Assembly (NCBI GenBank): GCA_029775925.1
Contig: JARVKB010000006.1
Coordinates: 1 to 44,734 of the forward strand
From: Nitrososphaeria archaeon
GTDB lineage: Archaea; Thermoproteota; Nitrososphaeria; Nitrososphaerales; JACAEJ01
Reading direction: 5' to 3'
Length of the DNA stretch: 44,734 nt
Both the position numbers and the translations under genes were made by a program. The notes below the pieces were generated by a model. It was not told the origin of the DNA, did no database searches, and saw nothing but the letters and a program-made list of their open reading frames with translations. Each line of letters begins with the position of its first letter. The first letter of the stretch is position 1. Positions 1 through 44,734 of this stretch are shown in pieces.

Positions 1-205
1 TTCTAAATTGGGTACTCCCTTAAACTTTTTATATGTTATTCTTTAAGAGTAAGTTGTATGTCAATTTAAGGCATAAGCGACAAAAATTATCTATAAGATT
101 ATTTAAAATCCACAAATCAATATATAATGCTTCAGTCTAATTCCAAATTATTTGATGATAATCCCAATAAAGCATTATCCGTAAAAATTTAAATGAACGG
201 CAAAC

Positions 206-215
206 ATTTATAATA
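206..215 (+). promoter_or_regulatory. Candidate TATA box for the ribosomal operon
   Basis: An A/T-only element (atttataata) lies about 40-49 bases upstream of the S13 start codon. With the usual archaeal spacing of about 25 bases to the start site, transcription would begin near 235-240 and leave a short leader. The first 254 bases hold no convincing gene and look like the upstream intergenic region. Assigned by eye from composition and spacing only. Confidence 0.4.
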
Positions 216-254
216 GATGTTTTAAGCATAATATCCACATAAAGTGTATAGTCT

Positions 255-716
255 TTGTCATCAGAATTTAGGCACATAGTTAGAGTCGCTGGAAAAGACC
301 TGGATGGGACAAAAAAAGTAGTGTTCGCTCTGGCCGATATTAAAGGTGTAAGTTATAGTTTAGCTAATGCTATTGTTAACGCTCTTAAGATAGACAGTAG
401 AATGAGATTAGGCGCTCTCAGCGATAGGCAGATTTCTGAAATACAAGATTGTCTTAAAGATCCAACTAAAATAGGTATTCCCACGTTCATGTTAAACCAT
501 AAGAAAGCTCCAGAAACAGGCATTAATACTCATTACATAGGTTCAGACTTGGATTTTGTTTTAAAGACAGAGATAGAACGTGAAAAGATGTTAGCAAGTT
601 GGCGTGGCGTTAGGCACTCTTTAGGTTTAAAAGTAAGGGGTCAGCGTACAAGAACGACAGGAAGAAAAGGAAGAGCGGTTGGTGTTAAAAAAGCAGCATC
701 AGTAGTGCAAAAGTGA
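255..716 (+). CDS. rps13: 30S ribosomal protein S13
   Basis: Small-subunit head protein that contacts 16S rRNA, the P-site tRNA and the subunit bridge to L5. The 153-residue product has the archaeal/eukaryotic S13 (S18e-like) layout: a helix-two-turn-helix core near residues 20-50 (DIKGVSYSLANAIVNAL), and a basic C-terminal tail with RGQRTRTTGRKGR near residues 128-140 that reaches the decoding region. The start is TTG, directly followed by SSEFRHIVRVAGKDL, which matches the family N-terminus. It opens the S13-S4-S11-RpoD string, and its stop lies 5 bases before the preferred S4 start. Identification is secure. Confidence 0.97.
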   Translation: MSSEFRHIVRVAGKDLDGTKKVVFALADIKGVSYSLANAIVNALKIDSRMRLGALSDRQISEIQDCLKDPTKIGIPTFMLNHKKAPETGINTHYIGSDLDFVLKTEIEREKMLASWRGVRHSLGLKVRGQRTRTTGRKGRAVGVKKAASVVQK

Positions 717-721
717 TCCTT

Positions 722-1225
722 ATGGGTGACCCAAAAAAGCCTCGTAAGAAATATTCTACCCCAAAACATCCTTGGCGTAGTGATCAGCTATCTCAAGAGT
801 TGTATATAATAGGCACTTATGGATTGAGGAATAAACGTGAATTATGGAAAGTACATACAGAACTTTCAAGAATAAGAAAGCAAGCGAGAATGCTTTTAGC
901 TGCACCACAAGAGATAAGAGTAAAGAAAGAAAAAGAACTTTTATCATCGTTAATCAATATGGGTGTAGTAAATTCAAATTCGAGCTTAGATGATGTTCTT
1001 GGTTTGACAGTTGAAAATCTTTTGGAAAGACGTCTACAAACTATAGTGTGGAGAAAAGGTATAGCAATATCTCCTTATCAAGCTCGTCAATTGATAACTC
1101 ATGGCCACATAATGATAGATGATAAGATCGTTACGAGGCCTGGATACATAGTGAGAAGAGACGAATACGATAAAGTTAGGTTAAGCGAGAATAGCGTGAT
1201 TAAGGGCCAAGTGTTGTCTGTTTAA
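722..1225 (+). CDS. rps4: 30S ribosomal protein S4
   Basis: Primary 16S rRNA-binding assembly protein (S9e family). The N-terminus MGDPKKPRKKYSTPKHPW is the characteristic archaeal start, so I prefer the ATG at 722 over an in-frame GTG at 713 that overlaps the S13 stop. The S4 RNA-binding fold is visible from about residue 105 (RRLQTIVWRKGIAISPYQAR) to 150 (ITHGHIMIDDKIVTRPGYIV). The length of 167 residues is typical for archaea. It sits between S13 and S11 as in most archaeal genomes. Confidence 0.97.
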   Translation: MGDPKKPRKKYSTPKHPWRSDQLSQELYIIGTYGLRNKRELWKVHTELSRIRKQARMLLAAPQEIRVKKEKELLSSLINMGVVNSNSSLDDVLGLTVENLLERRLQTIVWRKGIAISPYQARQLITHGHIMIDDKIVTRPGYIVRRDEYDKVRLSENSVIKGQVLSV

Positions 1226-1237
1226 GGTGAGAAAAAG

Positions 1238-1645
1238 ATGCCTGAAAAAAGTCCTGAAGTAAAGGATAAGTGGGGGGTAGCCCATATATTCAGTTCTTAT
1301 AATAATACTATAGTACATATAACTGACTTAACTGGTGCTGAAACGATAGCTTTTAGCTCAGGTGGGAGACACGTGAAAGCAGATAGACTTGAATCTTCTC
1401 CTTATGCTGCTATGAAATCAGCTACGGCTGTAGCTGAAATAGCGAAAGCAAAGGGTATAAATGCTCTTCATATTAAAGTTCGCGCTGTCGGGGGTACAGG
1501 ACCTAGAACTCCAGGCCCAGGCGCTCAAGCGGCCATCAGAGCTTTAGCCCGATCAGGATTTAAGATAGGAAGAATAGAAGACGTTACGCCTATCCCTCAT
1601 GACACAACCAGGAAACCAGGGGGTAGAAGAGGCAGAAGAGCTTAA
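1238..1645 (+). CDS. rps11: 30S ribosomal protein S11
   Basis: Platform protein of the small subunit (S14e family). Diagnostic segments are the N-terminal [19 protein letters not shown], the central [19 protein letters not shown] near residues 86-104, and the basic C-terminal tail [17 protein letters not shown]. At 135 residues it is full length. ATG start 12 bases after S4. It precedes rpoD, the standard archaeal arrangement that links platform assembly and RNA polymerase genes. Confidence 0.97.
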
Positions 1646-1692
1646 CAGATCGAGCCTAAAATGTATTGAATCGTTGATGGGAGGCCCTAATC

Positions 1693-2331
1693 TTGATAGA
1701 GATACAAGTATTGGAGCAAGATGAAAAAAAGATCAAGGTGATGATAAAAGGTGTTCATAGAAGTTATCTTAATGCTATACGCCGTTTTGCTATCTCTGAA
1801 GTGCCTACTATGGCTATTGACGAGGTTATTATAATTGAGAATTCTTCTATAATGTATGACGAGCTTTTAGCCCATCGATTGGGCTTAATTCCTTTAAGGA
1901 CTGATCTGACGAGATACGTTCTACCAGAAGAATGTGAATGTAAAAGTGCTTTGGGTTGTCCTAGATGCAGGGTGCTTATAGTCTTAGATGCAGAAGCTAC
2001 TGATAAAACAAAGTTTGTTTATTCTGGTGATTTGAAATCTGAAGACAAATTTGTGAGACCCGTAAGTGATTCTATACCTATAGTCAAACTTGCCCCAAGA
2101 CAAGCGATAAAACTCGAGGCATATGCAAGATTAGGAAAGGGAAAAGAGCATGCAAAATGGCAACCGACAACAGCCTCAGTCCTTAAGCCAATTTCTGAAG
2201 AAGAAGACACACATATGCTATATATTGAGTCTTCAGGCTCTCTCCCAGCCAGCGAAATCTTGATTAAAGCTGTTGAAATTTTGCATAAAAAGCTTTCAGA
2301 TTTTTCTGAAAAAGTAAAGGGTGTGAGGTAA
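1693..2331 (+). CDS. rpoD: DNA-directed RNA polymerase subunit D
   Basis: Archaeal Rpb3/alpha-like subunit that pairs with RpoL to form the polymerase assembly platform. The alpha-like dimerisation segment is visible at the N-terminus (SYLNAIRRFAISEVPTMAIDEV, residues 24-45, part shown) with HRLGLIPLRTDL at 61-72. The 212-residue protein is short compared with RpoD forms that carry a ferredoxin-like [4Fe-4S] domain. It has only one compact cluster, C81-x-C83-x5-C89-x2-C92, comparable to the zinc loop of eukaryotic Rpb3. TTG start at 1693 follows a GGGAGG-like ribosome-binding site. It lies 1 base upstream of L18e. Confidence 0.95.
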   Translation: MIEIQVLEQDEKKIKVMIKGVHRSYLNAIRRFAISEVPTMAIDEVIIIENSSIMYDELLAHRLGLIPLRTDLTRYVLPEECECKSALGCPRCRVLIVLDAEATDKTKFVYSGDLKSEDKFVRPVSDSIPIVKLAPRQAIKLEAYARLGKGKEHAKWQPTTASVLKPISEEEDTHMLYIESSGSLPASEILIKAVEILHKKLSDFSEKVKGVR

Positions 2332-2332
2332 T

Positions 2333-2692
2333 TTGAGAAAAATAGAAAACCCTGTTTTTGATAATACCATATACACCTTGAATAAAGCCTACAAGAAAAG
2401 TAAAGCTCATATCTGGCGCGCTGCCATAGAATATTTGTTAAAGTCCAGGTCAAGAAGATCAGTAGTGAATGTAGGGAAGATATCTAGGCTTACAAAAGAA
2501 GGTGATTTAGTGTTGGTTCCTGGCAAAATTCTTGGAGGCGGTATTATCTCACATAAGATAACCATTGGCGCATATAGTTTTTCAGAAAAGGCTTTATGGA
2601 AGATTCAGAGGGCTGGTGGCAAGACTATGTCTTTAAAAGATTTCATAGAAAAATTTCCTGATGGAAAAGGAGTGATTTTAATTGGAGGATAA
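2333..2692 (+). CDS. rpl18e: 50S ribosomal protein L18e
   Basis: Archaeal/eukaryotic large-subunit protein related in fold to bacterial L15. The 119-residue product shows WRAAIEYLLKSRSRRSVVNV and the core VPGKILGGGIISHKITIGAYSFS, both typical of L18e. The TTG start at 2333 is separated from the rpoD stop by one base, indicating translational coupling. Followed directly by L13, as in many archaea. Confidence 0.95.
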   Translation: MRKIENPVFDNTIYTLNKAYKKSKAHIWRAAIEYLLKSRSRRSVVNVGKISRLTKEGDLVLVPGKILGGGIISHKITIGAYSFSEKALWKIQRAGGKTMSLKDFIEKFPDGKGVILIGG

Positions 2693-2693
2693 T

Positions 2694-3137
2694 ATGAGGA
2701 ATGTTAAGATCATAGTTGTTGATGCGCAAGGGCACATAGCTGGTCGACTATCTTCTTATGTAGCAAAATCTTTGCTAAATGGGAATAAAGTAATAGTTTT
2801 GAATGCTGAGAAAGCTTTAATATCGGGTAGTAAGTCAAGTATATTAAACGAATATTCGAAAAAATTAGAGATTGGTAGTATAATAAACCCCCGCCATGGT
2901 CCTTTCCATCCTAGAAGACCTGACACTATACTCAGCAAAATGATTCGTGGAATGATTCCAAGGCGTAAAGCCAAAGGTTTAGCAGCCCTTAAAAAATTAA
3001 GGGTATATATAGGCATACCCGAAAGATACAAATTTCTTGAAAAGACGAGATTTGAAGATGCTATAGCAAAAAAGCCTTTATCTTTTTATCTTACATTGGG
3101 CGAATTAGCATCTATGCTAGGCTGGGCAGGCGAGTAG
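2694..3137 (+). CDS. rpl13: 50S ribosomal protein L13
   Basis: Large-subunit assembly protein. Recognised from the N-terminal VVDAQGHIAGRLSSYVAK, the central GPFHPRRPDTILSKMIRGM and MIPRRKAKGLAALKKL. I choose the ATG at 2694, which has a GGAGG ribosome-binding site 6-10 bases upstream at the end of L18e, over an overlapping in-frame TTG at 2682. Length about 147 residues. One base separates it from S9; L13 and S9 are a conserved pair in all domains. Confidence 0.96.
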   Translation: MRNVKIIVVDAQGHIAGRLSSYVAKSLLNGNKVIVLNAEKALISGSKSSILNEYSKKLEIGSIINPRHGPFHPRRPDTILSKMIRGMIPRRKAKGLAALKKLRVYIGIPERYKFLEKTRFEDAIAKKPLSFYLTLGELASMLGWAGE

Positions 3138-3138
3138 A

Positions 3139-3543
3139 TTGAGCTCTAATGTAAAACTTTATTCAGGATCAAGGAAGACAGCAAGAGCCATTGCTACAAT
3201 TTCTTCTGGAAGAGGTAGGGTTAGGATAAACAAAGTTCCTGTAGAGATTATCACACCCGAGGTGGCTAGAGAAGTTATACTTACTCCATTACAATTGGCT
3301 GGTGATATTAGAGAAAAGGTGGACATAGATGTGAAGGTTAAAGGAGGGGGTTTTATGAGCAGAGCAGAAGCTGCAGCCATAGCTATATCCCGTGCTCTTG
3401 TAGATTGGAGTAAAAGCCAAGAATTAAGAAAAAGGATTATTGAGTTTGATAAACATCTCCTGATCGGGGATCCGAGACGTACAGAACCAAAGAAGTTTGG
3501 AGGACCTGGCCCTAGGAGAAGAAGGCAGAAATCTTACAGGTAA
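3139..3543 (+). CDS. rps9: 30S ribosomal protein S9
   Basis: Small-subunit head protein (S16e family) whose C-terminal tail reaches the P-site tRNA. Family signals are SGSRKTARAIATISSGRGRV near the N-terminus, GGGFMSRAEAAAIAISRAL near residues 70-88, and the extreme C-terminus GGPGPRRRRQKSYR ending in the near-universal K/R-S-x-R. TTG start, one base after the L13 stop. Full length at 134 residues. Confidence 0.97.
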   Translation: MSSNVKLYSGSRKTARAIATISSGRGRVRINKVPVEIITPEVAREVILTPLQLAGDIREKVDIDVKVKGGGFMSRAEAAAIAISRALVDWSKSQELRKRIIEFDKHLLIGDPRRTEPKKFGGPGPRRRRQKSYR

Positions 3544-3586
3544 AAATCAGGATATTGGAAATTATATCTTTAAAATTTGACCTAAT

Positions 3587-4249
3587 TTGGATATAGAGAA
3601 GTTTGAAGAAGATATAAGCACATTATTAAAGAGAATATCTACAAATGAAGATATTAGAGTAAAGTATGAGTTAGAGAAAGTATCAAATAGATTAGTGAAG
3701 CTATATAGAAGAAATTTGGTCAAGATAAATCACTCAGTTATGGAGCTTTTATGTGCAAAACATCTCATTTTAAAAGGGTATTATGTTGAGGTTGAGCATC
3801 AACTAAGTGATACGTTAGTATGTGATCTTTTCGGAGTTAGGGGCGAAGGGAAGTTGATAATCGAAATAGAAACAGGCTATACGCCGCCGGAGCATGCCCT
3901 CGATCCCTTGACTTATAATAGAGCGAGAATTGTAAGCAAGATTGCAAGATATAGTACTTTCTCAGATAAATTTGGCCTTGGTACTTTACCTACAAATATA
4001 CTACAGATACCAGAATTTTTTCAAAAACCGCCTAGTTACAGAGAGGATAATGAAATTTTAGAAATAAAAGCCCTTTGTGATAAATATTATAAAAAACCTC
4101 CGGTGAGCTTCGATGAAATAAAAAATGCCCGTCTACATGCAATATACATAATCGATGTGGATGAAGCTTTAGTTAGGGAAATAGACCCTGAAGCGTATAT
4201 CGATGAAGTTTTAAAAATTCCTTTTGTTAAAAAAGAATTTTTAGGATAG
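3587..4249 (+). CDS. Uncharacterised protein with PD-(D/E)xK nuclease-like core
   Basis: A 220-residue protein of unknown function inside the ribosomal/RNA polymerase string. Residues 50-100 suggest a restriction-endonuclease-like fold: a helix with E53 (SVMELLCAKHLILKG), a strand carrying D80 (LVCDLFGV), and a strand with E93-I-E95 followed by TG (LIIEIETGYTPP). The usual motif Lys is replaced by Glu, so catalytic activity is uncertain. There is no signal peptide or membrane segment. TTG start at 3587, 43 bases after S9. Position between S9 and RpoN suggests a conserved role in RNA or DNA metabolism, but this is inference. Alternatives are an inactive structural homologue or a nucleic-acid-binding protein. 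Confidence 0.75.
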   Translation: MDIEKFEEDISTLLKRISTNEDIRVKYELEKVSNRLVKLYRRNLVKINHSVMELLCAKHLILKGYYVEVEHQLSDTLVCDLFGVRGEGKLIIEIETGYTPPEHALDPLTYNRARIVSKIARYSTFSDKFGLGTLPTNILQIPEFFQKPPSYREDNEILEIKALCDKYYKKPPVSFDEIKNARLHAIYIIDVDEALVREIDPEAYIDEVLKIPFVKKEFLG

Positions 4250-4256
4250 TATTATT

Positions 4257-4346
4257 ATGATTAAACACTTTATTTTAACGCTAAGTGGAGAAGAACTAGA
4301 TACAACAAAGTTATTTATGACCATAAACCATTTTAAGGTGGGTTAA
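4257..4346 (+). CDS. Possible 29-residue small ORF upstream of rpoN
   Basis: An ATG-initiated frame of 29 codons fills most of the gap between the nuclease-like gene and rpoN. The predicted peptide starts MIKHFILTLSGEELD and ends INHFKVG. I see no clear ribosome-binding site and recognise no family. It could be a real microprotein, a leader peptide for rpoN-eno, or chance. The same stretch also holds possible TATA-like sequence (ttatttat near 4310). Confidence 0.2.
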   Translation: MIKHFILTLSGEELDTTKLFMTINHFKVG

Positions 4347-4361
4347 AAAGAGGCTATCTCT

Positions 4362-4598
4362 ATGATAATACCTATTAGATGTTTTACATGCGGCGCATTG
4401 ATCGCTGATAAGTATGAAGAATTTGTTAAGAAAGTAAAAGAAGGAGAAAATCCTGGCAAAGTCTTGGATAAAATGGGGATAAAGAGGTACTGTTGTAGAA
4501 GAATCTTACTATCCAATGTTGATATAATAGAAAGCACGATACCTTACTTTGAGGTCATGGCAAAGAGGCATGCTGAATTTGAATCAGAGCAACTTTAA
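4362..4598 (+). CDS. rpoN: DNA-directed RNA polymerase subunit N
   Basis: Archaeal Rpb10 homologue, a small zinc-binding subunit of the polymerase assembly platform with RpoD, RpoL and RpoP. The diagnostic pattern is complete: [11 protein letters not shown] at the N-terminus (C7, C10), and [16 protein letters not shown] with C44-C45 as the second ligand pair. The 78-residue length is slightly longer than the usual 60-70 because of a C-terminal extension ([13 protein letters not shown]). ATG start. It is 10 bases upstream of enolase. The RpoK gene often found between rpoN and eno in archaea is not here. Confidence 0.95.
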
Positions 4599-4608
4599 GG
4601 TGTAAAAA

Positions 4609-5856
4609 ATGAAAAAGGCTTGTATCGAAGCCATAAAAGCAAGGATATGCTACGATAGTAGAGGGAACGAATCTATAGAAGTTGATGTGAAAGTTAATAG
4701 TTTCATTGGAAGGGCCTGTGCACCGAAAGGTGCTAGCACTGGCAAGTACGAGGCCGTTGACTTCAATCCTAAAGGCATTGAAGCGTCTTTAAAGCTACTT
4801 TCTGATTATTCGTCAAAGCTTATAGGATTTGATGCTTCCGATCCTTATTCTCTAAGCCAATTGCTAAGAGAAATAGACGGTACAGAGAACTTTAGTAGAA
4901 TAGGTGGATCAATGGCTTATGCTATAAGCATGGCAACGGCTGAAGCTTTTTCGAAATCAAAAGGCATTCCTCTTTACAAAATGCTTCTACCTAATGGACC
5001 ATATCTCATGCCTTATCCTTTAGGAAACGTCTTATGTGGAGGAAAGCATGCTGGTCCTGGTGCCCCCGATATTCAAGAATTTTTGATATGTCCTTTGGGT
5101 GTAAAGAACATCAGAGAAGGCTTGAAGATCAATATAGCAGTACATAAAGAAGTAAGAAAACAGATTGAAAAGAAAGATCCATACTTCACGGGAGGAAAGG
5201 GAGACGAGGGCGGTTGGGCGCCATATGTAAAAGATGAAGAAGCCTTTGAATTAGTGTCATCAGCATCACAGATAGTCTCTGATGTTTTTGGCGTTGATAT
5301 AAAATTAGGGGTTGATTTCGCTTCATCATCACTCTGGAATAATAATGAGAAGGCATATATTTATAATAGATCAAAAGTAAAGAGATCTCCGGGAGAACAA
5401 TTAGATTTTATTATGGAATTGGTCAATAAATACCATCTTATATACCTGGAAGATCCCTTCCATGAAGAAGCATATGATGAATTCGCTGAGCTAACAAAAA
5501 AATTGAGTAAAGTGTATATTGCAGGAGATGATATCTTTGTAACTAATACATATCGTCTATTAAAAGGTATTAAAATGAAAGCTGGAAACGCTGCAATATT
5601 AAAAGTAAATCAAGCAGGAACTTTAGGCGATGCTTTAAACTTTGCTGAAAATGCAAGAAAGCATAACTATGCTTTAATAACTTCTCACAGATCGGGCGAT
5701 ACTTCTGATGCCCATTTAGCCCATATAGCCATAGCTACTAAATCCAAAATGATAAAGTCAGGAGTAGTAGGAGGAGAACGTTTATCAAAGCTTAATGAGC
5801 TTTTAAGGATAGATGAAGAGTTGAGCGGATGTGGTATGGCTAAATTGGAGGTGTAA
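4609..5856 (+). CDS. eno: Enolase (phosphopyruvate hydratase)
   Basis: Interconverts 2-phosphoglycerate and phosphoenolpyruvate in glycolysis/gluconeogenesis. Active-site segments are in order: DSRGNESIEVDV near residue 16, the GDEGGWAP loop near 198-205, LEDPF near 280 (metal ligand), GDDIFVTN near 306, KVNQAGTL near 332 (catalytic lysine) and SHRSGDTSDAHLAH near 359. The 415 residues are full length. ATG start with AAGGTG upstream. The rpoN-eno-rps2 arrangement is widespread in archaea. Confidence 0.96.
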   Translation: MKKACIEAIKARICYDSRGNESIEVDVKVNSFIGRACAPKGASTGKYEAVDFNPKGIEASLKLLSDYSSKLIGFDASDPYSLSQLLREIDGTENFSRIGGSMAYAISMATAEAFSKSKGIPLYKMLLPNGPYLMPYPLGNVLCGGKHAGPGAPDIQEFLICPLGVKNIREGLKINIAVHKEVRKQIEKKDPYFTGGKGDEGGWAPYVKDEEAFELVSSASQIVSDVFGVDIKLGVDFASSSLWNNNEKAYIYNRSKVKRSPGEQLDFIMELVNKYHLIYLEDPFHEEAYDEFAELTKKLSKVYIAGDDIFVTNTYRLLKGIKMKAGNAAILKVNQAGTLGDALNFAENARKHNYALITSHRSGDTSDAHLAHIAIATKSKMIKSGVVGGERLSKLNELLRIDEELSGCGMAKLEV

Positions 5857-5858
5857 TT

Positions 5859-6527
5859 TTGTCGCGTAAAAAAATTGACGAAGAAAAGGATGAAAGCGGA
5901 TCATCTGAGAAGCTTATAGTTGCTCAGCTCTCGGAAAAAACTCTACTGGCTACGGGTATAAGAGTCGGTACTTTAATCAAGACCAAAGACATGGAAAAGT
6001 TCATCAGCAAAACTAGACCAGATGGATTGCGTATAATCGATCTTGAAAAAATCTTATCAAGAATAGATATTGCTGCAAAAGCCATAGCAAGATCAGACAT
6101 AAAGAGAATTGTGGTGTGTTCTGCAAAAGAGTATGGAAGGACTCCTGTCGAAATGTTCTGTTCGTTAACAGGGGCAATCCCTATAACAGGTAGATTTATG
6201 CCAGGTACTTTTACAAACCCTCTTTACCCTGAACATATAGATCCAGAGCTTGTAATAGTTGCAGACCCGGTTGTAGACTCTAGAGCCATAGATGAAGCGT
6301 CAAAGATAGGCACTCCTGTAATCGCTATATGTGATACTGATAATGTTACTTCTAATATAGATTTTGTAATTCCAGGAAATAATAGAGGAAGAAAATCTTT
6401 AGCCACTATTTTTTGGCTATTGACTAGGTCTGTCTTAATTCATTCAGGCGCCCTAACTCCTGATCAACAACTAAAATACTCAATAGAAGATTTTGAAACA
6501 AAGATTGTGGAGGAAAGTGTAAAGTGA
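5859..6527 (+). CDS. rps2: 30S ribosomal protein S2
   Basis: Small-subunit protein of the SA/S2 family. Recognised by the segments FISKTRPDGLRIIDLEKI, GRFMPGTFTNPLYP, PELVIVADPVVDSRAIDEA and GTPVIAICDTDNVTSNIDFV. The 222 residues are typical for archaea; the N-terminal 20 residues are charged and variable. The TTG start sits 2 bases after the enolase stop with a GGAGGTG site before it. Its stop overlaps the MEMO start by 4 bases. Confidence 0.97.
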   Translation: MSRKKIDEEKDESGSSEKLIVAQLSEKTLLATGIRVGTLIKTKDMEKFISKTRPDGLRIIDLEKILSRIDIAAKAIARSDIKRIVVCSAKEYGRTPVEMFCSLTGAIPITGRFMPGTFTNPLYPEHIDPELVIVADPVVDSRAIDEASKIGTPVIAICDTDNVTSNIDFVIPGNNRGRKSLATIFWLLTRSVLIHSGALTPDQQLKYSIEDFETKIVEESVK

Positions 6528-7366
6528 AGCTAAGAAAACCTGCAGTGGCTGGAATTTTCTATCCATCTAATTGTGACGAACTAAAGGCAAGCCTTGAAAA
6601 ATCTTTTCTTCATGAACTAGGGCCTAAAAAGAAGCCACCATCAAATGAGATAATTAGTGAAAGAGTCGTCCTCGTCTCACCGCATGCGGGATACATGTAC
6701 TCTGGTCCCGTAGCTGCGCATGGATACTATGCTTGCTCTTATTTAAGGGATTTAGAATTAATAGTTATAGCAGGACCTAACCATTATGGTATAGGGAGCG
6801 GTATAGCGACCGTTGGGGGAGGAGTTTGGGAAACACCTTTAGGAAGAGTTGAGGTTGATGTTAATTCAGCAAAACGCTTAGTAGAGTTATCTGGTATTGT
6901 TGACTTCGATGATTCAGCCCATATGAGAGAACATTCTATAGAGGTTCAGATTCCATTTCTTCAATATATATTCCAAGAAAAAATTAAGATACTACCAATA
7001 AGTATGATGCTTCAAGATATGGAAACAGCCATTGATGTTGGCAAAGCCATAGCAAAGTGTATAAAAGACAAAAAATTCTTACTTATCGCTTCTTCAGATT
7101 TTACTCATTATGAACCACAAGAGGTTGCTTTAAGGAAGGATTCAGAGGTAATTAAGGCAATATTACAGATGGATATATCCAAACTTTATAATATTATTGA
7201 AAATCTGAATGTAACTATGTGTGGATATGGGCCTGTAGCTGCAATGATAACAGCAGCCAAAGAGCTTAAAATAACTCATGGAAAACTTCTTAAATACGCA
7301 ACAAGTGGAGATATAACTGGAGATTATAGTAGCGTAGTAGGCTATGCATCTATCCTATTTCAGTGA
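6524..7366 (+). CDS. MEMO family protein
   Basis: Member of the MEMO/AmmeMemoRadiSam B family, structurally related to extradiol dioxygenases, of unsettled biochemical function in archaea. Key residues of the metal-site region are visible: SPHAGYMYSG near 52-61, GPNHYG near 85-90, SSDFTHYEP near 190-198 and a Cys in VTMCGYGP near 239. The N-terminus RKPAVAGIFYPS is the family signature. GTG start overlaps the S2 stop by 4 bases (GTGA) and the stop overlaps mevalonate kinase the same way, so it is translationally embedded. Its constant position beside the mevalonate genes suggests a linked role, but that is inference. Confidence 0.92.
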   Translation: MKLRKPAVAGIFYPSNCDELKASLEKSFLHELGPKKKPPSNEIISERVVLVSPHAGYMYSGPVAAHGYYACSYLRDLELIVIAGPNHYGIGSGIATVGGGVWETPLGRVEVDVNSAKRLVELSGIVDFDDSAHMREHSIEVQIPFLQYIFQEKIKILPISMMLQDMETAIDVGKAIAKCIKDKKFLLIASSDFTHYEPQEVALRKDSEVIKAILQMDISKLYNIIENLNVTMCGYGPVAAMITAAKELKITHGKLLKYATSGDITGDYSSVVGYASILFQ

Positions 7367-8325
7367 AGACATCTTTGAAAATTTTTGCTAGGGCGCCAGG
7401 CAAAGTAATAATTACTGGAGAGCATTTCGTAGTTCATGGCTCCTTAGCTCTTGCTGCAGCTATAGATAAAGGTGTATTGGTAGAAGCGGAAGCTTTTGAA
7501 GATATTGAAATTATATCCAAAACATTTGGTTCTTTTTCTTCAAAAAATGGAAAAGTTCCTCCATTTTTTGAGCCTACGTTGGAAGCCATAAGGGCTACTT
7601 TAAAATTCATAGGAGAGAAAAAAGGTGTCAAATTGATAATAGATTCGAACTTGCCTATCTCTTCAGGTCTTGGCTCATCAAGCGCTATCGCTGTAGCAAC
7701 AGTTGCAGCTACAGCATCAGCTCTTAATCATAAATTATCTTTAGAAGAAATTGTAGATCTTGCTATGGTATCTGAAAGAATAACTCATGGAAAACCATCA
7801 GGTATTGACGTTAATGTTGCAGTTTATGGCGGAGTAATTCTATACAAGATAGGGGAGAAGCCTAAACAGATAAAATTGAATGAAGACATCGATTTTCTTT
7901 TATGCTGTAGTGGGATCAAACATAGAACATTTGAGATGGTCTCAAAATTCTCAGAAATGAAGGAATCATATCCTAATCTTTTTTCATCTTTGGTTTTTTC
8001 CTCTAATTATTTTACAAAGATGGCTGCTCGTGCATTAATTAATAAAGACCTTACAACTTTAGGCTCTATAATGAATTTCTTTCATATAGTTTTAAGTCGT
8101 TTCGGGGTATCGATAAAGGAGTTAGATAACATTATAGAAAAAGCTCTTGAAGCTGGTTGTATTGGAGCGAAGCTTACTGGTGCTGGTGGAGGTGGTTGTA
8201 TTATAGCTTTACCAAAATCTGGCGAATCTAGTATTGTAGCTAATAGGTTAAAAAAAGAAGGCATCGATACATCTATCGTCAAATTACCTCTCGAAGGTGT
8301 GAAAGTTTGGCAAGAAAAGAGTTAA
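7363..8325 (+). CDS. mvk: Mevalonate kinase
   Basis: GHMP kinase making 5-phosphomevalonate from mevalonate and ATP, the entry to the archaeal mevalonate pathway. Motifs are all present: ARAPGKVIITGEHFVVHG near residue 9, the ATP-binding loop SSGLGSSSAIAVA near 100, GKPSGIDVNVAV near 141 with the catalytic Asp, and the C-terminal KLTGAGGGGCIIAL near 270. It is 320 residues, a usual length. GTG start overlaps the MEMO stop. The next two genes act later in the same pathway. Confidence 0.95.
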   Translation: MKTSLKIFARAPGKVIITGEHFVVHGSLALAAAIDKGVLVEAEAFEDIEIISKTFGSFSSKNGKVPPFFEPTLEAIRATLKFIGEKKGVKLIIDSNLPISSGLGSSSAIAVATVAATASALNHKLSLEEIVDLAMVSERITHGKPSGIDVNVAVYGGVILYKIGEKPKQIKLNEDIDFLLCCSGIKHRTFEMVSKFSEMKESYPNLFSSLVFSSNYFTKMAARALINKDLTTLGSIMNFFHIVLSRFGVSIKELDNIIEKALEAGCIGAKLTGAGGGGCIIALPKSGESSIVANRLKKEGIDTSIVKLPLEGVKVWQEKS

Positions 8326-9077
8326 TAATAGTAAAGCTTGGTGGCTCCCTTATTACATATAAAGATAAGCCTTTAACTATAAATTTAGAATCAATAGATG
8401 TTGTTAGTAAAGCTTTATCAAAATCAGATAAACCTCTCATATTGGTGCATGGTGGCGGCTCTTTTGGGCACTACTTTGCTAACAAATATGGCTTAAAGAC
8501 TAAACCTTCAAAAGCCCCTGCTGAAGGAGTGTCAAAGACTAGAGCATCCATGTTAAGACTTAACCTTGAGGTTTTGGATTGCTTGAATAAATATGGTATT
8601 CATCCTTATTCTTTATCTCCATATGACTTTATAAAATTACCATTCAAAACAATGAGGGAACTATTCATATCTCTTATAGATTGTGGTCTAACCCCTGTAA
8701 CTTATGGGGATGTTCTTCTAGAACCAGAAGGTTTCTATGTACTGTCGGGGGATAAGATCACAAAAATTCTATCAAAAGCTCTAAGGCCTATAAGAGTGAT
8801 ATTTCTTTTGAGTGTAGATGGCATATTTAGAGATCTAAATCAAAAAAATTCTCTTATTAAGGAACTAAAGCCAGAAGATTTAACAAATATACAAATCAAA
8901 AGCATGAATATGGATGTAACTGGAGGCATGGTCCTTAAACTAAAGGAAGCTATAAGAATTGCACAGAGTGGCACGGATGTAATGTTCATAAATGGTACAA
9001 AAGAAGATAGAATTTGTAAAGCAATGAAAGGCGAGATTCTAATAGGGACATTGATAAGAGGTATAAAAAATGAATGA
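8307..9077 (+). CDS. ipk: Isopentenyl phosphate kinase
   Basis: Amino-acid-kinase fold enzyme that phosphorylates isopentenyl phosphate to IPP, the hallmark step of the modified archaeal mevalonate pathway. Motifs: IVKLGGSLITYKD at residues 8-20, HGGGSFGHYF near 48-57 with the catalytic His, LLSVDGIF near 169 and DVTGGMVLKLKEA near 208. Length 256. The TTG start lies inside the end of mvk (19-base overlap), and the 3' end overlaps idi2 by 8 bases. Confidence 0.94.
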   Translation: MARKELIIVKLGGSLITYKDKPLTINLESIDVVSKALSKSDKPLILVHGGGSFGHYFANKYGLKTKPSKAPAEGVSKTRASMLRLNLEVLDCLNKYGIHPYSLSPYDFIKLPFKTMRELFISLIDCGLTPVTYGDVLLEPEGFYVLSGDKITKILSKALRPIRVIFLLSVDGIFRDLNQKNSLIKELKPEDLTNIQIKSMNMDVTGGMVLKLKEAIRIAQSGTDVMFINGTKEDRICKAMKGEILIGTLIRGIKNE

Positions 9078-10128
9078 AGGTTTGATCGAAAGAAAATTAG
9101 ACCATATAAAAATTTGTTTAGAAAAGGATGTAAAGTCAAGAAAGTCCACTCTTTTTGAGTGTGTTCATTTGATTCATAACGCTTTACCAGAGTTAAATTT
9201 AGATTCTATAGATACATCTACTTTATTTCTAAATCATAAGTTTTCAGTACCTATACTAATTGATGCTATGGTAGGAGGTTCCCCTACTTCTCTAAAGATA
9301 AATGAGAACTTAGCTCTGGCTGCTGAAGAATTTGGCATAGGAATGGTAGTAGGTAGCCAAAGAGCAGGGATATACTCTCCATCTTTAGCTGAAACCTACT
9401 CTATAGTGAGAAAGAGAGCTCCAAATATATTCTTGGCCTCTAACATAGGGGCTGTACAATTATTAAAAGGGTTTGGGAAAGAAGAAGCAAAGAAATGCAT
9501 AGACATGATAAATGCAAATGCCTTTGTTATTCATTTAAATCCATTACAAGAAGCCATTCAAGTTGGTGGAGAGCCTCATTATGAAGGTGTAATAAACAAA
9601 ATTTATGAATTGATAACCCAAATAAATGTGCCTGTGATCGTTAAAGAGGTGGGGTTTGGTATATCAAAGGAAGTAGCCATAAAGTTAGAAATGGCAGGAG
9701 TTTCAGCCATAAATGTTTCAGGGCTAGGAGGAACTAGTTGGTCTGCTGTAGAGTATTATAGAGCTCTGGCTTTAGAAGATAAAGAAAAGTCAGAGCTTGG
9801 TCAAATCTTCTGGGACTGGGGCATCCCAACAGCCGTGAGCTTAATAGAAACTAGAAAAGCTGTAAAGATACCTATAATTGCATCAGGTGGTATAAGAACA
9901 GGCTTGGACATAGCAAAGAGCTTGGTTTTAGGAGCCAATTTGATAGGCATGGCTTTACCTTTGTTAAAGCATGCTGCAATCTCTAAAGAATCTTTAATTT
10001 CTTTTCTTAGAAAGATCGTTCTTGAGCTTAAAACAGTTATGTTCGCAGTCGGTTGTAATAATATTAAAACAATGAAAGGAGTAAGGTATGTAATCACAGG
10101 TGAATTGGCGGAGTGGTTAGAACAATGA
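9070..10128 (+). CDS. fni: Isopentenyl-diphosphate delta-isomerase, type II
   Basis: FMN- and NAD(P)H-dependent isomerase that interconverts IPP and DMAPP. The TIM-barrel signatures are present: RKLDHIKICL at the N-terminus, IDAMVGGSP near 72, VGSQRAGI, NIGAVQL, HLNPLQEAIQ near 157, KEVGFGIS near 192, SGLGGTSWSAVE near 218 and SGGIRTGLDIAKSL near 276 for FMN phosphate binding. At 352 residues it is full length. Overlaps on both sides (ipk and GGPPS) indicate one operon that supplies prenyl precursors. Confidence 0.96.
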   Translation: MNEGLIERKLDHIKICLEKDVKSRKSTLFECVHLIHNALPELNLDSIDTSTLFLNHKFSVPILIDAMVGGSPTSLKINENLALAAEEFGIGMVVGSQRAGIYSPSLAETYSIVRKRAPNIFLASNIGAVQLLKGFGKEEAKKCIDMINANAFVIHLNPLQEAIQVGGEPHYEGVINKIYELITQINVPVIVKEVGFGISKEVAIKLEMAGVSAINVSGLGGTSWSAVEYYRALALEDKEKSELGQIFWDWGIPTAVSLIETRKAVKIPIIASGGIRTGLDIAKSLVLGANLIGMALPLLKHAAISKESLISFLRKIVLELKTVMFAVGCNNIKTMKGVRYVITGELAEWLEQ

Positions 10129-11120
10129 GCTTAAAAGAACAACTCGAAGCATCAGCATTGCAAGTAAACGATTATATCTACTCGTTATTGAGAGGTAAAC
10201 CTAAGATTTTATATGAAGCTTCATCACATTTAATAAGAACAGGAGGTAAAAGATTAAGACCGTTTCTTGTGATGAAATCCTTTGAACTTTTTGATAGAGA
10301 TATAAGGAAGGTCGTGCCTGTAGCTGCAGGTCTTGAACTTATTCACAATTTTACTTTAGTTCATGATGATATAATGGATCATGATTTAGTTCGTCATAAT
10401 GCGCCTACAGTTCATGCAAAGTATGGGATACCTCTTGCGATAATATCTGGAGATATTCTTTTTGCTAAAGCTTTTGAAGCCATAGTTCTAGGGATGAAAA
10501 AGGCGAACATAAAAGAAAACATAATAATCAGAGTTTTAGAGTTAGCTGTTAAATCTTCTATAACGGTTTGTGAAGGACAAGCTAAGGATTTGAGAATGTC
10601 GTCAAGTAAGCGCTTCTACTCAAAAGAAACTTACTTTGATATGATTCGAAGTAAAACTGCAACTCTTTTTGAGACCGCATGTATGGTCGGTAGTATAGTT
10701 GGTGATGCTGGTGAAAAGAATGAAAAATTCATGGCTAGCTTTGGAAGGTACCTTGGCATAGCTTTCCAACTAGTGGATGATTTACTTGGTATTGTAGGTG
10801 ATCCTAAACTAACAGGAAAGCCTGTTGGAAGCGACTTAAGAGAAGGGAAAAAAACTCTCGCATTGTCTTTAGCCTTAAAGCTTGCAAATGATGAAGATAG
10901 AATTAAAATCCAAAGAGTCTTTGGGAAGAGAAAGATCACGCAGGAAGAAATGCAAGAAGTATTGAAGATTATTTATGATACAAAAGTGGCTGATAAAGTA
11001 AGGGATGAAGCTAGATTCTATGCTAATAAAGCTCTCTCAATCCTTAAAAGATATCCAGATTCTCCTGCGAAGGAGAGTTTGTCAGAATTAACAAATTTTA
11101 TAGTGGTTAGAAATTTATAG
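10125..11120 (+). CDS. Geranylgeranyl diphosphate synthase (polyprenyl synthase 1)
   Basis: Trans-prenyltransferase elongating DMAPP with IPP, most likely to the C20 GGPP used for archaeal lipids. GGKRLRPF at 40-47 binds IPP. The first Asp-rich motif DDIMD is at 81-85, with F76 five residues before it, typical of shorter-chain enzymes. The second Asp-rich motif is in FQLVDDLLGIVGD. I choose the ATG at 10125 (ATGA overlap with the fni stop) rather than an in-frame GTG at 10113. Length 331. A second paralogue lies at 23380-24237. Confidence 0.93.
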   Translation: MSLKEQLEASALQVNDYIYSLLRGKPKILYEASSHLIRTGGKRLRPFLVMKSFELFDRDIRKVVPVAAGLELIHNFTLVHDDIMDHDLVRHNAPTVHAKYGIPLAIISGDILFAKAFEAIVLGMKKANIKENIIIRVLELAVKSSITVCEGQAKDLRMSSSKRFYSKETYFDMIRSKTATLFETACMVGSIVGDAGEKNEKFMASFGRYLGIAFQLVDDLLGIVGDPKLTGKPVGSDLREGKKTLALSLALKLANDEDRIKIQRVFGKRKITQEEMQEVLKIIYDTKVADKVRDEARFYANKALSILKRYPDSPAKESLSELTNFIVVRNL

Positions 11121-11167
11121 AAGAAAGAAATATTTAACATAAGAAACGGTAACTAGATTGATTATAA

Positions 11168-12922
11168 TTGACAGAGATTCAGCCTGATGTTTTGCTAATA
11201 ATCCGTAAGCATGCTTTATTGAATGCTTACAAGCATAATGGGAAATGTGAACCAAACGCAGTCTTAGGAAAAGTTCTAAGTGAAAGACCGGATCTGAAAA
11301 ATGTTGTAAAGGAATTATACATTAGCTTGAAGCAAATAGTGGATGAGGTTAATCAACTTAGCCTAGATGAGCAGCTATCTATTCTTAAAACGGATTTTCC
11401 AGAAGCTATTATGGAAGTTTCTAAAGCTAAATTTGAGGAAAAGAAATTGCCACCTTTGCCAGAGGCTAATAAATATGCCAAGATAGTTACTAGGTTTTCT
11501 CCAAACCCAGACTGCGTCCTCCATTTGGGCTCAGCACGTGCGATTATTCTTTCTCATGATTATGCGAGACAATACAAAGGAAAATTCATTCTTAGATTTG
11601 AAGACACAGATCCAAGATTAAAGAAAGCGTCTTTGATATTTTATGATTTAATCAAAGAAGATCTTAAATGGTTAGAATGTAGATGGGATGAAGAGTTCAT
11701 TCAAAGTGATAGACTTAGCATATATTATAAAATTGTGGAAGATTTAATCAATGTAAATGGAGCTTACGTTTGTACTTGCCAACCGACAAATTTTCGTGAT
11801 TATATAGCCTTGGGTAAGGCTTGTCCTTGTAGAAATTTGACTTTAGATGATCAGATGAGAAGATGGGAAGATATGCTAGACGGAAAGTACAAAGAGGGAC
11901 AAGCGATTGTTAGGGTTAAAACTGATCTTAATCATCCTAATCCTGCTGTGAGGGACTGGCCTGCTCTTCGTATTGTTGATACAATAAAGCATCCGCACCC
12001 GAGAGTTGGGTCAAAATATCATATTTGGCCTTTGTATAACTTTGCTGCAGGTGTTGATGACCATTTGATGGGTATTACTCATATCATAAGAGGAAAAGAG
12101 CACTTAACAAACACCGTAAGGCAGATGTATATGTATAAGCATTTAGGTTGGAATTATCCGGTCGCCATCCATTATGGAAGGCTAAAGATAGAAGGAGCGG
12201 TGCTAAGTAAATCTAGGATAATCCAAGGCATAAAAGATGGATTATATGAAGGTTTTGATGATCCAAGACTTGCAACTTTTTTGGCTTTAAGGCGAAGAGG
12301 AATTCATCCAGATGCTATTCGCAAATTGATATACGATGTTGGTATTAAACCAGTGGATGTAACCTTAAGCTGGCAAAATCTTTACTCTTACAATAAACAA
12401 ATAATCGATAAGGTTGCATCTAGGTACTTTGCCATAATAGATATGATAGAACTTCAGGTTTATGGAGTAAAAGAGGATCTAAGGGCAATCTTACCAAAGC
12501 ACCCTGATGACAAAGCAAAAGGTAACAGGGAGATAAAAATTTATCAAGAAAATGGTGTTACAAAAGTCTTTGTCTCAAAGGCCGATATAGAGTTAATACT
12601 ATCAAAACCTATCATAAGACTTATGGGGCTTATGAATGTTGATAATGTAAAATTTGAGGGCAATCATCTTAGGGCAAGTTTTAAAGGACTATCTGTTCAT
12701 GAAGCGAAGGCTGCCAATGCACCTATTATTCACTGGCTTCCTATTCACGAATTCGTTAGGATAATTTTAGTAATGCCTACGGGAGAAAAAATTGAAGGTA
12801 TAGCCGAGAAAAGTCTTGCTGATGAGCCTATAAACTCTTTAGTACAGTTGGAAAGGATAGGCTTTGGCCGCATAGATTCAAAGTCTGATGACAAAATAAT
12901 TATCTACTTTACATCTAAATAA
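11168..12922 (+). CDS. gltX: Glutamyl-tRNA synthetase, archaeal type
   Basis: Class I synthetase charging tRNA-Glu; in archaea usually non-discriminating or paired with an amidotransferase. The N-terminal 100 residues form the archaeal helical extension. The HIGH-equivalent is HLGS near residue 119 in SPNPDCVLHLGSARA. A Cys-rich loop CTCQ...CPC lies near 203-221, and the KMSKS-equivalent is VLSKSRI near 345. The C-terminal half is the beta-barrel anticodon domain of the GlnRS/eukaryotic type. TTG start. Length 584. Coupled in position to the isoprenoid block and followed by the phosphodiesterase-like gene. Confidence 0.95.
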   Translation: MTEIQPDVLLIIRKHALLNAYKHNGKCEPNAVLGKVLSERPDLKNVVKELYISLKQIVDEVNQLSLDEQLSILKTDFPEAIMEVSKAKFEEKKLPPLPEANKYAKIVTRFSPNPDCVLHLGSARAIILSHDYARQYKGKFILRFEDTDPRLKKASLIFYDLIKEDLKWLECRWDEEFIQSDRLSIYYKIVEDLINVNGAYVCTCQPTNFRDYIALGKACPCRNLTLDDQMRRWEDMLDGKYKEGQAIVRVKTDLNHPNPAVRDWPALRIVDTIKHPHPRVGSKYHIWPLYNFAAGVDDHLMGITHIIRGKEHLTNTVRQMYMYKHLGWNYPVAIHYGRLKIEGAVLSKSRIIQGIKDGLYEGFDDPRLATFLALRRRGIHPDAIRKLIYDVGIKPVDVTLSWQNLYSYNKQIIDKVASRYFAIIDMIELQVYGVKEDLRAILPKHPDDKAKGNREIKIYQENGVTKVFVSKADIELILSKPIIRLMGLMNVDNVKFEGNHLRASFKGLSVHEAKAANAPIIHWLPIHEFVRIILVMPTGEKIEGIAEKSLADEPINSLVQLERIGFGRIDSKSDDKIIIYFTSK

Positions 12923-12964
12923 AATAAAGTTAAAAAGTGCCAAATTAATTCTCAAAGATTATTA

Positions 12965-14236
12965 GTGAGTGAAATGTCTTTAGCTGAAGAAGTCGAGGAG
13001 GAGATAAAAAGTAAGAGCAAACTGAAAAGTTTTATTACGCCTTCCTATGATAAATATTCTATATACAATATACCTGCAACTATCCTATCAATCTTTGAAT
13101 CAAATGAATTACAACGTGAGACGATACCAAAGAAAATAATTGAAGATTATCTTGATAATATAAACAAAATAATTCTTTTAGTGATCGATTCCATGGGTTT
13201 TAAATTTTTTTTGAACCCCGAGGATAAATCCATCTTAAAAATTCTATCTGATAACGGTACTATGATCCCTATCACTTCAACATTTCCGTCTACTACAACC
13301 ACTGCTCTTACTACTATTAATACTGGATTAACTCCTCAAGAGCATGGTATAGTAGGATATACTATGTATATAAAGGAATACGGGTTAATTGCTAATATGA
13401 TAGACTTCACCCCAGCTTACGATTATAGATGGGGCACGCTTCTAGAAATGGGACTTGACCCAAAAAGTTTTCTTGGATTTGAGACCATTTATGAAACTCT
13501 TAGCAGAAAAGGAGTAAAACCTTATGTCATAACAAGACATAAAGACAGTGGCTTATCTAGAATGTATTATACTAATGCCAAAATCCTTAGCTATATAAAC
13601 TCCTCGGATCTATTCGTAAATCTAAGAAAACTATTAGAAAGTGAAGCCAATGAACAGATTTTTGTTTTTACTTATTGGGATTTGTTAGATGCTATCTCGC
13701 ATATTTATGGTCCTTCTTCTCAAGAAGCTCTAGCAGAACTTAGTAACTTCCTTTACTCTTATAAGAACGAGTTTATAGATAAATTAAGCAATAACGCATC
13801 AAAAAAGACTTTGTTGATTATAACAGCAGATCACGGTCAATTGGAATTATCAGAAAAAAATACCATCTTCTCTTCAGAACATCCTGAACTAATGGACAAA
13901 TTATGGATTCCACCCACTGGTGATTCGAGAGCGGCTTTCCTGTACGTAAAGCCTGGCAAGATAGACGAGGTTAAAGATTACATCGATAGGAGATTAAAAG
14001 ATAAGGTGTTTGTTTTAAATTCTGATAAAGCTATTGAAGAAGGACTCTTTGGTATAGGTTCAAAAAAAAGAATAAATGATAGAGTAGGGCATCTAATAAT
14101 CCTCCCTTACAAAAACTATTCTTTTAATTATCGCCATAGAGGGTCGGAGAAGGATTTTATAATGAGAGGGTCTCATGGTGGACTATCTGAAGAGGAAATG
14201 CTAGTGCCTTTTATTTGTAAAAATATAAAGCCCTGA
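12965..14236 (+). CDS. Alkaline phosphatase superfamily phosphodiesterase-like protein
   Basis: Predicted soluble metal-dependent hydrolase of the type I phosphodiesterase/nucleotide pyrophosphatase group. Metal and catalytic motifs are in the expected order: LLVIDSMG near 73-80, the Thr nucleophile region [17 protein letters not shown] near 105-121, [13 protein letters not shown] near 237-249, TADHG near 289 and RGSHGG near 402. No signal peptide is visible, so it probably acts inside the cell. The start is GTG at 12965, or ATG at 12974. The substrate cannot be read from sequence. It lies 43 bases after gltX, in the same direction. Confidence 0.85.
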
Positions 14237-14322
14237 TTTTGATCGAATTCAAAATTTTTAGCGTTTACCTTATAAGTAAGTCCGTAAAAATCAAAGGCGC
14301 GCAAGCCGCAGATGATAGAAAA

Positions 14323-14724
14323 ATGGATGCGGAAAAAATAAAAAATAAAGATCCTAAACCCTACTTTGTAAAGTTCGAAGTTCCTAAAGACTTGTCTGAC
14401 GCAGTTTACGATATATTACGCCAAGTTAGGCAGAGTGGGAAAGTAAAAAAGGGAACAAACGAAGTTACTAAAGCTGTTGAAAGGGGTTTAGCAAAACTTG
14501 TAATAATCGCTGAAGACGTAGAACCACCCGAGATAGTGGCACATTTGCCTATTCTTTGTGAAGAAAGAAAGGTACCATATATATTCGTGCCAAGCAAAGC
14601 TCAGATAGGTTCAGCTCTTGGTATAGATGTACCTGCTGCATCAACCTGTATAGTAGAAGCTGGAGAAGCTTCTGGAAACTTAGATCAGATCATAAAGGCT
14701 ATTTCTAAGCTAAAGAAGAGCTAA
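14323..14724 (+). CDS. rpl7ae: 50S ribosomal protein L7Ae
   Basis: Kink-turn RNA-binding protein shared by the ribosome, box C/D and H/ACA guide RNPs and archaeal RNase P. The core [40 protein letters not shown] and [18 protein letters not shown] is unmistakable. The open frame extends upstream to a TTG at 14239, but homologues begin close to [12 protein letters not shown], so I prefer the ATG at 14323, giving 133 residues. The S28e-L24e-Ndk genes that usually follow L7Ae in archaea are about 6 kb downstream here. Confidence 0.95.
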
Positions 14725-15278
14725 ATTATATAGTCCCCTGTAGTTAAGTATCTTTTTTCATGTCTTAAGATGATTTTAACCTTTCTCAAATCATAGTCAG
14801 TTTCAAAAATATCCTTATCTGCCATGGCAGCAACAACCCTCCCAACAAATATCGTATGATCGCCCGTATCGAGAATTGATTCCACCTTACATTCGATATG
14901 TGCTATGCATTCTCCTATCAAAGGCGGCTTTACCTTCTTCGCGGGCAAGGCTGTCAAGTTAAATTCCTTAAACTTATCTACGTCTTTACCAGACACGCTC
15001 CCTAAAAGATCAATAATATTTACGAGTTCTTTAGTAGGTATGTTTATCACGAATTCACGGCTCTCTTTTATGAGCTTATGAGAGTGTCTTGTTAAAGCTA
15101 TGCTTATAGCTATCAACGGAGGAGAAAAAGATGTTGGCATTATCCACGCAACTGGGATTATGTTTGGTTTACCTAAGTTATTAATACTAGTGATCAATAC
15201 TATAGGTCTCGGGTACAACAATCTAGTTGCCAAGTTAAGTTTTATGTTTATTTTCTCGGGTATTTTGCTCATAATCAT
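14721..15278 (-). CDS. Flavin reductase-like, FMN-binding split-barrel protein
   Basis: A 185-residue member of the flavin reductase/flavoredoxin family, which binds FMN and passes electrons to acceptors such as ferric chelates or partner oxygenases. Family features are [26 protein letters not shown] near 18-43 (part), [21 protein letters not shown] near 51-70, EFVINIPT near 76 and a C-terminal [16 protein letters not shown] start at 15278, with a second ATG two codons in. Convergent with L7Ae (stops overlap by 4 bases). The partner is unknown. Confidence 0.82.
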
Positions 15279-15367
15279 GGTTTTAATAGAAAATCAGATA
15301 ATCTTTTTCCATAAAGCTCAAAGAAAAATTAAAATCCCATTCCAATTTTTTATCTTTAGAATTAAAA

Positions 15368-15850
15368 ATGGAATTAAAAATAGTTAAGATAGAACCACCT
15401 GAAGGAGTAAACATGATTATAGGGCAAAGCCACTTTATAAAGACTGTAGAAGATATCTATGAAGCTTTAGTAAATTCGGTACCAAACTTAAAGTTTGGTT
15501 TAGCTTTTTGCGAGTCTTCTGGAAAATGTCTTGTCAGACATGATGGTAATGATGATGAGTTAAGAAAACTTGCATCAGAAACAGCCTTTAAACTAAGTTC
15601 GGGGCATGTTTTTATAATTTTCATAAAAAATGCGTATCCTATTAACGTATTAAATAGAATCAAAGAAGTACCCGAAGTGTGTAACATCTATTGTGCAACA
15701 GCTAACCCGGTAGAAGTGATTATTGCTGAGACAGATCAAGGTAGAGGAATTTTAGGGGTTATAGATGGATTAAAATCTAAAGGAATAGAAGGAGAAGATG
15801 ATATTAAATGGAGAAAGGATTTTCTTAGAAAGATCGGTTATAAACTCTAA
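15368..15850 (+). CDS. Adenosine-specific kinase family protein
   Basis: Small 160-residue protein of the family annotated as adenosine-specific kinase (PF04008), found in archaea and some bacteria; the activity itself is weakly documented. Family blocks are clear: [33 protein letters not shown] (residues 3-35, part), [42 protein letters not shown], and [19 protein letters not shown] followed by [13 protein letters not shown] start. Diverges from the flavin reductase gene. Its 3' end overlaps the next radical SAM gene by 53 bases if the earliest start is used. Confidence 0.88.
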
Positions 15851-17126
15851 TCTTTACAAAAGAGTTTTTAAACCTCTAAGCAAAAAAAATCATGTGATTA
15901 GCGAGAGAATTATAAAGCGATTGGTATCAAGAACCTTCGATAATATAAAATATTCCTCTTCTTTTAAGATTAATGATATTAATTGTAAAAATCTTTCCAT
16001 AAATGTTAGGATACCTTTTTGCAGGTCACAATGCGACTTTTGTCTATTTAGAAGCAACCCTTGGAATCCTAGACTAGCAGAATCTTATTTGCAAGCTGTA
16101 AAAGAGGAACTTAAAATTTATTCAAATCTGCTTAAGGGTATCAAAGTTAGTACAGTTTATTTCAGTGGAGGAACTCCAACCCTTATGCCAGAAGGGGTAG
16201 CTGAAATTCTAGAACAGATAAAACAGCTATACGAGTTTGATGGGGAATCTTCGATAGAGGCAAATCCATTAGATATAAATGATAAAACTCTTAGTAAATT
16301 GATAGATTCTGGAATAGAAAACATAAGCATAGGAATCCAGTCTTTTAATGATGAGATTCTTGCAATAATAGGCAGAGGCCATGAATCTAGAATAGCTTTG
16401 AATGCTATTAAGAGGGCAAAGAATCATGGTTTCAAACATATAAACATAGACTTGATGTTCGCTCTCCCTGAACAAAATTTGGAAGATTTAGAATACGATC
16501 TTAAAACGGCTACAGATCTAGAAGTTTCAAGCATATCCACTTACCCACTCATCCTTGTACCTTATTCAGAAGTTTATGATGCTGTTAAAGGAGGGTTGAT
16601 AAAGCTTCCGAGCGTAAGGAAAGAGCACTCCATGTATAAGACGATCATAAACTTTCTTTCCGATACAGGTTACCAAATGAGCGCACTTTGGAGGTTTTCC
16701 AAAGATCCGGGAGGTTATTGCGGCCCCTTTGAATTCAATGACTTTATTGGAATAGGCCCAAATGCTTGGTCAGTGGTTGATAAGACTTTCAGCGTCAATA
16801 CACCTTCTTTAACAGATTACATAAAAACCTTAACTTCAGGAAGATTGCCAATTCTAAAGGGTACATTGTTTCCCTTAAAAAAAGCTATGAAAATTTGGTT
16901 CTTAAGAAACCTTTATCATGTAAAAGTCTCGAAAGATGAATTCAGAGAAAGATTCAACAGTGAAATTAAAAAAGAATTAAAATGGTTCTTAAGGATGCTC
17001 TTTATATTTGGACTTTTAAAGGATGAAGAAGGTTATCTGAGTCTCACTAATAAAGGACTTTTATATGCTAGTGATGTGACAAAGTGTATAGCTTTGAAAT
17101 TACTCCCAAATTTCTTAATAATCTAA
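15798..17126 (+). CDS. HemN/HemW-like radical SAM protein
   Basis: Radical SAM enzyme of the coproporphyrinogen dehydrogenase-like group. The cluster motif is C75-R-S-Q-C79-D-F-C82 in [14 protein letters not shown]. The SAM-binding FSGGTPTLM follows near 118-127, then [20 protein letters not shown] and [21 protein letters not shown] HemN C-terminal winged-helix-like region ends [12 protein letters not shown]. The fourth Cys of the CxxxCxxCxC motif in HemN and HemW is missing (CLF instead of C-x-C), so true HemN or HemW function is uncertain. Start taken as ATG 15798; a GTG at 15894 is possible and would avoid the overlap. Confidence 0.85.
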
Positions 17127-17141
17127 AAAAGAATTTTAATC

Positions 17142-17552
17142 TTATTTAATTATTATCTTCACCCTCTTCCTTAATGTCTTATCACAAGCATGGCAATCAT
17201 CAGCATCAACGTCTGGCTCAATATATTTATGGATTTCACATAATAGTTTTGAGGCTCTTAAATAATCACAGGCTTCTGTTATTCTAAGCCTCAACTCCTT
17301 TCGACTCATCTCTCCTTTAAAAAGTAGATGCGCGATTTCATCCGTCATATGTTGAATTTCATCAACATCATCTAATTTTAACATTATAGCCCTCTTACCT
17401 TTTATATAATAACTTACGGCAGCCTGGGTTATCTCCAACTTTTTAGCAACTTCTTCTTGAACCAAACCATAATTTTCCATGAGTTTTCTCGCGATCATGG
17501 CTCTTAAAGCAGGAATCGCGGTTTTGTAGACTATCTCATAAGGTAGTATCAT
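17142..17552 (-). CDS. HTH transcriptional regulator with C-terminal four-cysteine motif
   Basis: A 136-residue predicted DNA-binding protein resembling the stand-alone HTH family COG2522, whose HTH also occurs fused to archaeal ThiN-type proteins. The XRE-like HTH spans roughly residues 28-53 (LVQEEVAKKLEITQAAVSYY). The C-terminus has C95-x9-C105-x14-C120-x2-C123 with H108 and H121 nearby, suggesting a zinc or iron-sulfur site that could sense metal or redox state. ATG start. Its gene is convergent with the HemN-like gene. A paralogue with the same Cys spacing is at 25961-26347. Targets unknown. Confidence 0.82.
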   Translation of the reverse strand: MILPYEIVYKTAIPALRAMIARKLMENYGLVQEEVAKKLEITQAAVSYYIKGKRAIMLKLDDVDEIQHMTDEIAHLLFKGEMSRKELRLRITEACDYLRASKLLCEIHKYIEPDVDADDCHACDKTLRKRVKIIIK

Positions 17553-17605
17553 GGTTTTCTATTTAAATAATATCAAAAAGTATCTATTAAATATAACTTG
17601 TTACC

Positions 17606-18619
17606 CTAAATTTTTCTCAGTACAGTTATGATCCTAGTCAAATTTCTATGTACATAAACTTCATGCATCCCTTTTAATTCAAATGTATCTAGATCGTTTA
17701 ATCTGATGGTACTAGGGTGGACAAAAACACAATATCTCCCTTTAGGTATAATAGAATTTGCCTCAAGTAGGAAATCTTGCAATAGATTTAGAGTATTTAT
17801 TCCTCTAGATGAAGCGCACCTTCCATATGGGAGATCTGTTGCTATTCCATTCACCTTCTTTATTGGTAGTACTAAAGCATCTGAATTTAATATACCCAAG
17901 CTATCTAGCATATAATGCTTTAAGTTATTTATGGCCCCTCTACACATCTTCATAAATATATCTATCCCGATGGTATTGATTCCAATAAGAGATGCTTCTA
18001 TCAATATACTCCCTGTACCACAAAAAGGGTCAAGAAGTAATTCCCCCTCTTTAACATGTGATAAATTTACAAGACCTCTCGCAAACTTAGGGTAAAGGGC
18101 TGAAGGATGAAAGAACGGTCTTGCCCTAGGCCTTCTTAATCTCCAACCCTTTTTTCTATTTTTGTAATCCGTAAAGCCTAGAAGAAGATCATCACCAAAG
18201 ATTATACCAATTATCATTGTCTCAGGATCTTTTAATGAAACTTTAGCATTAGGTAACTTTCTCTTAACGGCAGAACCTATGATGGCCTCCATCTTTCCTG
18301 ATATGTGAGTATCAGATAGATTGAAAACAGATGCAGAAAAACTCACATGATCACTCATAAACTCATCAAAATTTATTGCATTAATAGTTTTTTCTGCGTC
18401 TTTTAATTTACAATGGCTTATAAGATAAGCACCAGCACTAACATATGCGCTTCTCTTTAAAACTGTGTTCAAATCAAATCTTCCTTCTACGATTATTACT
18501 CTCTTATCAACTACCTTGAAATTTGCTTTATTATCATAAGTCTCTACAATAGCCCTTAATTCTGCTTGAGGTAAAGTGTTTCTCTCTCCTGAAAGCAAGA
18601 AGAATTTTTTATCTGTCAA
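17606..18619 (-). CDS. trmG10: tRNA (guanine-N2) methyltransferase, TrmG10/Trm11 type
   Basis: SAM-dependent enzyme expected to methylate guanine-10 of tRNA. The N-terminal half (to about residue 150) fits a THUMP-containing RNA-binding region, with the linker RRPRARPFFHPSALYPKFAR near 163-183 (part). The methyltransferase core has DPFCGTGSILIEA near 197 and the catalytic D-L-P-Y-G-R near 260, where most relatives read DPPYG. Length 337 matches archaeal TrmG10. TTG start. It diverges from nothing close; about 187 bases without a gene separate it from the thioredoxin gene. Confidence 0.9.
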   Translation of the reverse strand: MTDKKFFLLSGERNTLPQAELRAIVETYDNKANFKVVDKRVIIVEGRFDLNTVLKRSAYVSAGAYLISHCKLKDAEKTINAINFDEFMSDHVSFSASVFNLSDTHISGKMEAIIGSAVKRKLPNAKVSLKDPETMIIGIIFGDDLLLGFTDYKNRKKGWRLRRPRARPFFHPSALYPKFARGLVNLSHVKEGELLLDPFCGTGSILIEASLIGINTIGIDIFMKMCRGAINNLKHYMLDSLGILNSDALVLPIKKVNGIATDLPYGRCASSRGINTLNLLQDFLLEANSIIPKGRYCVFVHPSTIRLNDLDTFELKGMHEVYVHRNLTRIITVLRKI

Positions 18620-18805
18620 TTTTTTGTTTAAAATAATTCATCTAAACCATTAAAATTATAAAGAATGGCCCTTTACTATCTCAACAAGACAATACTAGAG
18701 AAGAAGAAAGATAGCCAGTTATTGTTAAATTACCAATTAAATTCTTTTTATGCTCCTTCATAATCTATCAATTCATATTTACGTTATTTATGATTCTCTT
18801 GTCGA

Positions 18806-19207
18806 TCATTTTAAGTACTTTCTTATAATTTTTTCAAGACCTTTTTCACCGACTGCACCTACAACCATATCAACAGGTTTGCCATTCAAGAATATTATAA
18901 AAGCAGGTATGGAGAATACTTGATACTTACTTGCTATATCGCCATATTCATCAACGTTTAACCTACCAAAGATCATCTTATCGCCATACTTTTTTGCTAA
19001 CTTCTCAAAAACAGGTAGCATATACTTGCAAGGAACGCACCACTCAGCCCAAAAGTCTACTATTACAGGCTTGCTAGAGTGTATGATATTATCAAAGTTT
19101 TTATATGAGAGGTTCAAAGCTCCGGTTTCTATTGATAGATTACCAATATTTTCCTTTATCAGTTTAGCTTTTTCTTCAAGAATTCTATCTAGATCAGGAT
19201 CGCCCAT
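18806..19207 (-). CDS. trx: Thioredoxin
   Basis: Dithiol-disulfide oxidoreductase with active site WCVPCK (C57, C60). Other thioredoxin marks are PVIVDFWAEWC at 47-57, the LNVDE segment and the cis-Pro loop SIPAFIIFLNGKPV. It is 133 residues because of a charged N-terminal extension of about 30 residues (MGDPDLDRILEEKAK). No signal peptide, so cytoplasmic. The electron donor cannot be told from the window. It follows archease on the same strand with about 30 bases between them. Confidence 0.93.
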   Translation of the reverse strand: MGDPDLDRILEEKAKLIKENIGNLSIETGALNLSYKNFDNIIHSSKPVIVDFWAEWCVPCKYMLPVFEKLAKKYGDKMIFGRLNVDEYGDIASKYQVFSIPAFIIFLNGKPVDMVVGAVGEKGLEKIIRKYLK

Positions 19208-19239
19208 ATTAATGAAGATAAAAAATTCTTATTTAAGTA

Positions 19240-19674
19240 TTACAGGTCCAAAAGAAAACGGAGCGTAAATCCTTTTCTATTCTGCTTTATATCCATCATA
19301 TGATATGTTACAGCTTTAACTTCAGTCTTGGGTTCATGTTTAACTATATCCAAATCTTCTCCTTTTGCTACAGCTTCTAGCTCATAACCTTCTTTTTTCT
19401 TTTTTATTTTTAATTTAAAGGATGAATAAACCCTTCCTTCAGATGTGACTTTTATGATTAAGTTTTCTAACCAATTATACAAAAGGTTCTTTAAATCCCA
19501 ACCATTCAATTTTATATGATCTTCTTTCTTCTCATCAACTTTTTCTATATGAACCATAGTGTCTATTAAAGCTAATCCAGCGTTCTTAAAAGCTTCTTCT
19601 AAACTCTTACCACGAGCCTCTATAAGGGCATCTACCATATGTTCAAGGAAGACATAGTTCTTCTTTTTGGGCAA
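19240..19674 (-). CDS. Archease
   Basis: Small metal-binding chaperone/cofactor that activates the RNA ligase RtcB, used in tRNA splicing. Recognised by the N-terminal YVFLEHMVDALIEARGKSLEEAF, the WDLKNLLYNWLENLI segment, and the C-terminal AVTYHMMDI...FTLRFLLDL ending in the conserved hydrophobic-Leu-Asp-Leu. The usual H-T-A-D near the start reads H-M-V-D, keeping the His and Asp. TTG start. Length 144. An intron-containing tRNA-Cys in this window is the kind of substrate that needs this system; RtcB itself is not here. Confidence 0.88.
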   Translation of the reverse strand: MPKKKNYVFLEHMVDALIEARGKSLEEAFKNAGLALIDTMVHIEKVDEKKEDHIKLNGWDLKNLLYNWLENLIIKVTSEGRVYSSFKLKIKKKKEGYELEAVAKGEDLDIVKHEPKTEVKAVTYHMMDIKQNRKGFTLRFLLDL

Positions 19675-19741
19675 TTCAATAATACGTATTGTTTTAGAGT
19701 TGATAAAATTTACTTTGATAATTAATAGATCTTGAAAAAAT

Positions 19742-20692
19742 TTAGAGCTTCAGAGCTGCTTTTAATCCCTTATAACGATTACGAATAGTGACTTCCGTTA
19801 CTCCTGCTGCTTCAGCTATGTCCTTCTGAGTTTTATTTTCTCCTTCTAAAACACATGCAACATATAGCGCTGCTGCAGCGAGACCCATAGGATCTTTTCC
19901 TGCCGATGTCTTCATTTCCTCGGCTTTCTTTAATATTTCTAAAGCTCTTCTTTTTGTCTTCTCTGAAAGCTTTGCTTTACTTGTGATTCTAGAAACACAC
20001 TTAATTGGGTCTACCACAGGCATCTTAAGATCCATTTCTCTAAGGAGTAAGCGGTAACATCTAGCTATATCCTTCTTCCTTATATTACTGACAGCACTTA
20101 GATCTTTGAGAGTCCTAGGAATTTCAGTATCACGGCACGCTGCATATAATGCTGCAGCTATTAATGCAGATATTGATCTTCCCCTTACCAGTCCTTTTTC
20201 CAATGCCTTGCGATATATGTAGGCAGCTCTTTCTATGACTGCGTCACTTACGCTTAACTTATCTGCAAGCCGATCTAATTCACTAAAAGCTTGTCTTAAG
20301 TTCCTGTCCGCAGGCTCATGAACTTGACTTCTGCTATCCCAGGTGCGAAGACGTTCTATTGTAGATTTCATAAAAGCAGAAATGGATTTTCCTGAAGCAT
20401 CTATATCCTTGGTACCAATGACTGTTGCTAAGCCCATATCATGCATAGCAAGGGACGAAGGTATTCCTGTACGACTCCTGTCTTCTTTTTCCTCTTTAGA
20501 AAAAGCACGCCATTCTGGACCGACTTCTTCTATCTTTTCTTTGACCACAAAGCCACATTTACTACAGAATAGTTCACCACTCGTAGAGTCTACTATCATG
20601 GGTCCTTTTCCGCACTTAGGGCACTTGTCCGTTAGTGTTTGTTTAAGATCAGAGAGTTTTTTATTAGAAACCAAAAGTTCACCAAAATACAT
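19742..20692 (-). CDS. tfb: Transcription initiation factor B (TFB)
   Basis: Archaeal TFIIB homologue that recruits RNA polymerase to TBP-bound promoters. The N-terminal zinc ribbon uses C24, C27, C43 and C46 (CPKCG...CSKCG). The B-reader region has EEVGPEWRAFSKEEKEDRSRTG with the usual R-x-G-x-P (RTGIPSS). Two cyclin repeats follow (about 115-205 and 215-310), the second carrying a C-terminal HTH QKDIAEAAGVTEVTIRNRYKGL (part) for BRE contact. ATG start with a TATA-like element 20-30 bases upstream, so the mRNA is probably nearly leaderless. Full length at 316. Confidence 0.97.
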   Translation of the reverse strand: MYFGELLVSNKKLSDLKQTLTDKCPKCGKGPMIVDSTSGELFCSKCGFVVKEKIEEVGPEWRAFSKEEKEDRSRTGIPSSLAMHDMGLATVIGTKDIDASGKSISAFMKSTIERLRTWDSRSQVHEPADRNLRQAFSELDRLADKLSVSDAVIERAAYIYRKALEKGLVRGRSISALIAAALYAACRDTEIPRTLKDLSAVSNIRKKDIARCYRLLLREMDLKMPVVDPIKCVSRITSKAKLSEKTKRRALEILKKAEEMKTSAGKDPMGLAAAALYVACVLEGENKTQKDIAEAAGVTEVTIRNRYKGLKAALKL

Positions 20693-20708
20693 TTATAAAA
20701 GAGATGAA

Positions 20709-20721
20709 CTTATATATAAAT
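20709..20721 (-). promoter_or_regulatory. Candidate TATA box for tfb
   Basis: On the minus strand an A/T run reading tttatatataag lies about 17-29 bases before the tfb ATG. That is the normal archaeal distance from TATA box to start site, implying transcription begins at or close to the start codon. Visual assignment. Confidence 0.4.
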
Positions 20722-20825
20722 TTTCTCTGATCATCATAAATTCCTTGCCAATATTTAAAAAGCTAAATATTAATACGAATGCTTATATTTTCCTAGTTTT
20801 TGCATGAATGTTAAAGGTGATTACC

Positions 20826-21041
20826 ATGAGCCAATCGGGTGAAGAACAACTTACGCCAGCTGAAGTATTACAAATAGTAGGAAGGACAGGAGTAGCGGGA
20901 GAAATTACACAAGTCAGGGTAAAGATAATGGAGGGAAAAGATAAAGGTAGAATATTGACAAGAAACGTCAAAGGCCCAGTCAGATTAGGAGACATATTGA
21001 TGCTTAGAGAGACAGAAAGAGAAGCTAAAAAAATAAAATAG
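20826..21041 (+). CDS. rps28e: 30S ribosomal protein S28e
   Basis: Small eukaryote-type ribosomal protein of about 71 residues. The core [23 protein letters not shown] and [24 protein letters not shown] with terminal [10 protein letters not shown] is diagnostic. An upstream ATG at 20808 would add six residues (MLKVIT), but a GGTGAT ribosome-binding site at 20816-20821 points to the ATG at 20826. It begins the S28e-L24e-Ndk cluster, divergent from tfb. Confidence 0.95.
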
Positions 21042-21051
21042 GCGCTGGTTT

Positions 21052-21240
21052 ATGTTCGCCAAAAAAAAGTGTAATTTTTGTGGTAAAGATATCTCATTAG
21101 GTTATGGGATAATGTTTGTCAAAAATGATGGATCAATATACTGGTATTGCTCATCAAAGTGTAGAAAAAATGCATTAGAGCTGAAAAGGGATCCACGTAA
21201 GTTAAAGTGGACCACTTTTTACAAAAAAGGGAAAGTTTGA
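21052..21240 (+). CDS. rpl24e: 50S ribosomal protein L24e
   Basis: Zinc-ribbon ribosomal protein of 62 residues. Zinc ligands are C7, C10, C33 and C37 (KKCNFCG...YCSSKCRKN), followed by DPRKLKWTTFYKKGK, the usual family C-terminus. ATG start. Stop codon overlaps the ndk start (ATGA). Confidence 0.96.
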   Translation: MFAKKKCNFCGKDISLGYGIMFVKNDGSIYWYCSSKCRKNALELKRDPRKLKWTTFYKKGKV

Positions 21241-21653
21241 TGAACGATAGAACGTTAATTCTTATAAAGCCGGATGCAGTGAGAAGAGGGCTTATAGGGG
21301 CGATACTGTCAAGATTTGAAGGAAAAGGTCTCAAAATTGTAAAGCTAAAGATGTTAGAATTGTCAGAGAAGGATGCAAAAAGGTTCTATGATGTTCATGT
21401 TGGAAAGCCCTTCTTTAAAGATTTAGTATCATTCATTACATCTGGCCCAATAGTGGCAGCTTTGATTGAGGGGGAGAATGCTATTAAGATAGTAAGGGAG
21501 ATGATAGGACCTACAAACCCTAAAGAAGCCCCAAAAGGCACCATACGTGGCGATTTTGCAAAAAGTATAACAGAGAATGCGATACATGCTTCAGATTCTT
21601 TTGAAAGTTTCTTAAAAGAGTACGAGGTCATTTTTGGCTCTAATAAAAATTGA
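21240..21653 (+). CDS. ndk: Nucleoside diphosphate kinase
   Basis: Transfers the gamma-phosphate from NTPs to NDPs through a phosphohistidine. The N-terminus NDRTLILIKPDAVRRGLIG and the active-site segment GTIRGDFAKSITENAIHASDS with the catalytic His are intact. I use the ATG at 21240 that overlaps the L24e stop, giving 137 residues, not an in-frame start at 21207. IF2, which often follows in archaea, is not next; the Tes-like gene is. Confidence 0.96.
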   Translation: MNDRTLILIKPDAVRRGLIGAILSRFEGKGLKIVKLKMLELSEKDAKRFYDVHVGKPFFKDLVSFITSGPIVAALIEGENAIKIVREMIGPTNPKEAPKGTIRGDFAKSITENAIHASDSFESFLKEYEVIFGSNKN

Positions 21654-21660
21654 TTTTTTT
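21654..21660 (+). terminator. Oligo-T terminator after ndk
   Basis: Seven consecutive T residues directly follow the ndk stop codon and are followed by AT-rich sequence. Archaeal RNA polymerase ends transcription at such T-runs without needing a hairpin, so this is a reasonable end for the S28e-L24e-ndk message. Confidence 0.45.
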
Positions 21661-21786
21661 ATCAAATAAGGATTCCTGGTCTTCTCTGAGGAATGATATA
21701 TAATCAAAAATAATTTGATAATTCTTTATATGGTTGGACTAGATAACTGGATCTAATTTATAATTCCTTTTTTAAAAAATAACAAA

Positions 21787-21798
21787 TAAATCTTATAT
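21787..21798 (+). promoter_or_regulatory. Candidate TATA box for the Tes-like gene
   Basis: The A/T element aaatcttatatta lies 34-45 bases before the ATG of the radical SAM gene, in a 178-base gap that otherwise shows no gene. It would place the start site about 10 bases before the ATG. Visual assignment. Confidence 0.35.
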
Positions 21799-21831
21799 TA
21801 TCTTTAATATCTCCTAAGTGGTAATATAGAT

Positions 21832-23361
21832 ATGACCATTATAAAAGAAACCCTAAGCATATGTCCTGAATGTAACGAAGTTTTACTAGCAGAGATATTT
21901 GAAAAAGACGGAAAGGTTTGGATTAAAAGGGATTGTAAAATCCATGGCAGGATTGAGGAGCTATATTGGGGTTCTTATGATATGTATATCAGGGCTAGCA
22001 GATTCGACTTAGAAGGAAAGGGAGTAGAGAATCCGAATATTAAAAAAGATATTGTAAATTGTCCTTTCGATTGTGGTCTTTGTAAGGACCATCTTACTCA
22101 CACGACTTTAGCAAACATAGTCGTTACAAATAGGTGTGATTTATCTTGTTGGTACTGCTTTTTTTACGCTGAAAAAGCAGGATATGTCTATGAACCTAGT
22201 TTAGAGCAAATAAAAGAGATGGCAAGAAACCTAAGAAATCAGAGACCAGTTCCTGGGAATGCAGTTCAACTTACAGGAGGCGAACCCTGCCTTAGAGATG
22301 ATTTAATAGAAATAATAAAGATAATAAAAGGAGAAGGCATAGATCATGTTCAGTTAAATACTGATGGCATAAGGCTTGGAACGGATCCTTCACTGGCGAA
22401 AAGGGTTAGAGAGGCAGGCACTAATACTATCTATCTTAGTTTTGATGGCCTAACACCAAAAACAAACTTCAAGAATCATTGGGAGATCCCTAGAATATTA
22501 GAAAATTGTAGAAATGCAGGACTTGGTATAGTGTTAGTTCCAACCATCATAAAAAGCATTAATGACCATGAAGCTGGCGGAATAATAGATTTTGCATCAA
22601 AGAATATAGATGTAATAAGAGGCGTTAACTTTCAGCCAGTATCCCTAACTGGTAGGCTAACAAGAGCTGAACGTGATAAGTATAGGATAACTATCCCCGA
22701 TTTAATTCAAAGAATAGAGGAACAGACAAATGGTGAGATTAGTAAGAATGACTTCTATACAGTACCTTGCACGGGACATATTACAAGATTCGTAGAAGCC
22801 CTAACAGGAAGAGCTCAATATGAACTTTCTGTTCACTTTGCTTGTGGAACAGCGACCTATCTTTTTAAAGAAGGGAATAAATTAATTCCTATAACTAAAT
22901 TCATCGACATAGATGGATTGTTTGAATATCTGGACGAGAAAACTGAAGAAATAAAAAAAGGCAAAAATAGATACTGGGTGGCCATGAAGGTTCTTTCAAA
23001 ACTCGGTAAATTTATAGATAAGGATAGGCAACCTAAAGGATTAAATCTATCAAAGATGATATTTAACATTCTCATAAAGCACGATTATGAGGCTTTAGGA
23101 GAATTTCACCATAAAACACTTTTCATAGGAATGATGCACTTTATGGACAAATATAATTACGACGTTGAGAGAGTTAGAAGGTGTGGAATCCATTATTTGG
23201 TCCCGAATGGCTTAACAATACCATTTTGTGCATTTAACGTTATCCCTGAATTTTACAGGGACAAAATTCAAAAAGATTTCGGCATTTCGATTGAAGAATG
23301 GGAAAAGAGGACAGGAAAAAAGATAAAGGACGACCTTTATGTTAGAAAAATAAAGGAGTAA
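21832..23361 (+). CDS. tes: Radical SAM enzyme of the tetraether lipid synthase (Tes/MJ0619-like) family
   Basis: Strong resemblance to the class of radical SAM enzymes (MJ0619-like) shown to join archaeol chains into membrane-spanning tetraethers. The 509 residues hold an N-terminal Cys-rich part (C11, C14, C35), a second CxxxCxxC at C77/C81/C84 (NCPFDCGLCKDH), the radical SAM cluster C102/C106/C109 in TNRCDLSCWYCFFYAEKAG, and LTGGEPCLRDDL near 147-158. The C-terminal RRCGIHYLVPNGLTIPFCAFN matches the family. Function is inferred from family resemblance; MJ0619 was also once linked to pterin methylation. It converges on a prenyl synthase gene, which fits a lipid role. Confidence 0.85.
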   Translation: MTIIKETLSICPECNEVLLAEIFEKDGKVWIKRDCKIHGRIEELYWGSYDMYIRASRFDLEGKGVENPNIKKDIVNCPFDCGLCKDHLTHTTLANIVVTNRCDLSCWYCFFYAEKAGYVYEPSLEQIKEMARNLRNQRPVPGNAVQLTGGEPCLRDDLIEIIKIIKGEGIDHVQLNTDGIRLGTDPSLAKRVREAGTNTIYLSFDGLTPKTNFKNHWEIPRILENCRNAGLGIVLVPTIIKSINDHEAGGIIDFASKNIDVIRGVNFQPVSLTGRLTRAERDKYRITIPDLIQRIEEQTNGEISKNDFYTVPCTGHITRFVEALTGRAQYELSVHFACGTATYLFKEGNKLIPITKFIDIDGLFEYLDEKTEEIKKGKNRYWVAMKVLSKLGKFIDKDRQPKGLNLSKMIFNILIKHDYEALGEFHHKTLFIGMMHFMDKYNYDVERVRRCGIHYLVPNGLTIPFCAFNVIPEFYRDKIQKDFGISIEEWEKRTGKKIKDDLYVRKIKE

Positions 23362-23379
23362 GAATTTAAAAATAGCACT

Positions 23380-24237
23380 CTAACCTTGAAATTGGTTGGA
23401 AATCATAAAATCTGCAAGATCGATCAAATACTTCTTTGCGGGAGTATCTTTTAAAGATTTTAATCTTTTTTTGGCATCTATGGCGTAAAGCTCAGACATA
23501 CTCCTTAAATACGATAATTTATCATTTTGCTCTATATTTAATATATTAACTATTTTGTCTTCTTTACTCCAATCTTGGATATCATCTCGAATTTGATAAG
23601 CCATCCCAAGGAAGCGACCATACTCAGATAAAATTTCAATCTCTTTATCATTACCTCCACCAACTATTCCGCCTATCTTTGCAGAAACCTCAAAAAGCGA
23701 GGCAGTTTTTTGTGATATCAATTTTAAATATTCGTCCCAACTTAATCGATGAATTTTTGAATCTATATTTAATTCTCCTAATTCGCCTTCACACATTCGA
23801 AGGGCTACTGACGATAACTCTTTTGCTATTCTTCTATCCCCATACCTTGAAGCTATATCAAGTATTATTCCAAAGACAAAGTCAGCAGTTAATAGAGATG
23901 TGCCTAAACCATACTTAATGTGAAAAGCAGGCCTATCACGCCTAAAAATCTCATTGTCTAATATATCATCATGAATTATAGATTCTATATGTAATAGCTC
24001 TACAGCTACAGCAACAGGCAAAGGATCGTCTTTAATTCTACCTATGCTCTCTGCTGAAAGTAAAAGAATCATCGGCCTAATCCTTTTTCCTCCTTCTGAA
24101 GCATAAAGTAAGGGATCGTAAAAATTTGAGCTTTTAAAACGATTTAATTCGACTTTTATAGCCTCTTCTATTTGATAATAGTAATTTTTCATTCTTTCCA
24201 TAAGCATATTAAGAGTTAATGGGTCTTTATCCTTCAC
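23380..24237 (-). CDS. Polyprenyl diphosphate synthase (paralogue 2)
   Basis: Trans-isoprenyl diphosphate synthase, 285 residues. GGKRIRPM at 49-56 binds IPP. The first Asp-rich motif is D90-D-I-L-D94, with E85 five residues before it where the C20 enzyme upstream has Phe. The second is YQIRDDIQDW. A small or polar residue at that position often permits longer chains, so the product may differ from GGPP (for example a quinone or dolichol-type precursor), but chain length cannot be settled from sequence. GTG start at 24237. Convergent with the Tes-like gene, 18 bases between the stops. Confidence 0.9.
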   Translation of the reverse strand: MKDKDPLTLNMLMERMKNYYYQIEEAIKVELNRFKSSNFYDPLLYASEGGKRIRPMILLLSAESIGRIKDDPLPVAVAVELLHIESIIHDDILDNEIFRRDRPAFHIKYGLGTSLLTADFVFGIILDIASRYGDRRIAKELSSVALRMCEGELGELNIDSKIHRLSWDEYLKLISQKTASLFEVSAKIGGIVGGGNDKEIEILSEYGRFLGMAYQIRDDIQDWSKEDKIVNILNIEQNDKLSYLRSMSELYAIDAKKRLKSLKDTPAKKYLIDLADFMISNQFQG

Positions 24238-24339
24238 GTAAAGGCAACTCCATCGTGCATTGTCTTATAAATTCCACCGTATTTACACTTTACGGTCAAA
24301 CTCGAACAGTTTACATTTTATAATTTAAAGCAAATAGAG

Positions 24340-25830
24340 TTATCCTATCTGGGCCCTTACCATCATAAAGACAGGCCCTCTTAAATCAATTTTTTTGTTA
24401 TTACTTGTGATAAATTTTAATGCGTCCTCTCTAACTTTAATGTTAAGTTCCCCGGATGTGCTGACCATAGCCCTCTTCATAATAAAATCATTTTTTCCTG
24501 ATTTTATCGCTTCTTCTATTCCATTGGCTACCAATGCAGCTAAAGAATCTATATATCTTATCCCAACTGGTATTCCACGCTCTCTTGCATTCTTTATCAA
24601 TTCTATTTTTGGGAAATCACCCTTCTTTGGAATTCCTAATATGTTCCCATCATAGACCACTATATCGTTAAAGGCTGCCTGTCCTAAAAGCTTCTTTCCT
24701 TCCTCATTCTGGACGAGCTTTACTATTACTCTCTTACCAAGGATTTCACCATCATACGCAGTATACTCAAAAGGGCTTGGAGTATCACCATACTTCTCAC
24801 ATGCTTCTATGATGGCAGCCTGTATCCTTTTTCCAGCTTCAGTTTGAGGAATTTTTTCAATGGTTATTGAAGATGCGATCTCTGAATCAGATAGATCTAA
24901 CTCAGCATAGAACTGTGGATAGACTAATTTACGGATATCAGAGAAGCAATATATGGTCATTGTAAGTCGCTCCACTCCTAGCCCCAAGTTCAAGACCGGA
25001 TAATATATCCTATATTTTTTGAGAACAACGTTGCTATAAATTCCAAAATCTATGACTTCAACCCAATCCTTATCGCTTTTTACTTTTACAAAAACTTCAG
25101 TCTCAGTATCTTTCTCGTAATAGCTTGCACTTCTTTTCTTCTTAACATACTTTATCTCCTTTATTCCAAAAGAATTTAACAATCTTTCAGCAACGTTCTT
25201 TGCATCTTCTAAGCTTAACTCTTCATCCATTATAACACTCGAGGCTGAATGATAACACCTAAGATGAGTTTCATCTAGAGTTTGTTCCCTTCGAAAGCAA
25301 AGATCTATAGAAAAGAGTTTTACTGGAAGTTTTTCTTTCTGAAATTCTTTTAAAGTTAGGAACCAACCCGAAGTCATGTGACTTCTAAGGGTAAGATTAG
25401 TAGCTATGGCCTTTTTTTGTTTTAACTCAGGAAAAGCGGTTAAAATCATCGAAGCTTTATCATCGTCTATCGAGAGAGTTTCGGCAATCTTATGGATTAA
25501 ATCTTCGCTATGAAATAATCCTTTCTTATAGTCATGGAAGATGGTTTGTAATGCTAATTTCTTATCTTGTTCAAGATTGATTCCCATTTTTCTAAGTTGA
25601 TCGAGCTTATCTTTGCTGATCCCTATATCAGGTCTAGGAAGAGTTGCAAGATAAAAACATCTATCAAGTATTATTGGAGCCTCATTGCCCCATTGCTTAT
25701 AAATGTCTTTTTCTTCAATAAATATTGGGTTATAAACCTCTTTAAAACCTAAATCAAGATAAACATTCCTAAGTTTTTCCATAACTTCTGATAAAGGATG
25801 CTTTCCAAATATTTTAGATTCTATAACCAA
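24340..25830 (-). CDS. sepS: O-phosphoseryl-tRNA(Cys) synthetase (SepRS)
   Basis: Class II synthetase that charges tRNA-Cys with O-phosphoserine, which SepCysS then converts to cysteine. Class II and SepRS-specific blocks are present: KHPLSEVMEKLRNVYLDLGF at the N-terminus, KQWGNEAPIILDRCFYLATL at 45-64, TLRSHMTSGWF at 147-157, the motif 2 region LFSIDLCFRREQ at 172-183, HLRCYHSASS at 189-198 (T153, S195 and S197 correspond to phosphoserine-contacting residues in methanogen SepRS), and motif 3 LNLGLGVERLTM near 280-291. The C-terminus is an anticodon-binding region. At 496 residues it lacks some N-terminal sequence of methanogen enzymes. TTG start. SepCysS is not in this window. Confidence 0.92.
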   Translation of the reverse strand: MVIESKIFGKHPLSEVMEKLRNVYLDLGFKEVYNPIFIEEKDIYKQWGNEAPIILDRCFYLATLPRPDIGISKDKLDQLRKMGINLEQDKKLALQTIFHDYKKGLFHSEDLIHKIAETLSIDDDKASMILTAFPELKQKKAIATNLTLRSHMTSGWFLTLKEFQKEKLPVKLFSIDLCFRREQTLDETHLRCYHSASSVIMDEELSLEDAKNVAERLLNSFGIKEIKYVKKKRSASYYEKDTETEVFVKVKSDKDWVEVIDFGIYSNVVLKKYRIYYPVLNLGLGVERLTMTIYCFSDIRKLVYPQFYAELDLSDSEIASSITIEKIPQTEAGKRIQAAIIEACEKYGDTPSPFEYTAYDGEILGKRVIVKLVQNEEGKKLLGQAAFNDIVVYDGNILGIPKKGDFPKIELIKNARERGIPVGIRYIDSLAALVANGIEEAIKSGKNDFIMKRAMVSTSGELNIKVREDALKFITSNNKKIDLRGPVFMMVRAQIG

Positions 25831-25872
25831 TTTATCATGCCTTCCCTTTAATTGACTTACCCTTTAGGTGAT

Positions 25873-25884
25873 AATAAATTTTAC
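25873..25884 (-). promoter_or_regulatory. Candidate TATA box for sepS
   Basis: On the minus strand gtaaaatttatt lies about 43-54 bases before the sepS start, in the 130-base gap shared with the divergent regulator gene. A shared gap leaves room for co-regulation. Visual assignment. Confidence 0.3.
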
Positions 25885-25960
25885 AACAGAAAAATATTAG
25901 CTCAATAACCAATAAACATATTAAGGAATTTTTTCTGAGCGATAAGGAAGGTAATAAGAG

Positions 25961-26347
25961 ATGCGAACGCCATGTGAGGTTGTAGTCAAATATATGTTGC
26001 CAGCGTTCCGCTCATATGTGGCAAAAGTTCTTATAAACGAGTACCATCTATCTCAGACCGATGTTTCAAAACGTTTAGGAACGACCCAAGCAGCTATAAG
26101 TCATTACATATCATCGAAAAGAGGTAGTAAAAAGTTAGCTCAGTTTGAGAGCGTACCTATGATGAGAAATATGGTAATGGAAATAGCAAAAGAAATAGCA
26201 AGTGGAAACGATTCACAAGCAGATGTCCTACTGCATCTTTGCAATATATGCAAATTCTTCAGAAATCATAATATCCTTTGTGATATGCATAAGGATATCG
26301 TACTCCTTCCGAATAAGTGCGATGTATGCGTCCAACAAAAGACTTAA
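25961..26347 (+). CDS. HTH transcriptional regulator with C-terminal four-cysteine motif, divergent from sepS
   Basis: A 128-residue COG2522-like regulator related to the gene at 17142-17552. N-terminal MRTPCEVVVKYMLPAFRSYVA leads into an HTH near residues 30-52 (LSQTDVSKRLGTTQAAISHY). The C-terminus has C97-x9-C107-x12-C120-x2-C123, aligning with the four Cys of its paralogue, plus C94 and H110. Likely metal- or FeS-binding sensor. ATG start with GGAAGG upstream. It is transcribed away from SepRS and toward tRNA-Cys, suggesting but not proving a role in cysteine supply. Confidence 0.82.
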   Translation: MRTPCEVVVKYMLPAFRSYVAKVLINEYHLSQTDVSKRLGTTQAAISHYISSKRGSKKLAQFESVPMMRNMVMEIAKEIASGNDSQADVLLHLCNICKFFRNHNILCDMHKDIVLLPNKCDVCVQQKT

Positions 26348-26676
26348 AACTAATTTTATTGAGTCTGTCAAGACAACTTCTTTGATCGAGCTCGATGGTG
26401 AAAAGGCAAATGTCTTCAGTAAGAATAAATGCTATTAATGATCTATCTGTTTTGCTTTAATAATGATGTTTAAAGGGCAGATAAAATCTTAAGAATTATT
26501 GGCATAGTGAGACTAATCTTTATGACAATATTTATAACAAGAATACTCTACACAAGAATCGTCGTTATGTTAGCCCTTCATAGAATCAGGCAAGGCTTAT
26601 CTCAAAAAGTCAAGAGATGTGGCGTAAAGTTTTATAGCAAGCTTATCTTACGCAAAAATCACATAAAAATCCGAGA
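26348..26676. other. Intergenic region before tRNA-Cys
   Basis: About 330 bases of AT-rich sequence without a supported protein gene. One open frame here runs into the tRNA and has a composition unlike a protein gene. A TATA-like stretch (gttttatag) near 26628-26637 is about 40 bases upstream of tRNA-Cys and is a fair promoter candidate for it. I see no other structured RNA that I can defend. Confidence 0.4.
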
Positions 26677-26767
26677 GCCGGGGTGGCCGAGCGGTTAGGC
26701 GGTGGGCTGCAGATAAAAGAGCATAATAGATACCCGCTTTATGCAGGTTCGAATCCTGCCCCCGGCT
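26677..26767 (+). tRNA. tRNA-Cys(GCA) with intron
   Basis: Acceptor strands gccgggg (26677-26683) and ccccggc (26760-26766) pair perfectly, followed by discriminator T, the base typical of tRNA-Cys. D arm 26686-26700. The anticodon stem gtggg/cccgc (26702-26706 with 26733-26737) has one G-T pair. T arm gcagg-ttcgaat-cctgc is at 26743-26759. The mature anticodon loop is CTGCAGA with anticodon GCA at 26709-26711 and G37. A 19-base intron interrupts positions 37/38. The spliced tRNA is 72 bases; CCA is not encoded and a short T-run follows. Probable substrate of the SepRS encoded under 1 kb away. Confidence 0.94.
26713..26731 (+). other. Intron of tRNA-Cys(GCA)
   Basis: Nineteen bases inserted between canonical positions 37 and 38, the common archaeal intron site. 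Removing them restores a normal 7-base anticodon loop and 5-base-pair stem. Excision would need the bulge-helix-bulge endonuclease and joining by RtcB, whose activator archease is encoded at 19240-19674. Confidence 0.85.
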
Positions 26768-26785
26768 TTTTACAAGATTAATGAA

Positions 26786-28333
26786 TCAGCTTATACTTCC
26801 GAGAAGCTCTGATATATATCTTGATACACTAGAAGCCATTAGTCCTGGGTATACACCTAGTATTAAAGAAAGAGCAGCAAGAATCATTATAGGTATGATC
26901 ATCATCATTGATCCTTCTTTTGCGTGTGAAGTCTTCTCCGTAGGCTGACCATAAAAGACTCTTCTAACAGTCCATAGACCATAGCTGGCAGTCAATATAG
27001 ATGCAACTATGGCCAGAGCTGTTATCAAAACACGAATTGAATTCGGTTCAATGATATGGCCGAATCCCTGGAGAGCAGTATACATAGCACCTGTGAATAT
27101 GTATAGCTCAGCCCAGAAGCCTATTATGTAAGGAAAGCCCATTAAACCAAGAAAGCCTATCAACGTAGCTATCGCAGTATATGGCATCTTCGGTGCAAGC
27201 CCACCTAGCTCTTTTATACTCCTCGTCTTGAATTCATGTATCAAAACCCCTGAAACTAAGAAGAGGATTGCCTTTCCTAGACCATGACTAACATAGAGCA
27301 AGACTGCACCGACTAAACCTATCGTTGAAACTGAGGCTATACCAAATAGCATATAACCCATTTGGCTTATACTTGAGAATGCAAGGAGTCTCTTTATATC
27401 ATCTTGGGCCAAGGCCATATACCCTCCATAAGTCATAGTTATCAATGCTAAAACTGATAGTATAAGCATGAACTGTGGTGTTTGAGCCTTAACTACGTCT
27501 GGAAAACCTGTATAAATGATTCTTATAGAAGCGTACCCACCTATTCCTATCATAGCAGGAGAAAGTAGAGCACTGATCGGTGTTGGAGCTTCAGCGTGAG
27601 CGTCTGGAAGCCATGTGTGAAGTGGAAAGATAGCCATCTTAACGAATAAGCCTAATAAAATAGCCACAACTATGGCGATTTGAATTCCTAAGTCAATGCC
27701 TATCATTCCTTGGGAAACTTTGAATATTTCGAAAGTCTTTGCTATAAAGCCAGTAGCAACTATACCAGCAAGCAAAGAAAGTGCTCCAGCTTCTGTGAAC
27801 ATGAAGTATTTGAAGGCTATTCTTTCTTTCATTCCTGTACCCCATACTCCTATCAAAGCCCAGGATGGTATCAACATAAGTTCAAAGAACAGAAAGAAGG
27901 CAGCAAGGTTAGTCACAAGAACAGTACCTATCATGCCAGATGCATATAGAAGATATAGTGCAAAGTATTGACCTAAAGCATGCTCATGCTCCATGTATTT
28001 TATTGAGTATATTGATATTAATGTGCAAAGTATAGCTATGACGAGAGCTATAGGTATGCTTAAACCGTCAGCCCTTAAAGTAAAGCTGCCAAGGCTTATG
28101 CCCCCGATATCAGGAAGCCATAAGTAAGATGCTTCTATAGCTTCCAAACCTGGCTCCAAGAAGAGCTTCAATTGGACATATCCTATAAGAGCGGTGGAAT
28201 AAAGTAAAACTATGGTCGATAGTAAACCCGTCTTTTCTCTTAAGCGCTTGCCTAGGACTAAAGCTACAACAGAAAATACGGCAGGTATAATTATTGCCTG
28301 AAACAACATGAAGCTTTTATCTTCTAGTATCAT
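26786..28333 (-). CDS. nuoM: Complex I/Fpo-type membrane subunit M
   Basis: Antiporter-like proton-pumping subunit of 515 residues with about 14 hydrophobic helices. NuoM-type blocks: FFLFFELMLIPSWALIGVWG with the conserved Glu of helix 5, LFVKMAIFPLHTWLPDAHAE with the helix 7 Lys, and the broken-helix segment APTPISALLSPAMIGIGGY. In the last, the position usually occupied by Lys in helix 8 appears to be Gly (MIGIGGY against LLKxxxY). ATG start at 28333, 4 bases after the L stop. It is the last gene of the minus-strand membrane operon. Confidence 0.92.
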   Translation of the reverse strand: MILEDKSFMLFQAIIIPAVFSVVALVLGKRLREKTGLLSTIVLLYSTALIGYVQLKLFLEPGLEAIEASYLWLPDIGGISLGSFTLRADGLSIPIALVIAILCTLISIYSIKYMEHEHALGQYFALYLLYASGMIGTVLVTNLAAFFLFFELMLIPSWALIGVWGTGMKERIAFKYFMFTEAGALSLLAGIVATGFIAKTFEIFKVSQGMIGIDLGIQIAIVVAILLGLFVKMAIFPLHTWLPDAHAEAPTPISALLSPAMIGIGGYASIRIIYTGFPDVVKAQTPQFMLILSVLALITMTYGGYMALAQDDIKRLLAFSSISQMGYMLFGIASVSTIGLVGAVLLYVSHGLGKAILFLVSGVLIHEFKTRSIKELGGLAPKMPYTAIATLIGFLGLMGFPYIIGFWAELYIFTGAMYTALQGFGHIIEPNSIRVLITALAIVASILTASYGLWTVRRVFYGQPTEKTSHAKEGSMMMIIPIMILAALSLILGVYPGLMASSVSRYISELLGSIS

Positions 28334-28337
28334 ATCA

Positions 28338-30431
28338 TCACACCATAACCATATATACTATTATTAATAGAAGAATAAATCCAGTTATCATCCCTATGAT
28401 GTTGTAATTCAAGAAACCGGTATGAGTTCTTCTGAATCGGTTTGAAAAGCCTTTAATAGCGTTTGCCAACACATAGTTGAACTTGTCTATCCCTCCTAAT
28501 TCTATATACTTTAAGGCCCATTTACTGAAGGATATGGTCGAATCTACAAAGACTTTATAGAAAAAGGCATTAATGTACCATCTTCTGAATAAGAAGTTCC
28601 ATAATGACTTTAGAATTCCTTTAGATCCGATAAGTTTGACTGGATCTATGGCTCTTTGGACATATATTTTATAAGCGATAAAGGCACCTATTGCAAGAAC
28701 GGTTAATGATGTTCCTATTGTTATCAAAACTGCCATATCCTTCGGCACCGTTACTTCAGTTTCTAGTAAAGCGAATGAGTGTTCCATTCCTGGTAATTTG
28801 CTCAAGTAGCTTTCGAATGTGTGCTCGAGCCACCCCCCAATCCCACCGAATGGTAGCAAAGTAATTCCACCTATTCCAAAAGCTAAGGTTGCAACAGCTA
28901 GAATAAAGTATGGCACCCACATAACTTTTGGTGCTTCATGAATATGATGCCCTTCATGCTCAAGTTCATGGATATGTTCACTTTTCTTACCCAAAAATGT
29001 TAGAGATAACATTCTAACGCTATAGAAAGCAGTTATAGCTGCAGTTATAGCAGCCAATGTAAACATAATCGGCTGACCAGCCAGTAATGTTGATTCTAAA
29101 ACAAGGTCTTTACTCCAGAAACCACTAAATAGTACTGGCACACCCATAAGTGAGAAAGCAGTTAAAGTCATACTCCAAAAAGTTATCGGCATCTCTTTCT
29201 TTATTCCACCCATATGATGTAAGAATCTTGATTCAACAGCATGAATTACAGCTCCTGCCGTCAAGAATAAGGCTGCCTTGAATATAGCATGACTCATAAG
29301 ATGGAATACACCAGCAGTATATCCTAAGAAGAATTCAACGGTAGTCCCAGCAACACCTAATGCTAACATCATATATCCAAGTTGACTTACTGTAGAATAG
29401 GCAAGAACCTTTTTTATCTCATTAGAAGTCATGGCTTGAGTGCCTGCTACAAAAGCTGTTATAACTCCTATCCAAGCGACAACATAGAAGAAGGAGATCA
29501 TCTCTGGGTAGAATTTTGAAGCAACGTACATTATAGGGAAAACTCTACCTACAAGGTATACTCCTGCTTTAACCATTGTTGCTGCATGGATCAAAGCACT
29601 GACAGTAGTCGGGCCTGCCATAGCGTCTGGTAACCATTCCATTAAGGGTAGTTGTGCCGATTTACCTATAGGACCGCCGAAGAGTAAAATTGCTGCAGGA
29701 ACTAAGATCCACATAAATTCATGGGGCAAGTGTTCAACTTTCTCAATTAATTCCATGTAGCTTAATGTCCCAGTAAAGGCGACTATTATCACGATTCCTA
29801 TCAAAAGGCTTATGTCCCCAATTCTAGTGGTTATGAAGGCTTTCATTCCACAATGTGAAGGAGGGTATGCTTCTGGCGGTTCTCCAACCCAGCACTTAAG
29901 GTAATCTTCCTTAGCATCTCTGTACCAAAAGCCTATTAGAGCATAACTACAAAGTCCTACTCCTTCCCATCCAAAAAGGGTCTGAACGAAGTTCTCTGAC
30001 ATAACAAGTAAGAGCATGTTTCCTATGAAAAAGTTCATGAAGAACCAGTACCTGGTAAGACCTGATTCTCCTTTCATATAACCAAGAGAATAGACCATTA
30101 TCAGGAAGCTTATTACAGCAACGACGTTTGCCATTATTATACTGAGTGGATCCACTAGGATTCCAAACTCGATCTTTGATAAAACTGGAAAACCTTCTAG
30201 CTCTATCCAAGGTAAGATTTCCCACTTAGGTAATTCTTCTACATTAAAGATCAGTGGTATCAACATTATAGTCATCAAAGCTGCTAGGAAAGAGAACAAG
30301 ACCGCTCCATAATCTCTTGCCTTTGGATTTATCTTAGCTAACAATGGAGTCAAAAAAGCTCCGATCATTGGGAAAAGCCAACATAACCAAGCAGGTATTG
30401 TTTCTATTCCTACTACAGGCACTAATGCCAA
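28338..30431 (-). CDS. nuoL: Complex I/Fpo-type membrane subunit L
   Basis: Largest antiporter-like subunit, 697 residues, ending in a long amphipathic helix and an extra C-terminal membrane segment (MITGFILLLIIVYMVMV), as in NuoL/FpoL. Conserved residues are present: Glu in LFGWEGVGLCSYALIGFWY, Lys in GPIGKSAQLPLMEWLPDAM, and Lys in SALIHAATMVKAGVYLVGR. A His-rich soluble loop (EHIHELEHEGHHIHEA) lies near residue 485. TTG start with a GGAGG ribosome-binding site. Expected to act at the distal end of the membrane arm. Confidence 0.95.
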   Translation of the reverse strand: MALVPVVGIETIPAWLCWLFPMIGAFLTPLLAKINPKARDYGAVLFSFLAALMTIMLIPLIFNVEELPKWEILPWIELEGFPVLSKIEFGILVDPLSIIMANVVAVISFLIMVYSLGYMKGESGLTRYWFFMNFFIGNMLLLVMSENFVQTLFGWEGVGLCSYALIGFWYRDAKEDYLKCWVGEPPEAYPPSHCGMKAFITTRIGDISLLIGIVIIVAFTGTLSYMELIEKVEHLPHEFMWILVPAAILLFGGPIGKSAQLPLMEWLPDAMAGPTTVSALIHAATMVKAGVYLVGRVFPIMYVASKFYPEMISFFYVVAWIGVITAFVAGTQAMTSNEIKKVLAYSTVSQLGYMMLALGVAGTTVEFFLGYTAGVFHLMSHAIFKAALFLTAGAVIHAVESRFLHHMGGIKKEMPITFWSMTLTAFSLMGVPVLFSGFWSKDLVLESTLLAGQPIMFTLAAITAAITAFYSVRMLSLTFLGKKSEHIHELEHEGHHIHEAPKVMWVPYFILAVATLAFGIGGITLLPFGGIGGWLEHTFESYLSKLPGMEHSFALLETEVTVPKDMAVLITIGTSLTVLAIGAFIAYKIYVQRAIDPVKLIGSKGILKSLWNFLFRRWYINAFFYKVFVDSTISFSKWALKYIELGGIDKFNYVLANAIKGFSNRFRRTHTGFLNYNIIGMITGFILLLIIVYMVMV

Positions 30432-30436
30432 TTAAA

Positions 30437-31984
30437 TCAACCTCCTATTAACCCCAATAACGATTTAGTGGCCACTTCAGCAAAGCTCATTATATTGAAG
30501 GGCCACAATCCTATTACCAAAGTTATCAAACCCAATAAAACGACAGGCAATACCATAGAAATTGGCACCTCATGAACCTTTTCAACTTTTGGCTTCGGGC
30601 TTCTTAACATCAAACGTTGCATGAGCCATAAATAATAAGCTGCTGCGAATATAGCGTTTAGAACAACCAGACTTGTAGTTACAACCATGAAAGTATTGTC
30701 AAGTTTTGTAAAGCCAGCAAGTATTATGAATAATTTACTCCAAAAGCCACTCAAAGGTGGAACGCCGGCTAACGCTAAAAGTCCTAATGAGAAAGAAGTT
30801 CCTGTCCAAGGCATCTTCTTTCCAGCACCTTCCAAATCGAGTAGATCTCTGGTACCAGCTTCGTGTATAAAGCAACCAGCGCCGAGGAAGAGAAGACCTT
30901 TACCTATTGCGTGATTAAAAATATGAAAGATTGCACCCATTATTGCTAAAACAGCTATGCTATAGCCTTCCATACCGTAGACGTTTATAGCGTATGCCCC
31001 TACACCGAATCCAAATATGATATATCCTATGTTTACTATACTAGAGAAAGCAAGAAGGCGTTTTATGTCTCTCTGAAGTAAAGCCATAACATTGGCCACA
31101 CTTAAAGTTATGATACCGAATAACATCAAAATTGCGCCAAAGTCGAAAGCAATCGGATTAAATATTGTGAAAAGTATTCTTGCAATAGCATAAACACCTG
31201 CTTTTATAACTACTCCTGATAGCATGGCGCTTATTCCGCTCGGAGCTGCGGGGTGAGCGTCAGGAAGCCAGAAGTGGAATGGCACTATAGATGCAGTCAC
31301 ACCAAAGCCTGCTATTATTGCAACTATAATCAGATACAATGTTTGTAAAGGAACCTTTAAAGTGGGTATTATGGTTGCAAGTTGAGATATATTTAAAGTA
31401 CCAGTTAATCCGTAAAGAATCGACATAGCATAAAGGGCAGTTAACGAGCCAATAGTACTCATGACAAGGTACTTAAAGCTAGCTTCAATCGGTTCCCAAC
31501 GATACTTTCTGAAGGCTACCAAAGCATAGGAAGAAAGACTCATGGCTTCCCAAAATATAAACAGATTGAAAAGATCTCCTGCAAAAGAAATTCCGACCAA
31601 GCCTGCAACTAGTGACATGAGTAGAGAATAGTACTTATCCAAACCTGTGTCATTCTCCATATACCTGATTGAATATATTGAAACGAATAGTCCTAAAAAG
31701 CAGAATAGAAACGCCATAAATACACTAAATTGATCTACAAAGAAGGATACGCCACCCATTTGTGGAGAGTAAGGACTTAAGAAGTAAGTTAGTTTTCCTT
31801 GCTTTTGAACCTCTTCATAAATGCCTAACAAGCTGTATAAGGATAAAATGAAGATAATAATTGCAAAAGCATCTCTTATCTTCTCGAATTTTATAGCTCT
31901 ACCAAGAGGATCTATCAATGGAGTTAATATAGCTCCTGCAAAGAGTATAGCGATGGGCTGTAGGATTATCCATGATTCTACCAT
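30437..31984 (-). CDS. nuoN: Complex I/Fpo-type antiporter-like subunit N
   Basis: Third antiporter-like subunit, 515 residues from the ATG at 31984, which follows a ribosome-binding site; a GTG at 31993 would overlap nuoK. FNLFIFWEAMSLSSYALVAF carries the helix 5 Glu, and ISAMLSGVVIKAGVYAIARI keeps the helix 8 Lys. The helix 7 segment reads GFGVTASIVPFHFWLPDAHP, apparently with Thr where Lys is usual. Sequence style (HPAAPSGISAMLSG) is close to Mrp/hydrogenase antiporter subunits, so the N assignment is by similarity and elimination and could instead be a second M-type subunit. Confidence 0.82.
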   Translation of the reverse strand: MVESWIILQPIAILFAGAILTPLIDPLGRAIKFEKIRDAFAIIIFILSLYSLLGIYEEVQKQGKLTYFLSPYSPQMGGVSFFVDQFSVFMAFLFCFLGLFVSIYSIRYMENDTGLDKYYSLLMSLVAGLVGISFAGDLFNLFIFWEAMSLSSYALVAFRKYRWEPIEASFKYLVMSTIGSLTALYAMSILYGLTGTLNISQLATIIPTLKVPLQTLYLIIVAIIAGFGVTASIVPFHFWLPDAHPAAPSGISAMLSGVVIKAGVYAIARILFTIFNPIAFDFGAILMLFGIITLSVANVMALLQRDIKRLLAFSSIVNIGYIIFGFGVGAYAINVYGMEGYSIAVLAIMGAIFHIFNHAIGKGLLFLGAGCFIHEAGTRDLLDLEGAGKKMPWTGTSFSLGLLALAGVPPLSGFWSKLFIILAGFTKLDNTFMVVTTSLVVLNAIFAAAYYLWLMQRLMLRSPKPKVEKVHEVPISMVLPVVLLGLITLVIGLWPFNIMSFAEVATKSLLGLIGG

Positions 31985-31986
31985 AC

Positions 31987-32307
31987 TCACCACCTCAGCC
32001 TACTCATTTTCTTAAGATCGATGGAACCATAGTGCCTGTATGCTTGTATGACTATCATTAAAGCAAGACTAGCCACAGCTGCTCCAATGACTATTGATAT
32101 AACTACAAAGTACTGAGCCAAAGGTAGTAAATCTTTATTCAATATTGTGAAAGTTAAGAAGTTTAGATTAACACCTGCAGTCACAATCTCAAGACCTATG
32201 ATGGTTCTTATCATATTCCGCCTCACAACTATCCCGTAAAGCCCTATTATATAAAGAAATATGGCAGTTGTAGCATATAATGTAAAGTCAGGACTACTCA
32301 TATTCAT
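31987..32307 (-). CDS. nuoK: Complex I/Fpo-type membrane subunit K
   Basis: Three-helix membrane subunit of 106 residues. It aligns without gaps to bacterial NuoK: GLYGIVVRRNMIRTIIGLEIV (part) carries the first conserved Glu (E. coli E36). The third helix QYFVVISIVIGAAVASLALM has Val where E. coli has E72, resembling Mrp/Fpo-type K proteins. ATG start overlaps the J2 stop by 4 bases (ATGA). Part of the E-channel at the base of the membrane arm. Confidence 0.92.
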   Translation of the reverse strand: MNMSSPDFTLYATTAIFLYIIGLYGIVVRRNMIRTIIGLEIVTAGVNLNFLTFTILNKDLLPLAQYFVVISIVIGAAVASLALMIVIQAYRHYGSIDLKKMSRLRW

Positions 32308-32603
32308 TCCTCCTCTTCGATTTCCTCCTCAGTATAACCTTCAATTACTGTCTCTTCAACATGAACTTCAGGCTTCTCGATGCGAAATAAAGAGGAGAGT
32401 CCGGTAATTGCAGCAAGGATAACGAGGACAAGAAAAACCATATCATACCATCTGTAACCCCAAAATAACGAAAATATGTTTGTAGGAAGAGTTGGTTGGA
32501 TTAGGGATGACGGATAAAATGCTATTGTAAAGAATAAAGGTGAAAGAAATGATATGAACAGTATAATGACAAAGGCACCAAAAAGTCTTCCGGATTGAGA
32601 CAT
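32304..32603 (-). CDS. nuoJ2: Complex I/Fpo-type subunit J, C-terminal half (J2)
   Basis: A 99-residue protein with two hydrophobic helices (about 8-30 and 52-74) and a very acidic tail ending EGYTEEEIEEEE. Its place directly after J1 and before K, and the summed length of J1 plus J2 (about 177 residues, close to intact NuoJ), identify it as the second half of a split NuoJ, as in Fpo operons of methanogens. I choose the ATG at 32603, preceded by an AGGTGG site, over a GTG at 32612 that overlaps J1. Confidence 0.82.
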   Translation of the reverse strand: MSQSGRLFGAFVIILFISFLSPLFFTIAFYPSSLIQPTLPTNIFSLFWGYRWYDMVFLVLVILAAITGLSSLFRIEKPEVHVEETVIEGYTEEEIEEEE

Positions 32604-32605
32604 TT

Positions 32606-32842
32606 TTACCACCTTTTGATTGTATGCAATGTAATTAAAATTAGAATTACTACTGCTCCTGCGTACACAAGGAGCTGAAAGATAGTCGCAAAGGGAGCGT
32701 TAAGTACTAAAAATAGGAAGGATGTAAGTATACTCATAAATAAAAAGGCGACAACAGAATGAACCAATCTTTCAAGCTTAACTGCGAGGAAGGCCGTGAG
32801 CAATGTTAAACCGATCAAAAATAACTCGTATATTCCGGCCAT
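32606..32842 (-). CDS. nuoJ1: Complex I/Fpo-type subunit J, N-terminal half (J1)
   Basis: A 78-residue protein of three hydrophobic helices. VHSVVAFLFMSILTSFLFLVLNAPFATIFQLLVYAGAVVILI (residues 27-68; key part LNAPFATIFQLLVYAGAV) is the conserved first half of NuoJ, including the VYAGAV segment next to the pi-bulge helix in structures. It ends cleanly at TAA after TIKRW, and J2 has its own start and ribosome-binding site, so this is a true split gene, not a sequencing frameshift. ATG start with GGAGG upstream. First gene of the minus-strand membrane operon. Confidence 0.88.
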   Translation of the reverse strand: MAGIYELFLIGLTLLTAFLAVKLERLVHSVVAFLFMSILTSFLFLVLNAPFATIFQLLVYAGAVVILILITLHTIKRW

Positions 32843-32958
32843 AAATTAAACCTCCATAACCCCCCTAAATTTTCTAAGATTTAAATTATTCGTTTTTAAA
32901 AAATCAAAAGGTTTAAAAAAGACTAAAAAATCCTCCTATAGGGAGTCGTGAGTGCTTT
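32843..32958. promoter_or_regulatory. Divergent promoter region of the two nuo operons
   Basis: A 116-base AT-rich gap separates nuoJ1 (-) from nuoA (+). Several TATA-like runs are present (ggtttaaaaaag near 32910-32921 for the + side; tttaaatt near 32880-32887 for the - side). A shared control region would keep the peripheral arm and membrane arm genes balanced. Exact boxes are uncertain. Confidence 0.4.
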
Positions 32959-33345
32959 ATGAACGCTGCATTCGATTTGCTGGCCCTTAGTTTATATTTC
33001 TTGATTTCTGTCTTAACACCTATCTCCCTCTATGGAATGGGGCTAATCTTTGGTGAAAGAAAGCCAACTAAAGAGAAAAATATGCCTTTTGAGTGTGGAC
33101 AGGTTCCAATTGGGAAAGCACACACAAGAGTTACTGTGCACTACTATCCTTATGCCCTCATATACGGAGTGTTTGCAGCCTTCGCGATTCTTATGCTTGT
33201 GTCTGCACCTTATCTTGCTGAATTCGAACTGAAAACTATCCAATTTGGCTTGATAGGCCTTCCCCTAATAGTAATAATAGTTTTATCAATAGTATTGATG
33301 ATTGCAGCAATTTCTTTAAAAAATGTAAGATTATGGAGGAGTTAA
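32959..33345 (+). CDS. nuoA: Complex I/Fpo-type subunit A
   Basis: Three-helix membrane subunit (128 residues) at the junction of the two arms. The conserved cytoplasmic loop GERKPTKEKNMPFECGQVPIG (part) carries the ECG motif with the Cys that lies near the quinone-site loops in complex I. The last helix ends SLKNVRLWRS. ATG start. It opens the A-B-C-D-H-I operon and ends one base before nuoB. Confidence 0.93.
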   Translation: MNAAFDLLALSLYFLISVLTPISLYGMGLIFGERKPTKEKNMPFECGQVPIGKAHTRVTVHYYPYALIYGVFAAFAILMLVSAPYLAEFELKTIQFGLIGLPLIVIIVLSIVLMIAAISLKNVRLWRS

Positions 33346-33346
33346 A

Positions 33347-33817
33347 ATGCTTGAAAAGATTGGAAAAAGTCTTATGAACATAAAACTTCTTCGAAAGATT
33401 TTCAATTGGGGTAGGGCATGGTCGTTATGGTCTGTACATCTAGAGACCGGTTGTTGTGGCCCAGAGGATATGGCAAGAGCTTGTGCAAGGTTCGATACAG
33501 AACGTTTTGGCACTCTTCCCTTCCCAACCTTGAGAGAATGCGATTTAATATTTGTAACAGGATTCGTTACAAAAAAGATGGCAAAAAGGCTTAAGTTAGC
33601 TTATGAGCAGATGCCAGAACCAAAATATGTGATAGCTATTGGACATTGCTCGATTTCTGGCGGATTATGGTGGGATTCTTACAGCGTAGTTCAAGGAGTA
33701 GATGAGATCTTACCTGTTGATGTTTACGTTCCGGGATGTCCCCCAAGGCCTGAAGCCTGGATTCAAGGTATTAGGATGCTACAAGAAAAAATTGCCAAGG
33801 AAGGTTTGAAAAAATGA
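33347..33817 (+). CDS. nuoB: Complex I/Fpo-type subunit B (N2 cluster)
   Basis: Peripheral subunit holding the terminal [4Fe-4S] cluster N2 that reduces the quinone or phenazine. Ligands are C36, C37, C101 and C131 (ETGCCGPEDM, IGHCSISGG, VPGCPPRPEAW). RFDTERFGTLPFPT and YEQMPEPKYVIAIG are also conserved. The 156-residue length is normal. An extra C46 in ARACARFD is not a standard ligand. ATG start; stop overlaps nuoC by 4 bases. Confidence 0.96.
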   Translation: MLEKIGKSLMNIKLLRKIFNWGRAWSLWSVHLETGCCGPEDMARACARFDTERFGTLPFPTLRECDLIFVTGFVTKKMAKRLKLAYEQMPEPKYVIAIGHCSISGGLWWDSYSVVQGVDEILPVDVYVPGCPPRPEAWIQGIRMLQEKIAKEGLKK

Positions 33818-34320
33818 CAAGCATGGAAGAAAAAGTTGTCGAGAGTATTAAAACAAGATTTCCTGAAGATATTATTGAGGCAAAAGTTCAAAGAAAGAAT
33901 AGAGTTTCTATATCTGTTAGAAGTGATAAAATCTACGACGTTGGGTTATTCTTGAGGGATGAGCTAGGATTTAACCATATAACTTCGGTATCAGGTGTTG
34001 ATTATATTGATACAAAAGAATTTGAGGTTATTTATAACGTTTGGGCCATCGATGGAAAGGTTTTAGTTAGCTTAAGGACAAAAATTCCGAGAGATAATCC
34101 AACGCTTAAATCTCTTATTAAAGTATGGGAAGGTGCATTTTATCATGAAAGAGAGACATGGGAGATGTTTGGTATAAAGTTTGAGGGACATCCTAATTTA
34201 TCTTTACTTCTCCTCCCTGAAGATTGGGACGGCCCGCCGCCGCTTCGTAAAGACTTTCTTCTTCCAGATACTCCTCAAGAAAAATTGGAGGAGAAGATCA
34301 AAAGGGCAGGTGGTCAATGA
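33814..34320 (+). CDS. nuoC: Complex I/Fpo-type subunit C
   Basis: Soluble 30-kDa-type peripheral subunit, 168 residues. The family signature is FYHERETWEMFGIKFEGHPN near residues 110-129, followed by LLLPEDWDGPPPLRKDF. It is separate from D, unlike the fused CD of E. coli. ATG start overlapping nuoB (ATGA), and its stop overlaps nuoD in the same way. Confidence 0.95.
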   Translation: MTSMEEKVVESIKTRFPEDIIEAKVQRKNRVSISVRSDKIYDVGLFLRDELGFNHITSVSGVDYIDTKEFEVIYNVWAIDGKVLVSLRTKIPRDNPTLKSLIKVWEGAFYHERETWEMFGIKFEGHPNLSLLLLPEDWDGPPPLRKDFLLPDTPQEKLEEKIKRAGGQ

Positions 34321-35405
34321 ACATGTCTATAATGAAATTAAGTATGGGACCCCAACACCCTATAACAGGGCACTTTAGATTTATTTTAGATGTAGATGGA
34401 GATTTAGTTCTAAAGCTTGAACCAGACATAGGTTATACTCATAGAGGGATAGAGAAATTAGCTGAAAAAAGAACATATCTTCAAAATTTACCACTTATCG
34501 AGAGAGTTAATAGCTATTGTGATAGCGTAGGAACAATGCTTGGATACCTAGAGGCTATAGAAGAGTTGATGGGTTTAGAAGTACCTGAAAGGGCAAAGTA
34601 CCTCAGAGTCATAGCTGCAGAATTGAATAGAATTGCAAGTCATTTATATGCTGCATGCTTATTCTCGGTTGCAACAGGACTCGAGACTATGTTGATGTGG
34701 CCTATTAACGATAGGGAGTTAATACTAGATTTACTTGAAAAGTTAACAGGACAGAGAATTACTTACACCTACCCAACCATAGGAGGAGTACGCTTTGATA
34801 TGTCGGAAGGGTTTAAAGAAGAGGCATTAAAAAGGCTCGATTATTTAGAGAAAAGGACTGAAGATTATTATAAAATGCTACTGTGGAACCATACATTCCA
34901 GATAAGAGCAAAAAATGTTGGTATATTAAAACCATCAGATGCTATAAGGTTGGGGATAGTAGGACCAAATCTTCGAGCTTCTGGAGTTAAGGCTGATGTT
35001 AGGAAGGATGAACCTTATGAAGTTTATGATAGATTTGACTTTTCTATACCAACAGGAAAGAACGGCGATTCTTATGATAGATTAGAGGTAAGGTTCAAAG
35101 AAGTAGAGCAGAGTATAAATATTTTAAGGCAAGCGATAAAAGATATACCTAAAGGACCTATAAAGAAGTGGGCGCCACCAATAGTGCCTAAAGGTGAGGT
35201 TTATACAAGGGTCGAAGCAGCAAGAGGGGAATTTGGTTATTATATCGTCGCTGATGGAACTATGAAGCCGTATAGGCTCAAGATGAGTCCTCCATCCTTC
35301 AGAAACTTAATAGCACTTCCCTACTTATGCAGGAACGTACCACTCGCCGATGTACCTGTAATATACATAAGCCTTGACCTCATACCTATGGATGTAGACA
35401 GGTGA
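34317..35405 (+). CDS. nuoD: Complex I/Fpo-type subunit D
   Basis: 49-kDa-type subunit forming the quinone pocket with B. N-terminal MGPQHPITGHFRFIL and GYTHRGIEKLAEKRTYLQ contain the conserved His residues of the quinone site. The C-terminus ends SLDLIPMDVDR. The paired Cys motifs that bind NiFe in related hydrogenases are absent, so this is a respiratory-type subunit, not a hydrogenase. Length 362 is typical for archaeal D. ATG start overlapping nuoC. Confidence 0.96.
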   Translation: MNMSIMKLSMGPQHPITGHFRFILDVDGDLVLKLEPDIGYTHRGIEKLAEKRTYLQNLPLIERVNSYCDSVGTMLGYLEAIEELMGLEVPERAKYLRVIAAELNRIASHLYAACLFSVATGLETMLMWPINDRELILDLLEKLTGQRITYTYPTIGGVRFDMSEGFKEEALKRLDYLEKRTEDYYKMLLWNHTFQIRAKNVGILKPSDAIRLGIVGPNLRASGVKADVRKDEPYEVYDRFDFSIPTGKNGDSYDRLEVRFKEVEQSINILRQAIKDIPKGPIKKWAPPIVPKGEVYTRVEAARGEFGYYIVADGTMKPYRLKMSPPSFRNLIALPYLCRNVPLADVPVIYISLDLIPMDVDR

Positions 35406-36460
35406 TAAGAATGATACCTATTTTGAGCTTTTCTGAAATTATCGAATTAATATTGAAGGTACTGATCTTTCCGGGCTTAGCCTTTCCATTATTATTTGCG
35501 ATGATAGTGATTTGGTTCGAGCGAAAATTTCTTGCAAGAATAATGCTTAGAATAGGACCTCTCCATGTAGGACCTCTCAATAGAACAGGATTATTCCAAC
35601 CTATTGCAGATTTCCTTAAATTAATCCAGAAAGAGATCATAGTCCCAGATAATGCCTATAAAATTCTCTATAATGCTGCTCCGATAATAGCATCCATTGT
35701 AGCATCTATGAGTGTAGCCTTTATACCATATGCTCCAAAGCCAGATGGTGGTTACTGGATGATATACTACACACCGTGGAGCTTATTGGTAATTTTAGCT
35801 ATATTTACCGCTAGGCCTTTCATAATGGTTGGAGCCGGATGGGCATCCAATAGCAAGTATTGCACTTTGGGTGCGATTAGAGCTGCTTTACAACTCTTGG
35901 CTTACGAAGTACCTATCGCACTTTCCTTAGTCAGCATAGTGATAATGAGCAGGACTTTTGACCTGGCTAAAATTGTTGAGGCGCAATCATCGATTTGGTT
36001 CATAATTCTTCAACCTATAGGCTTTATAGTCATTCTAATCGCTATGATGGCTGAGCTTTCAAGAAGACCATTTGATATACCTCTTGCTGAACAAGAAGTA
36101 GTATTTGGTTGGCCAACTGAATATACTGGCACCCAGTTCGCCCTTGTGATGGTCTCAGAATACTTTGACCTTTGCGCAGTCACATCTCTAATAACTGTAC
36201 TCTTTCTAGGCGGGTGGAGTGGGCCCGCTATACCAATTTTAAACGATGTATCACCAATTTTATCAGGAGTATTCTGGTTCCTTCTCAAGATGGCTATATT
36301 AACGGTGATCATAATAATGGGGAGAGGAATTTATCCACGTCTAAGAATAGATCAATTACTCGATGCTGGCTGGACTCTTTTAATTCCATTAGCGATCATA
36401 CAAATAATTATCACACTTTTTACAGCACAATGGTGGATTCCATTATTAGGAGGTGTTTGA
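35402..36460 (+). CDS. nuoH: Complex I/Fpo-type subunit H
   Basis: Eight-helix membrane subunit connecting quinone pocket to pumps. Conserved blocks: RIMLRIGPLHVGPLNRTGLF, QPIADFLKLIQKE, GWASNSKYCTLGAIRAALQLLAYE (part), AELSRRPFDIPLAEQEVVFGWPTEY (part). The start is either GTG 35402, overlapping the nuoD stop, or ATG 35411. About 350 residues. The stop overlaps a short out-of-frame ATG at 36460, which is not the start of nuoI. Confidence 0.96.
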   Translation: MIRMIPILSFSEIIELILKVLIFPGLAFPLLFAMIVIWFERKFLARIMLRIGPLHVGPLNRTGLFQPIADFLKLIQKEIIVPDNAYKILYNAAPIIASIVASMSVAFIPYAPKPDGGYWMIYYTPWSLLVILAIFTARPFIMVGAGWASNSKYCTLGAIRAALQLLAYEVPIALSLVSIVIMSRTFDLAKIVEAQSSIWFIILQPIGFIVILIAMMAELSRRPFDIPLAEQEVVFGWPTEYTGTQFALVMVSEYFDLCAVTSLITVLFLGGWSGPAIPILNDVSPILSGVFWFLLKMAILTVIIIMGRGIYPRLRIDQLLDAGWTLLIPLAIIQIIITLFTAQWWIPLLGGV

Positions 36461-36463
36461 TGG

Positions 36464-36898
36464 TTGGTCGTAGATATAATTAGACCTTTCTTCATAGGTC
36501 TTTACCATGCTTTTAAGAGGACTTTTACGGTTAAGCACCCATTCGTAAGGTTGAAGCCAACAGAAAGATATAGAGGCAGAGTTATGCTCAATATAGATAG
36601 ATGCATAAGTTGTAGGTCATGTACAAACATATGCCCAAATATGGCATTAGAGATGGTCAAGTTCGAGAAAAAATTGGTCCCCCAGTATGATGCGGGACGC
36701 TGTTGCTTGTGTAATTTGTGCGTAGAAGTTTGTCCATCAATGGCTCTTTCTATGGTTCATGAAGTTGAGTTCAGCGAGTACACAAGAAAAGGACTAATAT
36801 ATCCCCCAGATAGATTTAGCCAACCTCCAAAACCAATAACTGAGAAAACCTTAACAGTAAAAATCCTTGATAAAAAACGCGGCGTAGCTCATGGTTAA
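36464..36898 (+). CDS. nuoI: Complex I/Fpo-type subunit I (2x[4Fe-4S])
   Basis: Ferredoxin-like peripheral subunit (144 residues) carrying clusters N6a and N6b. Two CxxCxxCxxxCP motifs are visible: C47/C50/C53/C57 (CISCRSCTNICP) and C80/C83/C86/C90 (CCLCNLCVEVCP). TTG start at 36464. It is the last gene of the operon. No E, F, G or FpoF/FpoO gene follows, so the electron-input module is unknown, perhaps ferredoxin or a separately encoded F420H2 unit. Confidence 0.95.
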   Translation: MVVDIIRPFFIGLYHAFKRTFTVKHPFVRLKPTERYRGRVMLNIDRCISCRSCTNICPNMALEMVKFEKKLVPQYDAGRCCLCNLCVEVCPSMALSMVHEVEFSEYTRKGLIYPPDRFSQPPKPITEKTLTVKILDKKRGVAHG

Positions 36899-36938
36899 TC
36901 ATAGGTAAAGCTCGTAATTATAAATCGTTAAATATGAA

Positions 36939-38228
36939 TTGTACGATATAATTGTGGTAGGAGCTGGCACATCAGGGTGTATCATCGCCAGTCTTTTATC
37001 TAAAAAAGGGTTTAATGTGTGCATCATAGATTCAAAAAAAGCTGACGAGGTAGGGAATAAAGTCTGTGGAGATGCTTTAATAAGCAGAGGGATCGATTCA
37101 TTAAGATTTGAACCCCATAAGAGTACTGTAATGAATATAGCCTCTGCCTTACGTTTTCATGCCCCTGGCATAAAGCCGATATTATTAAAGACAAGAGTCT
37201 TTCTTCTAGACAGATTTAGATTTGGACAATATTTTCTTCATAAAGCCATAGATAATGGTTCTCTTTTTCTAGATAGATGTAAGGCTCTCGCACCGATAGT
37301 GAAAGGTGATAAAGTAATAGGAATAAAAGCTAAAGTCGGTGATTCTAAAAATGAACTTTATGCGAAATTAATTATAGATGCCAGTGGCATAAATGCTGTA
37401 ATAAGAAGAAAATTACCAAAAGATTGGTTTCTTTCTAAATCTATTGGAAAAAACGATCTTGCACTAAGTTATAGAGAGATTAGAAAATTAAAAAGATCGA
37501 TTGATACGGAATATTGTGAGGTATTTTACGATAGAAAAGTTGTACCTAATGGGTATTATTGGATCTTTCCAAAGGGTGACGATATAGTAAATGTAGGGAT
37601 TGGTACTAGAATGAATATAATAGACTACAATCTTAAGGAAAGGTTCTACAAAAATATAATTAGCAACCCCATTTTTACTGAATCTGAGAAATTATCACAT
37701 GGTTTTGGCATATTACCAATAAGTCCTCCTTTAAGTTGCTCTACAGCATCAGGATTTATTGTAATTGGAGATGCAGCCAAGCAAGTGAACCCATTTATAG
37801 GTGAAGGTATTCGACCTTCTATAATATCTGCCCATATAGCTGCCGAGATCATAGAAAATTCAAAAAACTTTGATCAAGACTGTTTATGGGATTACAATGT
37901 AGAATTCATGAAAAGGCTAGGAGCGAAGCATGCTACTTTTGCAGCTTTTGGTTCTTTCTTTGAGAAGCTTGATTATAAGGAAGCAAAAGTATTGCTTTCT
38001 GTATTTGAGAATAAGTCATATAACTTTGATGATTTTGAAGATTTTAACATAAGCTTACTTTTGATAATTAAAGCCCTTTTTAAAGGATATAAACAAATCA
38101 GATCTATACTAAAAGAGCTAGCAATAATAAGATCTGTTCGGTCAATATACAAGAATTTTCCTGATTCTCCTAATAAATTCTTAGAATGGTCATACAAAGT
38201 TGAGCAATTTTGGAAAGATTACCTTTAG
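36939..38228 (+). CDS. Geranylgeranyl reductase-family flavoprotein (1)
   Basis: FAD-dependent reductase of 429 residues in the family that saturates prenyl chains. The N-terminal dinucleotide motif is IVVGAGTSGC at 5-14. K-V-C43-G44 in EVGNKVCGDALIS is the family Cys-Gly site. NGYYWIFPKGDDIVNVGIG lies near 205-223, and IVIGDAAKQVNPFIGEGIRP near 273-292 binds FAD. The C-terminal 100 residues are rich in Lys and aromatic residues. TTG start 40 bases after nuoI. The substrate may be lipid core chains or the side chain of a quinone; proximity to nuo favours the second only weakly. Confidence 0.87.
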   Translation: MYDIIVVGAGTSGCIIASLLSKKGFNVCIIDSKKADEVGNKVCGDALISRGIDSLRFEPHKSTVMNIASALRFHAPGIKPILLKTRVFLLDRFRFGQYFLHKAIDNGSLFLDRCKALAPIVKGDKVIGIKAKVGDSKNELYAKLIIDASGINAVIRRKLPKDWFLSKSIGKNDLALSYREIRKLKRSIDTEYCEVFYDRKVVPNGYYWIFPKGDDIVNVGIGTRMNIIDYNLKERFYKNIISNPIFTESEKLSHGFGILPISPPLSCSTASGFIVIGDAAKQVNPFIGEGIRPSIISAHIAAEIIENSKNFDQDCLWDYNVEFMKRLGAKHATFAAFGSFFEKLDYKEAKVLLSVFENKSYNFDDFEDFNISLLLIIKALFKGYKQIRSILKELAIIRSVRSIYKNFPDSPNKFLEWSYKVEQFWKDYL

Positions 38229-38330
38229 TTTATCTTAAGATAGATAAGGAAAAAGGCTAATAAATATCATATATCATAGTTTTTGGTTAAAATGAGAGTT
38301 TGGTCAAGAATTACTGATACCCCATTATTA

Positions 38331-38348
38331 TATATTTATATATTTTAA
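38331..38348 (+). promoter_or_regulatory. Candidate TATA region for the second geranylgeranyl reductase
   Basis: An 18-base A/T run (tatatttatatattttaa) sits about 47-64 bases before the TTG start of the next gene in a 166-base gap that shows no gene. It implies a separate transcript with a leader of roughly 20-30 bases. Visual assignment. Confidence 0.35.
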
Positions 38349-38394
38349 TTATAGCTTTAATTGGAAAGAAATTTTGGCTTAAAGTGACACAAAA

Positions 38395-39606
38395 TTGATC
38401 AAAAAGGATTATGATGCCATAGTTGTTGGCGCAGGACCTGCTGGTTCTTCTGTCGCGAGAAGAGCTGCGGAGCAAGGGATTAAAGTGCTTATAGTAGAAA
38501 AGAAAAGAGAAATAGGACACCCTATACAATGCGGAGAGCTTGTCCCAACTGTAGAAGAATTTCCAAATATTCTCCCAAGAGCAAAGAGAGGTGAAAAACT
38601 TTTTAACATTCCTGAATGGGTTATATCGAATCGTTGTTCAAGGGTAGCGATTATTGGTCCAAAGAAGAAGGTTCATGAGTTTAAATTCGGTTCAAATATA
38701 GTTGATAGAAGCAGATTCGATAAATGGCTTGTGATGAATGCAACTAAAGCTGGAGCAGAATTGTGGACTTGTTGTGAAGCGATGAGTGCTGAAAAAAATG
38801 GCAAAGAGGTATTAGTGAGAAAGGAGGGGAAGAATTTTAGACTTAAGACAGATGTATTAATTGCTGCGGACGGCCCATCATCAAGAATAACGAGGAGTAT
38901 TGGTTTAAATCCAAATAATCCTGAAGATTTGGCAATAACGATAGAGTATCTTATGGGAGGCGTTGATACTGATCCTGATTTGACTGAAGTTTATTTTGGG
39001 AAAGAATATGCCCCAGGAGGTTATGCTTGGATAATACCAAAAGGAGAAGGTATGGCGAATGTTGGACTCGGTATAAGGACTTCTTTCTCTGAGAGAGGAG
39101 TATCTTTAAGAGATTACCTTGAGAGGTTTATCAAAAAACACCCCATAGCCTCAAAAAAGTTTCAGAAAGGAGTAATCTTATCAAGAACTGGAGGACTGGT
39201 TCCTGTTGGAGGGCCTATTGAAAAGACATATAGCGAGAATGTAATAGTTGTAGGCGATGCTGCAGGCCAGGTTATGGCAACGAATGGAGGAGGAATCCCA
39301 ACAGCAGTTATCTGTGGGGATATAGGTGGAGAAGCTATTGCTAAAAAATTGAGGGGAGAGAACGATTTATCTTTTTATGAGAACGAATGGAAAAAAGAGG
39401 CTGGAAAAGAGCTTTATGCAGGGGTAAAGATAAGAAAAATTGTAGATATTGCTTTACGTAGCGATAAACTTGCAGATATAATCTTTGAAGTATTAGATAG
39501 TAAGATAGTAGAAGAAGTTATTCGCTGTCGTTTATCTATGCCCTTAAATCTTCTTTATAAGACTGTAGAAGGTTTAAAGCAATCTCTAAAAGTCTTTAAG
39601 AAATAA
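38395..39606 (+). CDS. Geranylgeranyl reductase-family flavoprotein (2), probable archaeal lipid reductase
   Basis: FAD-dependent reductase of 403 residues, closest in style to digeranylgeranylglycerophospholipid reductase, which saturates the prenyl chains of archaeal lipids. Motifs: AIVVGAGPAGSSVARRAAEQ at 8-27, HPIQCGELVP at 42-51 with the family Cys-Gly, APGGYAWIIPKGEGMANVGL near 203-222, and VVGDAAGQVMATNGGGIPTA near 284-303. TTG start at 38395. It is distinct from its upstream paralogue, which has an atypical Cys-Gly context. Confidence 0.9.
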   Translation: MIKKDYDAIVVGAGPAGSSVARRAAEQGIKVLIVEKKREIGHPIQCGELVPTVEEFPNILPRAKRGEKLFNIPEWVISNRCSRVAIIGPKKKVHEFKFGSNIVDRSRFDKWLVMNATKAGAELWTCCEAMSAEKNGKEVLVRKEGKNFRLKTDVLIAADGPSSRITRSIGLNPNNPEDLAITIEYLMGGVDTDPDLTEVYFGKEYAPGGYAWIIPKGEGMANVGLGIRTSFSERGVSLRDYLERFIKKHPIASKKFQKGVILSRTGGLVPVGGPIEKTYSENVIVVGDAAGQVMATNGGGIPTAVICGDIGGEAIAKKLRGENDLSFYENEWKKEAGKELYAGVKIRKIVDIALRSDKLADIIFEVLDSKIVEEVIRCRLSMPLNLLYKTVEGLKQSLKVFKK

Positions 39607-39740
39607 ATTTTTGATTGCCTTTCAATTGAATTCATTAAAATAGTGCTAAAGTGTTAAATTGAGCATTACATTATTCTTTCCTGAAATTAAGTACATTAAG
39701 ATTTTAGCGATTTAATGCTTTTAAAGTCTTTGATTGTAGT

Positions 39741-40232
39741 TTATTTTCTTGCTAAAGCTACATATACGTTGACGATGGATATGAGAAAACCGAGTATGGC
39801 GATTCCAATTAGTATTCCAATAGGGTTAACATATCCCACTATACTTTCGTGAATTTGTGGTATTGGAAGTCCATTCAAAAGACCAGTACCTCCAACGAAT
39901 CCCGACCAACCAAGAAGCCACGTTGAACCCACAAGCCCTATTTCCCATAAGATTAAACCCAGCCAAGTTACTTTACTGTTAGGTGTTTTATTTTTAACTG
40001 TTGAAATTATGTGATGAACTGTACCACAGCCCAATATTCCTGCACATCCAACTGTCATAAAAGTAATGTAGCCCACAAAGAACCATGTTCCAGCTGAGCC
40101 TGTAGAGATTATTTGTGGTAACCTAAGGTTAACAATATCAGGCGGGATTATTATTAAAGCAGTCCATATAGCAGTAGCTATAGCGTTAAATGAAGCGACG
40201 TAGAAAAACCTCATAAACTGACTATCCGACAT
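39741..40232 (-). CDS. Uncharacterised four-helix membrane protein
   Basis: A 163-residue protein I do not recognise. It has four hydrophobic segments, about residues 10-30, 48-75, 88-110 and 135-160. The second carries C63, C69 and an adjacent H73-H74 pair (GCAGILGCGTVHHII), and H128 lies in the loop before helix 4. Histidines at helix ends could bind haem or metal, as in small cytochrome-type proteins, but there is no CxxCH motif. No cleavable signal peptide. ATG start. It stands alone between the lipid reductase and tRNA-Arg. Confidence 0.78.
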   Translation of the reverse strand: MSDSQFMRFFYVASFNAIATAIWTALIIIPPDIVNLRLPQIISTGSAGTWFFVGYITFMTVGCAGILGCGTVHHIISTVKNKTPNSKVTWLGLILWEIGLVGSTWLLGWSGFVGGTGLLNGLPIPQIHESIVGYVNPIGILIGIAILGFLISIVNVYVALARK

Positions 40233-40333
40233 ATTATCAATAAAGCAATGTAAATTTAAAAATTTTTCTATAAAAAGTTGATAGTTTAATTATATATAAA
40301 AAATTCCAAAAGAGCAATTCTTATCATTGAGAG

Positions 40334-40412
40334 TGGCGGGCTCGCGGGGATTTGAACCCCGGACCTTCAGCTCCGGAGGCTGACGCCCTAATCCAAGCTA
40401 GGCTACGAGCCC
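40334..40412 (-). tRNA. tRNA-Arg(CCG)
   Basis: On the minus strand the acceptor gggctcg (from 40412) pairs with cgagccc (ending at 40338), with discriminator G at 40337 and an encoded CCA at 40334-40336. The anticodon stem tcagc/gctga encloses the loop ctccgga, giving anticodon CCG for the CGG codon. The T arm cggg-g-ttcaaat-ccccg is intact, the D loop is long and no intron is present. The body is 76 bases. The ArgRS gene starts about 0.8 kb away. Confidence 0.94.
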
Positions 40413-40499
40413 AAATATATAGCTAAAAGTTTAATTAAGCTGATAAAATTAAAAAGTTACGAATTTTCAATTTATAATTAAAGCTAAGCAGGTGCTTAT

Positions 40500-41195
40500 A
40501 TGGAGATAAAAGGCTTTGCTGTAGATGTTGATGGTACAATAACAGAGGATGGTGGAGTGATAAGCCTTGATGCTGCTTACACTCTTCGTTGGCTTGAGAG
40601 AATAGGTTATAAAGTAATCTTAGTAAGTGGGAGAAGCGCATGGGAAGCCTATGCCCTCTCAGTATATCTTGGGATAACAAGGGTAGTAGTAGGAGAGAAT
40701 GGAGGAGTCGTTGCAACATCCCCATTAGATATGATACTACTTGCAGATATCTCACATAGCATGATGGCTTATGATTATCTATCTAAAAAAATATCAAATG
40801 TGAAAATGAAACTTGTCTTTCCTAGATTTACTGAGATTGTTTTAGAAAGAAACTTCGATATTAATGAAGGTAGAAGAATTCTTAATGAGAGTGGCATACC
40901 GGTCACAATCAACGATAGCAAATATGGTTATCATCTCACCCATAAAAATGTGAACAAAGCAGTAGGCTTGAAAGTTGCATCAAATCATCTCAATATTGAT
41001 ACAAGCCAGATAATAGCTATTGGTGATAGTGAAATAGATATACCTATGTTTATGGCATGCGGATATAGCATAGCTTTAGGGAATTCTCCTAATATCTTAA
41101 AGGAGAAAGCAAGCTTTTCCGTAAAATCAACCATGGGTGATGGACTTGTTGAAGCGATTCAACATGTTGCTGAAAAATTCATGAAAATCAATTAG
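40500..41195 (+). CDS. pgp: Phosphoglycolate phosphatase, archaeal HAD type
   Basis: HAD-superfamily phosphatase (cap type C2) of 231 residues, expected to dephosphorylate 2-phosphoglycolate. Motif I is D9-V-D11-G-T (AVDVDGTITEDGG), motif II is VSGRS near 42, and motif IV is AIGDSEIDIPMF near 175-186. The length and the NKAVGLKVA segment before motif IV match the archaeal phosphoglycolate phosphatase/sucrose-phosphatase-like group; sugar-phosphate substrates are possible. ATG start. The gene ends 14 bases before argS. Confidence 0.88.
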   Translation: MEIKGFAVDVDGTITEDGGVISLDAAYTLRWLERIGYKVILVSGRSAWEAYALSVYLGITRVVVGENGGVVATSPLDMILLADISHSMMAYDYLSKKISNVKMKLVFPRFTEIVLERNFDINEGRRILNESGIPVTINDSKYGYHLTHKNVNKAVGLKVASNHLNIDTSQIIAIGDSEIDIPMFMACGYSIALGNSPNILKEKASFSVKSTMGDGLVEAIQHVAEKFMKIN

Positions 41196-41209
41196 AGAAG
41201 GGCTAAGAA

Positions 41210-43111
41210 TTGAGTTTTAGAGAATTCAAAGAGCATGTAAAAAAATGTGTCGAGATAGCTATAGGTGAAGCAGAATATCCTATGATAGATTTTGAGCCTA
41301 TTGAACCTCCAAGACCTGAGTTTGGAGATTTATCAGTAAACGTTGCCTTTATAATAGCCAATAAGCTAGGTCTTAATCCATTAGAAGTAGCAGAGATCAT
41401 AGGTGATAAGTTAAGAATACCTGAAGATTCTTTAATTGAAGATTTTGAAGTTCATAAGCTTGGTTACATTAACTTTAAGGTAAGATACCCTTATCTAGCT
41501 TATAGATCGATTCTTGATGCAATTTCTAAAGAAGATTATGGTTCATTGAATATTGGGAAAGGGAAGAAGGTTTGTATCGAGCATACAAGTGTCAATCCCA
41601 ATAAAGCTTTGCATATAGGTCATGTAAGAAACCTTGTTATTGGCGATTCAATTTATAGAATTCTAAAGTTCACTGGATACGATGTTCAAGTATTGAACTA
41701 TGTAGATGACTCAGGCTTACAAATAGCAGATATAGTAACAGGATTTAAGTATGCAGGTTTCTCTCTTGAGCCACCAGAAGGAATGAAGTTTGATCATTAC
41801 TGTGGAGACGAAGTTTATGTTAAAGTTAATGAGCTATATTCTAAGAGGCCAGAACTTATTATAAAGCAGAAAGAAGTATTGAGAGCCATAGAAGAAGGTA
41901 AATCGGAAATTGCGATTTTTGCTAAAGAATTGACAAAAAAAATCTTAAAAGAGCAACTTAAGACGTGCTGGAGAATAGGAGCTGTTTACGATTGCTTAAA
42001 CTTTGAATCCCATATAATAGAAGCAAGGCTTTGGGATTTATTATTTAATAAAATCAAGGATAAAGGAATAGTTCAATTTGTAAAAGAAGGAAAGCTTTCT
42101 GGATGTTGGGTCATAAAAATGGAAGGAGAAAAGGATGAGAAAGTTCTCGTGAGAAGTGATGGAACTTTGACGTATATTGCTAAAGATATACCTTATGCTG
42201 CATGGAAGATAGGTTTGATAGAAGATCCTTTTCAATACGATGTATTCGTAAGGCAACCAAATGGTAAAGACTTATGGTCGACAGTATCAGGAAAAGGAAG
42301 AGAGGATCACCCCACTTTCGGTAATTCAGATCTTGCCATAACTGTTATTGATGTTAGGCAGAGTAGACTTCAAAAGATAATTTCATATGTTCTATCTCTT
42401 TTAGAAGGGGGATTAGGAAAGAAGTATTTACATCTTGGTTATGAAGTAGTCTCATTAAGTAAAAAGACTGCTGATGAGCTTGGAATTATGGTAAAAGATA
42501 AAGAATTTATTCATATGTCTGGAAGAAAAGGAATTTACATTAATGCTGATGACATTCTTGATGCTTTACATAAAAAAGCCTATGAAGAAACTAAAAAAAG
42601 AAACCCAAACGAGAGTGAGGAATGGCTCAATAATATTGCTGAAAAAATAGCCTTATCCGCACTTCGCTTCGATTTAATCAAACAAGATTTAGATAAGATG
42701 ATAATATTTGATTTAAATGAATCATTAAACTTAGAAGGTGAGACTGGCCCATATGTGCAATATGCTCACGCTAGAGCGGCCAGCATAATACAAAAAGCTG
42801 GAGTAATACCAAAAATCACTCTCGATAGTGCTTCTTCATTGAACGATCCTGTAGAGCTAGAATTGATAAAGATGGTATCAAAGTTCGATCTTTACGTTGA
42901 GGATGCCGTAAAGAATCTTTCACCAAAGACTATTGCTAGATACGCTTACCAATTAGCAACCAATTTTAACGCATTTTATGAGAAAAAGCCTGTATTACAA
43001 GAAAAGGATGAAATGAAGAGAGAAGCAAGAATTGCTTTAGTTCAAGCTTTTAAGAATGTAGTGAAGAATGCTTTTAGCCTATTAGGAATAGAGACCCCTG
43101 ATAGAATATAA
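41210..43111 (+). CDS. argS: Arginyl-tRNA synthetase
   Basis: Class I synthetase of 633 residues. The N-terminal Add-1 domain is present (REFKEHVKKCVEIAIGEAEY). HIGH appears as NPNKALHIGHVRNLVIGDS (His-Ile-Gly-His) near residue 130-146. The KMSKS position is the degenerate MSGRKG near 436, normal for many ArgRS. The C-terminal helical anticodon domain contains GETGPYVQYAHARAASII. TTG start. It follows the phosphatase gene closely, so the two may be cotranscribed. Confidence 0.96.
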   Translation: MSFREFKEHVKKCVEIAIGEAEYPMIDFEPIEPPRPEFGDLSVNVAFIIANKLGLNPLEVAEIIGDKLRIPEDSLIEDFEVHKLGYINFKVRYPYLAYRSILDAISKEDYGSLNIGKGKKVCIEHTSVNPNKALHIGHVRNLVIGDSIYRILKFTGYDVQVLNYVDDSGLQIADIVTGFKYAGFSLEPPEGMKFDHYCGDEVYVKVNELYSKRPELIIKQKEVLRAIEEGKSEIAIFAKELTKKILKEQLKTCWRIGAVYDCLNFESHIIEARLWDLLFNKIKDKGIVQFVKEGKLSGCWVIKMEGEKDEKVLVRSDGTLTYIAKDIPYAAWKIGLIEDPFQYDVFVRQPNGKDLWSTVSGKGREDHPTFGNSDLAITVIDVRQSRLQKIISYVLSLLEGGLGKKYLHLGYEVVSLSKKTADELGIMVKDKEFIHMSGRKGIYINADDILDALHKKAYEETKKRNPNESEEWLNNIAEKIALSALRFDLIKQDLDKMIIFDLNESLNLEGETGPYVQYAHARAASIIQKAGVIPKITLDSASSLNDPVELELIKMVSKFDLYVEDAVKNLSPKTIARYAYQLATNFNAFYEKKPVLQEKDEMKREARIALVQAFKNVVKNAFSLLGIETPDRI

Positions 43112-43163
43112 TATTTGATAATTGAAGAACTTTTTAATATGACGATTTTAAGCTATATTGATA

Positions 43164-44390
43164 ATGATAATGTTCAAATTAATTTGCATAGGTTGCAAAT
43201 CAGAGTATAGCTTAAATGAGATAATATATAATTGTAGGAAGTGTAATGATTTACTTGAAGTTCAAATTGATTTAGAAGAAGTAAAAGATTTAATCAATAG
43301 AAGAGATTTATCTTTAAAACCTCTTTCAGTCTGGAAGTATTCAGAGCTTATTCCTATATTTGATAAAAATAGGATAGTAACCATTAATGAGGGAGGTACA
43401 AAATTACATAAATGTAGTAATTTAGCAGAAGAACTTGGAATAAAAAAATTATATGTAAAGAATGAAGGGGAAAATCCAACAGGATCCTTTAAGGATAGAG
43501 GAATGACGGTAGGAGTTACAAAGGCTAGAGAATTCGATTCAAAAAAGGTTGCATGTGCATCAACTGGAAATACTGCTGCATCTTTATCTGCTTACGCTGC
43601 GAAAGCAGGACTAAAGAGCATAATCTTAATACCACATGGTGCAGTTGCAATAGGAAAACTCGCTCAATCGATAATATATGGTGCTAAAGTGATAGCAATA
43701 AAAGGAAATTTTGATAAAGCGTTATCCATAATTATAGAAGCTAGCAAGAGTCTTGGGCTTTATTTGTTAAATTCTATAAACCCATTTAGAATAGAAGGTC
43801 AAAAGACAGCAGCCTTTGAAGTATGTGAACAACTTGATTGGCATGCTCCTGATAGATTAATAATTCCTGTAGGAAATGCAGCAAATATAGCAGCTTATTG
43901 GAAGGGTTTTAAAGAGTTTTACGAATTAGGCTTTATAGAAAATTTACCAACTATGATTGGAATTCAAGCGTGCGGTGCAAGTCCAATAGTTCAAGCGATA
44001 AAAGAAAAAAGAGATTTTATTAAGCCTGTAGATAATCCTAATACAGTAGCTACTGCTATAAGAATTGGCAATCCTGCAAGCTGGAAGAAAGCAATTAATG
44101 CTATAAAAGAGTCTAAAGGTACTGCTGAATCTGTAACAGATGAAGAAATTTTATCAGCTCAAAGATTGCTAGCGAGAAAGGAGGGATTATTTGTAGAGCC
44201 TGCTAGTGCATCTAGTATAGCGGGTCTTAAGAAGTTGATCGAATTAGGTTCAATAGATAAAGATGAGGAGATAGTTTGTGTTGCAACAGGTCATGGTTTA
44301 AAAGATCCTGATAGTGCCATTAAATTCTATCAAGAGCCAATAGTAATAGAACCTAATTTTGAAATACTGAAAGAAGTTATTAAAGGTTGA
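43164..44390 (+). CDS. thrC: Threonine synthase
   Basis: PLP enzyme converting O-phosphohomoserine to threonine. An N-terminal zinc ribbon (in the longest frame C10, C13, C26, C29) precedes the catalytic domain. The PLP lysine is K112 in NPTGSFKDRGMTVG; STGNTAASLSAYAAKAG binds phosphate; VGNAANIAAYWKG and ATGHGLKDPD follow. Start uncertain among TTG 43158, ATG 43164 and ATG 43170; I use 43164. About 408 residues. 53 bases after argS. Confidence 0.94.
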   Translation: MIMFKLICIGCKSEYSLNEIIYNCRKCNDLLEVQIDLEEVKDLINRRDLSLKPLSVWKYSELIPIFDKNRIVTINEGGTKLHKCSNLAEELGIKKLYVKNEGENPTGSFKDRGMTVGVTKAREFDSKKVACASTGNTAASLSAYAAKAGLKSIILIPHGAVAIGKLAQSIIYGAKVIAIKGNFDKALSIIIEASKSLGLYLLNSINPFRIEGQKTAAFEVCEQLDWHAPDRLIIPVGNAANIAAYWKGFKEFYELGFIENLPTMIGIQACGASPIVQAIKEKRDFIKPVDNPNTVATAIRIGNPASWKKAINAIKESKGTAESVTDEEILSAQRLLARKEGLFVEPASASSIAGLKKLIELGSIDKDEEIVCVATGHGLKDPDSAIKFYQEPIVIEPNFEILKEVIKG

Positions 44391-44427
44391 TTCTACATAT
44401 TTCTTAAAAGAATATTTTTACCTAAGG

Positions 44428-44734
44428 TTAATTTTTAATTTTATCCTTAAGAAAAGATAGAGTATCACTAATTCCTATCTGTATTTCTGTGCCATCCATC
44501 ATATTTTTAACAATAATCTTCTTTTGCGAGTACTCTCTTGGTGCTAATATCAATGTATATTTTGCATTTAAGGATGAAGCAGTTTCCATCTGCTTTTTCA
44601 AATTCTTTCCTGATAGATCGAATTCAACCCTTATTCCATCTCTCCTTAACATCGATGCTAATTGAGTTGCAATCCTCATAAAATCTTTGTTTGCATACGC
44701 AACATATATCAATGGTGATTCTTCTCTCTTGACC
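44428..44734 (-). CDS. hisS: Histidyl-tRNA synthetase, C-terminal part (cut by window edge)
   Basis: Only the anticodon-binding domain is inside the window. LIYVAYANKDFMRIATQLASMLRRDGIRVEFDLSGKNLKKQM (first part) is the HisRS Rossmann-like anticodon domain: the LRxxGIxVExDLSGxxLKKQM run and LNAKYTLIL are diagnostic. The frame stays open to the last base (VKREESP precedes the first possible start), so the catalytic domain lies beyond the edge. Convergent with thrC. Confidence 0.88.
   Translation of the reverse strand, partial: VKREESPLIYVAYANKDFMRIATQLASMLRRDGIRVEFDLSGKNLKKQMETASSLNAKYTLILAPREYSQKKIIVKNMMDGTEIQIGISDTLSFLKDKIKN

What the first reader, a model, noticed from the sequence alone, without database searches (positions are those of the whole stretch)
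24340..26767. SepRS gene under 1 kb from a tRNA-Cys gene, with a divergent regulator between
SepRS (24340-25830) carries the phosphoserine-site signatures TLRSHMTSGWF and HSAS. A tRNA-Cys(GCA) with U73 and G37 lies at 26677. SepRS is established mainly in methanogens and Archaeoglobus, and reported in a few uncultured lineages; the rest of this window looks TACK-like. The enzyme-substrate pair plus an HTH gene could be a local unit for tRNA-dependent cysteine synthesis. SepCysS and SepCysE were not seen, and it is unknown whether CysRS also exists.
Basis: partly seen in the sequence, partly recalled or inferred. Interest (0 to 1): 0.78.

Follow-up and report, generated by a model that had tools for sequence, protein, structure and literature searches.

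The report
Two paired cysteine-tRNA systems, one genome
This uncultured archaeon carries the rare tRNA-based pathway for making cysteine, with its synthetase gene sitting beside its own tRNA gene, and it also carries the ordinary cysteine enzyme beside a second, different tRNA gene; a close relative has deleted the ordinary pair and left a scrap of that tRNA behind.

Summary
24340-25830(-) is a genuine SepRS (TIGR00470, 575 bits against a 381-bit cut-off; PheRS-alpha models about 106). 26677-26767(+) is tRNA-Cys(GCA), with a 19-nt intron at 37/38, G37 and U73. The genome belongs to the Nitrososphaeria family "Ca. Methylarchaceae". SepRS in such archaea is not new (Mukai 2017), and 20 of 26 other SepRS-bearing Thermoproteota also have CysRS. 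The less ordinary part is the pairing. tRNA-Cys type I lies next to SepRS in all five family members examined; a distinct type II (62-70% identical) lies next to CysRS in all six that have CysRS. In HK01M, CysRS and most of type II are deleted, a 22-nt tRNA remnant marks the spot, type I is duplicated, and SepCysS is replaced by a Bathyarchaeota-type SepCysSn-SepCysS. Best reading: SepRS with tRNA I makes new cysteine, and CysRS with tRNA II recycles it. Exclusive charging is untested. The HTH gene is usually linked but dispensable.

The parts
24340..25830 (-). SepRS (O-phosphoseryl-tRNA(Cys) synthetase), 496 aa, TTG start; lacks the ~35-residue N-terminal helix of most SepRS
   Evidence: TIGR00470 575 bits over cut-off 380.65; SepRS_C domain PF18006; PDB 2du3 E 1e-136; clades with SepRS, not PheRS-alpha; N-terminus compared
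25961..26347 (+). Cys-rich helix-turn-helix protein, 128 aa, divergent from SepRS; conserved in 4 of 5 family SepRS loci, missing in HK01M
   Evidence: HTH_3 E 1.6e-4, just under its cut-off; orthologues 57-69% identical in L070, L071, L074; absent in L072; regulator role inferred only
26677..26712 (+). tRNA-Cys(GCA) type I, 5' exon
   Evidence: ARAGORN with introns; spliced sequence checked
26713..26731 (+). 19-nt intron at canonical position 37/38 of tRNA-Cys type I
   Evidence: introns of other length at the same place in relatives
26732..26767 (+). tRNA-Cys(GCA) type I, 3' exon, ending in discriminator U73
17142..17552 (-). Paralogue of the HTH protein elsewhere in the window (33% identical); shows that the HTH is a general family, not specific to SepRS
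   Evidence: alignment

Best explanation
The window carries one half of a double cysteine-tRNA system. SepRS charges tRNA-Cys type I (the gene beside it) with O-phosphoserine; SepCysS, encoded on another contig, converts Sep-tRNA to Cys-tRNA. Since no cysteine synthase or CBS was found, this is probably the cell's only de novo cysteine source. CysRS, with its own linked tRNA-Cys type II, then most likely reloads free cysteine from protein turnover or uptake. SepRS and tRNA I are inherited as a linked unit; tRNA II and CysRS are the other unit, which HK01M deleted. Shown: gene identities, both linkages, absence of free-Cys enzymes in this MAG, the deletion scar. Inferred: enzyme activities, preference of each synthetase for its linked tRNA, division into synthesis and recycling.
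For: SepRS over cut-off with the Asn-X-Gly motif (NLG) and pocket residues His, Thr, Ser, Ser. SepCysS 393 bits over cut-off, with CxxC, HKS and third Cys aligned to 3wkr. CysRS 549 bits; SepRS and CysRS lie on one 63-kb contig in G184, so this is not contamination. PALP proteins are ThrC, TrpB, TrpB2 only. tRNA I next to SepRS in 5 of 5 family loci but in only 4 of 76 other SepRS loci. tRNA II next to CysRS in 6 of 6 CysRS-bearing family genomes, within about 20 nt in G445 and G447. HK01M: 22-nt tRNA II remnant in a collinear contig where CysRS should be, two type I copies. tRNA I is 83-84% identical to the tRNA-Cys of Bathyarchaeota tRNA-SepCysSn-SepCysS-SepRS clusters and 62-70% to type II. 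Literature: dual organisms rely on SepRS for Cys biosynthesis (PMC8762117); M. mazei SepRS and CysRS prefer different isoacceptors (PMC9976931).
Against: Both tRNA types carry the shared determinants GCA, G37, A47, A59 and U73, so cross-charging is plausible. No activity data. The absence of cysteine synthase rests on one MAG (96% complete). Linkage can reflect co-inheritance without specialisation. A pocket residue that is Thr305 in A. fulgidus aligns with Asp here, although Asp or Asn is common at that position in other TACK SepRS. Only one tRNA-Cys from a Nitrososphaeria outside the family (G452) was compared.
Confidence: 0.7

Rival explanations
1. Redundant, not partitioned: SepRS and CysRS both charge both tRNA-Cys types, as for the single tRNA of M. 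maripaludis; the linkages are inherited map positions with no functional meaning.
For: Shared identity elements GCA, G37, A47, A59 and U73 in both types; a single shared tRNA is reported for M. acetivorans and M. maripaludis (PMC8762117).
Against: Two clearly different isoacceptors are kept, each beside its synthetase, across three genera and through rearrangement; in HK01M type II went together with CysRS.
Confidence: 0.4
2. SepRS, HTH and tRNA-Cys form a regulated local unit: the divergent Cys-rich HTH protein senses sulfur, cysteine or iron-sulfur status and controls SepRS and the tRNA.
For: Divergent HTH-SepRS arrangement kept in 4 of 5 family loci; conserved cysteines in the C-terminal part.
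Against: No clear conserved operator in the intergenic alignment; a paralogue elsewhere in the window; HTH missing from the HK01M locus.
Confidence: 0.2
3. The protein is a repurposed SepRS-like paralogue (as in Thermoplasmata) rather than a working SepRS.
For: It lacks the ~35-residue N-terminal helix of most SepRS; Asp replaces Thr305 of A. fulgidus.
Against: Asn-X-Gly motif intact, whereas SepRS-like proteins lose it (PMC8762117); anticodon-binding part and SepCysS present; HK01M, with the same short SepRS, has no detectable CysRS and must depend on it.
Confidence: 0.04

Closest known systems
SepRS-SepCysS tRNA-dependent cysteine pathway (Methanocaldococcus, Archaeoglobus; TACK, Asgard and DPANN members in Mukai 2017 and 2022)
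   Same: SepRS and SepCysS families over curated cut-offs; tRNA-Cys with GCA, G37, U73; no cysteine synthase found
   Different: No SepCysE or SepCysSn next to SepCysS in this genome; SepRS, tRNA-Cys and SepCysS not in one operon; CysRS also present; short SepRS N-terminus
Dual SepRS/CysRS archaea (Methanosarcina mazei, Methanococcus maripaludis)
   Same: Both routes in one cell; several tRNA-Cys isoacceptors, as in M. mazei
   Different: Each isoacceptor gene lies beside a different synthetase gene; I found no description of this pairing in the papers read
Bathyarchaeota BA2-type operon tRNA-Cys - SepCysSn - SepCysS - SepRS
   Same: tRNA-Cys near SepRS; tRNA 83-84% identical to type I; HK01M carries the same SepCysSn-SepCysS (75% and 79% identical)
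   Different: In the window SepRS and tRNA are divergent, separated by an HTH gene, and SepCysS is a different clade (38% to HK01M's)
'Ca. Methylarchaceae' / 'Ca. Methylarchaeales' methanogens (PMC9478090)
   Same: Same family by GTDB grouping and SepRS tree; G440 is taken to be 'Ca. Methylarchaeum tengchongensis'
   Different: mcrA not found in this genome or in G184; the cited paper's main text does not discuss its cysteine pathway

Membership tests
SepRS (TIGR00470) | Full-length match over curated cut-off and better than PheRS | tested here: met
   575.1 bits against cut-off 380.65; best PheRS model 105.9
SepRS (TIGR00470) | Clusters with SepRS rather than PheRS-alpha in a tree | tested here: met
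   100% SH-aLRT branch separates 70 SepRS from 6 PheRS-alpha
SepRS (TIGR00470) | Phosphoserine-pocket residues (His186, Thr188, Ser231, Ser233, Thr305 in A. fulgidus; residue list from memory) and Asn-X-Gly motif (PMC8762117) | tested here: inconclusive
   H, T, S, S and NLG present; Thr305 aligns with Asp, a common variant in TACK SepRS
SepRS (TIGR00470) | C-terminal anticodon-binding domain | tested here: met
   PF18006 SepRS_C 33.3 bits over 26.9; alignment runs to the last residues
SepRS (TIGR00470) | Charges tRNA-Cys with O-phosphoserine | not testable with these tools
   needs a bench assay
tRNA-Cys (SepRS type) | Cloverleaf, GCA anticodon, G37, U73 | tested here: met
   ARAGORN with introns, spliced sequence
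SepRS-SepCysS pathway | SepCysS in the same genome with PLP lysine and catalytic cysteines | tested here: met
   393 bits over 365.25; CxxC, HKS, third Cys aligned to 3wkr
SepCysE transsulfursome | SepCysE or SepCysSn present | tested here: inconclusive
   none upstream of SepCysS in the window's genome; rest of genome not searched for lack of a model
SepCysSn (as identity of the HTH gene) | Sequence similarity to SepCysSn | tested here: not met
   128-aa HTH protein resembles Cro/HipB-type HTHs only weakly; by inspection unlike the 60-aa SepCysSn of L126, L149 and HK01M
Dual SepRS/CysRS organism | Full-length CysRS in the same genome, not a contaminant | tested here: met
   549.5 bits; both genes on one contig in G184
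Cysteine made by the tRNA route only | No cysteine synthase, OPSS or CBS (PALP family) | tested here: met
   three PALP proteins: ThrC, TrpB, TrpB2; one MAG, 96% complete

The most novel reading that the evidence does not exclude
The family runs two mutually orthogonal cysteine-tRNA systems: SepRS uses only tRNA-Cys type I (synthesis) and CysRS only type II (recycling), with core differences such as position 15 and the D-arm acting as the discriminator; HK01M shows the CysRS/tRNA II module being lost in one step while the indirect route was rebuilt with a horizontally acquired SepCysSn-SepCysS.
Probability: 0.3. Interest if true: 0.75.

Novelty: new variant of a known kind. Interest (0 to 1): 0.55.

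Why it matters
How the direct (CysRS) and indirect (SepRS) routes to Cys-tRNA coexist and replace each other is an old question about the genetic code. The papers read here discuss CysRS being acquired by SepRS organisms; HK01M instead documents loss of CysRS together with most of a tRNA-Cys gene, with a sequence scar. The linked pairs supply two natural synthetase/tRNA sets whose cross-charging can be measured directly, and the type I pair is a candidate phosphoserine-incorporation tool of TACK origin.

Tried and rejected
Default ARAGORN call of tRNA-Tyr(ata): rejected, it is an intron-containing Cys tRNA. PheRS-alpha identity: rejected. Contamination as the source of CysRS: rejected, same contig as SepRS in G184. 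HTH as SepCysSn/SepCysE: rejected. Incomplete assembly as the reason for missing CysRS in HK01M: disfavoured by collinear flanks and the tRNA remnant on one contig. G442 at first seemed to lack tRNA type II; it has it, with an intron at 37/38 and an extra 18-nt insert in the T-loop. Conserved operator between SepRS and HTH: none evident. Unique N-terminal truncation: not unique, several Altiarchaeota SepRS lack the helix too. mcrA in the window's genome: not found. phmmer of the HK01M 60-aa ORF against PDB gave nothing significant; it was placed by its 75% match to the Bathyarchaeota SepCysSn. Whole-genome laying was not available.

Full report
Observation. The ORF at 24340-25830(-) encodes 496 aa with the quoted motifs TLRSHMTSGWF and HSAS. 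It matches TIGR00470 (SepRS) with 575.1 bits, cut-off 380.65, and the best PheRS-alpha model with only 105.9; Pfam finds the class II core and the SepRS_C domain; the closest solved structure is A. fulgidus SepRS 2du3, E 1e-136. The tRNA is real but was miscalled by default ARAGORN as Tyr(ata); with introns allowed it is tRNA-Cys(GCA) with a 19-nt intron at 37/38. The spliced product has G37 and U73, and its exons are 26677-26712 and 26732-26767. The divergent HTH ORF lies between (25961-26347). The coordinates in the finding are correct.

Organism. The window is contig C16 of a 1.40-Mb MAG, 34 contigs, 96.35% complete, 3.22% contaminated. SepRS relatives with names are Nitrososphaeria JZ2_bin.220247 (79%), an uncultured Nitrososphaerales (80%), 'Ca. 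Methylarchaceae' HK01M (71%) and Nitrososphaerales L.E.AR.22 (70%). PMC9478090 lists HK01M and JZ-2-bin_220 as 'Ca. Methanoinsularis haikouensis' and 'Ca. Methylarchaeum tengchongensis'; I equate JZ2_bin.220247 with the latter by name and size. GTDB grouping places the window's genome, G184 and G443 (which gives the same CysRS coordinates as G440, the JZ2 genome) in one genus, and four further genomes in the same family. mcrA was found in G440 and HK01M but not in the window's genome, G184 or G442.

Pathway completeness. SepCysS: G000:C21:27616-28848, 393 bits over cut-off, with the CxxC pair, the PLP lysine motif HKS and the third cysteine aligned to M. jannaschii SepCysS 3wkr. CysRS: G000:C1, 549.5 bits. 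In G184 SepRS and CysRS lie on the same 63,463-bp contig, so coexistence is not a binning error. The three PALP-family proteins are threonine synthase, TrpB and TrpB2: no cysteine synthase, O-phosphoserine sulfhydrylase or CBS was found. SepCysE was not searched genome-wide for lack of a model; nothing like SepCysSn precedes SepCysS here.

How rare. SepRS is absent from nearly all of the class: 3 of 200 genomes over cut-off. It is present in 27 of 299 genomes of the phylum, and 20 of the 26 others also carry CysRS. Mukai et al. 2017 (PMC5424206) had already reported SepRS in TACK archaea including a Thaumarchaeota group, and PMC8762117 discusses organisms with both synthetases. The mere presence of SepRS is therefore a new member of a known distribution.

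Linked pairs. In the five family loci with SepRS in hand (window, L070, L071, L072, L074) a tRNA-Cys of one type, 'type I', lies within about 0.9 kb of SepRS and divergent from it. Outer neighbours differ between genera: complex-I genes in the window genus, the tetraether synthase gene in L072 and L074. Among 76 other SepRS loci with up to 6-kb flanks only four have a tRNA-Cys. A second tRNA-Cys, 'type II', lies upstream of CysRS on the same strand in all six CysRS-bearing family genomes: window genome about 0.6 kb, G184 and G440 1-2 kb, G442 about 80 nt, G445 and G447 within about 20 nt. Types I and II are 62-70% identical to each other. Type I is 83-84% identical to the tRNA-Cys of Bathyarchaeota tRNA-SepCysSn-SepCysS-SepRS clusters, while type II is closest to the CysRS-linked tRNA-Cys of G452, another family of the same order (72-77%). 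Both types keep GCA, G37, A47, A59 and U73. By my numbering type I has G15, and type II A15 in all but G442, with Y48. PMC9976931 summarises that M. mazei SepRS and CysRS prefer different isoacceptors through core determinants, so discrimination in the core is possible, but it is not shown here.

Deletion in HK01M. HK01M alone in the family lacks CysRS. Its contig C155 is collinear with G445, but where G445 has 2-oxoacid oxidoreductase gamma - CysRS - tRNA II - MBL hydrolase, HK01M has gamma - a 22-nt piece GCCGAAGTGACGGAATCTGGTT - MBL hydrolase (gene families). The piece is the 5' end of tRNA II with one mismatch. HK01M instead has two type I genes, one beside SepRS and one about 250-290 nt before SepCysS. 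Its SepCysS is 79% identical to a Bathyarchaeota SepCysS and 38% to the window genome's, whereas the window and G442 enzymes are 75% identical. A 60-aa SepCysSn, 75% identical to the Bathyarchaeota one, precedes it. The simplest account is horizontal replacement of SepCysS plus a deletion of the CysRS/tRNA II unit. I did not check other MAGs of that species.

Trees. SepRS: the family forms a group apart from PheRS-alpha; nearest others are L073 and L098, with uncertain root. The SepRS of the same-class genome G037 falls elsewhere, so SepRS in the class has at least two histories. CysRS: the family groups with two other families of the order, 99% SH-aLRT, which fits inheritance within the order. 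These are quick trees without bootstraps.

HTH gene. Orthologues are 57-69% identical beside SepRS in L070, L071 and L074 and absent in L072; a 33% paralogue lies in the window at 17142-17552. It has conserved cysteines and weak similarity to Cro/HipB-type HTHs. No clear shared operator was seen. A regulatory role is only a possibility.

Mechanism and limits. Most likely O-phosphoserine is charged to tRNA I by SepRS and converted by SepCysS, giving all new cysteine; CysRS with tRNA II recycles free cysteine, as suggested for dual organisms in PMC8762117. Shown: gene identities, linkages, missing free-cysteine enzymes in one MAG, and the HK01M scar. Not shown: any activity or specificity. The family-wide SepRS N-terminal shortening (54-56 residues before the LDR motif instead of usually 83-98) also occurs in some Altiarchaeota and has no assigned meaning.

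Noticed in passing
G441:C155 (HK01M), L255 7435-7657: 22-nt remnant of tRNA-Cys type II where sister species carry tRNA II and CysRS: a deletion scar.
   Followed up: yes
L179 3513-5036 (HK01M C160): tRNA-Cys type I, 60-aa SepCysSn and Bathyarchaeota-like SepCysS in a row; apparent horizontal replacement of the family's SepCysS.
   Followed up: partly
G000:C21, L187 5803-8030 and L183 2121-8849: mtaB, mtaC and mtaA methanol methyltransferase genes close to SepCysS although no mcrA was found in this genome or in G184; the same genus has mcrA in G440.
   Followed up: partly
L176 about 11529-11632 (G442): tRNA-Cys type II with an intron at 37/38 and an extra 18-nt insert in the T-loop.
   Followed up: partly
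window 24340-25830: SepRS lacks the ~35-residue N-terminal helix in the whole family; several Altiarchaeota lack it too.
   Followed up: partly
window 24340-25830, residue aligned to A. fulgidus Thr305: Asp in place of Thr at a remembered phosphoserine-pocket position; Asp or Asn is common there in TACK SepRS.
   Followed up: partly
window 17142-17552: Paralogue of the SepRS-linked Cys-rich HTH protein.
   Followed up: partly
G202, G217 and other f20 genomes (L237-L249): CysRS in one Thermoproteota family matches only about the first 375 of 466 profile positions, i.e. seems to lack the C-terminal part, in genomes that also have SepRS.
   Followed up: no
L016, L178 (G037): A different family of the same class has a SepCysS-SepRS operon from another SepRS lineage.
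   Followed up: partly
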